Below are positions 1 through 64,000 of a stretch of DNA of 64,000 nucleotides, in pieces. This stretch comes from an uncultured Bacteroidota bacterium (lineage in GTDB: Bacteria; Bacteroidota; Bacteroidia; JABEUT01): assembly GCA_903863935.1 (NCBI GenBank), contig CAIPDV010000104.1, positions 1-64,000 on the forward strand. The letters run 5' to 3'. A model generated the notes under the pieces. It made no database searches and was not told the DNA's origin. It saw only the letters and a list, made by a program, of their open reading frames with translations. Both the position numbers and the translations under genes were made by a program. Every line of letters begins with the position of its first letter. The stretch's first letter is position 1.

Positions 1-75
1 GATTTCATACTACAATAATACAAATTATTGACAAGACTCACCCCCAATGCGGTCTATAGAAAGTAACGTGACTTT

Positions 76-138
76 GTCATCCTGAGCATAGCGAAGGATC
101 TGATTTTAAAACAGATTCTTCACTGCGTTCAGAATGAC
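76..138. repeat. REP-like imperfect palindrome (GTCATCCTGAGCATAGCGAAGGATCTG ... CAGATTCTTCACTGCGTTCAGAATGAC)
   Basis: Two 27-bp imperfectly complementary arms separated by 9 bp, located just downstream of comF. Resembles dispersed intergenic palindromes seen in many Bacteroidota genomes (recollection). Confidence 0.75.
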
Positions 139-163
139 AATCTCACTTTGCATTTTAAATTCA

Positions 164-865
164 TCAGACTAATTCACCTGTAACATACCCAATAGATGCC
201 ACTGAAACACTCTTAACCCCCACTGCATTCAGGGCATGTATACAGGCTTCCATGGTAGCACCTGTGGTTATTATATCATCAACTATTAAAACGTTTTTGC
301 CTTGTAATTGCTCTTTATTTTCAGCTTCAAAAACATCCTTCACATTTTCCCAACGGGAAAAACGGGATTTGTTTGTCTGCGTTTCAGTGTCTTTGTGCCG
401 TTTTATGCCGTTTTCCAAAACGGGAACATTCATTACTTGCGATAACCCTAGGGCAAAACATGCGCTTTGATTGTAACCTCTGCGCTTGAGTTTTTTGGGA
501 TGTAACGGAACGGGTACAATATAATCCAGTTCAGAAAATGGAGAAATGCCTTTCAATTCCGCACCATACCATTTACCAAAGCAAGTACCCAACTCTTTTT
601 TGCCATTATACTTTACCTCATGAACCAAGTCCTGAACCATACCGCCTTTAGTGTAGTAGCAAAACGCTGCCGCTGCCTGAATCTCCGCCCTTCCATAAAA
701 GGTTTTGTAAAGAGTATTGTTAGGGAAGTTGTGATAATCCGTCTTAGGTAGTTTGTAAAAACAGGAAGTACAAATAAATTCCTCATTCTCTGCAAGGCCA
801 TCACCGCAGGTAATACAAACCTCAGGATAAAAAAGTGAGATGAAATCTTTGAGAAAGCGAATCAT
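164..865 (-). CDS. comF: ComF family protein (phosphoribosyltransferase-like)
   Basis: N-terminal CxxC zinc-finger-like region (CITCGDG..CTSC), 'VPVPLHPKKLKRRGYNQS' and PRPP motif 'VLIVDDIITTGATM'. Confidence 0.9.
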   Translation of the reverse strand: MIRFLKDFISLFYPEVCITCGDGLAENEEFICTSCFYKLPKTDYHNFPNNTLYKTFYGRAEIQAAAAFCYYTKGGMVQDLVHEVKYNGKKELGTCFGKWYGAELKGISPFSELDYIVPVPLHPKKLKRRGYNQSACFALGLSQVMNVPVLENGIKRHKDTETQTNKSRFSRWENVKDVFEAENKEQLQGKNVLIVDDIITTGATMEACIHALNAVGVKSVSVASIGYVTGELV

Positions 866-869
866 TCAA

Positions 870-877
870 CAAAGATA
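870..877 (-). promoter_or_regulatory. Bacteroidota -7 element TATCTTTG upstream of comF
   Basis: Plus-strand CAAAGATA = TATCTTTG on the minus strand, 4 nt from the ATG. Confidence 0.5.
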
Positions 878-914
878 ACTATGAACGATTAATGACAAAG
901 AAACGGCACAAATT

Positions 915-3791
915 CTACATCTTCTCCTTCAAACTCTCTGCCGTATAGCTCTCCTTGCATTTAAGAATATCTTCGGGTATGCCTTGGAAAACGAGATTAC
1001 CACCTGCATTGCCGCCTTCGGGGCCGAGGTCAATAAGCCAATCGGCGCACTTGATTACGTCGGGGTGGTGTTCTATAACAACAAGCGTGTGGCCTCTGTC
1101 GACCAACAGGGAAAAGGATTTTAGAAGTTTTACAATATCATGAAAATGGAGGCCTGTGGTAGGTTCATCAAATATGAAAAGGGTTTGATTTTGCTCAGCA
1201 CCCTTTTTAAGGAATGATGCAAGTTTAATACGTTGTGCTTCACCACCACTCAATGTTCCTGATGACTGCCCCAAATGCACATAACCCATACCTACGTCCT
1301 GCAAGGGTTTCAAGCTTTCTACTAATCTCTTGTGGAGGTTATCTTTTTCACCTCCAGCAAAAAACTCAATCGCTTCGGAGACTGTTAAATTTAAAATATC
1401 AGAAATGTTTTTTCCTCGATATTCTATTTCCAGCACATCGGGTTTGTAACGCTTGCCATTGCAGGCATCGCACTCCAGGTGCACATCGGCCATAAACTGC
1501 ATTTCGATGGTTATTTGCCCTTCTCCTTCGCAAACATCACAGCGTCCGCCAGGCACGTTAAAGGAAAAATGAGATGCTTTAAAGCTTCGAAGTTTGGCTA
1601 ATTTCTGGTCTGCATAAAGCGTACGGATATCATCAAATGCTTTTATATAGGTAACAGGATTCGATCGCGAGGACCTGCCAATTGGGCTCTGGTCAACCAT
1701 TTCAACGGCCTGTATCATATCAATACTACCGGAAAGCTTTTCAAATGTGCCGATTTTTTCTCCTGTAAATTCTCCCAGTTGTCTGCGCATAGCGGGATAT
1801 AGAATACCTTTCACTAACGAAGATTTCCCAGAACCTGAAACCCCGCTAACCACCGTGAAAGCACCGATGGGAAATTTCACATCAATGCCTTTGAGGTTGT
1901 TGGCACGAGCTTTGTTTACGGTTATGAAGTCCTTTACCTTTCGGCGTTTGAGAGGTAGCTCAATTTTATCCCTTCCGGTCAAGTAGCGGGCAGTAAGGCT
2001 GTCCTTTTCATTTTCAAGGTCAGCAATCGTGCCTTGGAACACCACCTCTCCCCCATTCACTCCAGCCAAAGGACCTATATCTACTATATTATCAGCAGAA
2101 CGCATGATCTCTTCGTCGTGTTCAACAATCACTAGCGTATTACCCATATCACGAAGTGATTTAAGCACCTTAATTAAACGCTGTGTATCTCTGTGATGCA
2201 AGCCTATGCTGGGTTCATCTAAAATATATAGCGAGCCTACTAAAGCACTTCCTAAGGAATTAGCAATATTCAAGCGTTGTGATTCTCCTCCCGATAGCGT
2301 ATTGGACGGACGGTTGAGCACCAAATACCCCAAACCTACATCAGACATAAACTGCAAACGGCTGGTAATTTCGAGCAACAAACGGCGAGAAACGGCACGC
2401 TGGTTGTCATCTAACAACTTGGGTAATTCTTTAAAAAATGGGTAGCAGTCGGAGACCGGCATCAGAACTATATCTATAATAGACTTATCCCCTATCTTCA
2501 CATACCCTGCATCCTTGCGAATGCGTGTACCAAGACAATCGGGGCACAGTGTTTTACCGCGGTAGCGTGATAACATAACCCTGTATTGAATCTTATAACT
2601 TTCTTGTTCTAAGTGTTGGAAAAACTTATGCAGTCCGTCAAAGTATTTTGTTCCATCCCAAAGCATAGACTTTTCTTTTGCTGTTAAATCGGCATAGCTG
2701 CGGTGCACAGGAAAATCAACCTTTCGTGCATTCAATAGGACTTGGTCTTTCCACCAACTCATCTTCTCGCCTTTCCAACAGGCAATAGCATCTTCGTAGA
2801 GCGAAAGGCTTTTATCGGGAACCACTAAATCTTCATCAATATCAATTACGCTTCCAAAGCCATCGCAACGTTTGCAAGCTCCAACGGGGTTATTAAAACT
2901 GAAAAAATGCACCGATGGTTCTTCAAACTTCATTCCATCAGCTTCAAAACGATCGGAGAATTTTTTGATGGATTTTTTCTTTCCATCTACAACCGAGATT
3001 TCACAAATACTGTTGCCTTCGTAAAAGGCAGTCTGCACCGAGTCTGCAACACGCATCCTTAAATCTTCTTCCTCTTCTTGCCCTATTTCAACTCGGTCTA
3101 TAAGAATCTTCAAAAGTCCGATATCTGTCGGGTCGCTACTTATTGGTGTTTTGGTTTTGCCTTCAATTATATCCGAAACCTGCAGGATTTCATTACCGGA
3201 CAAAATCCTTGAAAAACCTTGCTGCAAAAGCAGGTTAAGTTGCTCGTGAATAGACCTCCCTTCTTTTAGATTAAATGGCGCTAATATCATGACCAAGGCT
3301 CCGGTCCTTAACGAAAAAATATATTTCACAACATCAGTAACGGTTTCTCTTTTCACTTGCTTTCCTGAAATAGGAGAATAGGTAATACCTATTCGTGCAT
3401 ATAATAATTTCAAATAATCATACACTTCGGAAGATGTGCCAACAGTTGACCGTGAAGTACGTGTTACAACCTTCTGTTCAATAGCAATAGCAGGAGAAAT
3501 ACCACTTATATAATCTACATCGGGCTTATTAATTTTACCCAAAAACTGACGTGCATAGGCAGAAAGAGATTCTACATATCTGCGCTGGCCTTCAGCATAC
3601 AGCGTATCGAATGCAAGTGAAGACTTCCCGGAACCCGAAACACCTGTAACCACCGTAAGTTTATTGCGCGGAATGGTAAGGTCAATGTTTTTAAGGTTAT
3701 GCATACGCGCACCCTTTATAACAATAATCTTTTTGTTGTCTGTTTTAACTTTTGTTTCGGCGGTCTTCACAATTTTTTTCAAGGTTTGCAA
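915..3791 (-). CDS. uvrA: Excinuclease ABC subunit A (UvrA); annotated start is TTG and is probably not the true start
   Basis: Two ABC ATPase halves ([59 protein letters not shown]) and zinc-finger CxxC motifs. The first codon overlaps a TAnnTTTG-like element. Confidence 0.96.
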
Positions 3792-3821
3792 AATTACGAC
3801 TATTTAATCCTCGGAGGCAAT

Positions 3822-3855
3822 AAAAAACCCCGCCAATTTACCGGCAGGGTTTTTA
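3822..3855 (-). terminator. Rho-independent terminator downstream of the Bax inhibitor-1 family gene
   Basis: AAAAAACCCCGCC-AATTTACC-GGCAGGGTTTTT hairpin with T-tract. Confidence 0.8.
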
Positions 3856-3876
3856 TTCTTATTCTATTGAAAATAA

Positions 3877-4605
3877 TTATCTCCTGCTTCCAAATATTCT
3901 TAACAAAGAAAGGAAAAGATTCACAAACGTGATATAAAGGCTCAAAGCGGAAAAAACAGCTGCTTTCCCGACCACATCACCATTACCTGTCATTTGGGCT
4001 CCAATCCTTTTTATTGCCTGTACCTTATAGGCTGTTAACCCTGTAAAAATCCCTACACAAACAAAGCTGATCATGTAATCAAAAGATTCGCTATGCATAA
4101 ATAAATTAACAACCATTGCAATAATCACACCAAATAAAAGCATATATAGAATAGAGCCTAATTTAGTCAGATCGGTCGATGTAGTGTACCCTAACAATGC
4201 CATAGCTGCAAACATTCCGCTTGTGATGAAAAATACAGAACAAATAGATGTTGCGGTATAAACTAAAAATATGATACTTAAACTCATGCCAAACAATGCA
4301 GAAAACAAAACGAATATCCCTATTGTGGCAGGATATGATAATCTGTCACCGGCAAAACTTGTCAGCAACACCAGGCCTATTGGAGCAAACATTGCCACAT
4401 AAAACAATGGAGTTGCACCTGTTGAAGTGAATAAAAGACTTCTTAAATCCGGAATTGTTGCAAAATACCAGGCAAGAACACCTGTGATCACAAGTCCTAA
4501 AGACATCCATGAGAACACTTTTGTCATGAATGTTTTGGACATTACTTCAGAACTAACATTCTGAATTTCTACGGGGTCGTTAAAATTAAAACTTTGGTTT
4601 TCCAT
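3877..4605 (-). CDS. Bax inhibitor-1/YccA family membrane protein
   Basis: Seven-TM-like hydrophobic pattern and BI-1 signatures (MTKVFSWMSLGLVITGVLAWY; 'GIFTGLTAYKVQAIKRIG'). Confidence 0.88.
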   Translation of the reverse strand: MENQSFNFNDPVEIQNVSSEVMSKTFMTKVFSWMSLGLVITGVLAWYFATIPDLRSLLFTSTGATPLFYVAMFAPIGLVLLTSFAGDRLSYPATIGIFVLFSALFGMSLSIIFLVYTATSICSVFFITSGMFAAMALLGYTTSTDLTKLGSILYMLLFGVIIAMVVNLFMHSESFDYMISFVCVGIFTGLTAYKVQAIKRIGAQMTGNGDVVGKAAVFSALSLYITFVNLFLSLLRIFGSRR

Positions 4606-4635
4606 ATATAAATTTAAGGTTTAAAATTCTAAATG

Positions 4636-4643
4636 CAAATATA
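4636..4643 (-). promoter_or_regulatory. -7 element TATATTTG for the Bax inhibitor-1 family gene
   Basis: CAAATATA on plus, about 31 nt upstream of the start codon. Confidence 0.55.
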
Positions 4644-4763
4644 CAATAATCGCAAATGATGATATGTTAAAAAATCGCAAAATGAATCCGCGCAAATCGC
4701 TTGTATTTAATTTGACGCTTATTGGCTGAAAAAACTTTATTTTGCAGTCAAGTTGAATTATTC

Positions 4764-5513
4764 ATGAAACGGTGCTTTTTATTTGCTTTTATAGTGTTCC
4801 TGACCTTCTGTGGCTGCAAAAGCCACAAAAGCACTGTTAAAACGCCACCCAAACCGGCTCCGCAACCCAGCGCATCTGTGGTTACACCGTATGCGCCTCC
4901 TTCAACCAAGCCTATCCAGAGCATTAACCTACCTATTTTTATTCCTGTAATGGAACTGCAAACCCAGATATATCAAGTACTTTTCGCCCCGGGGTACGGT
5001 AAATATTACCCCTGTGCTTCATCGCAGGACTGCGACAGGAAATACAAAGATCTTTATCTTGAAAACCCTATTGTAAGTGTTAAAGACAAACAAATTTCAA
5101 TAAAACTTCACTTGGCAGGTAATACTCACGTTTTTATTTTTAATCCGGGTATTTCCGATGATATTACACTTACAGCTACACCCTTTGTTCAGAATGATAC
5201 GCTCTATTTTAAAAATGTTACCATGGAACAATCATCGGGTGATCTGCTCCTGAATTTATCGGCTGCACTTTTTAAGGACAAAATCGAACAGAAGCTTCAG
5301 CAAAACGCATGGTATGCCTTCGGACCCAGCCTTGATGCCATTACCAATCAGGCTAAAAAACAATTTCCTGTTAAATGGGGAGGTGCTGTACTGTTGCTTA
5401 ACCTGAGCAAAGTCCATCTTAACAATGTAACAGTGCAGGCTGCGCCCGACCAGGGAATAATGGCTAATTTTTCTGCAGACCTGGAAGTGGAAGACAGTTC
5501 TTTTGCCCGTTGA
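4764..5513 (+). CDS. Hypothetical lipoprotein (ORF track start 4722; likely start MKRCFLF at 4764)
   Basis: Lipoprotein signal MKRCFLFAFIVFLTFCGCKS; the upstream 14 codons lack signal-peptide character. Confidence 0.65.
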   Translation: MKRCFLFAFIVFLTFCGCKSHKSTVKTPPKPAPQPSASVVTPYAPPSTKPIQSINLPIFIPVMELQTQIYQVLFAPGYGKYYPCASSQDCDRKYKDLYLENPIVSVKDKQISIKLHLAGNTHVFIFNPGISDDITLTATPFVQNDTLYFKNVTMEQSSGDLLLNLSAALFKDKIEQKLQQNAWYAFGPSLDAITNQAKKQFPVKWGGAVLLLNLSKVHLNNVTVQAAPDQGIMANFSADLEVEDSSFAR

Positions 5514-5515
5514 AC

Positions 5516-8500
5516 TTATTTTAATATAAGTTGAACAAACCCTTTCAAGTTGTAATCTCTGCCGGAATCGTCTTTGGCAGTGATAATATAGTAGTAGGTG
5601 CCCTCTGACTGCATTATACCAGAAGAACTCCTGCCTGTCCAGTCGATATTTGGTGACAGGGATTCGAATATCTTCACACCCCAGCGATCATAAATAATTA
5701 TATCAAAGGATTGCAAGCCACCAGCCGTAATGTGTAATACATCATTAACACCGTCTCCGTTAGGAGTAAACACATTGGGTACACTTATTACTCCTTCGGT
5801 TACATACACATTTTCACGGGCTGTATCGGGGCATCCGTGTCCATCGGAAGTTACAAGGTAAACCGTAAACACACCCGGTGTATTGTATTGATGAAAAGGG
5901 TCAAACAGGTTTGAATTGCTTCCATCACCCAAGTCCCAATAGTACGAATTACCACCAGTGCTAAGGTTTATAAAATTCACAAACTCACCACCCAAAATTG
6001 AATCGGGGCTTGCATAAAATGCAGCATGAGAGGTTTTGGGAACCGGTGTTATTGTAGTGCTGCCGCTAACTATATTCCCACATCCGTCTGAAACAATGCA
6101 GGTATAAATGGTTTGACTGCCGGGCGATACATAAAAAGGTCCGGCACTATCGGCTGTAATTCCGTTATTCCATACATAAGTTAACGGTGGAGCACCTTTT
6201 ACAAACACTTGTATTGGTATTGAAGATCCGCTGCAAATTGAATCGGATGGTGACATTACTATACTCAAAACCGGGTAAACGGAAATATTCTTTTTAACAG
6301 AATCGTAGCAAACACCGTCAAAGCCAACCACAGTAAACGAAGTATCGTCGGATAAAGAAGGAATGGTTATGGCATTTGTGGTGGCACTATTACTCCAGGT
6401 ATAAGATGTGGCACCGGAGGCTGTTAGAGTTACAGAACTGCCAGGGCAAACAGAATCAGGGCCGGTAACCACTACAGAAGGAGAAGGAAGGATGGTGACA
6501 GTAATAAAAGCACTATCCTCGCAATTAGGGCCAGAAGAGCCCGTAACGGTATAGGTTATAGTTGCTGTTGGTGATGCAACCGGACTCGGACAACCTGTAC
6601 AACTTAATCCGGTAGCAGGTTTCCAATTGTAAACACTTGCGCCGCCACCCGTCAGCATAATTGAACTGCCTGCGCAAATTGTTGGCGACTGAGGGCCGGC
6701 TGTTACATTCAGGGTAGCATTCACATTAACGGTTATGAATAAGGTATCGGTGCAACCGTTGCTTCCTGTTCCAACAACGGTATAAATGGTGGAAACCAAA
6801 GGAAAAACAATTGGATTCGGGCAATTGGTGCAAGTAATACCCGAGGAATTCAACCATTGATAACTTGTTGCTCCGCTAACAGTGATTTGAGCAGAATCTC
6901 CGGGGCAAACGGTAGGCGAATTAGGGCTATACGTTAAAAGTGGAGCGGGATTCACAGTTATTAAAACTTTGCCCGTATCCTTGCAACCTCCATTGGATGC
7001 TAAAACAGTATAGGTTGTTGTGGCTGTTGGCGAAGCTATAGGGTTGGGGCATGTGTTGCAGCTTAGCCCTGTGCTAGGACTCCAGTTATAAAAAGTAGCC
7101 CCTGAAGCAGTAATGTTTACTGTATTGCCAGCACAAATGGTTGCTGTAGTGGGATTTACAACTAAAGAAGGTGGAGTACCAACTGAAACAGTTACAGATG
7201 TTGTTCCGGTGCAACCACCATTACTTGAAGTAACGGTGTAAGTTGTGGTGGCAGTTGGCGAGGCTTTCGGATTGGGGCAATTATAACAGCTTAGTCCTGT
7301 GTTGGGAACCCATGTATATGTAGTTCCGCCACTGGCCATAAGTTGTATGGAATCACCTGAACAAACACCCGGATTATTAGGTAGAATAGTAATGGTAGGC
7401 GTCGGAATTACATGAATGGTTAACGTATCAGTACCTGTTCCACATAAGGTACCGGCCGAAACAGTATAGGTGGTTGTTATATTCGGTTTGGCATAGGTAG
7501 AACTACAGGAGGTACAACTCAAGCTTCCACCGGGGGCCCAGGTATAGGAGCCACTTGCTCCGTTTCCGTTAAGCTGGATGCTGTCGCCGGCACATATAGT
7601 TGCACCAAGTGAAGAAATGGTAACAAATGAATTTGCAGGAGTACAAGTAATACAGTTGGTATTTTGCCAATACACCCCGGCCATTATCCAAGAATAACAA
7701 TCAGTTCCTGCATCATTGGTGTAAGTATGGTAAATAATTGAATTTTGACCTGCAGTTAAAGAGGTTGAAATAGAATTAAAATTCCAGAAATCATTGGTAA
7801 ATGTTTGGGACGTACCATTAAATGTTTCTACATTATTACCACCGTTCTGGTTGCCTTGCAGATCACCTAATATTGAAAATGCTTTCGCTGCAGACGAAGC
7901 CGAACAGACATTAAATCCGTTGAAAGTTTCTAAATAAGGATTTCCGGGTGAAGATGTTTGAATTCCATCCCAAATTACAAGGCTTGCACTATATGTAGCT
8001 GTAGGGTCTCGGTAAATTACCAGTAGCGTAACACCATCCACCTCATAGGCTGAATCTCCTGCTCCAGTAATATTTACTATATAAGAACCGTTTCCGCTTA
8101 TACAATTCGTTACATCCTCCCGGTAGGCGGCAGTTCCTGTTTCACCCCAGCATTTAGCCACGGAAAGGCCTATCGTATTTACATTATACGTAAAGGTATT
8201 TGAAAGTGGGTTTGTAATACTTAACTGGGCAGGATTGGCAATAGAGCCAAAATAAGATGTACCCCAATATAAATAGGCTTTAAGCACGGAGTCGTTTGTA
8301 GTGCAGAGACCGGAGAGATTTAAGGTGCCTGGGAATCCTGTACCGTTATTATTCCATGAAAATGTACTTGTGCGTGTTTCAATGATCTGGGAGACTTCTA
8401 CGTAATTTAAACCGCAAACATTCTGCCTGTTGAACGTTTGGCCAAATGAGCCTGAGCCGTCGCCTATTTTGGTGAATGATGCACCTGTTGCACCTCCTTG

Positions 8501-8599
8501 TTTTTCAACAAGAACAGGTTTACCTAAGTCATTATTTTGTGAATAACAAACCCGGAAACTGAATAATGCAAGTAATGTTAGTAATAATATTCTATTCAC
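5516..8599 (-). CDS. Large secreted protein with Ig/PKD-like repeats and gliding-motility-associated (T9SS type B) C-terminal domain
   Basis: Signal peptide; repeated 'SPT.CAG..V.ITASGAT.Y.W.PSTGLSC..CPNP.ASPTATTTYTV'; PKD 'YYWDLGDGS'; C-terminal 'VPNVFTPNGDGVNDVLHITAGG...YDRWG.KIFE...GTYYYII'. Confidence 0.88.
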   Translation of the reverse strand: MNRILLLTLLALFSFRVCYSQNNDLGKPVLVEKQGGATGASFTKIGDGSGSFGQTFNRQNVCGLNYVEVSQIIETRTSTFSWNNNGTGFPGTLNLSGLCTTNDSVLKAYLYWGTSYFGSIANPAQLSITNPLSNTFTYNVNTIGLSVAKCWGETGTAAYREDVTNCISGNGSYIVNITGAGDSAYEVDGVTLLVIYRDPTATYSASLVIWDGIQTSSPGNPYLETFNGFNVCSASSAAKAFSILGDLQGNQNGGNNVETFNGTSQTFTNDFWNFNSISTSLTAGQNSIIYHTYTNDAGTDCYSWIMAGVYWQNTNCITCTPANSFVTISSLGATICAGDSIQLNGNGASGSYTWAPGGSLSCTSCSSTYAKPNITTTYTVSAGTLCGTGTDTLTIHVIPTPTITILPNNPGVCSGDSIQLMASGGTTYTWVPNTGLSCYNCPNPKASPTATTTYTVTSSNGGCTGTTSVTVSVGTPPSLVVNPTTATICAGNTVNITASGATFYNWSPSTGLSCNTCPNPIASPTATTTYTVLASNGGCKDTGKVLITVNPAPLLTYSPNSPTVCPGDSAQITVSGATSYQWLNSSGITCTNCPNPIVFPLVSTIYTVVGTGSNGCTDTLFITVNVNATLNVTAGPQSPTICAGSSIMLTGGGASVYNWKPATGLSCTGCPSPVASPTATITYTVTGSSGPNCEDSAFITVTILPSPSVVVTGPDSVCPGSSVTLTASGATSYTWSNSATTNAITIPSLSDDTSFTVVGFDGVCYDSVKKNISVYPVLSIVMSPSDSICSGSSIPIQVFVKGAPPLTYVWNNGITADSAGPFYVSPGSQTIYTCIVSDGCGNIVSGSTTITPVPKTSHAAFYASPDSILGGEFVNFINLSTGGNSYYWDLGDGSNSNLFDPFHQYNTPGVFTVYLVTSDGHGCPDTARENVYVTEGVISVPNVFTPNGDGVNDVLHITAGGLQSFDIIIYDRWGVKIFESLSPNIDWTGRSSSGIMQSEGTYYYIITAKDDSGRDYNLKGFVQLILK
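6530..7620 (-). repeat. Tandem coding repeats of about 228 bp (about 76 aa Ig-like modules with C-x2-C-P motif)
   Basis: The GLSCxxCPNP-encoding segments recur at approximately 6590, 6815, 7045 and 7270. Confidence 0.75.
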
Positions 8600-8706
8600 T
8601 CAGGTCAATTAAGGTACATGACAAGTAAACTCAAAAGTACAAAAATTAGTATACTCTTATTTAAGATGGCTTTAAAAGCATATTAACAGACTATTGTTAA
8701 TTGACC

Positions 8707-11700
8707 TTACCTGATCAATTGAATATACCCGTCCAGCTTGAAGTTTTTACCTGCGTAATCGGTAGCATCAAGAACATAGTAATACGTACCGTCTGTTTCC
8801 ATTACACCTGAAGAACTTCTGCCTGTCCAGTCAATATTCGGATTGTTGGTTTCAAATATTTTCTGTCCCCACCTGTTAAATATCTGGAAATTAAAAGTCT
8901 GCATGCTTCCTGCCCGGATGTGTAACACATCATTAACACCATCTCCATTTGGAGTAAACACATTCGGCACTACAATCTGTTCAATAACATATATATCTTT
9001 AGTAAGTGTATCAGTACAGCCATATTGATTGGTCGCAACAAGGGTTACTATATAAGTGCCTGCTATATTATATTCATGGAATGGTGTAGTATCGCTACTT
9101 GTAGAACCATCGCCCAACGTCCAGTAATAGGTATTATTACCACCTGTAAGGTTTACAAAGTTCACAAAACCACCACCGTCAATTGTATCCGGTGTAGGGT
9201 AAAATGAAATTGCGGGTGCTGGTCTTACAACCACGTTTACCGTGTCGATAGATATGTCTCCGCAACCATCTGTAATGGTGCATATATACTGGTAAGGTGG
9301 AGGTGTTACTGTTAATGGACCTGCACTATCCCATGTAATTCCATTGTTCCATGCATAGGTATAAGGTGAATGACCGCCTGATGGCGAAACACTGATAACA
9401 GCCTTGCCTGCTCCTGAACAAACGGTATCTCTGCTGGTAGTAACTACTAAACCTGAATATATTTTGATTCTCTTTTTAATAGAATCTTTACATCCGCCAT
9501 TGCTACCAATAACAGAAATAGTGCTGTCACTATTAATAGTAATTGTAGTTGGATTAGTTGTGGAACCATTGCTCCATAAATAGGTGGTTGCTCCGGATGC
9601 AGTAACTGTAACTGGAGTTCCTTTACAAACCGTGTCTGACGAGGTTATGGCAACCGTTGGGGTTGGAACCACGGTAATAACTTGTCCAATGGAATCATTG
9701 GCACATTTTCCTGCCGTTATCACATAATAAGTTGTAGTGAATGCCGGGTTAACAGTAATGGAAGAAGTTGTAGCTCCAGTATTCCATATATAACTTGGAG
9801 GACCACTTGAAGAACTAACTGTTAAGGTAACTGAACCACCAGGACATACGGTATCCGAAGAAACTGCAATTGTCGATTTAATACTTGGTGTTACATAAAT
9901 GGTTACCATAGCCGAATCCTGACAAGTAGTGGATGGTGTAAACACATGTAACGTATAGGTAGTAGTTACAAGAGGAACAACATTAATAGTACTGGTTGTT
10001 GCGCCAGTGCTCCATACATAACTTCCACCACCAGCGGTGAGTTTAACAGTATCGCCGGAACAGATGGAATCTTTTGCAGTACTCAATAAGGCTATAGGAG
10101 GCGCACTGATACTTACAGTAAATGTGGTGCTTGCAGCTCCACAAGCGTTTGTAACTGTTACAAGATAAACAGTTTGACTAACCGGAGAAACAGTAATAGA
10201 AGAAGTTGTAGCTCCTGTATTCCAGAAGTAAGAAGTTCCGCCTGAAGCAGTAAGGGTATCAACCCCACCGTTACAAACTGAATCACCACCGGTTATCACA
10301 GCCACAGGAACACCAAGTATGGTTACCACCTGTCTGATAGTATCAGGGCATGGGCCACCGTTCTTAGCTACTAAAGTAACTGTATAAGTTCCCGCAACGG
10401 TATAGGTATGTGACCCATTAATTAAAATAGTAGAGGTATCGTTCGGGTTCGAAGCCGGATCGCCGTAATTCCAGTAATAGGATGTTGCCCCTACTGAAGT
10501 ATTATTGAATGTAATTGTGGCCGGGGCGCATGTAGTGCTGGCAAAGTTAAACCCGCCTGCAACGGAAGGCAATACCGTAACAGTTATTAGGGTATCAGCT
10601 CCGCAGCCGTTATATACTTCATGCAGTTTTACGGTATAGGTTCCCGGTGTCGAATAGATCCACGTCGGGTTAGTAATTAACGAATCCTGATAGGTTCCTA
10701 TGTTGTAAAAATCCCAATAAAATGTTGCACCAACAATAGGATTTGATGTATTTGTAAAGGTTGTTGACTGACCCGCACAGATCGTATCAGCATGGAAACT
10801 TGGTTTTGGAACAGGACCTAATGCCTTTCCAATTTTTATGGTTAAAGTATCTGTACATTGATTATTACCACCTATCATTATAACTTGGTAAGTTCCTGCA
10901 CTGTCAACATAGATTGTCTGTAGTGTATCGTTACCTAAGATTCCAATTGACGGATTTCCTGACCATCTGTAACTTGCCCACCCAGGAGGAGCTGTTAAGG
11001 AGATTGAATCCTGTCCACAAAATGCAGTAGATGAAGAAATAACTGCATTTGGTGTACAACTTGCATCTACGTATGCATACCCGCAGTGACCTGAAGGTTG
11101 ACAATCCTGCACTTGAAAAACTACTGTAACGCATTGCCCAACATAGTTTTTCAAAGGTACATTAACAATTGACCAGCCTTTCCAGTAAATGGTATCGGTT
11201 CTTGGAGTATAAACAGTTCCATGGAAACCGGGTGAATTATACCCATATAATGCATTTTGATTAAAACTTCCGCAACCCGGAATTGTGTCACCATTCTGAT
11301 CTATTACGGCAACCGAGAAAAATGCTTGTTGATAATAAAGGTGATGTGGTGTTGGTTCTTCAAGAAAAACTGCGTACTGATATGTAAGACTTGACGTTAA
11401 CGACGCCACTTTAAAGGTTTGAGTTAAAATTGCAGTTCCTTTTCCGTTATTGATACTATCCCCCAACATAACAGAATATTTCCCACCATAAGGTGAAACC
11501 TGCGGAACGGAATAAGTGGAATATGTGTTTAAAAACCAGTCGCTTGCTGCGCCTGATGTTATTCTAAGCTGATAGGTATTACCGGTGTTAGGGTCTTGTG
11601 CTGCTTTTGAAACGGCACCCAGATATCCGCCTGTAATTCCTGTAATATTAAAAGCTGTTGTTGAAGAATTATTTATACCATAATATCCATACCAGCCTGT

Positions 11701-12156
11701 AAAGTTTCCATCTTCAAAATCTGTATTTGTACAGTTTGCAAAACAACTATCCGCCCCAAGGCGTGGTTTGTGGGGTATTTTGTATTCATCAACCGAGGAT
11801 GGATATGACTTTTCAATATCCCTAAATTTGATAAACAAATTATTAAAAATAACTTGTTTATCATTCATGTATTCTTTAATGTTGGAAAGATTTATCGTTC
11901 CGTTAAAAACACCTTTACTAAATTCTTTTTCCATAGAATCGATAGGCGCGGAATAGAACCTGTTAAATACACCAAACTCCTTTTCTGTAGCGTCATTTGC
12001 AAATTTAACCTGTTCCCATTTCATGGACCAGAAAGCAAACAACCTTTCCATTGTTTCAGGCTCTGGCCTTTTAGTTTGCGCTCCTACATTTGAATTAACT
12101 GAAAATGATAAAATTCCAATTAATAAAAAGCTAATAAATCGAATAGTTTTGTTCAT
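8707..12156 (-). CDS. Large secreted PKD/Ig-like repeat protein with gliding-motility-associated (T9SS type B) C-terminal domain
   Basis: Signal peptide, several PKD motifs (TFYWDFYNIGTY, SYYWNYGDPAS, TYYWTLGDGS) and a C-terminus closely matching the adjacent 5516-8599 protein. Confidence 0.88.
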   Translation of the reverse strand: MNKTIRFISFLLIGILSFSVNSNVGAQTKRPEPETMERLFAFWSMKWEQVKFANDATEKEFGVFNRFYSAPIDSMEKEFSKGVFNGTINLSNIKEYMNDKQVIFNNLFIKFRDIEKSYPSSVDEYKIPHKPRLGADSCFANCTNTDFEDGNFTGWYGYYGINNSSTTAFNITGITGGYLGAVSKAAQDPNTGNTYQLRITSGAASDWFLNTYSTYSVPQVSPYGGKYSVMLGDSINNGKGTAILTQTFKVASLTSSLTYQYAVFLEEPTPHHLYYQQAFFSVAVIDQNGDTIPGCGSFNQNALYGYNSPGFHGTVYTPRTDTIYWKGWSIVNVPLKNYVGQCVTVVFQVQDCQPSGHCGYAYVDASCTPNAVISSSTAFCGQDSISLTAPPGWASYRWSGNPSIGILGNDTLQTIYVDSAGTYQVIMIGGNNQCTDTLTIKIGKALGPVPKPSFHADTICAGQSTTFTNTSNPIVGATFYWDFYNIGTYQDSLITNPTWIYSTPGTYTVKLHEVYNGCGADTLITVTVLPSVAGGFNFASTTCAPATITFNNTSVGATSYYWNYGDPASNPNDTSTILINGSHTYTVAGTYTVTLVAKNGGPCPDTIRQVVTILGVPVAVITGGDSVCNGGVDTLTASGGTSYFWNTGATTSSITVSPVSQTVYLVTVTNACGAASTTFTVSISAPPIALLSTAKDSICSGDTVKLTAGGGSYVWSTGATTSTINVVPLVTTTYTLHVFTPSTTCQDSAMVTIYVTPSIKSTIAVSSDTVCPGGSVTLTVSSSSGPPSYIWNTGATTSSITVNPAFTTTYYVITAGKCANDSIGQVITVVPTPTVAITSSDTVCKGTPVTVTASGATTYLWSNGSTTNPTTITINSDSTISVIGSNGGCKDSIKKRIKIYSGLVVTTSRDTVCSGAGKAVISVSPSGGHSPYTYAWNNGITWDSAGPLTVTPPPYQYICTITDGCGDISIDTVNVVVRPAPAISFYPTPDTIDGGGFVNFVNLTGGNNTYYWTLGDGSTSSDTTPFHEYNIAGTYIVTLVATNQYGCTDTLTKDIYVIEQIVVPNVFTPNGDGVNDVLHIRAGSMQTFNFQIFNRWGQKIFETNNPNIDWTGRSSSGVMETDGTYYYVLDATDYAGKNFKLDGYIQLIR

Positions 12157-12175
12157 GAATGGCGTGTTAATGTTG

Positions 12176-12183
12176 CAAATGTA
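12176..12183 (-). promoter_or_regulatory. -7 element TACATTTG for the 8707-12156 gene
   Basis: CAAATGTA on plus; a second match (CAAATATA) lies at 12276-12283. Confidence 0.45.
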
Positions 12184-12396
12184 TTAAATAAATCGGGTCA
12201 AAAGCAACAAAACTCAAAGTATTTGCTGTTTTTAACCCATAGGCGTTTAGGTTTTATGATTTGAAACAGAGATTGCAAATATACATTTTTTTTAAATTTC
12301 CCTTAAATTTCTTCCTTTTTTACCCTATTTCACCAATGTTGCTAATTTTGCCCCGTATACTTTTCTTTATTGTACACTTAATCTGAATATTCAATT

Positions 12397-13362
12397 ATGA
12401 ACTATAAAACCGATGTAGAAGCAGTAGATGCTTTCGGACTGAAATACAAAGAACTTACCAACGAAATTGGCAAAGTAATTGTAGGCCATCAAAGCATTGT
12501 GGAAGATGTGCTTATCTCTATTTTCAGCCGTGGGCATTGTCTCCTTATTGGTGTTCCCGGGCTGGCTAAAACCCTGCTGGTAAATACGGTTTCTCAAACC
12601 CTTGGTTTGTCATATAACCGTGTTCAGTTCACCCCCGACCTTATGCCATCTGACATTATAGGTATGGATATATTGGACGAGAACCGAAGTTTCCGCTTTT
12701 TAAAAGGCCCACTCTTCTCGAATATTATTCTGGCCGATGAAATAAACCGCACTCCGCCAAAAACCCAGTCTGCCTTGCTGGAAGCCATGCAGGAAAAAGC
12801 TGTAACAGTTGGAGGGAAAAGATATACCCTCGACGACCCATTTTTTGTATTGGCAACCCAAAACCCCATAGAACAGGAAGGAACCTATCCTTTGCCAGAG
12901 GCTCAGCTCGACCGTTTTATGTTCAACATTTGGGTTGATTATCCTAGCTATGAAGAAGAAGTGGAAATTGTAAAAAGCACCACCTTCGACAAACAAGTAA
13001 AGCTAAACCATATACTCACCGCTGAAGAGATACTTTATTTTCAGAAACTGGTGCGTAAAATCCCTATTGCCGATAATGTGCTGGAATATGCCGTAAGGCT
13101 TGTATCAACCACCCGGCCCGATAATCCGCAGGCACCTAACGTAGCAAAAGAATATATTGTTTGGGGCGCAGGACCGCGTGCATCACAGTTTTTAGTTATT
13201 GGAGCCAAATGCCATGCGGCTTTGCATGGTAAATACTCTCCGGATATTGAAGACGTGAGAGCTGTTGCGGCACCCGTACTCCGCCACCGTATTGTACGCA
13301 ATTACAAAGCGGAAGCCGAAGGAATTACCACCGATGAAATTGTAAAACGCCTGTTAAGCTAG
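12397..13362 (+). CDS. MoxR family AAA+ ATPase
   Basis: Walker A-like GVPGLAKT, 'ADEINRTPPKTQSALLEAMQE', 'ATQNPIEQEGTYPLPEAQLDRF'. Confidence 0.95.
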   Translation: MNYKTDVEAVDAFGLKYKELTNEIGKVIVGHQSIVEDVLISIFSRGHCLLIGVPGLAKTLLVNTVSQTLGLSYNRVQFTPDLMPSDIIGMDILDENRSFRFLKGPLFSNIILADEINRTPPKTQSALLEAMQEKAVTVGGKRYTLDDPFFVLATQNPIEQEGTYPLPEAQLDRFMFNIWVDYPSYEEEVEIVKSTTFDKQVKLNHILTAEEILYFQKLVRKIPIADNVLEYAVRLVSTTRPDNPQAPNVAKEYIVWGAGPRASQFLVIGAKCHAALHGKYSPDIEDVRAVAAPVLRHRIVRNYKAEAEGITTDEIVKRLLS

Positions 13363-13371
13363 TTGAAAGTA

Positions 13372-13426
13372 TATAAAGTTATAAAATTCGTAAAGTCTAA
13401 ACGGGATTTTCCTTTATAACTTTATA
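13372..13426. repeat. 14-bp perfect inverted repeat (TATAAAGTTATAAA ... TTTATAACTTTATA)
   Basis: Arms 13372-13385 and 13413-13426 in the MoxR/glycosyltransferase spacer. Confidence 0.75.
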
Positions 13427-13446
13427 AGCTTTATGAACTTTATGAA
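13412..13446 (+). repeat. Four tandem 8-9-mers directly upstream of a start codon: CTTTATAA / CTTTATAAG / CTTTATGAA / CTTTATGAA
   Basis: Direct reading; the array ends 5 nt before the ATG at 13452. Confidence 0.8.
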
Positions 13447-13451
13447 CTAAA

Positions 13452-14567
13452 ATGAAAAAGGCCATTGTTTCCGTAATAAACGACCTTGCTACCGATCAGC
13501 GCGTTAACCGCAGCTGCCTTACTCTTATAGAATCTGGTTATGAAGTTCTTTTAGTGGGAAGAGAACTTAAAAACAGCCTTCCGTTATCGCCCCGCCCCTA
13601 CTCCATGCACCGTATGAAATTACTTTTCACTACAGGGGTACCATTTTATGTTGAGTTTCAGATAAGGCTATTTTTCCTTCTCTTATTTAAGAAAACAAAC
13701 CTTTATTTCTCGAACGATTTAGACACATTATTACCTAACTATATTCTTTCGAAATTAAAGGGTATCCCACTCATTTACGATAGCCATGAATATTTCACCG
13801 GTGTACCTGAATTAATGGAACATCCCTTTAAACGCAGTGTTTGGAAAAGGGTAGAAAAAATGATCATACCCAAACTGAAGTATATGTTCACCGTGAATGA
13901 TTCTATTGCAAATCTCTATCTGGCAGAATTTGGAATACCGGTAAGGGTAATTCGGAATCTTCCCATCAGGAAAGAACTACCTATAAAAGCAACCCGGGAG
14001 TCCCTTAATCTCCCAACGGATAAAAGCATTATTCTTTTGCAGGGAGCAGGAATAAATATTAACCGTGGTGCCGAAGAAGCCTTGGAATCAATGAAACTGC
14101 TTGAAGATTGCCTTCTTCTAATCATTGGTAGCGGCGACGCGCTGGAAAGCCTCAAACAACTTACACAGAAACTAAATCTGACGGACAGGGTAAAATTCAT
14201 ACCAAAACTTCCGTTTGATGAATTAATGCAATACACCATGCAGGCTGATATCGGGCTAAGTATTGATAAGGACACCAATATCAATTATAGATATAGCCTT
14301 CCTAACAAACTGTTCGATTACATACAAGCTGAAGTTCCGGTGCTTGCATCAAATTTAGTAGAAGTGCAAAAAATTGTACAACAGTATAATGTTGGGGTTT
14401 GTATAGAATCTCATATTCCGGAAGAAATTGCAGGTAAAATTAAATTCATGCTGGCTGATAAGGAAAGACTGCGTATCTGGAAAGCCAATGCAGCCAAAGC
14501 AAAAGAAACACTCTGCTGGCAAAATGAAAAGACAAACTTATCTACCGTTTTGCTTACTATTAAGTAA
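13452..14567 (+). CDS. Glycosyltransferase (GT4-like)
   Basis: 'KAIVSVINDLATDQRVNRSCLTLIESGYEVLLVGREL', 'DSHEYFTGVPEL', C-terminal 'SLPNKLFDYIQAEVPVLAS'. Confidence 0.88.
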   Translation: MKKAIVSVINDLATDQRVNRSCLTLIESGYEVLLVGRELKNSLPLSPRPYSMHRMKLLFTTGVPFYVEFQIRLFFLLLFKKTNLYFSNDLDTLLPNYILSKLKGIPLIYDSHEYFTGVPELMEHPFKRSVWKRVEKMIIPKLKYMFTVNDSIANLYLAEFGIPVRVIRNLPIRKELPIKATRESLNLPTDKSIILLQGAGININRGAEEALESMKLLEDCLLLIIGSGDALESLKQLTQKLNLTDRVKFIPKLPFDELMQYTMQADIGLSIDKDTNINYRYSLPNKLFDYIQAEVPVLASNLVEVQKIVQQYNVGVCIESHIPEEIAGKIKFMLADKERLRIWKANAAKAKETLCWQNEKTNLSTVLLTIK

Positions 14568-14628
14568 AGATTAAGGTTATATTGTTGATAACATGATTTC
14601 GCCTTAACCCCTATGATAAAAATAAATA

Positions 14629-14636
14629 TATTTTTG
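14629..14636 (+). promoter_or_regulatory. -7 element TATTTTTG ending 4 nt before the HD-domain gene
   Basis: Matches TAnnTTTG; possible leaderless transcript. Confidence 0.45.
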
Positions 14637-14640
14637 CGAT

Positions 14641-15216
14641 ATGAATTTTGAAGGAGCAGCCCAATTCATTTTGCAAAAGCTTGAAAGAGAGTTACCAGAT
14701 AACCTCACTTACCACAACCTTGCACATACCAAGGAGGTATATGAAGCGGCAACACGCATTGGAAAGGAGGAAAATATTTCAGACGAGGAATTAAAACTGC
14801 TGCAAATTGCGGCTCTATATCATGATGCAGGCTGGACCTTCTCTTATACTGAGCACGAAATGATGTCCTGCGAAATTGTAATGAAATACCTCCCGGATTT
14901 TGGATTCACAAAGGAAGAAATTGAAGTTATCTGCAAGTTAATAATGGCAACACGGCTACCGTGGAGCCCGGAAGGAAGATTGCAGGAAATAATTGTTGAT
15001 GCTGACCTTGATTACCTGGGCACAGACCGGTTCTTCCCACGTGCTGAAGACCTCAAACAGGAATTGATCTCACTAGGCCGACTTCCTCAGGGAACCGACT
15101 GGAACAAGCTACAGGTAAAATTTTTAGAAACACATAATTACTACACTGTGGCTTCTAAAAAAAGCAGAGGGCATAAAAAGACAGAAAATCTTGAACTGCT
15201 GAAGAAGGTCCTATAG
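14641..15216 (+). CDS. HD domain-containing protein (putative metal-dependent phosphohydrolase)
   Basis: 'YHNLAHTKEVY', 'ALYHDAGW', 'DADLDYLG' metal-binding pattern. Confidence 0.85.
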   Translation: MNFEGAAQFILQKLERELPDNLTYHNLAHTKEVYEAATRIGKEENISDEELKLLQIAALYHDAGWTFSYTEHEMMSCEIVMKYLPDFGFTKEEIEVICKLIMATRLPWSPEGRLQEIIVDADLDYLGTDRFFPRAEDLKQELISLGRLPQGTDWNKLQVKFLETHNYYTVASKKSRGHKKTENLELLKKVL

Positions 15217-15389
15217 CCAGCCTTAGGTAAGACGCCGGAAAAATCTTATTCACTCCATTGATCCGAAAGCTTTTGTTTATATTAGTAATATAAGAGGACT
15301 TCCGGATGAATAATCAAACGGAAAAATCTCTATTACTAAATGCCTTTTTGATTGTTTAATTTTAAATCCTGAATTAAATATATCTTCAC

Positions 15390-15417
15390 ATTCAAAATTC
15401 AACATCAAACATTCAAC
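15390..15417 (+). repeat. Four tandem heptamers ATTCAAA/ATTCAAC/ATCAAAC/ATTCAAC
   Basis: Exact 7-bp register at 15390, 15397, 15404 and 15411; immediately 5' of the 15427 ORF. Confidence 0.85.
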
Positions 15418-15426
15418 ATTTAATTT

Positions 15427-16149
15427 ATGATGCTTACCCCTATGGAAAGGGAAAATATTGTTTTCCTGGATATTGAAACAGTTCCTCAATTCGCTAATTT
15501 TTCTGACGCTCCTGAACCATTACAACATCTCTGGGAAGAAAAAATAACCCGGCAAAAACTCCTCAAAGAAAATGAAACCATCCCCGAATCATTTGGCCGG
15601 GGCGGGCTTTATTCCGAGTTTGGGAAAATAGTATGTATTGTTACCGGATATATAAAAAAGGATAAACTCCACATTCGCAGCTTTGCGGGCGATGATGAAA
15701 TACAATTACTGAAAGAGTTTTATACATTTCTTGAATCCCACAAACCATTCAGCCGGCCCGTTCAACTATGTGCCCACAATGGCAAGGAGTTTGACTACCC
15801 TTACATTGCCCGCCGGATGATTATTAACCGCCTTAAAATTCCTGCTTTGCTTGATAATGCTGGGAAGAAGCCATGGGAGGTTCAGTTGATCGACACGCTC
15901 GAATTATGGAAGTTCGGAGATTATAAAGCATTCACATCCTTGAATCTTCTGGCCTATATACTTGGCCTTCCAAGCCCCAAGCAGGATATGGATGGCAGCA
16001 TGGTTGGAACCTTTTATTGGGATAAAAAAGAATTAGGTAAAATTGTGCATTATTGCTGCAAGGACGTGGTAACGCTTGCCAATGTATTTCTAAGGATTAA
16101 AGGCGACGTTACAATACCCGAAGAAAATGTTATTTTTGAAGAATTATGA
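15427..16149 (+). CDS. 3'-5' exonuclease (PolB-type RNase H-like fold)
   Basis: 'IVFLDIETVPQF', 'LCAHNGKEFDYPYIARRM', 'YCCKDVVTLANVFLRI'. Start may be at MERENIVF. Confidence 0.85.
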   Translation: MMLTPMERENIVFLDIETVPQFANFSDAPEPLQHLWEEKITRQKLLKENETIPESFGRGGLYSEFGKIVCIVTGYIKKDKLHIRSFAGDDEIQLLKEFYTFLESHKPFSRPVQLCAHNGKEFDYPYIARRMIINRLKIPALLDNAGKKPWEVQLIDTLELWKFGDYKAFTSLNLLAYILGLPSPKQDMDGSMVGTFYWDKKELGKIVHYCCKDVVTLANVFLRIKGDVTIPEENVIFEEL

Positions 16150-17066
16150 TTGAGGTTAAAAACATTCAAAAAAGTTATGGCGAAATTAAAGCCGTAAAAG
16201 GAATTAGTTTCTCTATTCACACTGGTGAATGTTATGGCCTGCTTGGCCCTAATGGTGCCGGGAAGAGCACAACAATAAATATGCTTAGCACGCTTTTTCC
16301 GCCGGATACCGGAGAAATTACAATTAATGGGCTTAATGTTAAAACCTCCATTGAAGAGATAAAGAAAATATTGGGAGTAGTGCCGCAGGAAATAGCCCTG
16401 TACTCGAATTTTACCGCATGGGAAAACATGATGTTCTGGGGTGGATTACATTCAATCAACAAAACGGATTTAACAAAAAAAGCCGAAGAATTACTTCAAT
16501 TGGTAGGCCTTTCCGACCGTAAGGATGAAAAGATAAAAGGCTATTCGGGAGGAATGAAACGCCGGATAAACCTGGCATGTGCCTTATTGCATACACCTAA
16601 AATATTACTGCTCGACGAACCTACTGTTGGTGTAGATCCGCAAAGCAGGAATATGATATTTGAATTGATAGAACAACTGAATAAAGACGGGCTTACCATT
16701 ATTTATACAACCCACTATATGGAGGAAGCAGAAAGGCTTTGCGACCGTATTGGAATTATTGATAGTGGCGTAATTCTGGCCCAAGGCACATTGGATGAAC
16801 TTAAACGGCACAGTGAAATTAAAGATGTTATTGTGGTTGAATGCAGTCAAACTCCTGATGAGGCATACCTGATATCGAAATTAAATTTGAATGTAAAGGT
16901 TACTGACCATACTGTTTATATTGAATCCAACGATTCCAAGAAAGACCTTACACGATGCGTCATTGGCTGTTCTGAAGCAGGCTACGAAATTCATCACATC
17001 GACATACAAAAAGCAAATCTGGAAAATGTGTTTCTTAAACTAACCGGAAAACAACTTAGAGACTAA
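16146..17066 (+). CDS. ABC transporter ATP-binding protein
   Basis: Walker [10 protein letters not shown], signature [12 protein letters not shown], Walker [13 protein letters not shown] overlap with the upstream gene. Confidence 0.95.
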
Positions 17067-18289
17067 TGCTAAAAATATTAAGAAAAGAAATCAAGGCATT
17101 CTTAAAAGACAGGCGGGCTGTAATGCTTACCTTTCTAATGCCTACCATTTTAATTACAGTATTTGCGCTTGCATTTGGCAGTGGCGGTGGCGATGATGTA
17201 CATAAAATAGCATTGCTGGTTTGCGATCAGGATAAATCTGAAATCACAAAAAGCACGATCAATGATATTGATTCGGTAAAGATGATCGAAGTAATTCCTT
17301 GTGCTTATGATACGGCCATTGATTTGATAAAAAAAGGAAAACGGACTTCTGTACTTATTTTCCGGAAAGGGTTTTCTGATTCCGTAAAAAATCTACATCC
17401 ACTGCCATTGGATTTTAAATATGATGCTGCAAGGGTTCAGGAAACAGGGATACTTCAATCTATTTTACCAAAGGCATTATTCTCCGGAACGGTTGGTAAA
17501 TTAATTACGAAGGAATATTTTGGTGAGAAGTTAAACATGTTGGATTCCGCCACCCGCTACAAGGTATTTGCCGCCCTGGCTTTTGGAGGTGCTCTGTCGG
17601 ATAACAATGGAAAAGATATTTCACCGGAAAAAATAATGAGAGTAAACAGCACATCCATTATTGCAGCACAGGTTGGAAACATAGGATTGGTGCAGGCAGT
17701 AGCTGGAACCGCCGTTATGATGCTTTTATTCTCTCTCACGGGAATGGGCGGAGGATTATTAGATGAAAAAGAACAGGGCACATTGAAAAGGCTGCTTTAT
17801 TCTCCTGTTCATCCTTCACAGATTTTACTTGGTAAAATGGCTGCATCCATTATTGTCGCTATATTTCAACTTAGTATAATGTTCATTTTTGCTTCGTTGG
17901 TTTTTCACTTGCATATAGCAGATAAGATACTACCGCTTACAATTCTAATTTTTGCTACGGCAGTAGCATGCTCCGGGTTTGGCGTTTTTCTTGCAACACT
18001 GGCTCGCTCCAGGTCGCAGTTGCAAGGTATGAGTACTTTGATAATTCTCTCCATGTCGGTAATCGGTGGCAGCATGGTTCCTATATTCTTAATGCCTCAA
18101 TGGATGCAGAACGTGAGTGTTGTTTCTATTAACTACTGGTCAATACAAGGTTTTTATGATATACTTTGGAGGCAACTCCCAATAGGGCCTTTATTCCTTA
18201 CTAAAGTTGGGATATTGCTTGCAATTGGAATAACACTTACGCTGATAGCATTCCGTTTTTTCAGAAAGAATGTAATGGCGTTGGAGTAA
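17066..18289 (+). CDS. ABC transporter permease (ABC-2 type)
   Basis: N-terminal 'KEIKAFLKDRRAVMLTFLMPTILI' and C-terminal TM cluster; TAATG overlap with the ATPase gene. Confidence 0.92.
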   Translation: MLKILRKEIKAFLKDRRAVMLTFLMPTILITVFALAFGSGGGDDVHKIALLVCDQDKSEITKSTINDIDSVKMIEVIPCAYDTAIDLIKKGKRTSVLIFRKGFSDSVKNLHPLPLDFKYDAARVQETGILQSILPKALFSGTVGKLITKEYFGEKLNMLDSATRYKVFAALAFGGALSDNNGKDISPEKIMRVNSTSIIAAQVGNIGLVQAVAGTAVMMLLFSLTGMGGGLLDEKEQGTLKRLLYSPVHPSQILLGKMAASIIVAIFQLSIMFIFASLVFHLHIADKILPLTILIFATAVACSGFGVFLATLARSRSQLQGMSTLIILSMSVIGGSMVPIFLMPQWMQNVSVVSINYWSIQGFYDILWRQLPIGPLFLTKVGILLAIGITLTLIAFRFFRKNVMALE

Positions 18290-18316
18290 AAAATAAAAAT
18301 TAAGTAGGTTTCAACC

Positions 18317-19930
18317 CTACATCCTCTTGACTGAATCCGGCAGATTCACTACCTTATCATCGAACTTATAAATGTAAACCGTTTCATTCCTGTTTACTGG
18401 ATTCAGTTTCCATATTAAAATATCAAGATAGCTTGGTTCTATTGTTGTTTGGTACGCTGCATTTGGATAAAAATTTTTGAACGCGGCTATCCTTTCATCT
18501 TTCTTTTCCTTTCCAAAAAACAAAACATAATTTGGATGGTATAACGAGTCAGGAACTGTTCTCAAATACAAATAATCCTGTAAGAGTGTGTGCTGGCTTG
18601 ATATCTCCCTCGGGTGAAAATACCAATTACCCGCATAAAACATGGGTGCCTGAGTAACATCGCCCCGGTTACTTTCTTCAACCATGAAATTCCTCAAATC
18701 TTTTTGCTGGTATAAATAATACATCGATTCTACCCTGCTCTTCTTAGTGTACATAGTAGATACAACAGGCAAGGCAATTAAATTCAATATCCAGAAGAAT
18801 GTCCAAAAGCCTTTTAATAAGCCCGGATGTTTTTGCCAGTATTTTGAAGTGGAAAGAAATTCATTCCAGCCAATACAGCCTAACACAACCACAAACGGAA
18901 CCATAGGCAAAATAAATCGCTCTTGTTTATTCGGAAAAATAGAATGGAAAGCAAAAAAACAAAATGCAGGAAGAAACAATATTGTATACTTTTTCCAGGA
19001 ACGGAAGTACCCGAATAGTAATAACAAACTTATAGGTGGAACCAATATTCCTCCCAAAACCAGGAAGTAATTATACCAAGGGCCATTTGGATAGCCGCGT
19101 GAATTATCAATATTGTATTGTATGTAGGCTGTGAATTCAGCGAAAGGCCTTCCCCAAATTATCATATCAACCAACCCCTGAACTGCCACTACTGTTGCAA
19201 GGAACATTAGCCCGAAAAGAAATACCTGCATAATCCGGTTCATCAAAGTCTTCTCATTCTTTCTAAACATAACTACCAAGCCTAAGCCACCTGTGAACAT
19301 AGCTGTCTGAAAACGGGTATTAAATGCAATTCCACAAAAGATACCAATCCAGAAATAGGTCATCAGTCTATCCTTCCTTTTCGGATTAATTGCAAACCAG
19401 GTAGCCAGCATCAATGGCGGAATACAAAACATTTCGACCAGGTCTCGTACACTAAGCATTGGCATAAACCACAAGATGGCGAGCAGTAAACCAGCTTGTC
19501 TGCCAACCTTCTTACCTCCATAAAACTCCGCTATCTTATAACCGACAACAACAGTAATTAAAGACCAAGCTGCCATTATCCCGCGTATAACATACATCCT
19601 GTGCTGAGGATCCATTACACCCCTCCATTTTAAATACTTTAGAATGAAGTAATGAATTCCGGGGAAAAACAAACTTGGTCCTTCCGGAGCATGGTTCATT
19701 TCTGCCCTGCCACCGAGCCATGAATTGTAATCATATCCATCAACCCACGAGCCCGCAGGATCAAGCACAAGAAATTCGTCGTCGTGAAAGGCGAATCCTT
19801 TGGAAAAAATAACAGCTACCAAACGTATTAATATCGCTGCAAAAACAATCAGCACCAGTGGCTTTTCTTCCCACAAATTACGAATGGCTTCTTTAAAACT
19901 GAATTGTTCCGACTGTTCGTTGAGATTCAT
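18317..19930 (-). CDS. Polytopic membrane glycosyltransferase (Alg9/PIG-B mannosyltransferase-like)
   Basis: Multiple TM segments with 'FAFHDDEFLVLDPAGSW' and 'FPNKQERFILPMVPF'. Confidence 0.7.
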   Translation of the reverse strand: MNLNEQSEQFSFKEAIRNLWEEKPLVLIVFAAILIRLVAVIFSKGFAFHDDEFLVLDPAGSWVDGYDYNSWLGGRAEMNHAPEGPSLFFPGIHYFILKYLKWRGVMDPQHRMYVIRGIMAAWSLITVVVGYKIAEFYGGKKVGRQAGLLLAILWFMPMLSVRDLVEMFCIPPLMLATWFAINPKRKDRLMTYFWIGIFCGIAFNTRFQTAMFTGGLGLVVMFRKNEKTLMNRIMQVFLFGLMFLATVVAVQGLVDMIIWGRPFAEFTAYIQYNIDNSRGYPNGPWYNYFLVLGGILVPPISLLLLFGYFRSWKKYTILFLPAFCFFAFHSIFPNKQERFILPMVPFVVVLGCIGWNEFLSTSKYWQKHPGLLKGFWTFFWILNLIALPVVSTMYTKKSRVESMYYLYQQKDLRNFMVEESNRGDVTQAPMFYAGNWYFHPREISSQHTLLQDYLYLRTVPDSLYHPNYVLFFGKEKKDERIAAFKNFYPNAAYQTTIEPSYLDILIWKLNPVNRNETVYIYKFDDKVVNLPDSVKRM

Positions 19931-19949
19931 TGAATACGAATATAGTTAC

Positions 19950-21920
19950 TCAACTTTTATGGGTTTTGAATGCACTTTTACCCGCCTCCAAAAACTGTTT
20001 GTATTGGTCAATGTCGGGAGTATACCCTTTTGGCGGTGTTAATAAATTACCATTGAAATCAATAAGTACATACAATGGTTGCGTATTACTATGATAGAGG
20101 TTTGTTTCAATATCAGTCCATTTTTCACCATCGGTTTCAATTTTGGAACCATCAAATTTGGATACACTTTTTTTATCATCGGGCAATTCATTCTGGTCAT
20201 CCGCATATAGCGAAACCAAAACAAAATCGTTATTAATTATTGAAGTGATAGAAGGATCTGACCATACTGTTTCTTCCATCTTCCTGCAATTAACACAGGA
20301 GTTTCCGGTAAAATCAATCATGATAGGTTTGTTGAGTTGTTTGGCAGTTGCAACAGCCTCATCATAATCATGAATACAATTAATATTGGGCGGGCAACCA
20401 TGCACACTGGCTGTTTTAGGAACCATTTTTTTAGTAGTGTCCGATTTGAAATTTTGCCCTGAAGCAGATGAAATACTCCAGCCCTCTGTATAGGATGAAG
20501 GTGGCGGAAAACCACTCAACAATTTAAGAGGTGCGCCAAACAGCCCCGGTATGAGATAAAGTGAAAATGAGAACGCAAAAACAGCCATAAAAAATCTGAA
20601 AACACTAATGTGTTTCAAATCGGAATCGTGATGGAATTTTATTTTGCCTAACAGATAAAATCCGGTTACCGCAAACATCACTATCCATAACGCAACGAAT
20701 ATCTCCCGGCGGAGGATTCCCATGGGTCCGTTGATATGAAAATGCAGCCATTTTATGTGCAAACCAACAAGGTCGGCATTCGAAAGAAACTTTAATGAAA
20801 AGGCAATTTCGAGCAAACCTAAAACTACCTTGACGCTGTTCAGCCATCCACCGGACTTTGGCAATTTAGTTAGTAATGCCGGAACTGCAGCAAACAATGC
20901 AAATGGTAATGCCATTGCAACTGAAAAGCCAAACATACCCACCATCAAACTCCAGTATCCTCCGCTTTGCGAAACACCAGCCAATAGCCCTCCTAAAATT
21001 GGCCCTGTGCAGGAAAATGAAACGATGCATAAGGTTAGCGCCATGAAGAAGATTCCTATTAATCCGCCCTTTTCAGAAACATTATCGGTTTTATTTACCC
21101 AGGAGCTAGGCAGCGTTAGTTCAAAAGCACCAAGAAATGAAAAGCCAAAAATTATAAACACAATAAAGAAAATCAGATTTACCCAGCCATTGCTGGCAAT
21201 TACATATAAACCCGAAGAACCCCAGATTCCGGTAATAATCCCGCCCAATACAACATAAATCAATATGATACTTAAGGCATAAATATAGGGACCGGAACTT
21301 ATCTTTTTATTATGCTGCGTAGCCCTTTTAGTAAAGAAACTAACTGTTAATGGTATCATTGGAAAAACGCATGGTGTTACCAAGGCAATTAAGCCACCCA
21401 GAAATCCTAAAATCCAAATCCATAAATAGCCTGCACCTTCTTTTTTGGGGGCGGTTGTAACAGGGATATTTACTTTAAAATCATATTCTTTAGGTGGAAG
21501 GCATTGCCCTTCATTACATGCCTGAAAGTATACATTGCCCTTTAAAGTAAAGCCTTTAAAGTTGCGAATTGCAATTTTTTGTGTGAAGTTACAAGGCTTT
21601 GGAAAATACTTTACCACGCACTTGAAAGTAGAATCATATTTAGTAATACATGAATCATCTTTGGTTTTTCCTTCCATAATAAAGTCCGGCGAAACGGTGT
21701 AAGTAAATGCCATTGGAGTTGGCCCGTTACTATCTGTATATTGGGAATAGGTATGCCATCCGGCAGGAATATCACAATGCAGGGTAATTACATATTCACT
21801 GTCACTTACCTGCTTTTGGGAAGCACTCCACCATTTAAGCGGATCAATGATTTGTGAATTTGATGAGAATGCGAAAAATAAAAAAAGGCAGGCTATGCTT
21901 CTCTTGATTAGAAGGTACAT
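19950..21920 (-). CDS. Thiol:disulfide interchange protein DsbD-like (DsbC-like N-terminal domain, TM core, C-terminal thioredoxin fold)
   Basis: 'GLIALVTPCVFPMIPLTVSFF', 'SFSCTGPILGGLL', 'FTGNSCVNCRKMEETVW'. Confidence 0.92.
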   Translation of the reverse strand: MYLLIKRSIACLFLFFAFSSNSQIIDPLKWWSASQKQVSDSEYVITLHCDIPAGWHTYSQYTDSNGPTPMAFTYTVSPDFIMEGKTKDDSCITKYDSTFKCVVKYFPKPCNFTQKIAIRNFKGFTLKGNVYFQACNEGQCLPPKEYDFKVNIPVTTAPKKEGAGYLWIWILGFLGGLIALVTPCVFPMIPLTVSFFTKRATQHNKKISSGPYIYALSIILIYVVLGGIITGIWGSSGLYVIASNGWVNLIFFIVFIIFGFSFLGAFELTLPSSWVNKTDNVSEKGGLIGIFFMALTLCIVSFSCTGPILGGLLAGVSQSGGYWSLMVGMFGFSVAMALPFALFAAVPALLTKLPKSGGWLNSVKVVLGLLEIAFSLKFLSNADLVGLHIKWLHFHINGPMGILRREIFVALWIVMFAVTGFYLLGKIKFHHDSDLKHISVFRFFMAVFAFSFSLYLIPGLFGAPLKLLSGFPPPSSYTEGWSISSASGQNFKSDTTKKMVPKTASVHGCPPNINCIHDYDEAVATAKQLNKPIMIDFTGNSCVNCRKMEETVWSDPSITSIINNDFVLVSLYADDQNELPDDKKSVSKFDGSKIETDGEKWTDIETNLYHSNTQPLYVLIDFNGNLLTPPKGYTPDIDQYKQFLEAGKSAFKTHKS

Positions 21921-21923
21921 AAT

Positions 21924-22211
21924 TTAAATCTTGATTTCGTGGATACGTTTAATGGGGATGGTCGCGCCGTGTTTAAGAACAACTCTATCTTTGGTTACTG
22001 CCCAAACAGTAGTTTCAACTTGTTTAAGGCCTTCTGAATCTTCAAATAGGATTTTAATTTTCACTTTATCAGTTCCTAATGATGCTGCTCTTTGTAATTC
22101 ATATTCCCTTTTTTCTTTTGATTCAGCAGACGTTAAAATTTCATCTTCAGGAAAATGCAGGTTACCTATTATTTCCTTATCAACCAGTAGCGGACTGTGA
22201 ATTTCATTCAT
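21924..22211 (-). CDS. Conserved small hypothetical protein
   Basis: 95 aa ORF lying between tilS and the dsbD-like gene, overlapping tilS by 8 nt. Confidence 0.65.
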   Translation of the reverse strand: MNEIHSPLLVDKEIIGNLHFPEDEILTSAESKEKREYELQRAASLGTDKVKIKILFEDSEGLKQVETTVWAVTKDRVVLKHGATIPIKRIHEIKI

Positions 22212-23550
22212 GGGTGCTTACTTTTTCTAGTTTACAAAGATATAAGTTTTTTGTTGCCTTGGTAACTTTATACCGGTCATCGGGGCGATATCCTATAACC
22301 CAGGCTATTTCATCCCCCGAAATTAATACAGTAACTTCCTCTTTATCAAATACTGAAATCTTATTATCAATCAGGAAATCACTTACTTTTTTCGCTCCTT
22401 TCATGCCAATCGGGTGAAAGCTGTCTCCTTTCTTCCATTTACGTATTTCTAAAGGAAATCTTAGTTTGTCGTAATCTAGAACTGCAATTTCAGGTTCTTT
22501 AGGTATCACAAATGATTTTGTCCTTTTTCGTGTTCTGAAATGATACCTGCCGGATTCCGTAATTAATTCAGTAAGTCCGGTGCTAATTTCATGTACAATT
22601 TCATTACTCTTATATGGAGAATGCTCTATAATTAAATGTTTCCTATCTAGTAAAATCCTGTGCGAATTGGAAAGAAATACCTTTCCAGCTTGCCGTTTTA
22701 CGGCTTCCTTAATTTGCAAGCATTGGTCGTACTTAAATCCAAAACTTTTAATCATTTCGAACAAATAATCTTCGGGATGATTTAATTCACTGAAAAAACC
22801 CAAACTTATCAATATCCTTTTCTTCTCTTTCGTAATAAAACTCCCAATGGTCCTTTCAACGGAATCGTTCAAAACAAATTCGGTTTTTCCGATATTTTCA
22901 ATCGTATTCAGGATGGTTTCTTTGGCTTTCGGATTAATATTTACCAGCAATGGAATCAGGTGATGCCGTATCTTATTCCGTTCATATTTATCCGAAGCAT
23001 TGCTCTTGTCTTCACGCCATTCAAGCTCATTTTCTTTGGCATATTTTTCTATATCACTGCGGTAAAAACGGCTTAACGGCCGGATAACTTTCCCACTCTT
23101 TTCTTTGATCCCGTGCAATCCATGTAGTCCTGTTCCCCTGAGTAAGTTTATAAAAAATGTTTCAATGGTATCATCGGCATGATGCGCAGTTACTAGGTAA
23201 TCGAGCTTATTGCTTTTCCTCGTTTCTTCAAGCCATTCATAACGCAGTTCCCTGGCCCCCATTTGAACGGAGACTTTGTGCTGGAGGCAATATTTTTCAG
23301 TGTCGAATTTAGAAGTGTAGCAAGGAACATCAAACTCTTTTGCTAATCCTTTTACAAACTTTTCATCGGCGTCAGATTCTTTACCCCGTAGCTGAAAATT
23401 GCAATGGGCAATACTAAAATCGTATCCTGCAAGAAAAAACATTTGTGCCATAACTACAGAATCAACTCCACCACTTACGGCAAGCAAATATTTTTTTTCG
23501 TTTGGTTTATTCTCCAGAGATTTGATGCTCTCCTGAAAAGCTTTTAGCAT
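22204..23550 (-). CDS. tilS: tRNA(Ile)-lysidine synthase
   Basis: 'LLAVSGGVDSVVMAQMF' PP-loop, 'AHCNFQLRGKESDADE', 'TAHHADDTIETFFINLLRGTGLHGL'. Confidence 0.95.
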   Translation of the reverse strand: MLKAFQESIKSLENKPNEKKYLLAVSGGVDSVVMAQMFFLAGYDFSIAHCNFQLRGKESDADEKFVKGLAKEFDVPCYTSKFDTEKYCLQHKVSVQMGARELRYEWLEETRKSNKLDYLVTAHHADDTIETFFINLLRGTGLHGLHGIKEKSGKVIRPLSRFYRSDIEKYAKENELEWREDKSNASDKYERNKIRHHLIPLLVNINPKAKETILNTIENIGKTEFVLNDSVERTIGSFITKEKKRILISLGFFSELNHPEDYLFEMIKSFGFKYDQCLQIKEAVKRQAGKVFLSNSHRILLDRKHLIIEHSPYKSNEIVHEISTGLTELITESGRYHFRTRKRTKSFVIPKEPEIAVLDYDKLRFPLEIRKWKKGDSFHPIGMKGAKKVSDFLIDNKISVFDKEEVTVLISGDEIAWVIGYRPDDRYKVTKATKNLYLCKLEKVSTHE

Positions 23551-23689
23551 GATACCTGCAAAAATAGAAAAAGTTGAAAGAAGGCGGATTTATTTATATC
23601 CTGAACTAGCGTCCTTAAAATTTACAACTGTTAAAATTAAGGGCAACCAAAAAACAATTCTATATATTAGCCCTCCTAAAATATCAGTC

Positions 23690-25729
23690 ATGAGAAAAAC
23701 ATTATTCATTCTATCCTATTTAAGTATTTCCGGTTTATCAGTTCAGTCCCAAAAAGTAATGACCCCTGAACTACTTTGGAAACTTGGCAGGATAAGTGGC
23801 GAAACCGTTACACCCGACGGGAAGTCTGTTCTTTTTGGTGTTACCTATTACGATATGAATGCTAATAAAGGAACCGGAAATCTTTTTGCTGTGCCTATAG
23901 CTGGTGGTAAAGCCACGCCTGTAATTCCAATGGTTGGCTCGGCAAATAATGTTCAGTTTTCTCCTTTAGGCCGTATGGGCTATATGTATAAAGGCAGCTG
24001 GTACGAATCGGAACTGGGTGCTGCAAATACCATGCAAATATCAAATGACAGTGATGGAATAGACAATGTGAAATACTCGCCCGATGGTAAATGGGTGCTC
24101 TTTACTAAAAATGTAAAAATCACTAAGATGAAAGAAGACCTTTACCCCAACCTGCCTAAAGCACATGCCAAAATTTATGACGACCTCATGTACCGCCACT
24201 GGGATTTTTGGGAAGATGGATCCTATGGTCATGTCTTCTATGCACCCTACACAGGCACAAATATCGACATGTCGCAAGCTGTGGACATAATGAAAAATGA
24301 ACCTTATTATTGCCCTCAACAACCAGAGGGCGGTGCCGAAGATGTTACCTGGAGCCCTGATGGTAAGACCATAGTTTATGTAACTAAAAAGAAAGTCGGC
24401 AAAGAATATGCAATAAGCACCAATACAGACTTATACTTTTATGATATTGCCAGCAAAACAACTACCGATTTTACACAAGATAATCCCGGTTATGATACCT
24501 ATCCCGTATTCTCGGGAGATGGTAGCAAGATTGCATGGCTTAGCATGGCCCGCGATGGGTATGAAGCCGATAAAAACCGAATTATGGTGTATGATTTCAA
24601 AACAAAAACCAAATACGATTTAACTAAAGACTGGGATGAATCTGCCACCTCACTTAAATGGAGCAAAGACAATTCGAAGCTTTATTTTCTTGAAAATGCA
24701 TTTGGAACCGACCAGCTTTTTGAAATATCAATTCCAACTGACCTATCTACCACAACATCCAAAAATTTCAGGCAAATTACTTCCGGCGACCACGACGTTA
24801 CATCTATGCTTGGTGAAGCTACGGGCAATATGGTTGTAACCCGCACAGATATGAACCATGCGGCTGAGATTTATAAAGTGAATTTAAAGAATGGAGAATT
24901 CACACAAATCACTTTCATTAATAAAGATGCGTATGATACCCTGCACATGGGTAAAATTGAAAAACGCTGGGTCAATACGGTTGACAATAAGAAAGAACTT
25001 GTCTGGGTAATTTACCCGCCCGATTTTGATGCAAAGAAAAAGTACCCTACTTTATTATACTGCCAGGGTGGGCCACAATCAACCGTTTCGCAATTCTATT
25101 CTTTCCGCTGGAATTTCCAATTGATGGCTGCTAACGGATATGTAATAGTTGCCCCTTGCAGAAGAGGTATGCCGGGTTTCGGCACAGCATGGAATGAAGC
25201 CATCAGCCGTGACTGGGGCGGACTTGTAATGCAAGACTACTTATGCGCTATCGACTCAATTTCGAAACTGCCTTTTGTGGACGTAAGCCGAAGAGGAGCC
25301 ATCGGTGCCAGTTATGGAGGCTATTCCATTTACTTTTTAGCGGGTATACATAATGGCCGCTTTAAAACTTTCATCGCCCACGATGGTGTTTTTGATCTTG
25401 AAAGCATGTATGGAACTACGGAAGAAATCTGGTTCAATAACTGGGAGCATGGCGGAGCATACTGGAACTCCCCCGCTCCGGTGGATTACCAAAAATTCAA
25501 TCCTAAAAATTATGTTGATAAATGGACCACTCCTATTTTAGTAATACATGGCCAGCAAGACTTCCGTGTACCCGTTGAACAAGGTATGGAAGCATACCAG
25601 GCTGCCCGTTTAAAAGGCATCAAAGCGCGCTTCTTATACTTTGATGACGAAGGCCACTGGGTGCTGAAGCCCCAGGATGGAATGCTATGGCAGCATGAGT
25701 TTTACCGCTGGCTGAAAGAGACGCTGTAA
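23690..25729 (+). CDS. S9 family prolyl oligopeptidase-type peptidase (ORF track start 23549; likely start 23690)
   Basis: Signal peptide from MRKTLFILSYLSISGLSVQSQ at 23690; catalytic 'GASYGGYS', C-terminal 'VIHGQQDFRVPVEQG', 'DDEGHWV'. The 47-codon extension overlaps tilS. Confidence 0.93.
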   Translation: MRKTLFILSYLSISGLSVQSQKVMTPELLWKLGRISGETVTPDGKSVLFGVTYYDMNANKGTGNLFAVPIAGGKATPVIPMVGSANNVQFSPLGRMGYMYKGSWYESELGAANTMQISNDSDGIDNVKYSPDGKWVLFTKNVKITKMKEDLYPNLPKAHAKIYDDLMYRHWDFWEDGSYGHVFYAPYTGTNIDMSQAVDIMKNEPYYCPQQPEGGAEDVTWSPDGKTIVYVTKKKVGKEYAISTNTDLYFYDIASKTTTDFTQDNPGYDTYPVFSGDGSKIAWLSMARDGYEADKNRIMVYDFKTKTKYDLTKDWDESATSLKWSKDNSKLYFLENAFGTDQLFEISIPTDLSTTTSKNFRQITSGDHDVTSMLGEATGNMVVTRTDMNHAAEIYKVNLKNGEFTQITFINKDAYDTLHMGKIEKRWVNTVDNKKELVWVIYPPDFDAKKKYPTLLYCQGGPQSTVSQFYSFRWNFQLMAANGYVIVAPCRRGMPGFGTAWNEAISRDWGGLVMQDYLCAIDSISKLPFVDVSRRGAIGASYGGYSIYFLAGIHNGRFKTFIAHDGVFDLESMYGTTEEIWFNNWEHGGAYWNSPAPVDYQKFNPKNYVDKWTTPILVIHGQQDFRVPVEQGMEAYQAARLKGIKARFLYFDDEGHWVLKPQDGMLWQHEFYRWLKETL

Positions 25730-25847
25730 AAGCAACTATGAACGATGAGCTTTGAACTATGAACTTCGTGGCTCTGGCATGCTGATCTTGCATTTTTTTA
25801 GTATTTTATTTTTACATTTTTTTGCTATAAAATTAAACGTGAAAAAC

Positions 25848-25914
25848 AACAAGGAAAATAACAAGGAAATAACAGTGGATAACAAGCAAAATAACAGTAA
25901 AATAACAGTGAGAC
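25848..25914 (+). repeat. Six degenerate 10-12-bp tandem units carrying AACAAG or AACAGT
   Basis: Core hexamers start at 25848, 25860, 25871, 25881, 25893 and 25904. Confidence 0.7.
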
Positions 25915-26185
25915 TCATTGTTATTTAATTTATATAAACACTGATTTTCTGCACTTTACAATAAATCTCACTGTTACTATCAGAAAAACAACAAGAGTTT
26001 TTATAGCAAATATTAAAAAATAAAATTGGCTGCATAGTAAAAAATATTTTGATGTTTTTGAGCATGTTGTTTTGATTTATACAAAGATAAATCACAGAAT
26101 GTATTTTTTGGAAAAAGTCAATTGCTTTTTTAAAACACAACAAATTTTTGTTATGAACCACGCCACAGATTTCACAAATTATATT

Positions 26186-26355
26186 AATAATATGGCAGCA
26201 CAACACGTAGGGGCGGACCCATGTGTCCGCCCAAATAATATGGCAGCACAACATGTAGGCATTGACCCATATGTTCCGCCCACAAAACAAACATCCGTTG
26301 CGGATGCGGGAACATCCGTTGCGGAATTAAGGCAGACACATGGGTCTGCCCCTAC
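26186..26355. repeat. Composite REP-like element: tandem 48-bp direct repeat plus inverted GTAGGGGCGGACCCATGTGTCCGCC arm
   Basis: Direct copies begin at 26186 and 26234; inverted arms at 26207-26231 and 26331-26355; internal 21-bp-spaced repeat AACATCCGTTGCGGA at 26290 and 26311. Confidence 0.85.
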
Positions 26356-26383
26356 CTGGATTCCCCAAAGAAATGCACAAAAC

Positions 26384-26410
26384 AAAAAAGGAGGGCTTGC
26401 CCTCCTTTTT
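26384..26410 (-). terminator. Terminator of the 26429-27976 gene
   Basis: AAAAAAGGAGGGCTTGCCCTCCTTTTT. Confidence 0.85.
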
Positions 26411-26428
26411 ACGCTATAAATTAAACTA

Positions 26429-27976
26429 CTATTTATTATTAACCGTGCTGCCTGTATTGCTCAAAACTGCTTTATTGTTGTTCGAAGCTTTTACAATAAC
26501 CTTAGGTGCAGGGCCAGCAGGGAAACGCACATCGGCATTCTTTGCAATTGAACCATCCGAGTTAACTTCATCGGCACGGTTAGCAATTACTTCGTAGGTG
26601 AAAGATGCGTTAGATGTACCGCTGTTATTCTCAATTACATCAAAACCTGTAGCAGTACGGTTTGTAACATACACTGTATTAGGGCATGCATCATTCATAG
26701 TGATGATAACGCGTAAAGGATGCTTTTGATTAACGGTAACATTTTTTGCATAATTAGGATCCAGATCAATGTGTGTTTTACCACTTACCAATTGTCCTTG
26801 TCCATAATCCTGGAACAGAATTTCGGGTGCTTCAGGGCAGAACAGGTTTATGTTTTTGTTGTTTTGGTCTTTTACAATAGTTGCAACGGAACCATTACCA
26901 TTTATCTTATAGTTTGTAGCAGCCAATGTATATCCAACGTATGCATACGAAGCAGTATTTTGGAAGTAACCACCGGCACAATTTTTAGCAGCACTGTCAG
27001 CATAGCCTATAATACCTGTTGTTGTTCCATTCGCCATAACGCCTTCTCCGGCTTCAAAAAAGTTTCCGGTTGCTCCGCTTCCGATACCCATTACGCCTAC
27101 TCCGATTCCATGTTTGGTAGAAACGTTCTGTCCAATTACACCAAACCCATTTGACTGGCCTGTAATTCCATAAACCCCATTACCACCGCTATTTTTAGTT
27201 ACTGAATCATTATAGCCTACAACACCGGTTGCTTGTCCGTTAGCAGTAACAAAAAATCCACCATGCCAGTTATTGGAGAGACCCATAACAGCAACATTTG
27301 GATTTGTTCCACTGGATGAAGCAACAAAAGGAGCGCAACTTCCAGCAGTACCTGCAAAATAACCTCCTGCTTTGGTGAATGAGAAACCGGCTACTGTTGT
27401 TGAACCGGAATATCCTAAATAACCATCAATTCCGAGTGTATCATTACCATGAACTGCAGAAGAACCTGCAACCGTATATGTGGTTGTTGCACTGATTCCA
27501 CTGTTAGTTGAACCTCCGCTTACTGAAAGCATAGTTCCTGCTAGAGGCGCGTTGTTAACGCCAACATCGGTACCATTATCCTGAATTAGTCCTGTTCCAA
27601 GTGTGGTTCCGTTTGGAGTCCAGCGAGCCACGTAATTGTTAATTCCGGAACCCGATAAAGTACTGTTTAAACTTGCCCAAACTGTTCCTGTCCAGTAGTA
27701 ATAACCGGTACCATTACCACCTGTTGGTGCAGAAGTAGTATATACAATAAGTCCTGTTGCGGGGCTAACCACCGGGGCAGCAACGGTTACATTAGTAAGT
27801 GCTACCGCTTGTGGTAAAAAGCCTTTATTTACTCCGGCATTACCACTTTGCAAGTCAAGTATTGCGGAAGGATCGGGATTGGCTGATGTATTATTAATTC
27901 CTATTTGTGCACGTAAGCCAGTTCCTATAAGGAATAAAAATCCGGCAGTTAAGGGTAATAGCGTTTTTGTTTTCAT
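26429..27976 (-). CDS. Secreted repeat-rich hypothetical protein
   Basis: Signal peptide and Bacteroidota-typical N-terminus 'QIGINNTSANPDPSAILDLQS...GFLPQAVALTNV'; low-complexity beta-rich body. Confidence 0.75.
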   Translation of the reverse strand: MKTKTLLPLTAGFLFLIGTGLRAQIGINNTSANPDPSAILDLQSGNAGVNKGFLPQAVALTNVTVAAPVVSPATGLIVYTTSAPTGGNGTGYYYWTGTVWASLNSTLSGSGINNYVARWTPNGTTLGTGLIQDNGTDVGVNNAPLAGTMLSVSGGSTNSGISATTTYTVAGSSAVHGNDTLGIDGYLGYSGSTTVAGFSFTKAGGYFAGTAGSCAPFVASSSGTNPNVAVMGLSNNWHGGFFVTANGQATGVVGYNDSVTKNSGGNGVYGITGQSNGFGVIGQNVSTKHGIGVGVMGIGSGATGNFFEAGEGVMANGTTTGIIGYADSAAKNCAGGYFQNTASYAYVGYTLAATNYKINGNGSVATIVKDQNNKNINLFCPEAPEILFQDYGQGQLVSGKTHIDLDPNYAKNVTVNQKHPLRVIITMNDACPNTVYVTNRTATGFDVIENNSGTSNASFTYEVIANRADEVNSDGSIAKNADVRFPAGPAPKVIVKASNNNKAVLSNTGSTVNNK

Positions 27977-28007
27977 GTAATTATTTTTTTGCGTTAACTA
28001 ATAGGTA

Positions 28008-28015
28008 CAAATGTA
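28008..28015 (-). promoter_or_regulatory. -7 element TACATTTG for the 26429-27976 gene
   Basis: CAAATGTA on plus, about 31 nt upstream of the start codon. Confidence 0.5.
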
Positions 28016-28077
28016 AAATTATTTTTCAATCAGTTACGTGATTCTGTCATATTTATAAATTACTGAATTTGGATAAT

Positions 28078-28109
28078 AAAAAAGGAGGGTTTTAAAACCC
28101 TCCTTTTTT
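28078..28109 (-). terminator. Terminator of the 28141-31368 gene
   Basis: AAAAAAGGAGGGTTTTAAAACCCTCCTTTTTT, perfect palindrome. Confidence 0.88.
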
Positions 28110-28140
28110 ATCTAAGATTGAAACAGTTAAGTACTACAAC

Positions 28141-31100
28141 CTATTTCTGAATTATCAGTTTTCCGACACTTATTGTGCTTCCATCTGATTTGATCGCTTT
28201 GTAAAGATAGATTCCGTTTGCCTGTGCACTCAAATTTATAAGCGTAGATTTTGATTTCAATTGTTGCTGCATAATTACTTGCCCCAATACATCATATATC
28301 TCAACCGACAATTGACCTGTAAGCACAGATGATTTAATTACGAATTGCCCATTATTGGGGTTAGGATAGATTGTAATTATTCCGTTCTTTCCCGATATAT
28401 CATTGATTCCTTCACAGACTGTTACGTAAACACTATCGGCAGCAACGGCGGTACATCCGTTGGTACCTTTAACCGTGTAGTAAAACAGATCGTATTGGTT
28501 AACAGGAACCGAATCGGGATAGAAGAACTTACCATATACCCCTTTACCACTAAAGGTTCCACCCGCAGGAGATCCGAACAATAAAATGTTCCCTGAATTA
28601 TTACACACTGTATCTGCAGACTGTTTGATAAGTGTTGGGTCGGGTATCGGATTTACTTTCATGCATGCCCGGGCCGTAGCAGAACAACCATTTGAATCAA
28701 CTACCGTAACGGTATAGCAGGTAGATGCTGTTGGTGAGGCAACCGGAGAAGGGCAAGTGGTGCAACTCAAACCATTGGAAGGACTCCAGGTAAAAGTGTA
28801 AGGTTGGGTTCCTCCTGAAATAGTGTGTGAAAAACTTGCCGTATCACCTTTACAAACCGAGTCATTTTTATAGCTCATAGAAAGAGCAGGAGGAGCTGTA
28901 ATTGTAACGATGAACGAACTGATACATCCTTTATTATCGGTAACAATACATGTGTAGGTTCCGGCACTCAGGTTAGATGCTGTTGCATTGGTTCCTCCGG
29001 AAGGAGTCCAGCTATAAGTGTAAGGGGCAGTTCCTCCTGTAACATTTGCAATAGCAATTCCGGTATTGTTTCCGCCACATTGAATATTGGTTTGAGTGGA
29101 TGTTGCAGTAGGCCCTCCAGAACTATTAATGGTAGTGGAGACTGTAGAAATGCACGAGTTGGCATCCGTTATTGTAAGCGTATAATTTCCGGCACTCAAT
29201 CCGCTTGCATTGGCTGTTGTTCCACCGGAAGGTGACCATGAATAAGTATATGCGCCTGTTCCTCCGGAAACACTTGCTGATGCCGCTCCGGTATTATTTC
29301 CACATGCTGTTGATGTTGGTGTTATAGTTGCAGTTATAGCTAACGGCTGAGTGATTGTAACGAGAGTTATTGCCGAACATCCTAATTTATCTGTTACTGT
29401 GCAAGTATATGTTCCTGCACTCAGGTTAGAAGCTGTAGCATTTGTTCCACCTGCGGGGCTCCAGCTATAGGTATAGGGTGGATTATTTCCGGTTGGAGTA
29501 ACGGTTGCAGTGCCTGATAAACTACCAAAACATTTAATGTCGCCCCTAACTGTTGAAAGAACCGGAGGTGTGCATCCCGCCTTGCAAATTGGTGCAGGTG
29601 GCTTACATGCAGAAAAATTAATTGACATGGCAAATCCATTACCGCAGGCAATAACCTCTCCGTTATTATTTACGGCTACATCGTACACAGCCGATGGGGT
29701 TGTAACTGTTGAAATCTGATTTAGATTGGCATCGTATTCCACAACCTGGTTTGAAGAACCAACATAAACATTACCACAACTATCAATATCAAGACCAGAA
29801 TTACCCGGGGAGTAAGACCCTAGAAAATTGCTGGAAGTTCCACCCGGAATTGCAACTGTATTTAAAATGTTTCCGGTTGCAATATCACGCTTATCAAGAT
29901 TTGTACCATTTTGGGTATAGAGATAGTTGGCAGTTGCACGAATATTGTTTTGGCCTAAATTCCCTACTGCTGCATAGCTTGGGCTTCCATACGAAAAATT
30001 ATAGGAGTTTGGAATTTTATACATTACGGATGTTAACGCTGACTGAGTGCTTCCAATTGAATCCAGAGTCAGGAAGTAATAATTTCCATTTGGAGCAGAG
30101 CATATTGAACGAACCTCATTAATGTTTAATAATCCGAAGGTATATCCAACTACAATTTGATTAGCAATACTACCATTTGAAAGATTAATGTTGAAAATGC
30201 CACCCTCATATCCTGCAATGTTAAATGGACTTGCCATATATGTACCACCAACAACCAATTGAGTTTGGTCGCAGTTAAATGCCATGTGCCAGTATTCATA
30301 TAGCGGACCAAACAACCCATTTGGGTTATTGTGCCAAACCAAGGCACCACCCGTAGTTATTTTTGAAATTTCTCCATTTGCACCGGATGTGATATACGAA
30401 TTCCCAAGCCTGTCGGTAATCAAAGTTCCCAACCAATACGAGCTGGAATCCCAGGAAGTAGTATAGGTCCATTGCAGGGTTCCGCCTGAATTAAACTTTT
30501 TCAAAAGCAGAGGCATATCACCGCCATATAAATAAACGTTACCTGCAGCATCGGTCTGGCAATTCCATATTTTGTTGCTATTCGGGAAGGACGGATAAAT
30601 AGTCCATGGGTCAATTGTTAGTGCTACATCCGGATGATATGAACTTATCCCAAATGAAACGGTATTGTTTGCTGTAAGCCTGAACCAGGAATGTATATTA
30701 TGATTTTCTGTTCCATTAAAACTTTTACCTGGTTTGTGATCTATAATATCGCCAAATAATGTTGATAAATGAACATTTCCCTCTTTATCAATTACCGGAA
30801 TTCTGCCTGCATATTTCATTTTAAATGCCAATATATCAGATCCGGGCCGAACACTCAATGAGTATTCCACACCACCTTTAGGATTGAATACATACTCCAC
30901 ATCAATGCCCGGATATAGATTTTTATAAGTGATTTTTTTATATCCGCTAATGTTATTGATATTACCGTAATTGTAATAATCAGGGCTTTTGTCTTCTGCT
31001 ACAACCTGGCAATTTGCATTGCATCCCTCCCATTCCATCGATACAACATCGCTTTGGCTTGAAACAGCATTTTGTTCCTCCTCTTCTTCTCCAATCGAAT

Positions 31101-31368
31101 TTTCGGTTGCATTGGAAGTTTTTTTAACGGTAACTTTAGTAAAGGAATAGACCAAACCTTTATTGGTGAAGTAAACCTTGGATGTACCTTCATCAACAGC
31201 ATACAAAATACTCCCCGATTGGCCTGCGGGTAAATTAAACTGCCCCTTATTTTCAATGAATGCTTTTTGCCCGCTGAAAGCAAATGTTGGGGCAACTTGA
31301 GCCCGACCAAAAGAAAAACTAAAAAGGAAAAGGGAAATACAAATTGGTAATTTTTTAAATAAAATCAT
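28141..31368 (-). CDS. Large secreted protein with SprB-type repeats and T9SS type A C-terminal sorting domain
   Basis: Repeats '[36 protein letters not shown]'; C-terminal '[15 protein letters not shown]...NGIYLYKAI...VGKLIIQK'; beta-propeller-like N-terminal half. Confidence 0.88.
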   Translation of the reverse strand: [1075 protein letters not shown]

Positions 31369-31411
31369 GAAAATTTTAATTAAAGGAGGTTGGTAATTTT
31401 GGTATGAAAGA

Positions 31412-31419
31412 CAAAAATA
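31412..31419 (-). promoter_or_regulatory. -7 element TATTTTTG for the 28141-31368 gene
   Basis: CAAAAATA on plus. Confidence 0.4.
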
Positions 31420-31556
31420 AAAAAAAATTGGTACCAGAGGCTTAATTAATGGTACACCTCGCTTAATTACCCCTAAAGTAAAATAGTATCCAGCTTATAT
31501 AAATGCTTTTATATTTGTATTTTATCTGAAATTTATCCACCTGAATTCTAAATCAA

Positions 31557-33593
31557 ATGAAGCCATATTTAATACATACTGTAATATTATTAAGTTTTAC
31601 CACTACAGGTAACAGCCAGTCAAACTACCTTGATTACCCTAAATCAGATTCTGTTTACACCCGGTTTTTTCATGCCTATTCAGTGGATGAAAATTCAGAT
31701 AAAGCTTTATTGCAATTTCAAAAAAAACCGGATGGTTGGCACGTTGTGGAATTTAAAAACAGTTACGATTCAATTGTAAAAGATGAACTATTCTGGTCAG
31801 CAAAAACTGAAAAATTCGTCGCTGTTAATTTTGAAAAACGAGATGATCTTAGCCTTGCAGACCGTGATATTGCCTATTATAAGCACGATTACAAAAACAC
31901 CTTTTTCAGCTATTTCCCCTATTATAATTATATTGGATTCGACAGGGATGTTGTGAAAGATTATGGTGACAGGAAAAACTTACCCGATTCAATTCTTTAC
32001 GCTGTAGGGAGGTCTTATTCCTACATAGCAGATAATTTGCTGAATAATAATTCCGGCCTTTCTGATAAAAAATACCGGTTTAAATTAGGAGAGGGCCCGG
32101 ATGTTCTTTCGCCGGACCAGTTAGCTACCTATTGCAAATACCACGACCTTGCCATAAAAACTTTTGAAGAGTTAAAAAAGCTAAACCCGAACTATGAAAC
32201 TATGGTTGGGAATATAGGGCTTAAACTGGCCGATGAATACATGGTAGGGTACCTTGATTTAATGATATATCAGAATGAAAAGGAGGCGGACAAAGAGCTT
32301 ATTCAGGGCTCAAATGCTACAAATGGCATATATGATTATTTTATGTTTTCAATTGCTAAAAACTATTTATCATCATGCGATTCCAATGCTATTCTCATTA
32401 CCTATGGTGATAATGACACATATCCGTTGCTGTATTTGCAGGCAAAATACAAATACCGTAGTGACGTTTTGATTGTAAACAATGAACTAATAGGGCTTTC
32501 AAGGTATATAAACCGGATGACCCGGCCTTTTATTGGTGCCAGGCCACTACCACTTACAATGAGCCCTGAACAGTATACCGATGGAGTTCGCGACTATTTA
32601 CTTTACTACCAGGGAAACGATTCCTATTTTAACCAAAGTGAGCCTTCTGATTTAAAGAAAGTAATGGACTTTATGTTAAGCAATAATGAATCAAATAAGA
32701 TTGCTCTTGAAGACGGCTCATTTATAAATTATCTCCCAGTACACAACTTATTTTTTCCCGTCAATAGAGACAATGTCAGAAAAAGTAAAATGCAGCTAAA
32801 TGTTGGTGATCCTGAAAAAATTGAAAGCGATACCATTGCATGGAGGATGAACAATAGTTATCTTTTAAAAAGTAATTTGATTTTATTAAATACGCTATTG
32901 GCCAATAACTGGAAAAGACCCATTTGTTTTACACAGGGTGAAGAAGACCAATACCTGGGACTAGACAAGTTTTTTAAGTTACAGGGATTGGTTTATGAGT
33001 TAACCCCCATATATAATTCAGAGTCAAATTCAACTCAAAACCCGATGATCTGCACAAATGAAATGTACGACCTTGTAATGCATACGTATTTATGGGGCGG
33101 TATTAGCTCTATAAAGCAAATGGGAGAACAAAATATAGCAATGGCCTCAAATTTGAGGACTAATGTTACGCGACTGGCTATAAAATTACTCGATGAAAAT
33201 AAAAAGGATTCAGCTTTAAAAGTTTTGAATTTGTGCCGTGATTCCATTCCTGAAAATAAATGCCCATATGATGCATATTCAGTTTTCATAATTGAAAGCT
33301 ATTATCGGGCAGGAGCAATAGAAACAGCTAACTCTATTTCAAAAAAACTGTTTGAATCGAGTGAAATGAAAATGAAATCATTTCCTAAGAATATAAACTC
33401 AAAACGGGAAGATGACAAATATTCGGCAGCATATTCAAACTATTATGAAAATGCTATGATCCTGAATCGCTTATTGAGTTTTTCACAAACCTATAACCAA
33501 GCCAATTTGAAAAATGACTTTTTAAAAAGAATTACGGCCTTGCATAACAATGGCTATCTGGATGATGCGAGCTTTAATGAACTACCGAAATAA
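31557..33593 (+). CDS. Secreted hypothetical protein with segment resembling the soluble C-terminal region of DUF2723 proteins
   Basis: 'NAILITYGDNDTYPLLYLQAKYKYRSDVLIVNNELIGLSRYINRM' resembles the 'GDNDTFPLWY.Q...RTDV.VVN' region of DUF2723 proteins; TATATTTG at 31510-31517. Confidence 0.55.
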   Translation: MKPYLIHTVILLSFTTTGNSQSNYLDYPKSDSVYTRFFHAYSVDENSDKALLQFQKKPDGWHVVEFKNSYDSIVKDELFWSAKTEKFVAVNFEKRDDLSLADRDIAYYKHDYKNTFFSYFPYYNYIGFDRDVVKDYGDRKNLPDSILYAVGRSYSYIADNLLNNNSGLSDKKYRFKLGEGPDVLSPDQLATYCKYHDLAIKTFEELKKLNPNYETMVGNIGLKLADEYMVGYLDLMIYQNEKEADKELIQGSNATNGIYDYFMFSIAKNYLSSCDSNAILITYGDNDTYPLLYLQAKYKYRSDVLIVNNELIGLSRYINRMTRPFIGARPLPLTMSPEQYTDGVRDYLLYYQGNDSYFNQSEPSDLKKVMDFMLSNNESNKIALEDGSFINYLPVHNLFFPVNRDNVRKSKMQLNVGDPEKIESDTIAWRMNNSYLLKSNLILLNTLLANNWKRPICFTQGEEDQYLGLDKFFKLQGLVYELTPIYNSESNSTQNPMICTNEMYDLVMHTYLWGGISSIKQMGEQNIAMASNLRTNVTRLAIKLLDENKKDSALKVLNLCRDSIPENKCPYDAYSVFIIESYYRAGAIETANSISKKLFESSEMKMKSFPKNINSKREDDKYSAAYSNYYENAMILNRLLSFSQTYNQANLKNDFLKRITALHNNGYLDDASFNELPK

Positions 33594-33693
33594 CCATTCT
33601 CCATCAAGCATTTGAATAGTTCATATCAACAAACTAACAATAGCTTGTTAGTTGAATTGCAGGCAATTTTTCCGGTGCATATCAGATAATTCA

Positions 33694-33701
33694 TATATTT
33701 G
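33694..33701 (+). promoter_or_regulatory. -7 element TATATTTG upstream of the DUF4249-like gene
   Basis: Matches TAnnTTTG about 100 nt upstream of the start codon. Confidence 0.5.
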
Positions 33702-33802
33702 CAGAATATGCTTGTAAGAAAGCTGATAGCCAGTTTCAAACCAACTAAAGCTTGAACCTTTCCCAAGGCAAATACTAATTTAAAACACACTTAATAGAGT
33801 TA

Positions 33803-34822
33803 ATGAAATTTCTTAAAGTTATTGCCGCTCTTGCTTTGTCAGTTCTTGTTTACAGTTCCTGTAACAACGATTTGAAAATACTTGCTCCTTACAAAGATAT
33901 TACTGTAGTTTACGGGCTTCTGGATCAAAATGACCCTGTTCACTATTTCCGTATAAATAAAGGATTTTTGGGCAACGGTAATGCCTATACAATGGCTATG
34001 CAATACGATTCAATTTACTACCCCGTTGGTAATATTCATGCATATCTTCAGGACTCAAGCACCATTACAAACACTATTGTTGATACTTTTAATCTTGACA
34101 CAATTACAACTATTCCGCTTAACCCCGGGACCTTTTCATACCCTAAACAATTGTTGTACTATACAACAGCAAAGAACAAAGCCTTAAATCCGAATGATTA
34201 TTACAATTTGGTGGTAGTTAATACAAAAACAGGTAAAAGAATAACCGGCTCCACAAATATCCTTCCTGATTTAAGTTTTGCTTATCCAACAGCAAATTTT
34301 GCCAGTATTTCAACCATCAATATTACTTTCGATAACCAACACCCTACTACCATTGCATGGAACAGCTCCGTAAACGGAAGGATATACCAAATGGATATTA
34401 AGTTCAATTTTGATGAAGTTACAACCGCTGGAGATACATCCTACTATTCACTTGACTGGCTTTTCAATCCCTTAACTTGTTCTTCCCTGGCAGGAAATGT
34501 AGCAATGCAATATCAATTCACTGCGCAGGGGTTAATGACCCTTATTGCAAATTCACTACAACCCAAACTTGGTGTGGTAAGACATTTTCAATATCTGGAT
34601 GTAATATTCACTACAGGCTCCGATGATTTGAATACTTACGTTCTATTAAGTCAACCACCTACAGGAATTAACCAGGATGTACCTTCCTTTACCGATTTAA
34701 AGAATGGGGTTGGACTCTTTACATCCCGCCACGTAGAAACTTTGAAAAAACAACTTGGTGCCACCGACCTTGACTCCCTTCAGTATGGCTCAATAACAGG
34801 CAATCTGGGCTTTCAACCATAA
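33803..34822 (+). CDS. DUF4249-like outer-membrane lipoprotein
   Basis: Lipoprotein signal 'LALSVLVYSSCNND' followed by 'KDITVVYGLLDQNDPVHYFRINKGFLG'. Confidence 0.65.
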   Translation: MKFLKVIAALALSVLVYSSCNNDLKILAPYKDITVVYGLLDQNDPVHYFRINKGFLGNGNAYTMAMQYDSIYYPVGNIHAYLQDSSTITNTIVDTFNLDTITTIPLNPGTFSYPKQLLYYTTAKNKALNPNDYYNLVVVNTKTGKRITGSTNILPDLSFAYPTANFASISTINITFDNQHPTTIAWNSSVNGRIYQMDIKFNFDEVTTAGDTSYYSLDWLFNPLTCSSLAGNVAMQYQFTAQGLMTLIANSLQPKLGVVRHFQYLDVIFTTGSDDLNTYVLLSQPPTGINQDVPSFTDLKNGVGLFTSRHVETLKKQLGATDLDSLQYGSITGNLGFQP

Positions 34823-34868
34823 CCTATTGTAATTTATTACGTAAGAATAAAAAAACAGAGCGAAATAC

Positions 34869-35741
34869 ATGGCTGATTTAAATAAGAAAGAAGTAAGTGC
34901 GTTGATCAACCTGCTGGATGATCCGGATGAAAAAATATTCAGTACCATTAAAGGCAGGATACTTGATCTTGGCGAAAAAGCCATACCTGTGCTGGAAGAT
35001 GCTTGGGAAAGCTCAGTAAATATTCTGTTGCAAACCCGGATTGAAAACATCATCCATCGCATACAATTTGGCAAAACCCTGGAAGCTATTGCCGAATGGA
35101 AATATAAAAAGAACCCTGATCTGTTAGAAGGTGCCTTATTAGTAGCCAGATATCAGTATCCTGAACTGGATGAAACAAAAGTAAATGAAGCAATACGCCA
35201 ATTACACCAGGATGTATGGCTCGAAATGAATGACCAGCTTACCGCGCTTGAAAAGGTGAGGGTTGTCAACCACATTTTTTTCGATGTTCACAGGTTTGTT
35301 GGTAACACTGAAAATTATACGGCTCCTGAAAATTCATACCTTAACAAAGTATTAGAATCGAAGAAAGGAAACCCATTATCACTTGCCATTATTTATCTTA
35401 CACTTTGCAAAAAGTTAAATCTCTCCATATATGGAGTTAATCTTCCTCAGCATTTTGTAATGGTTTATCTTGATGAACAACTTTTCTCAACAGATCAACA
35501 CGACGATAATGTTCTCTTCTATATCAACCCATTCAGCAAAGGTGCTATTTTCAGCCGCAGGGAAATTGATATTTTCCTTAATCAGCTTGCCATTGACCCT
35601 CAAAAGTCATTCTATCTTCCATGCTCCAATGTGGAAATAATTAAAAGGCTTATTCGTAACCTGATTACTTCGTATACCAATCTGGATCAACCGGACAAGG
35701 TATCGGATATGAAGGAGATTCTAAAAACGTTGAATTCGTAG
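34869..35741 (+). CDS. SirB1-like transglutaminase-family protein
   Basis: 'ENSYLNKVLESKKGNPLSLAIIYLTLCKKLNLSIYGVNLPQHFVMVY'. Confidence 0.88.
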   Translation: MADLNKKEVSALINLLDDPDEKIFSTIKGRILDLGEKAIPVLEDAWESSVNILLQTRIENIIHRIQFGKTLEAIAEWKYKKNPDLLEGALLVARYQYPELDETKVNEAIRQLHQDVWLEMNDQLTALEKVRVVNHIFFDVHRFVGNTENYTAPENSYLNKVLESKKGNPLSLAIIYLTLCKKLNLSIYGVNLPQHFVMVYLDEQLFSTDQHDDNVLFYINPFSKGAIFSRREIDIFLNQLAIDPQKSFYLPCSNVEIIKRLIRNLITSYTNLDQPDKVSDMKEILKTLNS

Positions 35742-35867
35742 ATCCTTTTCTTTTTTGTTTAAGAAAGGATTGTCAGCACAAGATTATCCTTTGCAGATAA
35801 TAATATAAACACGTAATATTCCAATTATTTTCTGGAGAGATGCTTGTTTTAAAAGGAACAATACAAT

Positions 35868-36476
35868 TTATTGATTCTCCCCGTTACCTTTCATGCTAAC
35901 GGTAATGGCTTCATTATTCGAAGTTGAATAGATAACAGTAACCCTTACAAAACCTACCTGGGCAGCACTTGTTGAGCCCATGTCGGAATTAGCAACTTGT
36001 AGCATTATTCCAAAAGCAGGGGAATTTACATCGGAAGCCGATAATTTAAGCCCCCATAAATTAGTTTCTGACCCATAAATGGCCCTGGAAGTTTCAGTGC
36101 GCCAGTAATCGTTATAGGCGAAATTATTTCCTACCGGTTGTCCATTCACAACCAGTTTAACTGTTTTATCCGTAAATCCCATGGTTCCTCCTTGCTTTTC
36201 CAGGGTTATTTTTAACCCTTTAATAGTAGCCCCTTCAGGTATGGAGAAATTAAAATTGCTTAAAATTATATTATCTGAATTTTGACCCGGTTCAAGCGAA
36301 CAAGAAGCTGTATTAGTAGTATCGGAATACATACCCTCCGGATGTTCCCAGGGAGAATCAGCTTTTTCACCTACAACAGTTTTGCCGGCAATTTTCGACA
36401 TTGATATTGTTTGCGCATCCATGTATGATACGGCAAAACTGAACATGCATAATAAAGTAATGCTTCTTAATTTCAT
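35868..36476 (-). CDS. Secreted hypothetical protein
   Basis: Signal peptide (MKLRSITLLCMFSFAVSYMDAQ); no recognised catalytic motif. Confidence 0.6.
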   Translation of the reverse strand: MKLRSITLLCMFSFAVSYMDAQTISMSKIAGKTVVGEKADSPWEHPEGMYSDTTNTASCSLEPGQNSDNIILSNFNFSIPEGATIKGLKITLEKQGGTMGFTDKTVKLVVNGQPVGNNFAYNDYWRTETSRAIYGSETNLWGLKLSASDVNSPAFGIMLQVANSDMGSTSAAQVGFVRVTVIYSTSNNEAITVSMKGNGENQ

Positions 36477-36686
36477 AGTTTTAGGGTGTTGGTTATTAAC
36501 TAAAAAATTGGAGAAAAACTAAACGTGTTCTGTATATAGTCTACGGTATTTAGTCAGTTTTGTTACTGTATTTTATCAGTTTTTGGAAATGGTAATACGA
36601 GAGAATAAAAAAATCAATATTGTGGTAATGCAAGGCCACTGATCCATTTTATTATAGTTCCCGGATTGAGGTTATGCACTTTTGCC

Positions 36687-36694
36687 TACCTTTG
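36687..36694 (+). promoter_or_regulatory. -7 element TACCTTTG for the MsbA-like ABC gene
   Basis: TAnnTTTG, 28 nt before the start codon. Confidence 0.5.
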
Positions 36695-36722
36695 CAATTA
36701 TACCCATGAATATTTGCGTTAG

Positions 36723-38498
36723 ATGAGCGAACCCGGCGGAAAAGCATTCGATTTTAAAGCATTCAGAAGAGTACTTGAATATTTGCAGCCCTACAAAAAA
36801 ATTGCATGGCTAACATTTATTTTAAGTATCCTGATGGCTGCATTTGCACCATTATCCCCAGTTCTCATACGATACATTCAGGATGCTTTTATGCAACTCG
36901 GCAAAACAGAAGGAATGCCATTCCTGCTTAAAACATGCCTTATTCTTTTCCTTGTTCTTAGTGCCAGAAGCTTCATACAATTCGTAAACACATACCTGGC
37001 AAGCCTTTTGGGGCAGCATATTATAAAGGATATGCGCATTAAACTTTACAAACATATCCTCGACATGAAGTTGCAATTCTTCGACAGGACACCAGTCGGA
37101 ACGCTTGTAACCCGTGTTACTTCTGATATTGAAACCATAGCCGAAGTTTTTTCAGATGGTTTGGTTGTCATCATCAACCAATTTCTGGTGGTAATTGTTA
37201 TTATGGTGGTAATGATTGTTATCAACTGGAAACTTGCCCTACTTAGCCTAAGTGTTTTTCCTGTTTTATTATTTGCCACCTATCTGTTCCAAAGAGCCAC
37301 CCGCAAATCATTTCAGGAAGTAAGGATACAGGTTGCACGCCTGAATGCTTTTGTACAGGAACATATAACCGGAATGAGCATAGTGCAGGTATTTAACCGC
37401 GAAAAAACAGAACTTGATAAGTTCAGGCAAATTAACAATAGCCATAAAGTCGCTAACATCCGTTCCATCTGGTATTATTCAATCTTCTTTCCGCTGGTTG
37501 ATATCTTGTCATCTATTGCCATTGCAATTATAGTTTGGTGGTGTACACGCGGAATGTTGAAGGGCACCGAAACAGCCGGAACTATTACAGAATATGTGCT
37601 TTTTATAAACTTACTTTTCGGACCAATTCGCCAGCTATCAGATAAATTCAATACCCTGCAAATGGGTGTTGTGGCCTCCGACCGGATTTTTAAACTTTTG
37701 GATACCTCCGGAAATATACAGGATAGCGGAACCCTTGCTCCGGCAAAACTAAAAGGCAAAATAAAATTTGAAGACGTCTTTTTTGCATACCAGAATGAAG
37801 ATTGGGTGCTTAAAGGAGTCAACTTTGATATTGAACCCGGAAAAACCCTTGCCATTGTTGGTGCTACAGGTGCAGGGAAATCATCAATGATAAATATACT
37901 GGGTCGCTTTTATGAATATCAGAAAGGTTCAATTTTATTGGATGATACTGAAATAAGAAGCTACACCATTGAAACATTACGCAAGAATATTGCAATAGTA
38001 CTACAGGATGTATTTTTATTTTCTGATACTATTTCCAATAATATTGCTTTATATAATAAAGACATTACCCTTGCACATATTCAGGCTGCCGCCGAGGCTA
38101 TTGGTGCAGAATCCTTTATCGAAAGCCTTCCAGGAGGATATAATTACAATGTAAGAGAACGGGGCAATATGCTTTCAGCCGGACAAAGGCAGCTTGTTTC
38201 CTTTATCAGGGCATACGTTCAGAATCCTGCTATTTTGGTGCTGGATGAGGCCACCTCATCAATTGATACGGAAACAGAAAAACTGATTCAGACGGCAATT
38301 GAAAAATTAACCGAACATAGAACTTCAATTATCATAGCACATAGACTGGCTACGATTCAAAGAGCTGATAAAATCCTTGTGCTCGACCATGGGGTTGTTG
38401 TTGAATCAGGAACACACAGAGAATTGCTTCAAAAAGACGGATTTTATCGAAAACTTTATGAAATACAGTTTCAGAAAGAAGAAAAACTAAGAGCTTAA
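36723..38498 (+). CDS. ABC transporter, fused permease and ATP-binding domains (MsbA-like)
   Basis: TM domain followed by 'GATGAGKSSMINIL', 'LSAGQRQLVSFIRA', 'ILVLDEATSSID'. Confidence 0.93.
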   Translation: MSEPGGKAFDFKAFRRVLEYLQPYKKIAWLTFILSILMAAFAPLSPVLIRYIQDAFMQLGKTEGMPFLLKTCLILFLVLSARSFIQFVNTYLASLLGQHIIKDMRIKLYKHILDMKLQFFDRTPVGTLVTRVTSDIETIAEVFSDGLVVIINQFLVVIVIMVVMIVINWKLALLSLSVFPVLLFATYLFQRATRKSFQEVRIQVARLNAFVQEHITGMSIVQVFNREKTELDKFRQINNSHKVANIRSIWYYSIFFPLVDILSSIAIAIIVWWCTRGMLKGTETAGTITEYVLFINLLFGPIRQLSDKFNTLQMGVVASDRIFKLLDTSGNIQDSGTLAPAKLKGKIKFEDVFFAYQNEDWVLKGVNFDIEPGKTLAIVGATGAGKSSMINILGRFYEYQKGSILLDDTEIRSYTIETLRKNIAIVLQDVFLFSDTISNNIALYNKDITLAHIQAAAEAIGAESFIESLPGGYNYNVRERGNMLSAGQRQLVSFIRAYVQNPAILVLDEATSSIDTETEKLIQTAIEKLTEHRTSIIIAHRLATIQRADKILVLDHGVVVESGTHRELLQKDGFYRKLYEIQFQKEEKLRA

Positions 38499-38612
38499 GC
38501 AATTTTCATAACTGTCTTTAAATCAATCCACATTCAGCATTTGCAATGTTAAGAATGTTTATTTCTTAACAAATTCTTTCTGTTTTAAACACCTATTTGT
38601 GGAAAAATATAT

Positions 38613-38620
38613 TATATTTG
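38613..38620 (+). promoter_or_regulatory. -7 element TATATTTG
   Basis: Lies inside the ORF-track N-terminal extension of the following gene. Confidence 0.55.
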
Positions 38621-38644
38621 TATTCATACCCGATAAAAAGTAAT

Positions 38645-39001
38645 ATGTCAATACATAAAAGGTGGTCTAATTACACCCGTCAAAACGCATCTTCCGAACC
38701 CGACACAAACGGAGTCTATGAAATAGGAGATATTGAAACAGGAGCTATTCTCTATATTGGAGAAGGAAATATCCGTACAGGATTACTTGCACACAGCCCG
38801 GATGGAGGAAAGAAAAAACATGTTTCTATCTTTGGAACCTCTATTGTTGGCTTATACGGTTACCGCTTTGAAATTACAACAAGCAAAGATAAAGCCAAAC
38901 AACGCCAAAAGGAATTACTGAAAGACTTTAAAACAACCTATGGCTCCCTTCCTCGTTTCAACCAGAAACAGGAAAAATCGGCGGCACCGGTATTTATTTA
39001 A
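38645..39001 (+). CDS. GIY-YIG-like small protein (ORF track start 38597; likely start 38645)
   Basis: 'NGVYEIGDIETGAILYIGEGNIRTGLLAHS' followed by 'RQKELLKDFKTTYGSLPRFNQ'. Confidence 0.6.
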   Translation: MSIHKRWSNYTRQNASSEPDTNGVYEIGDIETGAILYIGEGNIRTGLLAHSPDGGKKKHVSIFGTSIVGLYGYRFEITTSKDKAKQRQKELLKDFKTTYGSLPRFNQKQEKSAAPVFI

Positions 39002-39005
39002 TATT

Positions 39006-39491
39006 TTACTCTATCCGGATTGATTGCCCCGGCGCGGGCTTCATATACAATTCCACAAATGTACCCTGTGAGTCGAGGTTAATTTTAATATCGATGGCAC
39101 TATCCATGCCAATGCGGATATGATTCGCATGAAAATCCCAGAAATCAGTATAATTATGGGCACCCGTAAAATACCCGATGCCCTTTCTATAATGCCATTT
39201 ACCCGACATATTTAATACTTTACCATTTGCGCTGAAAGTGCTATCGCTACGCAAGTCGTACGATTGACCATTATAGGCACATTCCATCTCTTTTACCCTT
39301 GCCATAATAACATACCTTAATGAATCGGAATAATCGTTGATGTTTTGTACATAAATGCTTGCTTTTCTTACCACCCATCTATGTGAAAGTTTATCCATAT
39401 CGGTTTCCTTTTTGAAGAAATTACAGGACACAAATAAGACACCTCCTAATATTCCTGTCAAAAGCAATAATGTGTATTTCATACTGGGCAA
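39006..39491 (-). CDS. Lipoprotein, lipocalin-like hypothetical; paralogue of the adjacent gene
   Basis: Lipobox 'GGVLFVSCNFF'; shares 'LS.RWVV..A.IY...I.DY' and 'ELYMKPAPGQSIRIE' with the neighbour. Confidence 0.65.
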   Translation of the reverse strand: MPSMKYTLLLLTGILGGVLFVSCNFFKKETDMDKLSHRWVVRKASIYVQNINDYSDSLRYVIMARVKEMECAYNGQSYDLRSDSTFSANGKVLNMSGKWHYRKGIGYFTGAHNYTDFWDFHANHIRIGMDSAIDIKINLDSQGTFVELYMKPAPGQSIRIE

Positions 39492-39498
39492 TTAAAAC

Positions 39499-39966
39499 TC
39501 AATAGTCTGTCTTTACTGCCTGGCCCGGTGCAGGTTTCAGATGTAACTGAACATATGAACTATCGCTACCCAGGGTAAGCCGAACAATCAGGATACTATC
39601 ATGGCCTATTTCAACTTTTTTGCCAATAGACTTCCATTCTGCCTGCTTGCCATCTGAAGTGGTAAACATTACCTCTCCGTCTTTTTCATCCCATTTTCCT
39701 GTCAGGTTCTTTAATTTTCCCGCCGTACTAAAGGTGCCATCCTCTTTCAGGTCATATTCCTGACCTTTATAATCATTTTGCATGGAGGTAATAATTTTAG
39801 CAAGAGTATCAGTTGCCCAATCTTTAATGTTGCGAACTTCAGGCGAATAAATTTCAGCATATTGAACCACCCATTTGTTGGTGAGTTTTGCTTTGTTGCT
39901 GCGGGAGCATGAATATAAAGCAATCACAAATAGTAAGCCTAGAAGGAGTACTGATATTTTTTTCAT
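39499..39966 (-). CDS. Lipoprotein, lipocalin-like hypothetical; paralogue of the adjacent gene
   Basis: Lipobox 'LFVIALYSCSRS'; C-terminal 'QLHLKPAPGQAVKTDY'. Confidence 0.65.
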   Translation of the reverse strand: MKKISVLLLGLLFVIALYSCSRSNKAKLTNKWVVQYAEIYSPEVRNIKDWATDTLAKIITSMQNDYKGQEYDLKEDGTFSTAGKLKNLTGKWDEKDGEVMFTTSDGKQAEWKSIGKKVEIGHDSILIVRLTLGSDSSYVQLHLKPAPGQAVKTDY

Positions 39967-40053
39967 TAAAAGATTTCTTTGTTAGGCAAAAGTATTATTA
40001 AATAGAAATTGGTGCTGGTTATTGACTTAACAATTTCATACTCTTTGATTTAT

Positions 40054-40061
40054 TATCTTTG
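40054..40061 (+). promoter_or_regulatory. -7 element TATCTTTG
   Basis: TAnnTTTG, 20 nt before a TTG start. Confidence 0.45.
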
Positions 40062-40081
40062 AAACAAATTAAGCATACAAG

Positions 40082-41536
40082 TTGAAAAACTGGCTCATAT
40101 TTCTTTTTCTGCTTTGCTCCATATTTGCTTTTGGGCAGAAGCATTCTCGCTTTTATAATAAAAAAGGGCAACTGATTGCCGATACCAATTACAGGATTAA
40201 CAAAGAACAGTTAAAGAGATTTATTCTAATTGAGGATTCTCTAAGTGCGTTTATTCAGAATATGATAGGTGCCCCTCAACAAAAAACAGAAGGTAAAATA
40301 CCTGTAAATATTATAATGTCCTTAACAATTTGCGGGGAAAGCTGCATCAGTGTTGGGCTTGAGAGAGGTGTAAATGACAATTTGGATAATAGATGCCTTA
40401 ATTTCCTAAAGCAATTATACGGACATCCATTTTTAAATACTGCTTTTTCTAAGGGCTTGACTGAAAAAAAATACTATCTTTCGATTCAGTTTTGGATTGT
40501 TGAAGAAAAGCATACTAATTCATCAAATGAAACAGCGAGTAACATTGCACCCCTTACAGTAAACAGGTTTCCACCGCCAAATCCTTTAGATACAAACATT
40601 CGCAAACTAATGGACTCCATTGATATGGTGATGAAAGGAAAATGGAACTACTGGCATTATATGAATAAAAATTTTTGGAGTTGGACTTGGTATTATATTC
40701 ATGGCGATAGACATGACAAAACACGTATTTCGGAATTGGATACTTTATATGTTAATAATGGCTATACGCCAGGAGGTGAATATATCGAAGATGGCTCATA
40801 CCCATATTCAATTAAATATTACCCCAAATCAAAAAAGCTTGAATGTGGCAGCCATCAAAAGATTTGGCTACTAAAGGGCGATGCGTTTATCAGTGATATT
40901 TATTATGAATATTGGAATGGAGGAAATGCAGGATGGAAAGCTTACTTGTATACCCTAACAGATACAATATTCAAAGGAGACAGACCCTGCTTCTTGCGTT
41001 CGCCTATTGATTCAACAAATTACTATCTATTTCTGGATAGAAATTATTCGGGATTTAATCAATACACTAACTCCTTTATTATTGGAAAAACAGTAGCAAA
41101 ATATAGAAAAAGTAGCCTTCATAAGACTAGTGGTTCTTTAATTCAATGTAGATTACTAAATCCAAAGCAAGCTCAGGGCTTCTATAAAATGACTTCTTAT
41201 TTCTTATATCAAAATGATAATTTGAATACTAATTTTAAGGAAGGTGATACTATATTTTTAAGATATAGTACATGGGGCTATTGTGACACTATTAGTCAGA
41301 ACTGCGTTTCTTATGGTCAAATTAGTGAATGCTATCCTTTCAAAGAAAGCCAATTGCTGGAGAGTCCAATCTATTTAGTTAATACTAATCTTCCTGTAGC
41401 TAATTATAAACTACCATGTTACAGAAGAATTCTCAATTTAATGCCAAGAAGAAAACATTGGAAAGACCCCTCAGCTAAGGATCCAGTTAATAAATACCTG
41501 TTTAAAAACGGCTACACTTATACAGAACAGAAATAA
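40082..41536 (+). CDS. Secreted hypothetical protein (TTG start)
   Basis: Signal peptide-like N-terminus (KNWLIFLFLLCSIFAFGQ); long ORF. Confidence 0.65.
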   Translation: MKNWLIFLFLLCSIFAFGQKHSRFYNKKGQLIADTNYRINKEQLKRFILIEDSLSAFIQNMIGAPQQKTEGKIPVNIIMSLTICGESCISVGLERGVNDNLDNRCLNFLKQLYGHPFLNTAFSKGLTEKKYYLSIQFWIVEEKHTNSSNETASNIAPLTVNRFPPPNPLDTNIRKLMDSIDMVMKGKWNYWHYMNKNFWSWTWYYIHGDRHDKTRISELDTLYVNNGYTPGGEYIEDGSYPYSIKYYPKSKKLECGSHQKIWLLKGDAFISDIYYEYWNGGNAGWKAYLYTLTDTIFKGDRPCFLRSPIDSTNYYLFLDRNYSGFNQYTNSFIIGKTVAKYRKSSLHKTSGSLIQCRLLNPKQAQGFYKMTSYFLYQNDNLNTNFKEGDTIFLRYSTWGYCDTISQNCVSYGQISECYPFKESQLLESPIYLVNTNLPVANYKLPCYRRILNLMPRRKHWKDPSAKDPVNKYLFKNGYTYTEQK

Positions 41537-41608
41537 AAAACCCAACTCGCAGGACTAAGAATACTAATTATGGATTTTAAAATCTTAGAAGCCTAGGCCT
41601 ACTTTACC

Positions 41609-41896
41609 TCATTGGTAAGCCAGAATTCCACCTTTCAGATTATAAAGGTTAGTGTAGCCAAGTTTTTGCTCGAGCGCCTGAATAACCGAGGCCGAACGCA
41701 TTCCAGATTTGCAGTGAATAACAACTTTCTTATCTTTTGAAATTTCTCCGGCCCGAACAACAGCCATACCCATTGGGATATTTAAGCCACCAATGTTTGT
41801 TTCTTCAACTTCCCAGGGTTCGCGAACATCAATAAGCTGGAAGTCCTCTTGGGAATCCTGCATTTTCTTTAGTTCGAGGGCTGTTACTTCTTTCAT
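41609..41896 (-). CDS. Rhodanese-like domain protein
   Basis: 'FQLIDVREPWEVEE', active-site loop 'VIHCKSGMRSA'. Confidence 0.9.
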   Translation of the reverse strand: MKEVTALELKKMQDSQEDFQLIDVREPWEVEETNIGGLNIPMGMAVVRAGEISKDKKVVIHCKSGMRSASVIQALEQKLGYTNLYNLKGGILAYQ

Positions 41897-41899
41897 GAA

Positions 41900-42796
41900 T
41901 TAGCTATTGATAGCTTCAGCTCCGGCAACAATTTCCAAAATTTCCTTTGTAATAGCCGCCTGACGCGCTTTATTGTAAGACAATTTGAGGCTCTTGATCA
42001 ATTCAGACGCATTATCGGTTGCTTTGTGCATGGCAGTCATACGCGCGCCATGTTCAGCAGCATACGAATCAAGTAATGAACGGAAAAACCTAACCTTTAA
42101 AGCATACGGAATCAAATCCTGAATGATTTGCTCCTGGTCAGGTTCAAAAATATAATCAGGTTTAATGCCTTTAATAGCTTCCTTTGGGGACTTATTTTTA
42201 GAAGACTCAATATTAAATGGAAGAAGCTGGTCAACGGTTAATACTTGAGTAGCTGCATTCTTAAAACGGTTATAAACCACTTCTACCCTATCCACTTTAC
42301 CTTCTGCATAGAGTTTAAGAATTTCTCCAACAAACTCGGCTGCGTTATCGTATGTTAACTTATCCCAAATTTCGTTGCGTGAAGAAAATATTTTGGCATT
42401 GGCTCTTTTGAAGAAGTCAGTACCTTTTTTACCAACACAAGCAAGACTTACATTGCCTTTGGCCATTTGTTCAGGGTATTTTTCCCTGATCAACTGATTA
42501 ACGCCTTTTATAACAGAGGCATTGAACCCACCACATAACCCACGATTGGAGGTAATAACAGCAATTATTACTCTTTCCGCCGGGCGGGTTTGTGCATAAA
42601 CGCCAGCACTTGAACCGGCTGAGTCAATAAGGTTATCCAGTATTTCTTTCAGCTTGGCTTCAAATGGACGCATTTGTATAATTGCATCCTGTGCCCTGCG
42701 CAACTTAGCTGCCGACACCATTTTCATGGCACTGGTAATTTGTTGCGTAGAAATTACTGATGCTATCCGTATGCGTACCTCTTTTAAGTTTGGCAT
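41900..42796 (-). CDS. atpG: F-type ATP synthase subunit gamma
   Basis: 'LKEVRIRIASVISTQQITSAMKMVSAAKLRRAQ', 'ITSNRGLCGGFNASV', C-terminal 'YNKARQAAITKEILEIVAGAEAI'. Confidence 0.97.
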   Translation of the reverse strand: MPNLKEVRIRIASVISTQQITSAMKMVSAAKLRRAQDAIIQMRPFEAKLKEILDNLIDSAGSSAGVYAQTRPAERVIIAVITSNRGLCGGFNASVIKGVNQLIREKYPEQMAKGNVSLACVGKKGTDFFKRANAKIFSSRNEIWDKLTYDNAAEFVGEILKLYAEGKVDRVEVVYNRFKNAATQVLTVDQLLPFNIESSKNKSPKEAIKGIKPDYIFEPDQEQIIQDLIPYALKVRFFRSLLDSYAAEHGARMTAMHKATDNASELIKSLKLSYNKARQAAITKEILEIVAGAEAINS

Positions 42797-42802
42797 GTCT
42801 TC

Positions 42803-44383
42803 TTACTTCTTATATTTTTTTGATAGGTCCGAAGCAATTTTTTCAAGTGTAGCAACCACATCATCAGGCAGTTTTCCGGCTTTTAATTCCGATAAAACAT
42901 TCTTGTGTTGTGCTTCCAAAATGCCTAAATATTCGGTTTCAAATTCTCTTACTTTATCCAATGGAACATCTCTCAACAGACCTTTTGTTCCGCAGTAGAT
43001 AATTGCAACCTGCTTTTCAACAGCCATAGGAGAATATTGAGCCTGTTTCAGGATTTCCACGTTACGTGAACCTTTTTCCAATACATATTTGGTAGCAGCA
43101 TCCAAGTCAGAACCGAATTTAGAGAAGGCCTCCAACTCACGGTATTGAGCTTGGTCAAGTTTCAATGTACCTGCAACCTTTTTCATGGATTTGATCTGCG
43201 CATTACCACCCACGCGCGATACCGAAATACCAACGTTAATTGCAGGCCTTACACCCGCATTAAAGAGGTTACTTTCTAAGAATATCTGTCCGTCAGTAAT
43301 AGAGATAACGTTTGTAGGGATATACGCTGATACGTCACCCGCTTGGGTTTCAATAATAGGCAATGCAGTTAATGAACCACCGCCCTTTACCAAATGCTTG
43401 ATTGATGGCGGTAAATCGTTCATATTGCTTGCAACAGATTGATCGGCATTGATTTTAGCTGCACGTTCAAGTAAACGGGAGTGTAAATAGAACACGTCAC
43501 CCGGATATGCCTCACGTCCCGGAGGGCGGCGAAGAAGCAATGATACCTCACGGTAAGCAACAGCTTGTTTTGAAAGATCATCATAAATAATCAAAGCAGC
43601 TCGGCCTGTGTCGCGGAAAAACTCACCCATAGCAGCACCTGAAAGCGGAGCGAAGAACTGCATAGGAGCAGGATCAGCAGCACTGGCACAAACAATTATG
43701 GTATATGGTAAAGCACCTTGTTCATCTAATGTACGTAATACGTTAGCTACAGTTGAACTCTTCTGACCGATAGCTACATAGATACAATAAACAGGTTGCC
43801 CTTTTTCGTAAAATTCTTTCTGGTTGATGATGGTATCAATAGCGATAGCAGTTTTACCTGTCTGACGGTCGCCAATGATCAACTCACGTTGTCCACGGCC
43901 AATCGGAATCATTGCATCAATTGACTTGATACCTGTTTGGAGTGGTTCATTAACCGGTTGACGATAAATTACACCCGGAGCTTTACGTTCCATAGGCATA
44001 TCATACAATTCACCGCTAATTGGGCCTTTTCCATCAATTGGGTTACCCATACCATCTACAACACGGCCAAGTAAACCTTCGCCGGCTTTAATGGAAGCAA
44101 TCTTTCCGGTGCGCTTTACAGTAGCACCTTCTTTAATATCTCCGGAATTACCAAGTAATACCAACCCTACGTTATCTTCTTCCAAATTTAACGCTACTCC
44201 TTTCAATCCGTTTTCGAATTCAACAAGCTCTCCGGCTTGTACACTGTCCAATCCGAAAACACGGGCAATACCGTCACCAATTTGCAGGACTGTTCCTACT
44301 TCTTCAAGTTCCTTTTCAGACTTAAATCCTGATAATTGTTCGCGTAAAATTGCAGAAACTTCTGCCGGTTTTATTTCAGCCAT
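42803..44383 (-). CDS. atpA: F-type ATP synthase subunit alpha
   Basis: '[35 protein letters not shown]', '[26 protein letters not shown]'. Confidence 0.98.
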
Positions 44384-44396
44384 AACTATTTATAAA

Positions 44397-44948
44397 TTAA
44401 TTAAGTATATACGATTGATTAAAGTTTTTATTAAGACTCTTAAGTTGTTTTAGAACACTCATATCTGCCTGACGGTTTCCGACAGTCAGAACAAATCCGC
44501 CGATAATTTTCGGGTCGATCTTTTCGTGTAATTCTATAGTTGCCTTCAAGTGATTTGTAAGAATCTTTATGAGTTTTTTACGGGTAGGTTCGTCCAGTTG
44601 AATAGCCGAAGTAATTACTACCACGCTTATGTTCATCTTGGTCTTGTATTGATCAATGAACTCCTCGGCAATTTTATCTAAATACGATTCGCGTTTATTC
44701 TTTGCAAGAAGTACAATGAATTTGTCGGTAACTTCTGATATCTGTCCTTTTAAAATCTCTTTTAACGCAGATATTTTCTTGTCGGTTTTAATAAGCGGAC
44801 TTTTCAATAATAACCTGAAATCATTTGCATTCTTACAAACATTCGAAAGCTTTATCATGTCTGCATAAACAGCTTCCAGGTTGTTTTGCTCACCTGCAAG
44901 CTGAAAGAGTGATTTTGCGTAACGGAATGCAATTGCTGAATTAGCCAT
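44397..44948 (-). CDS. atpH: F-type ATP synthase subunit delta
   Basis: 'AIAFRYAKSLFQLA', C-terminal 'DPKIIGGFVLTVGNRQADMSVLKQL'. Confidence 0.93.
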   Translation of the reverse strand: MANSAIAFRYAKSLFQLAGEQNNLEAVYADMIKLSNVCKNANDFRLLLKSPLIKTDKKISALKEILKGQISEVTDKFIVLLAKNKRESYLDKIAEEFIDQYKTKMNISVVVITSAIQLDEPTRKKLIKILTNHLKATIELHEKIDPKIIGGFVLTVGNRQADMSVLKQLKSLNKNFNQSYILN

Positions 44949-44953
44949 CTCTT

Positions 44954-45448
44954 TTAGTTTAGATTAACTTCGTCTATCATAGTGTTTACAAGCGCTTTCT
45001 GCTTTTCATCGGAAGATAGTTCAGTTCTGATTATCTTCTCTGCAATTTCAATTGAAAGCTTTGCAACCTGGTTTTTAATTTCGTCCATTGCAGCCACTTT
45101 CTCGCCTTGAATAGCGTCACGGGTGCTCTGCATAATTTTATCAGCTTCGATTTGCGCTTTAGCTTTTGCTTCTCCAATAATACTGTCTTTGGTTTCGCGG
45201 GCTTCTTTTAAAAGCTTGTCGCGTTCATTGCGGGCTTCCATCAAAATAGCTTCGTTACTAGCTTGCAAAGCTGCCATTTCTTGTTTTGCCTTTTCAGCAG
45301 AATCAAGTGCATTTTGAATGGAAGACTCCCTGTCTTTTAATGATTTAAGGATTGGCTTCCATGCCATTTTCTTTAACAGGAAAAACACCACCAAAAAGGT
45401 GATCGTCATCCAAAATATAAGCCCGATTGAAGGTACTATAAGATCCAT
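44954..45448 (-). CDS. atpF: F-type ATP synthase subunit b
   Basis: N-terminal TM then 'KKMAWKPILKSLKDRESSIQNALDSAEKAKQEM' coiled coil. Confidence 0.95.
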   Translation of the reverse strand: MDLIVPSIGLIFWMTITFLVVFFLLKKMAWKPILKSLKDRESSIQNALDSAEKAKQEMAALQASNEAILMEARNERDKLLKEARETKDSIIGEAKAKAQIEADKIMQSTRDAIQGEKVAAMDEIKNQVAKLSIEIAEKIIRTELSSDEKQKALVNTMIDEVNLN

Positions 45449-45454
45449 TTTCTT

Positions 45455-45482
45455 GAGTTATGAGTTATAAGTTATGAGTTAT
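45455..45482. repeat. Four tandem heptamers GAGTTAT/GAGTTAT/AAGTTAT/GAGTTAT
   Basis: Exact 7-bp register; ends 6 bp from the atpF start codon. Confidence 0.9.
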
Positions 45483-45492
45483 AATCCTATTG

Positions 45493-45520
45493 ATTCTTAA
45501 TTCCTAATTCTCAATTCCTA
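45493..45520. repeat. Four tandem heptamers ATTCTTA/ATTCCTA/ATTCTCA/ATTCCTA
   Basis: Exact 7-bp register; atpE-atpF spacer. Confidence 0.9.
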
Positions 45521-45532
45521 ATTAAAAAGAGC

Positions 45533-45562
45533 CCCGGAGAACAACCAACCGTTGGTCTCCGG
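45533..45562 (-). terminator. Strong hairpin downstream of atpE (attenuator or processing hairpin)
   Basis: CCCGGAGAaCAACcaacCGTTGgTCTCCGG with long complementary arms; no strong T-tract. Confidence 0.6.
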
Positions 45563-45576
45563 AGTTCAAATAGTAA

Positions 45577-45843
45577 TTACTTGATAAGCAATACCAACAA
45601 TCCGATTACCATACCAAAGAAGGAAGTACCTTCAATAAAGGCGATGGCAAGAATCATGTTTGTACGCAAATCAGCCATAATTTCTGGTTGACGGGCCATG
45701 GATTGAAGACCATTGGAACCAATTGATCCGATACCGATACCGGCACCGAGAGCGGCTAAACCTGCTCCAATTGCACCAAGACCATATCCGATACCGATGT
45801 TGGCACCATTGTCCGCTGCGTTTAATAAAATAGTTGATAACAT
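45577..45843 (-). CDS. atpE: F-type ATP synthase subunit c
   Basis: 'LGAIGAGLAALGAGIGIGSIGSNGLQSMARQPE', 'AFIEGTSFFGMVIGLLVLL'. Confidence 0.97.
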   Translation of the reverse strand: MLSTILLNAADNGANIGIGYGLGAIGAGLAALGAGIGIGSIGSNGLQSMARQPEIMADLRTNMILAIAFIEGTSFFGMVIGLLVLLIK

Positions 45844-45875
45844 AATTAATTATTTAGAGTTAAAGAATCCATTGT

Positions 45876-46952
45876 TTAGTGATGCTCTGCTTCTTCTGTT
45901 GCCATTCCGAAATAGATTGCCGAAAGCAAGGTGAACACATACGCTTGTATGAGTGACACCAAAACGTCGAGCAATAACATACCTGCTGAGAAAGCAACTG
46001 AAAAAACAGATGTTAAATATCCTGCAAAGTGGCCCCATAAACCTCCGAAGATGAATATGAGTGCGAAAAATGAAAGGGCTACAATGTGTCCGGCAAGCAT
46101 ATTGGCGAATATCCGGATAAGAAGTGTGAATGGTTTTAAAATGATACCGAGTGTTTCAATCGGACCAAGGATAGAAATTTTAACCCATGCAGGAACACCT
46201 GGCATCCATAAGGTGTGTCCCCAATAGGTTTTACCGGAGTTGACCATCATTACAATAAATGTGAATAAGGCCAAGGTGGTTGTAACGGCAATGTTGCCTG
46301 TTACGTTTGCTCCTCCAGGAAAGAAAGGAACAAGACCTAATAAATTCACCAATAAAATAAAGAAGAATAAAGTTAGCAAATAAGGCATGAATTTTTCATA
46401 TTTCTTCTTACCAATACTAGGGATGGCTAAGTCATCGCGAACAAAAACAATAATGGGTTCGAAGAACGATTGAATTCCTTTTGGTGCGCCTGTTCCCCTT
46501 TTGCTATATCCTTTTGATACTGCTAACATTATTAGTATTAATAAGATTCCGGATAAAAGAATGCTTGCGGCAGTCTTGGTTATTGACAGATCCCAGATTT
46601 TGGCAGTTTCATCCTTATTGATTGCTCCGCTCGCATCAACTGCAACAATATGTTCACCGTTTAATTTGTATCCGTTATAAGCAACACCATTTTCTAACTT
46701 AGCAGAAGAAAATACATCAAGTCCGTGGGTAGAAGAGTACAGGATAATAGGAAGCGGAATTGAAACATCACCTGCAACATGCCAGCTATGGGCATCGCTT
46801 ACGTGCTCCAAAATCATATCACCGGCATTGAAAGGCTTGCCACTTTCACCTTCTGCAAAAACCACTGAAGGAATTGCAAAAAGGAGGGTCGCTATAAAAA
46901 ACAGTTTCTTAATTTTCGAAATACCTTTAAAATCAGACACTTTTATGTTCAT
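45876..46952 (-). CDS. atpB: F-type ATP synthase subunit a
   Basis: 'PFTLLIRIFANMLAGHIVALSF' and 'LVSLIQAYVFTLLSAIYFGMA'. Confidence 0.96.
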   Translation of the reverse strand: MNIKVSDFKGISKIKKLFFIATLLFAIPSVVFAEGESGKPFNAGDMILEHVSDAHSWHVAGDVSIPLPIILYSSTHGLDVFSSAKLENGVAYNGYKLNGEHIVAVDASGAINKDETAKIWDLSITKTAASILLSGILLILIMLAVSKGYSKRGTGAPKGIQSFFEPIIVFVRDDLAIPSIGKKKYEKFMPYLLTLFFFILLVNLLGLVPFFPGGANVTGNIAVTTTLALFTFIVMMVNSGKTYWGHTLWMPGVPAWVKISILGPIETLGIILKPFTLLIRIFANMLAGHIVALSFFALIFIFGGLWGHFAGYLTSVFSVAFSAGMLLLDVLVSLIQAYVFTLLSAIYFGMATEEAEHH

Positions 46953-46990
46953 TTTGAGGGCTTTTTAGCCGCTTTTTTTGAAATTCGCTG

Positions 46991-46998
46991 CAAATATA
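46991..46998 (-). promoter_or_regulatory. -7 element TATATTTG of the atpBEFHAG cluster
   Basis: CAAATATA on plus, 38 nt upstream of atpB. Confidence 0.55.
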
Positions 46999-47127
46999 TG
47001 CTATTTCCGAAACAACTATTTCGGATTGTGAATAAGTTTTGAAAGAAAAACAGAAATATTATCTCTGCTTAAAACTTGAACTTTAAAATTAGTGCAATAT
47101 CAATATTTTGTACTTTAGTAAATCGTT

Positions 47128-47143
47128 TGTGATTTGAATCACA
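47128..47143. promoter_or_regulatory. CRP/FNR-like palindrome TGTGATTTGAATCACA
   Basis: Perfect TGTGA-N6-TCACA, 16 bp before the 47160 ORF. Confidence 0.4.
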
Positions 47144-47159
47144 CAACATCATTTTAAGA

Positions 47160-47594
47160 ATGAAATCAGGGTTACTGCTAATTACAATAGTATTTGCATC
47201 CTTCTACTGTCATGCACAAACATCTGTAGGAGATTCTATTAGTAAGATAAAGAAACTTTTACAAGGAAATTGGGTGGATAGTTCGAGACCTTATTTTTAT
47301 TCAATAAATGATTCTTCAATTACAATTATTATGAATGAGGATAACCATAGGGCTGATACTATTTTATGGCATTATAGAGTCGATACTATTAGCGATTGGA
47401 AATTTAAATCTGGTTGGGTTGGGTATTTTATTACTGCATATGTTGTAAATTGCAAGGATACAAATAAACAGCACTCTCTAGATGAGTCAGAACCCTGTCT
47501 GCCGTTCAGAGAAACATTTCAAATGTTAAACAAGAAACAATTATGGCTACTGTCTGATTATGATTTTCCATTATTTCTGAATAAAAAGGAATAA
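47160..47594 (+). CDS. Secreted hypothetical protein
   Basis: Signal peptide MKSGLLLITIVFASFYCHAQ. Confidence 0.6.
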   Translation: MKSGLLLITIVFASFYCHAQTSVGDSISKIKKLLQGNWVDSSRPYFYSINDSSITIIMNEDNHRADTILWHYRVDTISDWKFKSGWVGYFITAYVVNCKDTNKQHSLDESEPCLPFRETFQMLNKKQLWLLSDYDFPLFLNKKE

Positions 47595-47601
47595 CACAAG
47601 C

Positions 47602-48102
47602 TCACTCCAGCTTCCTATACTTAGCCTTATCAGAATCATCTCCAATAATTTTAAACTTCTCATCCGCATAAATGATAAAATCCCAAGGAGTGTTACTGTT
47701 TTCGTAACAAGTGGCAGGTGGATTAAGTTTATTCAAATAGCGGCGGATAAATTGTGCGGAGCTCGCTTTATCCTTTTTATGAAGATTGACTTTCTCATCT
47801 TTATGCATTATTTTTCTTACCGCATCATTAATTTCAAACTGATACCAGCCTACAGGCCTAACAATGCAAAAATGAGTGTACTTTTTCATTTTGTGCGATA
47901 AAAACAAAGGATCTATTTTGTCCGCATTGCTGTCAAGGCTAAAGTAGCGTTCATTACTAATAAACACCACCCCTGCATGGTTGTAATAGCTTTTATCGAA
48001 ATACTGAGTTAACCAGGCACGAATGCCAATGCCTCTGAACAATATGATATCGCCGTTATTTATCTTTTCCCGTAATTCCGGATACGCAGAAGTTAAAGCC
48101 AT
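47602..48102 (-). CDS. YiiX/NlpC-P60-like permuted papain-fold protein (putative)
   Basis: 'NGDIILFRGIGIRAWLTQYFDKSYYNHAGVVF' resembles the His-containing first block of permuted papain-like families. Confidence 0.5.
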   Translation of the reverse strand: MALTSAYPELREKINNGDIILFRGIGIRAWLTQYFDKSYYNHAGVVFISNERYFSLDSNADKIDPLFLSHKMKKYTHFCIVRPVGWYQFEINDAVRKIMHKDEKVNLHKKDKASSAQFIRRYLNKLNPPATCYENSNTPWDFIIYADEKFKIIGDDSDKAKYRKLE

Positions 48103-48197
48103 GATTTATATTTCTATCGAAATTTTTCTCCAAAAGTAATTATCAATCCTTATAGTTCAGTTTTGTTTATAAACATTCCTTTTAAAATTGAAATATC

Positions 48198-48205
48198 TAC
48201 CTTTG
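48198..48205 (+). promoter_or_regulatory. -7 element TACCTTTG for the GH5 gene
   Basis: TAnnTTTG, 26 nt before the start codon. Confidence 0.5.
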
Positions 48206-48231
48206 TCTACTGACATACATTTAAAATTAAA

Positions 48232-49662
48232 ATGCGCCCTACCCATATCCCTAGAGCTCTTCTTGCTTTATTTCTTGTTTTATTTATTAATCTCAGGGTT
48301 CAATCGCAACTTGTTTTGCATACCTCCGGGAATAAAATTATGGACTCAACCGGGAAACAAGTTATTCTTCGCGGTGTAAATTTAGGAGGCTGGCTGGTTA
48401 CTGAGAACTGGATGTGCGGAATAACAGATACTACAGATGCAGAAGGGCGTGCTTCAATACAATCACTTGAAAAACGGTTCACCCAACCCCAGGTAAAGCA
48501 ATTGGTAAAAACATGGGAAGATAATTGGATTACTGCGGCTGATTTGGACACAATCCAATCATTGGGATTTAATTTTGTGAGAGTCCCATTTGGATGGAGA
48601 AACCTTCAGGACCAAAAACAACAATGGTATCTTGATTCACTCGGACATATTGATTTTTCAAGATTTGACTGGATAGTCAAGCAGGCGGCTATTCGCCATA
48701 TCTACGTTCTATTCGATTATCATATTTGGCTTAACCAAAACCAGGATTACAGCGGTATATCCCATGTAGATAGTGTTATTCTTAATGCCTGTAAAATCTG
48801 GCGCGTTGTTGCCAAACATTTCAATGGAAATACCAGAGTAGCCGGATATGATTTGCTGAACGAACCCACGGCCAGCTATAGAGATACCGTAATGCATTTA
48901 ATTTATGATACGGTTCGCTCCGTTGATCCTTCTCACATGATATCTATTGAATGGACTGCAATTGATACCGGCCGCTGGCACAATGTATTATATCAAGATC
49001 ACTGGTATGGCTTAACATCTGGTTCAAAGCCACGAAATGTTACGTATTTTGATAGTGCCTATTTACCAGTCTTAAACAATGCCGACAGTAAAGGAGTACC
49101 TTATTATATTGGAGAAACACATGTTGCTGATGACTCTTCAATGGCTTGGTCGCTTTATCAATATTGTTTGCATAATACCAGTTGGTCACCTTGGACCTAC
49201 AAAACCATAAATCAATGGGGTTGGGGGCTTATTTCGCTTTTCCCTAACAAAGTAAGTGCGAATATTGTTAAAGATCCTTATGATACGATACTAGCCAGGT
49301 GGTCTGGTGTATCTAAAGCAACTAATAGTTACGAATTGCAAGATGTTAAAACTATATGGAATACAGGAGCGAAAGATGTGTGTTTGCCGAACGGAATACA
49401 AAATATTCATGGACAAGATTTGATTGTAACCTTATATCCGAACCCGGCCAATAATTACGTTTTTGTGGAAACGGATGAAAATGCACTGGGTGGAATCATT
49501 CTATTATCAGATATAACAGGTAGAGAAATAATGCGGTCTGAAATAAAGGCCCCTGAAACAAGAATACCTGTTTCAGGTTGTTCTAATGGAATATATGTTG
49601 TAAAAGTTAGTAGCCCAAATGGGCAAAGCACTACTAGGAAGTTGCTAGTTGTGCGCTATTAA
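48232..49662 (+). CDS. Glycoside hydrolase family 5-like enzyme with T9SS C-terminal sorting domain
   Basis: 'VILRGVNLGGWLVTENWM', 'VAGYDLLNEPTA', 'YYIGETHV'; C-terminal 'VTLYPNPANNYVFVE...GIYVVKVSSPNGQSTTRKLLV'. Confidence 0.9.
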   Translation: MRPTHIPRALLALFLVLFINLRVQSQLVLHTSGNKIMDSTGKQVILRGVNLGGWLVTENWMCGITDTTDAEGRASIQSLEKRFTQPQVKQLVKTWEDNWITAADLDTIQSLGFNFVRVPFGWRNLQDQKQQWYLDSLGHIDFSRFDWIVKQAAIRHIYVLFDYHIWLNQNQDYSGISHVDSVILNACKIWRVVAKHFNGNTRVAGYDLLNEPTASYRDTVMHLIYDTVRSVDPSHMISIEWTAIDTGRWHNVLYQDHWYGLTSGSKPRNVTYFDSAYLPVLNNADSKGVPYYIGETHVADDSSMAWSLYQYCLHNTSWSPWTYKTINQWGWGLISLFPNKVSANIVKDPYDTILARWSGVSKATNSYELQDVKTIWNTGAKDVCLPNGIQNIHGQDLIVTLYPNPANNYVFVETDENALGGIILLSDITGREIMRSEIKAPETRIPVSGCSNGIYVVKVSSPNGQSTTRKLLVVRY

Positions 49663-49777
49663 CCCACTCACGATATTTTTTCACATTTAACCAACCTTGG
49701 TTTTACACATAAAGTTTTCTCAGTCCTTTGGCTGAAAAAAATTACCTTTACAGTTCAAACCAAAACACACCGTATAA

Positions 49778-50263
49778 ATGAAACCATTATTTTTACTCCC
49801 TATTGCATTACTTGCAACAATTGTAGCATGCAACCAATCAAAAGATACCAATACTGCTACTTCAGCAAACACCACAACCACTGCTCCCGCCACTACCCCG
49901 GCAGCGAAAACTAACCCCAACGAGCCTAAGGATAGCGGTGTTTATTTTGTAAACCTGAAAAACTGGGATACGGTGAAATCACCATTCGTTGTGCAAATGG
50001 GTGTAAAAGGAAAGACCGTTGCGCCTATGGGTACCATGGATACTAAAACAGGCCACCACCATTTAATTATTGATGGAAATTATGTTGTAAAAGGCCTTGT
50101 AATTCCGAAAGACGAAACCCACCTTCACTTTGGTAAAGGACAAACCGTTGATACACTTTCATTGAGTCCGGGCTCCCACACGCTTACTTTGCAGTTTGCC
50201 GATGGTGCTCATATGTCATATGGCGATGATTGGCATGCTATGATTACTATCGTTGTAAAATAG
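49778..50263 (+). CDS. DUF4399-like lipoprotein
   Basis: Lipobox 'LLATIVACNQS'; 'GVYFVNLKNWDTVKSPFVVQMGVKG...GHHHLIIDG'. Confidence 0.75.
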   Translation: MKPLFLLPIALLATIVACNQSKDTNTATSANTTTTAPATTPAAKTNPNEPKDSGVYFVNLKNWDTVKSPFVVQMGVKGKTVAPMGTMDTKTGHHHLIIDGNYVVKGLVIPKDETHLHFGKGQTVDTLSLSPGSHTLTLQFADGAHMSYGDDWHAMITIVVK

Positions 50264-50334
50264 TTGAGGACGAATCTTTTTTGTTTTGACTTTTAGGGGA
50301 AGGAAGATTTATCTTCTTTCCCTATCTTCGCGGC

Positions 50335-50787
50335 ATGTTAAAAAATCAGGCTCAAGCCAAACTACTGTTACTCTTAGCTCTTAGTTCTTCACTCTTAGCT
50401 TTCCCCTCTTGTTCCCCAAAAATAAAAATGGGCATCTGGGCAAAAAGACACCAGGATGCTGCAACTGCGCTTGGTAATTGGGCCGCAAGCAATCCTGGGG
50501 ATGCTACGGCTTTATTAAATAGTGACTGTTCGGATCGAAAACAGTTTAAGAAAAAAATAAATGATGCCCTTGCAGGTTCAACCCAACCAGAACAACCTGC
50601 ACAGCAAAGTGGTTATGATGTAAAGCAGCATAATTACCATTATGGCAACGCCCCTTCCAGAGGTAATTCCCGTGATGGATTTGCAGATTGGTGCAAAAAA
50701 CATCCAAAGGCCGCTAAAAGACTTAGAGGCCATGCTAAAGCCCTTTGCAAGGTTGGCCTAGGGATATTAAGTGGGGCTATTAAATAA
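50335..50787 (+). CDS. Lipoprotein hypothetical
   Basis: Signal/lipobox 'LLLALSSSLLAFPSCSPK'. Confidence 0.55.
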   Translation: MLKNQAQAKLLLLLALSSSLLAFPSCSPKIKMGIWAKRHQDAATALGNWAASNPGDATALLNSDCSDRKQFKKKINDALAGSTQPEQPAQQSGYDVKQHNYHYGNAPSRGNSRDGFADWCKKHPKAAKRLRGHAKALCKVGLGILSGAIK

Positions 50788-50792
50788 ATCAG

Positions 50793-50826
50793 ACCTCACC
50801 CTACCTTCTCCAAAAGGAGAGGGAAA
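50793..50826. repeat. Dispersed intergenic repeat CCTCACCCTACCTTCTCCAAAAGGAGAGGGAAAG
   Basis: CCTTCTCC-aaa-GGAGAGGG inverted core; matches a motif I recall from many Bacteroidota intergenic regions. Confidence 0.5.
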
Positions 50827-50876
50827 GTCACTCTACTTTCCATTTATTATAATGAAGCGGGAGTCCCTAAAATAAA

Positions 50877-50902
50877 TTAGTCCCGAGGGCTATCGGGACT
50901 AA
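50877..50902 (-). terminator. Hairpin TTAGTCCCGA-GGGCTA-TCGGGACTAA downstream of the HTH gene
   Basis: 10-bp perfect arms between convergent genes. Confidence 0.7.
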
Positions 50903-50928
50903 TCATTAAAAGTTAATAATTCTGAGAA

Positions 50929-51798
50929 TTAATGAAACCTCTTCTTGCTTTTGCCGGCTCTTGATTTACCCGGGAAATGTTTCCTTAAATGGGAGTGTAA
51001 GGTAACATACTGTAATTTGGATAAATAATTCTTTTGCAGCCAACGGTGCAAGTCAGACAATTTTTCGTTCGGTTTTACCTGAAGACGCTTTTTAATTGCG
51101 TTATGCGTTTCTTCATTAATAATCGTACGGAAAGGGCCTGCCTGACTTTGGCGAACTCTTGCCAAACCACCTTTTTTGTAAAGTTCAAGGCAGTTCATAA
51201 TACGCATGAAAGAACTTCCTGTTTCGCGGGTAATGTCTCCAATACCGTTGATCTTGCGTTCTTTCACCATGATCAAAATCTTGATCCTTGGTTTAATGCG
51301 TGGCAAAGCAAGCTTGTATGCTTCTTTAAGATCGGCAAGCGATTCCTTGATCTGAGGTAGTTGGTTTAATCTCAGTTCGCGGATCTCTTCGCCGAAATCT
51401 TTACGGGCATACTTGTAAAGTGTGGGCAAACTCACTTTCAAGCCATGCTTCTTCTGCAACCACTTGTGCAGTTCTTTATAGCTGGTAGGGTCACCACTTT
51501 TTAATCTTGTTTCAAGATCGTGGCGAACTTTGTCCGGCCATAAAAACCTTCTGTGGCCTTTGTCCTGAAGTTGCATGAGGGCTTTAAGTCCTCCCTTGTC
51601 ATACAATTCGCTCCATTTAAGAATAGAACTGTAGCTGGCTCCGGATGCTTTGGCTATATTAATTCTCGTGGCCCTGCGCTCTTTTTTGAGTGCTAATAAC
51701 ATTCTTATCCTGGGCTTCAGATAAGGCTTCACGTCCTTAAGTAAAGACTTAAGTTGAGGAAGCTGTTCGGTTACTTTGGTTTCTATTAGTTTTGTCAT
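50929..51798 (-). CDS. Two tandem transposase-type HTH modules without a DDE catalytic domain
   Basis: Module 1 'YLKPRIRMLLALKKERRATRINIAKASGASYSSILKWSELYDKGGLKALM...ELHKWLQKKHGLKVSLPTLYKYARKDFG' and module 2 'RIKPRIKILIMVKERKINGIGDITRETGSSFMRIMNCLELYKKGGLARV...DLHRWLQKNYLSKLQYVTLHSHLRKHFP'. Confidence 0.75.
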   Translation of the reverse strand: MTKLIETKVTEQLPQLKSLLKDVKPYLKPRIRMLLALKKERRATRINIAKASGASYSSILKWSELYDKGGLKALMQLQDKGHRRFLWPDKVRHDLETRLKSGDPTSYKELHKWLQKKHGLKVSLPTLYKYARKDFGEEIRELRLNQLPQIKESLADLKEAYKLALPRIKPRIKILIMVKERKINGIGDITRETGSSFMRIMNCLELYKKGGLARVRQSQAGPFRTIINEETHNAIKKRLQVKPNEKLSDLHRWLQKNYLSKLQYVTLHSHLRKHFPGKSRAGKSKKRFH

Positions 51799-51803
51799 GA
51801 TGC

Positions 51804-51834
51804 AATATTAGTACTTATTAATTTAATATTAGTA
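51804..51834. promoter_or_regulatory. Direct repeat AATATTAGTA x2, 21 bp apart, in the leader of the HTH gene
   Basis: Copies at 51804-51813 and 51825-51834. Confidence 0.45.
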
Positions 51835-51953
51835 TACTTACATCACATTTTTAACATGGCTTAACAAAAAAAAATAATTCATCTTTGTCATTTATTGCTC
51901 ATATCCAATTCAAAACACATTATATCAGAAAAAAATATTTTTTTAATTTTTTT

Positions 51954-51961
51954 TATCTTTG
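51954..51961 (+). promoter_or_regulatory. -7 element TATCTTTG
   Basis: TAnnTTTG, 13 nt before the ATG at 51975. Confidence 0.55.
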
Positions 51962-51974
51962 CGCAAACAATAAA

Positions 51975-52814
51975 ATGAAACATCTTTTTCTTTATTTATT
52001 CACTGTTTTAGCCATTTTCAAAGCCGAACCCGTTTATTCGCAAGACGTAAGCAGGTTTTCTTCCGATAAAAATAAATTTTCGGTTGGATTTGAACTTAGC
52101 GGATCATTTCCTGCGGGAAGTTTTACAAATGTAACTATCAAATTACCTTGTAATTCATCTGTTAATGTTGCATCCGCTTTTGAGCTAACCTTAGGGTATA
52201 AAATAAATTCAAAATTCGGTGGAGTGATTGTACTTTCTGAAGGTTTTTTTCCTATGGATCCTTCAAGTTCAGGTGTTTCCCAGCTACTAAATGACCATCC
52301 CGGTGTGTATCAAAGTGCCGCAGTTTTTAAGAGTGGTCAATTGATTTCTCAGGCAATTATGGTGGGTGGATATTATAATTACCCTTTAAGCAAAAATGGT
52401 AAAATCTATTCAAAAACACGTTTGATGGCAGGCCTTATTGCATGCAGTATTCCCGAAATTGAAGTTGTTGGACAGCGTGCCCAGGGCCCTGTTGATATAA
52501 ATGGCAACAGCATTGATACTACAGAGTCTTGGGATTCTCCAAAAATATATGCCTACGCTCCATCTATTAGGGTTGATGAAGGTGTTTATTATGTTCTTAA
52601 TAAAAGTCTTGAGTTTTTCATCAATCTGCATTTTCAGGTTAGCAGCCTTACATATTCCAACGTAACAGTTAATTCAAATCTTTTAGTTACAAGCACTAAT
52701 AGCTCAACAGGCAACTCAACAACCCTGGCAAATGACAATCACCTTTCAGTTGTAAACCCTACTATAATTTATCAGGCAATAAGTCTCGGGCTAGGTTGCG
52801 AGTTCAGGTTTTAA
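51975..52814 (+). CDS. Outer-membrane beta-barrel-like protein (ORF track start 51885; likely start 51975)
   Basis: Signal peptide MKHLFLYLFTVLAIFKAEPVYSQ begins at 51975; C-terminal 'ISLGLGCEFRF'. The upstream 30 codons contain the promoter. Confidence 0.7.
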   Translation: MKHLFLYLFTVLAIFKAEPVYSQDVSRFSSDKNKFSVGFELSGSFPAGSFTNVTIKLPCNSSVNVASAFELTLGYKINSKFGGVIVLSEGFFPMDPSSSGVSQLLNDHPGVYQSAAVFKSGQLISQAIMVGGYYNYPLSKNGKIYSKTRLMAGLIACSIPEIEVVGQRAQGPVDINGNSIDTTESWDSPKIYAYAPSIRVDEGVYYVLNKSLEFFINLHFQVSSLTYSNVTVNSNLLVTSTNSSTGNSTTLANDNHLSVVNPTIIYQAISLGLGCEFRF

Positions 52815-52822
52815 TTAAACGA

Positions 52823-54364
52823 TTACTCTAAAATTATTTTTCCACTTTTAATCGCAGTATTCTTGCCAATTATTTTATAAAAATACATACCCCTCGATAA
52901 ATCAGAAGTATTAATAGTAACTTGGTATGGGAATAATTGAAAATTTCTAACTTCCTGACCCAATTCATTATACAATACAACGTGATAATCCTTCATGCTT
53001 TCACTAGATGTAGTTTTAAATACGACCTCATCCTTTGCCGGATTAGGATACACCACAATTGATAGTCCTTGGTTGGATACCTCATCTATCGCATTTGGAA
53101 CTTTATAGCAAATATCTAATTTGGGGCGTATGGTAGAGTCTGCATTTAAAGAAGAACCAAAAACCAGGCTTTGATAATATACTGTTTCATTTTGTTGCAA
53201 TAATTCAAACCCATAATTATTTCCGCTGGTCATTATATCCTTTATTAATTGAGTAACATTTAAAACATAGTTTTCTGAAGTGCTTGTGCTTTGAGCTAAT
53301 ACAACTTGATTAGTTGTTGTAGTTGTAGGTTGGGTATTCCAGGAAATAGTATTATATGTCCATGGGGTCGTTATTCGCTGTAACCACCCTGCATTATTTG
53401 TGCCATAAGTTGGCTGACCTGAAATACCAATGGTTGCATTATTATCAGCATAAAGTGACAATGTAGCATTTGTAATTGTTGCATTACTAGGAATTGAAGA
53501 TATATCAAATTTAATAAACCCCCTATCCAAGCAAAGAGGGCCTGAACAAGTCCAGGTCGCACTGTAAAATAAATTTACAGCCGACCCCATAATTGTTGGA
53601 TTTTGAGTTCCAAGTACTGTTCCATTCGTATCATATGGTCTAAGACTAATACAATTTGAATCACCAGGTGTAACATCAACAACATAGCAAATTTGAATTT
53701 TGGGATGAATATTCGTGTCCGAATTATTGCAAGACCCAAAAATCAAACTTTGGTAAGCGGTTGATTCATTTTGTTGTAAAATCTCAAAACCATAGTTATT
53801 TCCACTGGTTAAAATGTCCTTTGTAAGTTGAGTAATATCCAACGTATAATCTTCTGTAGTATTTATGCTTTGCGGCAAAGAAACCTGATTAGCAGTTGTT
53901 GTTGAGGGTTGGGTAGCCCAGGTAACAGAATTTACAGACCAATTAGAAGTTACGCGTTGCAGCCAGCCAGCATTGTTTGTTCCATAAGTTGGCTGTCCGG
54001 TAATCCCTTCAGACGCATTGTTATCAGTATAAAGATATAAGTTTGCACTTAAAATGGTGGCAGATAATGGAATAGAAGATAAATCAAAACGAATAAGTCC
54101 TCTGTCAAGACATGGATTACCACATGTCCATGTTGCGCTATAATAATCTACCGATGTCCCAAAATTAGCAGTTGTATTCTGACTACTGATTTCTGCATCA
54201 ATATCATTACCTAATGCAGCAGATGGGCGCATAGTTATACAAATAGTATCTTTTTTTGCTTTAACCTCTCCACATAAAAATGTTGCTATAATGCAAAATA
54301 TGCCAAGTAATCTGTTTTTCATAATATTATTTTTTATTTTGAATGCCAAATTAAAATAAAACAA
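52823..54364 (-). CDS. Secreted protein with two tandem DNRLRE-type domains and T9SS C-terminal sorting domain (likely start at MKNRLLG)
   Basis: Duplicated '...YSATWTC...CLDRG.I.FD.SSIP...I..A.L.LY.DNNA' modules; C-terminal 'VVYPNPAKDEVVFKTTSSE...GMYFYKIIGKNTAIKSGKIILE'. Confidence 0.8.
   Translation of the reverse strand: MFYFNLAFKIKNNIMKNRLLGIFCIIATFLCGEVKAKKDTICITMRPSAALGNDIDAEISSQNTTANFGTSVDYYSATWTCGNPCLDRGLIRFDLSSIPLSATILSANLYLYTDNNASEGITGQPTYGTNNAGWLQRVTSNWSVNSVTWATQPSTTTANQVSLPQSINTTEDYTLDITQLTKDILTSGNNYGFEILQQNESTAYQSLIFGSCNNSDTNIHPKIQICYVVDVTPGDSNCISLRPYDTNGTVLGTQNPTIMGSAVNLFYSATWTCSGPLCLDRGFIKFDISSIPSNATITNATLSLYADNNATIGISGQPTYGTNNAGWLQRITTPWTYNTISWNTQPTTTTTNQVVLAQSTSTSENYVLNVTQLIKDIMTSGNNYGFELLQQNETVYYQSLVFGSSLNADSTIRPKLDICYKVPNAIDEVSNQGLSIVVYPNPAKDEVVFKTTSSESMKDYHVVLYNELGQEVRNFQLFPYQVTINTSDLSRGMYFYKIIGKNTAIKSGKIILE
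53100..54240 (-). repeat. Tandem intragenic duplication (about 570-bp units) encoding two DNRLRE-type modules
   Basis: Shared QPTYGTNNAGWLQR and SGNNYGFE(I/L)LQQNE blocks. Confidence 0.8.
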
Positions 54365-54486
54365 TATACCAATAACTATAAACTTAGCGGTTGGTAGCTT
54401 TTATTTATTAATTGGTAAGTTTTAACGGGTAAATGGTAAATTTTTTAATTGCTTTATAGCCTTAAAAACTATGAAAGGGAGTGATC

Positions 54487-55698
54487 TTATAACCCCATCT
54501 TCTTTCTCAACTCAGCAGGTATTGCATTTTTATTAACCATAATTGCGGTGGTTTTGTATCTGAAATACGAAGCTGAACAATAAAAATATCCCTTACAATA
54601 GTTTGAAGTTCCCCATGAATTTTTCACAATATAATATGGAGTTCCAAGCTGGTCTTTAGCCATGCCGGTTATTTGCATGCCATGATCATCGGTGGTGCTT
54701 AGGTTATCAAAAGCTTTTTGGCGAAGTGTATCGGTAATTTCTTTTTGTGGCACCGGATTTGTAAATATTGAATCCCTTGCCTTTGCTGTCATAGCTATTG
54801 TTTCCGACTGAGGCATAATTGCAATACTATAGTTTTTAACTCCGAATCCGGGCTCACTTACATCAGCACCCCATTCTACCGTATATCCATTTTGAATTGC
54901 ATTGTCGGTAATTTGTTGAAGTTCATTAAGCGGCACGTTATAAACCTGGGAGCCCGACCAATTATCTGGAACTTCTAAAGCAAACTTTGAATAGTATGGA
55001 TGGTGTGTAAAAGAAGTTACTTCAACATAATCATCAGGATTTATTCCCAACGATTTGGCAAACGATTGCGGAGTGTAGGTTTTCCCCTTATATTCAAATT
55101 GGGTTGGCGTTGCACCCATGTATCCATCAAGTGCTCCTTGATATGCTTTAAACCAGTTAGGGCTCAGCTTTCCATCATGAAGTTTATTAACTTCATCAAG
55201 CATTGCTTTTAAAACATTATCCATTTCTCCCATCACCGGTAGGGAATCGCCTTTTGGCAAGCCGGAATATGCCTCGGCGGGAACAATACCAAAATCGCGT
55301 ACAGCATTTATCACATCATGCGGCTCTCCACCCTCGCCAAACTGCGCATGACCCTGATAGCGGACATAGTTTCTCGCTTTTTCCAGGTACATGTTATGGA
55401 CTACATACATTTCTGAAAGTTGAATGGCACCTTTCCCCATGCGCATTAACTCCGACTCTAAAAAAGATTGGGTGGAAAAACACCAGCAGGTTCCTGATCT
55501 GTTTTGGTTCTTCACACTTAAAGCCCCATTGTCTTTTATAATGGTGAACTGGTATTTACTGCCTTCTTTATTAGTAAGAGGAATATCAGGCGTGTTTTGA
55601 GTTGTGTTATTTAACGGTGCTGCTTTGTCTTGTGCTATTAAGGCATTACAAGTTGCCAAGCCAAATACAAAAAGTATAGCGTGTCTTTTTAAAATCAT
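54487..55698 (-). CDS. C1 family peptidase (bleomycin hydrolase/aminopeptidase C-like)
   Basis: 'NQNRSGTCWCFSTQSFLESELMRMG', 'DDHGMQITGMAKDQLGTPYYIVKNSWG'. Confidence 0.92.
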   Translation of the reverse strand: MILKRHAILFVFGLATCNALIAQDKAAPLNNTTQNTPDIPLTNKEGSKYQFTIIKDNGALSVKNQNRSGTCWCFSTQSFLESELMRMGKGAIQLSEMYVVHNMYLEKARNYVRYQGHAQFGEGGEPHDVINAVRDFGIVPAEAYSGLPKGDSLPVMGEMDNVLKAMLDEVNKLHDGKLSPNWFKAYQGALDGYMGATPTQFEYKGKTYTPQSFAKSLGINPDDYVEVTSFTHHPYYSKFALEVPDNWSGSQVYNVPLNELQQITDNAIQNGYTVEWGADVSEPGFGVKNYSIAIMPQSETIAMTAKARDSIFTNPVPQKEITDTLRQKAFDNLSTTDDHGMQITGMAKDQLGTPYYIVKNSWGTSNYCKGYFYCSASYFRYKTTAIMVNKNAIPAELRKKMGL

Positions 55699-55719
55699 GA
55701 TAAATAATTTTTATAATAA

Positions 55720-57660
55720 TTATAGTGTAATAAATAAAGCTTTATGTCCTTTCTTCTTTTTGTCTATGAAGTTTCTGGCGGCCGTAAGTATATCATCGGT
55801 GCTATACCCGCATTCTTTATATAGTTCCTGTTGGGTTCCATGTTCTATTACTTTGTCAGGTATTCCAAGCCTTATAACTGTGGCATTGTAATTATTATCG
55901 GCCATAAACTCCAGGATTGCACTACCCATACCACCCATCAGGCAGCCATCTTCGACTGTAATTACTTTATTGAAATTTTTAAATACTTCATGCAGCATTT
56001 CTTCGTCAATCGGTTTCACAAAACGCATATCATAATGTGCTGCGCTTATGCCTTCATTCTCCAACGTTTTGCATGCATCAAGGGCAAAATTGCCAGGGTG
56101 TCCGATTGTTAAAATAGCGAGATCGGATCCATCTTTTATTTTCCTTCCTTTTCCAATTTGTATTTCAGTGAAAGGTTGTTTCCAGTCAATAATGGCACCA
56201 TTTCCACGTGGATAACGAATTGAAAATGGATTTGTAATTTTATCGAGTTGGGCTGTATACATCAGGTTCCTCAGTTCAATTTCATTCATAGGAGCTGAAA
56301 CAATCATATTCGGGATACATCTGAAATATGCTAAATCAAAATTACCGTGGTGTGTTGGCCCATCTGAACCGGCAACCCCTCCTCTATCCAGGCAAAAAAC
56401 AACTTTCAGGTTTTGAATAGCCACGTCATGTATCACCTGATCATAGGCCCGCTGCATGAATGAAGAATAGATATTACAAAAAGGAATTAGTCCTCTAGTA
56501 GCAAGTCCCGCAGAGAAAGTAACTGCATGTTGTTCTGCAATGCCTACATCGAATGCCCTATCAGGCATGGCTTTCATCATAATATTCAATGATGAGCCCG
56601 ACGCCATTGCTGGCGTAATACCCATTATCTTGTCATTTTTCTCAGCCAATTCAACCAGAGTAATTCCAAACACATCCTGGTACTTGGGTGGTTGCGGTTT
56701 AGTGGATGAAGATTTAACAAGTTCTCCCGTATCCTTATTAAATGTACCTGGCGAGTGCCAGAGCGTCTGATCGCCTTCTTCCGAAAATTTATATCCTTTA
56801 CCTTTTAATGTGAGAACGTGCAATATTTTAGGTCCGGGGATTTTTTTGAGATCATTTAAAACCTTTGCGAGATGAACCACATCATGCCCGTCAACCGGCC
56901 CGAAATAGCGGAAATGCAACGACTCGAAAACATTACTCTGATTGAGCAACGATGTTTTAACCGCATTTTCAATCTTGGCAACTATGTCCTGGGCATTTGG
57001 TCCGAATTTGCTGACTTTACCCAACAAGCGCCACACCTCATCCTTAACTTTATTGTAAGTGGGTGATGTAGTCATGTTGGTTAGATACTCACGCAATGCG
57101 CCTACGTTCGGGTCAATTGACATACAGTTGTCATTCAACACTACTAAAATGTCAGCTTTAGATGTTCCGGCATTATTCAATCCTTCAAAAGCAAGTCCGG
57201 CGGTCATGGCACCATCTCCAATAACTGCTATATGTTTGCGGTCAAATTCTTTTTTGTATTTGGAGGCGACAGCCATTCCAAGTCCCGCTGAAATAGATGT
57301 TGAAGTATGCCCTACTCCAAATGAATCATATTCACTTTCGTGGCGATTAGGAAACCCACTAATGCCTTTATAGAGGCGGTTTGTATGAAATGCTTTTCTT
57401 CTTCCGGTAAGTATTTTATGCCCGTAAGCCTGATGACCTGTGTCCCACACCAATTGGTCATAAGGAGTATTGAAAATATAATGCAATGCTACAGTAAGTT
57501 CTACTACCCCCAGGCTACCGCCGAAGTGTCCGCCTTTTTCCGATACAAGGTCAATGATAAACTGGCGCAATTCTGCACATACAGTAGGTAAATCCTCGTA
57601 CTTCAGTTTTCTGAGGTCGGCAGGATATTCTATTTGATTGAGGAATTTATTCTCTCCCAT
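55720..57660 (-). CDS. dxs: 1-deoxy-D-xylulose-5-phosphate synthase
   Basis: 'GHFGGSLGVVELTVALHYIFNTPYDQLVWDTGHQAYGHKILTGRR', 'GDGAMTAGLAFEGLNN', 'DVGIAEQHAVTFSAGLA'. Confidence 0.97.
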   Translation of the reverse strand: MGENKFLNQIEYPADLRKLKYEDLPTVCAELRQFIIDLVSEKGGHFGGSLGVVELTVALHYIFNTPYDQLVWDTGHQAYGHKILTGRRKAFHTNRLYKGISGFPNRHESEYDSFGVGHTSTSISAGLGMAVASKYKKEFDRKHIAVIGDGAMTAGLAFEGLNNAGTSKADILVVLNDNCMSIDPNVGALREYLTNMTTSPTYNKVKDEVWRLLGKVSKFGPNAQDIVAKIENAVKTSLLNQSNVFESLHFRYFGPVDGHDVVHLAKVLNDLKKIPGPKILHVLTLKGKGYKFSEEGDQTLWHSPGTFNKDTGELVKSSSTKPQPPKYQDVFGITLVELAEKNDKIMGITPAMASGSSLNIMMKAMPDRAFDVGIAEQHAVTFSAGLATRGLIPFCNIYSSFMQRAYDQVIHDVAIQNLKVVFCLDRGGVAGSDGPTHHGNFDLAYFRCIPNMIVSAPMNEIELRNLMYTAQLDKITNPFSIRYPRGNGAIIDWKQPFTEIQIGKGRKIKDGSDLAILTIGHPGNFALDACKTLENEGISAAHYDMRFVKPIDEEMLHEVFKNFNKVITVEDGCLMGGMGSAILEFMADNNYNATVIRLGIPDKVIEHGTQQELYKECGYSTDDILTAARNFIDKKKKGHKALFITL

Positions 57661-57691
57661 TTAAGGTAGTTGCGAGCTTTGGTTATCTGCG

Positions 57692-57699
57692 CAAATATA
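57692..57699 (-). promoter_or_regulatory. -7 element TATATTTG for dxs
   Basis: CAAATATA on plus. Confidence 0.5.
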
Positions 57700-57816
57700 G
57701 AACAAATAACCCCATTTTTGGGTGGAAATTGTTTACACATTATTAACCAGTCTGTTTAACTGCCGAATTCGGGCTATGGTAAAGGAAATGAGATGGATGT
57801 TAAAGTGTGTTAATCA

Positions 57817-57868
57817 CTATTTCCCCTTCCCCACTTCCCCCATTGCCGGTCCACGCACCATCAAGGAT
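57817..57868 (-). pseudogene. Putative remnant/duplicate of a pafA-type gene 3' end
   Basis: Minus strand encodes ...GPAMGEVGKGK*, compared with ...GQAMGEVGKK* at the end of the 58531-60183 CDS; imperfect nucleotide similarity over about 50 bp. Confidence 0.5.
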
Positions 57869-57872
57869 AGTA

Positions 57873-58148
57873 TTATATAACAGACTCTTTTCTCTTATTC
57901 GCCTTTTTAGCGTCCTTTTCGAGCAAAAACAAATGTTCCCCCAAAAAATCCATTTCGTCATCACCCCAAATTAATAATCCGTTTTCGGCTCTCACTTTTT
58001 TAAACAAACTCAAGTTTTTGAATTTGGTAAACATTGGATTAGTTTCCTCAAAAAGAAAGTCTTTGAAATTAAAATCTTTTATCAGCCCGTTTTTAAAAGC
58101 GACTTGGAGGATGTAGTTTCTTATATATTTGACACCTATTATATACAT
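57873..58148 (-). CDS. DUF2442-like protein
   Basis: 'VKYIRNYILQVAFKNGLIKDFNFKDFL...GLLIWGDDEMDFLGEHLF' resembles DUF2442; adjacent to a DUF4160-like gene. Confidence 0.75.
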   Translation of the reverse strand: MYIIGVKYIRNYILQVAFKNGLIKDFNFKDFLFEETNPMFTKFKNLSLFKKVRAENGLLIWGDDEMDFLGEHLFLLEKDAKKANKRKESVI

Positions 58149-58149
58149 A

Positions 58150-58458
58150 TCAAACTATTTTAGTAATTATCTTTTTGTTTTTACTCATTTTTCTATGCAC
58201 AACATCAATAAAATCGTTCGCCATCTCATCTTTATAACGTTCCACCAGTTTCTTTAAATCCTTTACTAGTGCTGGACCAAAAGGTTTAAACCCTTTGAGT
58301 TTTTTGTATTCTACTTTAACAACTTTACCTTCCATCATTGTAAAAACAATACGCACTCCAAAATCACTTCCTGAGAATGCATGAACATGCACCGGTTCGT
58401 GATCTTTAGGGAAAACCCTTATCTTAATACTCTTATAACTGAATATTGTTGGTGCCAT
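58150..58458 (-). CDS. DUF4160-like protein
   Basis: 'APTIFSYKSIKIRVFPKDHEPVHVHAFSG' with the HEPVHVHA motif. Confidence 0.85.
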   Translation of the reverse strand: MAPTIFSYKSIKIRVFPKDHEPVHVHAFSGSDFGVRIVFTMMEGKVVKVEYKKLKGFKPFGPALVKDLKKLVERYKDEMANDFIDVVHRKMSKNKKIITKIV

Positions 58459-58463
58459 AAACG

Positions 58464-58471
58464 CAAATTTA
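58464..58471 (-). promoter_or_regulatory. -7 element TAAATTTG, 5 nt from the DUF4160-like start codon
   Basis: CAAATTTA on plus. Confidence 0.45.
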
Positions 58472-58509
58472 CGAAATTGTTTGTCAATTCTACTTCAATA
58501 AAAACCTTA

Positions 58510-58530
58510 ATTCAAAATCAACATCCAACA
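58510..58530. repeat. Heptamer-like words ATTCAAA/ATCAAC/ATCCAAC at the pafA-proximal edge of the DUF4160/DUF2442 block
   Basis: Similar words to the 15390-15417 array. Confidence 0.5.
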
Positions 58531-60183
58531 TTATTTCTTCCCCACCTCTCCCATCGCTTGTCCCATGCATCCATCGGGATTTGGAATATGCAACAGCCAC
58601 GAAACTGTTGGGGCTATATTGGTAATAGCTTCCTCCTTTGGAGTAGAACCATGTTTTATTTCCCCGCCCCAGAAAAGCAGTGGCACATGCGCATCATAAT
58701 CATAGGGAGCCCCGTGGGTGGTGCCAGTTTTGGCATAACTGAGCCAGTTTGGAAGCAGGTTAATAATTACATCGCCGGAGCGGTCTGCTTTATACCCGTT
58801 TAATATTTTAGTATTAATAAAATCCCTATTTATTGAACCTAATTTGTAAGCAGGAATTGCACGCTCTACTCCCGGCCATTGGCCCGCAATTTTGGCTATT
58901 TCCGCTTCTACCGAATCATTATTAATTGGTAAGTGTGTTTGCTCAACAATGGAAGGCATAATAAATTCAATATAAAATTGTTGATTGGTAAATTCAAGAG
59001 CTACATCGCCCCCATATTTCGAATTGAGGTATTCATTCTCTTTTGCCAAAAGAGCTTTTTCGTCAAGGTATCCGGCAGGAACGCCTTTATCTACCAGGTA
59101 TTGCGCATTGATAGCCGCACCATGATCAGCAGTTAAGAATACGAGCACATTGTTTTTACCAATGTATTTATCAATGAATGTCAACAACGTGTCAAGGTCT
59201 TTATCCAAACGGATATAGGTATCCTCTAACTCGATAGACTCCGTGCCAAACTGGTGCCCCACATAGTCTGTTGATGAAAAACTTATTGTCAACATATCCG
59301 TTTCATCGCCTTTTCCAAGGTTCTCATTTTTGATGGTTTGTATGGCAAAGTCTTTGGTTAAATCATCTCCAAATGGAGTTGCTTTTATTAATCCACATCC
59401 TCCGTTCTTCTCCATTAACACAGGTAAGTTATGAGGAAATATCGGCGCACTTTCAGTTTTATACGGCTTTTCATATTTGTTATCATCCTCCATACTCTCT
59501 GTATAATCCTTCAATGGCAAGGATGCATACCAGGGAACACTCAAATATTTTTTCGCTCTTCCTTCCTGGTTAAAGGTCACAACCCATTGGGGCAAAAACT
59601 TCATATAATAGGTACTGGTAATAAAATTACCTGTGCTGTCGTCCAGCCAATAAGCCGCGTCAGCCCTATGCCCTGCGGGAAGGATAGATGCCCTGTCTTT
59701 TTGTGAAATACCAATTACTTTTGATTTGCCACCGTCACTAAGTTTTAAAGCATCACCAATAGTGCTTACCAACTCACGTTTTGGTGACATTTGCCCTGCT
59801 TTAGAAAAACTACCTACAGTACTTACCGAATCATCCTGGACACAATAAACCATAGATCCCGATTTCCTGTCATACCAGTCATTGGCTACAATGCCGCTCA
59901 TGCAAGGCGTTGCACCTGTGTATATGGCTGTATGCCCCGGCCCGGTATAGGTAGGAACGTAATTGTATTGCGCATTATCAAAAGAAAAACCTTCTTTCAT
60001 TAATCGCTTGAAACCGCCTTTGCCGAATTTACTGGCGTACTTATAAAGGTAATCATAGCGCATCTGGTCAACCACAATACCGATTACTAATTTAGGCCTG
60101 TGTTCATTTTTATTCTTGTTTTTATTCTCGCAAGATGAAAGAATAGAAATAAGAACAATTGCGGGTAAGAGTCTTTTTATCAT
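58531..60183 (-). CDS. Alkaline phosphatase family protein (PafA-like)
   Basis: 'KLVIGIVVDQMRYDYLYKYASKFGKGGFKRLMKEG', 'PTYTGPGHTAIYTGATP', 'VLVFLTADHGAAINAQYL', 'HGAPYDYDAHVPLLFWG'. Confidence 0.93.
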   Translation of the reverse strand: MIKRLLPAIVLISILSSCENKNKNKNEHRPKLVIGIVVDQMRYDYLYKYASKFGKGGFKRLMKEGFSFDNAQYNYVPTYTGPGHTAIYTGATPCMSGIVANDWYDRKSGSMVYCVQDDSVSTVGSFSKAGQMSPKRELVSTIGDALKLSDGGKSKVIGISQKDRASILPAGHRADAAYWLDDSTGNFITSTYYMKFLPQWVVTFNQEGRAKKYLSVPWYASLPLKDYTESMEDDNKYEKPYKTESAPIFPHNLPVLMEKNGGCGLIKATPFGDDLTKDFAIQTIKNENLGKGDETDMLTISFSSTDYVGHQFGTESIELEDTYIRLDKDLDTLLTFIDKYIGKNNVLVFLTADHGAAINAQYLVDKGVPAGYLDEKALLAKENEYLNSKYGGDVALEFTNQQFYIEFIMPSIVEQTHLPINNDSVEAEIAKIAGQWPGVERAIPAYKLGSINRDFINTKILNGYKADRSGDVIINLLPNWLSYAKTGTTHGAPYDYDAHVPLLFWGGEIKHGSTPKEEAITNIAPTVSWLLHIPNPDGCMGQAMGEVGKK

Positions 60184-60238
60184 TTTTGTAAACTGATTGC
60201 GGTAAAATTAACGGATTTACATTAACAGCGTATTAAGC

Positions 60239-61081
60239 ATGATTCTTATTGCAGATAGCGGCTCATCCAAAACAGGATGGAGGTTAGTTGATAACAAGGG
60301 CGGGGTATTTCCCTATCATACCGAAGGTTTGAACCCATACTACAAAACTATTGAGCAGATAAAATCGGTTTTAGTAAATAAGCTGATTGCTGAATTGCCT
60401 TGTAAAGCGGAAGAAATTACACAGGTTTATTTTTATGGCGCCGGCTGTTCCGTACCTTCCAAATGCAAAGAAGTTAAGACTGCTCTTTCTGCTTGCTTTA
60501 CTAAAGCAAAAGTAAGTGTAGAGCATGATATACTAGGGGCTGCACGAGCCTGCTGTGGGCACGATAAAGGCATCGTGTGCATACTTGGCACGGGCTCCAA
60601 CTCCTGTTACTACAATGGTACAAACACCACAAAAACAATTGGCGGATTAGGCTTCATACTTGGGGATGAGGGCAGCGGCGGACATATTGGCAAAAGCATT
60701 GTTGCCGCTTATCTGAACAAAGAAATGCCCGAAGACCTGCGTGATGAATTTTTCAAAACCTACCAGATGGACCGCGCCGCCATTGACAAAAAGGTTTACC
60801 TGGAACCCAACTTCAATAAATTTTTAGGGACCTTCAGCATGTTTGCAGCCAACCATATTACCCATCCATTTATTCAAACCCTGCTAAAGGAATGTTTAGA
60901 TCTTTTTCTGGTTAAACATGTTTGCCGCTACGAAGAATATAGAACCACAACCGTTAGTTTTGTTGGCTCAGTGGCCTACTACTATAAGGATATTCTACAG
61001 GAGCTATGCAAAGCAAAAGGCATTAAAACCGGAAAGTTTGTATTGGAACCGGTTGCTGAATTGGTGGGGTTTCACAGCTAA
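60239..61081 (+). CDS. BadF/BadG-type ATPase, N-acetylglucosamine kinase-like
   Basis: 'MILIADSGSSKTGWRLVD', 'GIVCILGTGSNSCYYNG', 'LGFILGDEGSGGHIGK'. Confidence 0.9.
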   Translation: MILIADSGSSKTGWRLVDNKGGVFPYHTEGLNPYYKTIEQIKSVLVNKLIAELPCKAEEITQVYFYGAGCSVPSKCKEVKTALSACFTKAKVSVEHDILGAARACCGHDKGIVCILGTGSNSCYYNGTNTTKTIGGLGFILGDEGSGGHIGKSIVAAYLNKEMPEDLRDEFFKTYQMDRAAIDKKVYLEPNFNKFLGTFSMFAANHITHPFIQTLLKECLDLFLVKHVCRYEEYRTTTVSFVGSVAYYYKDILQELCKAKGIKTGKFVLEPVAELVGFHS

Positions 61082-61088
61082 AAAATCA

Positions 61089-61209
61089 GCAATAGAAAAG
61101 CAATGAAATTGCAATAGATTGCAATAAAGCTCTTTTTTCATACTAACTGAAAATGACCGTATTGAAAAATATTTTATTGCTTTTTGCAATGCTAAGCAAT
61201 AGAGCAATA
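61089..61209. repeat. Clustered GCAATA/GCAATG words (eight, in both orientations) with hairpin TATTGCTT ... AAGCAATA
   Basis: Word starts at 61089, 61100, 61111, 61121, 61175 (reverse), 61186, 61196 and 61204. Confidence 0.7.
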
Positions 61210-61320
61210 AAAATAGCACACTTACAAGCTTATGTTTTATTCTAATAACATGTTTCATACTGTAAAGATACTGCATCAAAAAGTGATTCCTTAAAAAGTC
61301 AATGACCTCAATTTAAAATG

Positions 61321-61360
61321 CAAACCACTAAGACACAGAGAGCACTAAAAAGCACTAAGG
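61321..61360. repeat. Dispersed intergenic repeat word AACCACTAAGACACAGAGAGCACTAAAAAGCACTAAGG
   Basis: Resembles recurrent Bacteroidota intergenic sequence (recollection); internal AGCACTAA duplicated 10 bp apart. Confidence 0.5.
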
Positions 61361-61383
61361 GTTTTACTTGTTTTTATTTTTAG

Positions 61384-61391
61384 TATGTTTG
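61384..61391 (+). promoter_or_regulatory. -7 element TATGTTTG
   Basis: TAnnTTTG, 20 nt before the ATG. Confidence 0.5.
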
Positions 61392-61411
61392 TTTTACACT
61401 AAATTTTATTC

Positions 61412-62011
61412 ATGACGCCACGCACCATCTTCACTATAGTAGTTAAAATTTTCGGTTTGTCGCTTATCTATGGGTTAATTGAAATCCTGCCAATGTGGAT
61501 AAAAAATCTTGCATCAGCCAATACTGATTCAAAAGGGTTTATTGCTTATATTATTGGAATAGTGCTTGTAATTTCTATCTATTTATTTATCATGTGGGCA
61601 TCCTTATTCCGCACCCGCCGGATAATTGACAAACTATCGCTGGCTAAGGATTTCGATCAGGAAGTTATAACCCTTAATGTAACCGGTCCGTTTCTTATTC
61701 GATTAGCAATAATTATTCTCAGTTGTATAGTACTTATTACAGGCGTACCAAGCCTTTTTTCTGATTTTCTCTATTTCAACAGACTTAAAAAGGAGTCAGT
61801 GGAACCAGCGGGTAGGTACCCAGGATTATCAATGGAAAAAATATGGACCAGCGTAAACATAAGTATGGCTATTTTTAACGGAATAAGAATAATACTTGGT
61901 ATCTTATTACTAACTTTTAACATGCGTATAATGCATTGGATTACCAGAAAGAATAAATTCAATGACAGCCTAACAGAAGAGTCCCGTAACGAGGAAAACA
62001 AGCAAGAATAA
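61412..62011 (+). CDS. Membrane hypothetical protein
   Basis: Four predicted hydrophobic segments; no recognised family. Confidence 0.6.
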   Translation: MTPRTIFTIVVKIFGLSLIYGLIEILPMWIKNLASANTDSKGFIAYIIGIVLVISIYLFIMWASLFRTRRIIDKLSLAKDFDQEVITLNVTGPFLIRLAIIILSCIVLITGVPSLFSDFLYFNRLKKESVEPAGRYPGLSMEKIWTSVNISMAIFNGIRIILGILLLTFNMRIMHWITRKNKFNDSLTEESRNEENKQE

Positions 62012-62016
62012 GATTT

Positions 62017-63057
62017 TTATTTCACAGAAATCCCCACCTCAACACTTAATCCCGGGCGGAGAAGTTTGTACGCAGGGTTTTTGGTATCCAACACAACCTT
62101 AATTGGAATACGTTGAACAACCTTCACAAAGTTACCTGTAGCGTTATCGGGAGGAAGTAATGAAAACAATGCGCCTGTAGCACCTGCAAAAGAGCTCACG
62201 GTTCCCTTAATAATTTGTCCGTTTAATGCATCTATAGTTACTTCGGCTGTTTGTCCGGTTTTTATTTCGCTCAACTGGGTTTCTTTAAAATTAGCTTCCA
62301 CCCATACACTGTCTTCCACCACTGCAAGCAATGATGAGCCTGCTCCTACCAGCTGCCCCAATTGAATGGAACGTTTCGATGCAATTCCACTGGCCGGTGC
62401 TGTAATGGTAGCATACGAGAGCTGCAGTTTCGCGAAGTTCAAATCAGCTTGTTTAACATTTACAGCAGCCTGTGCCGATGCCAGGTCTGCCAATGAAAGT
62501 TCATACTGCTTTTGGGCAGATTCATACTTCTTGGTTGCAATTTCAACAAGGTTGGAATCGCTTTGCATAGCGGTTCTATATTGGTCGAATTGCTCCTGCG
62601 TAACCGAGCCATCTTTATATAAATTCCGGTAACGTTCAAAATCCCTTGTAGCTTTACCGTAATTTATCTTAGCTGAATTAATTTCACCTTTGCTGGTAGC
62701 AAGCATACTTTCCACCGAGGCGGCATTGGCTTTTGAAACTTCTGCTTTAGCCTGTGCATCATTCAAATTAGCTTCAGCCTGTTGCGCTTTAATAACAAGG
62801 TCTTTATCATCTAACTGTACCAGCACCTGCCCTTTATTCACATGTTCATTATCTTTAAAATTGATGGAGGTAACATAATCAGATATCCTTGCAACCACAG
62901 GGTCAATATTGCTCGACAACTGTGCATCATCCGTGGTTTCAATGTCTTTAAATTTGAAGTACTCCATTAACCCGAAAACAATACCAATAAGGAGTATTGA
63001 TCCAAGTACAATTGAAGTTATTCTTTTTCGTTTTTTACCGTCTTTTTCAGTGCTCAT
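62017..63057 (-). CDS. HlyD/EmrA-family membrane fusion protein
   Basis: 'TTDDAQLSSNIDPVVARISDYVTSINFKDNEHVNKGQVLVQLD', 'ATITAPASGIASKRSIQLGQLV'. Confidence 0.93.
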   Translation of the reverse strand: MSTEKDGKKRKRITSIVLGSILLIGIVFGLMEYFKFKDIETTDDAQLSSNIDPVVARISDYVTSINFKDNEHVNKGQVLVQLDDKDLVIKAQQAEANLNDAQAKAEVSKANAASVESMLATSKGEINSAKINYGKATRDFERYRNLYKDGSVTQEQFDQYRTAMQSDSNLVEIATKKYESAQKQYELSLADLASAQAAVNVKQADLNFAKLQLSYATITAPASGIASKRSIQLGQLVGAGSSLLAVVEDSVWVEANFKETQLSEIKTGQTAEVTIDALNGQIIKGTVSSFAGATGALFSLLPPDNATGNFVKVVQRIPIKVVLDTKNPAYKLLRPGLSVEVGISVK

Positions 63058-63065
63058 GGGTGAAA

Positions 63066-63947
63066 TTATTTTGTAGTAAATATTCCTGCTGCTTTCAGCA
63101 TGGAATAATAGGCAAGCGTAGCATCAGCCTTGGAAGAAATGAGATTTATTTTTGCATTTAACAGAAAATTGTCAGCATCCAGTAAATCAGTTAACAACGC
63201 AATATGGTTATCGTATTTCGATTTTACCAGTTTGTAGTTCTCCATAGCCTGTGCCAATGATTTTTGTGATACACTTATCTTTTCAAGCGACTCTTTATAT
63301 TGGAGATAGTCTTTATTGATATCCATCTTGGCATTATCGGAAAGGTCGTCATATTGGGCTTTTGCTTCGGCAAGCTTTGCCCTGCTTATATCGGCTTTGT
63401 TCTTATTGGTATACAATCCTGTTAGGCTGTAAGATATTTTTAATCCAATGTCCCAGGTTGGCTGAAATTGGTCTAACGGTGGAACAACACGCGGATTAGG
63501 ACGCTGGTAATTGTAATCTGCCCCAATAGTAACTCTTGGATACAGTCCGCTGCGTGTTTCATTAATATTTGATTCTGCAGCCTTTTGTTGCATATCTGCT
63601 GCTTTTAAATCATTCCTGTTTTGGGTATAATTCTGTAAATAATAAGGCAATGGTTGCACCGATTTATTATCTAAAATCGAATTGCTGTCAACCCCAATCT
63701 GTTTATTCTCGGGCAATCCGAGCATAATATCGAGGTTATAGTTTACAGTAGCAATCTGGTTTTTAATATCCATCTCAGTCAGTTGAGCATTGGATAGTTG
63801 CAATTGAGTACGCAACAGATCGTTCTGGGTTGCGATGCCATGACCTACAAAATCACTCACTTCATCAACGTGAGCTTTTATGAGTTTCAGGTTTTCCAAT
63901 AAAACATCATGAGCGCGTTCAAGCTTGAAAAGATTAACATATTCCAT
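63066..63947 (-). CDS. TolC family outer-membrane efflux protein (5' end beyond the window)
   Basis: 'DVLLENLKLIKAHVDEVSDFVGHGIATQNDLLRTQLQLSNAQL', 'SYSLTGLYTNKNKADISRAKLAEAKAQYDDL'. The window sequence past 63947 appears to continue the reading frame. Confidence 0.88.
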   Translation of the reverse strand: MEYVNLFKLERAHDVLLENLKLIKAHVDEVSDFVGHGIATQNDLLRTQLQLSNAQLTEMDIKNQIATVNYNLDIMLGLPENKQIGVDSNSILDNKSVQPLPYYLQNYTQNRNDLKAADMQQKAAESNINETRSGLYPRVTIGADYNYQRPNPRVVPPLDQFQPTWDIGLKISYSLTGLYTNKNKADISRAKLAEAKAQYDDLSDNAKMDINKDYLQYKESLEKISVSQKSLAQAMENYKLVKSKYDNHIALLTDLLDADNFLLNAKINLISSKADATLAYYSMLKAAGIFTTK

Positions 63948-64000
63948 TATTATACCAATGGATACATTACTTTTCTGACTTTCAAGTGAAAACTCAGTGC

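Follow-up and report, generated by a model that had tools for sequence, protein, structure and literature searches.

A two-gene DUF4160-DUF2442 module, which appears to be a toxin–antitoxin unit, lies between pafA and dxs in the window (the whole 64,000-nucleotide stretch of Bacteroidota DNA analysed here) and is framed by two diverged copies of the pafA 3′ end. It probably entered the pafA-dxs junction by a homology-assisted route in which the recipient's old gene tail was displaced. The same architecture behind other genes suggests that such modules spread by recombination events in which the host gene acquires a new tail while its old one is left behind.

All genes of the locus are read from the minus strand. 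The host gene pafA (58531..60183, minus strand) is intact and encodes a 550-aa alkaline phosphatase PafA (NCBIfam NF042991, 702 bits versus a cut-off of 650; Pfam PF01663), and its in-frame 3′ end (58531..58580, minus strand), which is the proximal copy of the repeat, specifies GQAMGEVGKK*. A 72-bp spacer (58459..58530, minus strand), the initial bases of which are similar to the post-stop sequence in the congeners G003 and G006, leads from the pafA stop codon to the start of the DUF4160 gene (58150..58458, minus strand; 102 aa), the presumed DhiT-like toxin. The DUF2442 gene (57873..58148, minus strand; 91 aa), the presumed DhiA-like antitoxin, follows on the same strand after a gap of 1 bp, and the insert of ∼700 bp holds only these two genes. 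The antitoxin stop codon is separated by a 4-bp joint (57869..57872, to which no strand applies) from the distal, orphan pafA 3′ end (57817..57868, 52 bp, minus strand), which reads GPAMGEVGKGK* and aligns with the proximal copy with two 1-bp gaps upstream of this stretch. The distance from the pafA stop codon (58531) to that of the tail (57817) is 714 bp; positions and tail sequences are as an earlier sequence-only reading of this DNA had described them. A conserved block, TTAACACACTTTAACATCC (57795..57813, minus strand), begins 3 bp past the orphan tail and likewise precedes dxs in G003 and G006, and dxs itself (55720..57660, minus strand) is the conserved gene that borders the insert opposite pafA. 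In its own genome pafA is single copy, and no second pafA paralogue was found there.

The window DUF4160 protein scores 22.1 bits with PF13711 (E 1.7e-4), 0.9 bits short of the cut-off of 23, and carries the family motif H-x-P-x-H-x-H, while the DUF2442 protein scores 25.7 bits with PF10387, above the cut-off of 23.9. The match of the latter to the NCBIfam DhiA equivalog model is weak (18.7 bits, E 0.0019) and far below the cut-off of 200, and thus we do not claim the window antitoxin as a DhiA orthologue. DUF4160 and DUF2442 form type II toxin–antitoxin systems, namely dhiTA of Dickeya dadantii and ‘PEM’ of a Thermus plasmid (PMC8198452, PMC12724237). Toxicity in two hosts, lack of toxicity of the pair and autoregulation are reported for dhiTA, and PEM is presented as a plasmid-persistence module (PMC8198452, PMC12724237). 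From homology and these published tests of relatives, we infer that the window pair is a DhiTA-type type II toxin–antitoxin module. The sequence-only reading had guessed at a toxin–antitoxin role, which is right and already in print (PMC8198452, PMC12724237), whereas its remark that the pair has no established function is out of date. A search of the PADLOC defence families gives no match, and a sequence search of solved structures returns nothing meaningful. Across the class, DUF4160 is usually partnered by DUF2442, loci initially scored as solo included, and the pair also occurs in the congeners G003 and G006. The genome of the window itself holds a second such pair (L054, G000:C42, ∼57.0-57.6 kb), the proteins of which are 43% and 38% identical to those of the window; it is tightly packed between other genes and has no flanking repeat.

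The framing of such modules by repeats recurs well beyond pafA. We compared 500 bp on each side of the module at 73 DUF4160 loci from class-level relatives, with a repeat defined by a score of at least 47, and used 246 matched gene units of similar size as controls. Long diverged direct repeats frame 12 of the 73 loci as opposed to none of the 246 control units (control maximum 40; Fisher p ∼1e-8), and a repeat is not seen in the other 61. A control built on random positions was dominated by internal repeats within long regions and was set aside for that reason. At 7 of the 12 framed loci the repeat duplicates the 3′ end of a gene that lies upstream in the same orientation: secA, tpiA, a gene the end of which resembles a T9SS-type C-terminal tail, and four more. 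The two secA copies (CGSGKKYKNCHGK*) show five differences, all of which are synonymous. Of eight loci, the window among them, five have the remnant starting 2–5 bp past the antitoxin stop codon and the others 24–64 bp past it, and the host stop codon precedes the toxin start by 7–72 bp, with the exception of L169 (240 bp). Repeats other than gene ends also occur (e.g. L156, L163 and L164). As we read the sequences, the duplicated segment is the 5′ start of an LD-carboxypeptidase-like gene at L148 and looks like the promoter of the downstream gene at L133. Direct repeats further frame 5 of 30 loci of the ParE toxin in the class (L215, L210, L193, L205 and L199; scores 69–340), and the scar therefore extends beyond one toxin family. 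Here the repeat is the 3′ end of a convergent gene at L215, covers the start codon at L199 (MIYSFQGYKPVI) and is something other than a gene end at L205. The congeneric secA (n = 5) and tpiA (n = 5) loci contain neither a module nor a second tail.

The tpiA locus indicates which of the two copies is native. In G195, the remnant and all of the ∼600 bp compared beyond it line up collinearly with G070, where the locus is uninterrupted, and the match breaks off sharply where the remnant starts. The intact G195 gene ends in KATVQ*, whereas the remnant ends in RAAI* and the G070 gene in KAAI*. Since the remnant is collinear with G070 and it is the intact C-terminus that deviates, the distal tpiA copy is the original 3′ end of the recipient; for secA, the relatives give no answer as to which copy is native. 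Pooled over seven loci, the differences between copies at codon positions 1/2/3 number 15/7/36 (36 of 58 at third positions) with no gaps, the latter result being one that local alignment favours through its preference for gap-free stretches. Addition of the window brings the third-position share to 41 of 64. The excess over the 0.46 expected under duplication and decay, a value that is our own estimate, is modest (p 0.01, or 0.003 with the window). The copies thus appear to fit a donor and a recipient allele, each diverged as part of a working gene, better than a duplication followed by decay, and the pooled codon positions support the earlier proposal that the second tail diverged as coding sequence before it was cut off.

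These same data bear on the best of the alternatives, a true long target-site duplication, in which a staggered break or a template switch copied 40–110 bp of the target and the distal one of two initially identical copies then decayed. In its favour, restriction–modification (R-M) genes are known to be framed by long target duplications that vary in length around 100 bp, and both in the window and in secA the two copies resemble one another more than they do most congeners. The gathering of differences at third codon positions speaks against it, as does the lack of gaps and early stop codons in the aligned part of the remnants at the seven loci, and at tpiA the deviating C-terminus belongs to the intact copy rather than to the remnant. 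Taken together, we regard a target-site duplication as a serious but rather unlikely origin.

Homology-assisted entry is favoured instead because the distal tpiA copy is native and because the third-position bias fits two alleles; we infer this route from these observations, as well as its extension to pafA itself. The incoming DNA would have consisted of the toxin–antitoxin module attached to the 3′ end of a related pafA gene. One join would have formed by homologous recombination in or at pafA and the other by an illegitimate event just behind the antitoxin stop codon, with the consequence that the pafA reading frame would stay complete. The last ∼50 bp of the recipient gene would have been displaced beyond the module, to lie beside the native upstream region of dxs and decay there. 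The donor molecule may have been linear or, in an alternative form, a circularised fragment integrated by one crossover. A bolder extension, to which we give little credence, is that DUF4160-DUF2442 modules (and those of ParE) are recombinase-free ‘addressed’ cassettes that use a borrowed end of a neighbouring gene as a homology address: recombination between the two copies would release them as a ∼700-bp minicircle, and a single RecA crossover would bring them into the same gene of another strain, replacing its tail.

Comparison of the pafA-dxs junction among congeners is consistent with insertion at this site. In G006 the distance between pafA and dxs is only 243 bp, with neither a module nor a second tail. 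In G008 (L038, G008:C79) the interval contains a different toxin–antitoxin module, composed of a ParE toxin (PF05016) and a 73-aa partner, and in G003 (L036, G003:C103, ∼9758-11075) it contains two unrelated genes on the opposite strand, one for a sigma-70-like protein of ∼210 aa and the other for a hypothetical protein. Neither of these two junctions has a second tail, with best scores of 17–24 compared with 53 in the window. From G006, G008 and G003, we therefore take the pafA-dxs junction to be a variable site and the orphan tail to belong with the insert of the window. The sequence-only reading had proposed that an old tail remained when the two-gene block came in at the 3′ end of pafA, and had pointed to related pafA-dxs intergenic regions as a check: the single tail of the module-free G006, the same architecture at other genes and the collinearity of the distal tpiA copy with the native locus of a relative all support it. 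In a further congener (L046, G007:C76), the sequence directly upstream of dxs resembles, as judged by eye, a phage terminase large subunit gene, which suggests a prophage at this junction. The window pafA keeps its level of identity to the G003 gene through to the 3′ end. As there is no such drop and the post-stop bases are like those of G003 and G006, the intact pafA end is not visibly foreign, and a donor would consequently have to be a close relative; no donor allele was found.

At pafA itself, the repeat is the weakest of the framed cases, and here an origin akin to a target-site duplication may apply. It is short and G-rich, its score of 32 under stringent scoring lies within the range of the controls (maximum 40), and it contains few changes, with five of six substitutions at third codon positions plus one 3-bp insertion. 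It might then be asked whether the tail resembles the pafA end by chance, whatever holds at other loci, a reading that the G-richness, the stringent score and a similar motif at G003:C58 would favour. The two tails share an ungapped core of 27 bp (81% identity, spacing 711), and their gapped local alignment scores 47 (55 with flanks), whereas the maximum among 20,000 dinucleotide shuffles is 42 (46.5 with flanks), such that the comparison with shuffled sequence that the sequence-only reading had put forward comes out in favour of the repeat, with 0 of 20,000 shuffles reaching the observed score. Among tiles of the 64-kb window, the best non-self match of the orphan tail is the window pafA end (47), with the next at 32.5; when 5,310 tiles from other loci are compared, the pafA end of G006 comes first (41), and the pafA end of G003 scores 34.5. 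With a Gumbel distribution fitted to 0.84 Mb of strand sequence, such scores are expected ∼0.05 times per genome and ∼4e-6 times in the 711-bp neighbourhood. The pattern ATGGGNGAN{0,2}GNGGGGAAR, which was composed with the G003 site already in view, occurs four times in 12 congeneric genomes, i.e. in the window tail, the window pafA end, the G006 pafA end and at one site in G003. Given that the best non-self matches are pafA ends (the G003:C58 motif excepted), that the differences are codon-like and that the strand and the position behind the antitoxin stop codon are the same as in independent loci, a chance resemblance is very improbable.

The G003 site (G003:C58; L087 1500-1526) is near-identical to the orphan tail over the G-rich stretch of the latter and lies ∼250 bp behind a degenerate DUF4160-DUF2442 pair; it may be a chance occurrence. 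We did not adopt it as evidence that the tail travels with the module because the pattern postdates the sighting, roughly two scores of this kind are expected in each genome, and the pair in G003 is not the same one and is degenerate. The orphan tail was also considered as a dispersed genomic repeat and rejected as such, with no further copy in its own genome and, genus-wide, only the G003:C58 motif besides the pafA ends. Least credible of all is a site-specific integration that restores gene 3′ ends, a behaviour to which the sequence-only reading had likened the locus, in the manner of elements that use tRNA or icd 3′ ends: the anatomy of an intact gene on one side and a displaced old tail on the other is shared, but the ∼700-bp insert carries no recombinase gene, the eight loci involve different gene ends with no common attachment core by inspection, and a few repeats correspond to the 5′ end of a gene or to promoter-like sequence (L148 and L133).

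The findings address the open question of how chromosomal toxin–antitoxin modules are mobilised when neither a transposase nor an integrase is involved. In these genomes, roughly one DUF4160 locus in six retains a readable scar, a diverged direct repeat that is often the end of a neighbouring gene, and where a relative without the insert reveals the native end, as at tpiA, the route becomes testable through filled and empty alleles and by transformation. By implication, a housekeeping gene next to the site can have its C-terminus exchanged when a module is acquired, tpiA being the example. The type of module and, for R-M genes, the insertion style are already known; what is new, judged against the open-access literature that was searched, is the recurrence of gene-end repeats with allele-like copies around toxin–antitoxin modules.

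As in dhiTA and PEM, the window module comprises the same two domains in adjacent genes with the toxin first. It differs from dhiTA in that its DUF4160 protein falls just below the Pfam cut-off and the DhiA model is weakly matched, and it is known here from its sequence; its flanking gene-end repeats have no counterpart in the passages on dhiTA and PEM (PMC8198452, PMC12724237). Direct repeats flanking one toxin–antitoxin pair are mentioned as recombination scars in a Mycoplasma study (PMC8562856). For R-M genes, ‘insertion with long target duplication’ has been described (Nobusato et al. 2000, as cited in PMC1643837, PMC3874152 and PMC3031569). In the terms in which those citing papers present it, that case likewise concerns a selfish-type unit without a known mobile element and long, variable direct repeats of target DNA. 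The absence of the insert at the site in G006 and in the secA and tpiA congeners, and the long direct repeats that frame the insert, are features in common with it; unlike it, the units here are toxin–antitoxin modules, the copies of which look like diverged alleles and not like a fresh duplication. Homology-facilitated illegitimate recombination and single-crossover integration with duplication of a gene end have been obtained experimentally in E. coli, where most integrants had a duplicated lacZ end, of 109–950 bp in the sequenced clones (PMC3240628), and displaced effector ends are found at Vibrio T6SS loci (PMC5361080). We take these cases, together with the R-M insertions, as precedents for the proposed route. 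The E. coli and Vibrio cases and ours share a homology anchor at one end and a duplicated gene end or displaced 3′ end behind the insert; whereas they concern laboratory constructs (PMC3240628) and effector–immunity loci (PMC5361080), the modules described here sit behind unrelated neighbours, secA and tpiA among them, and leave the host gene whole.
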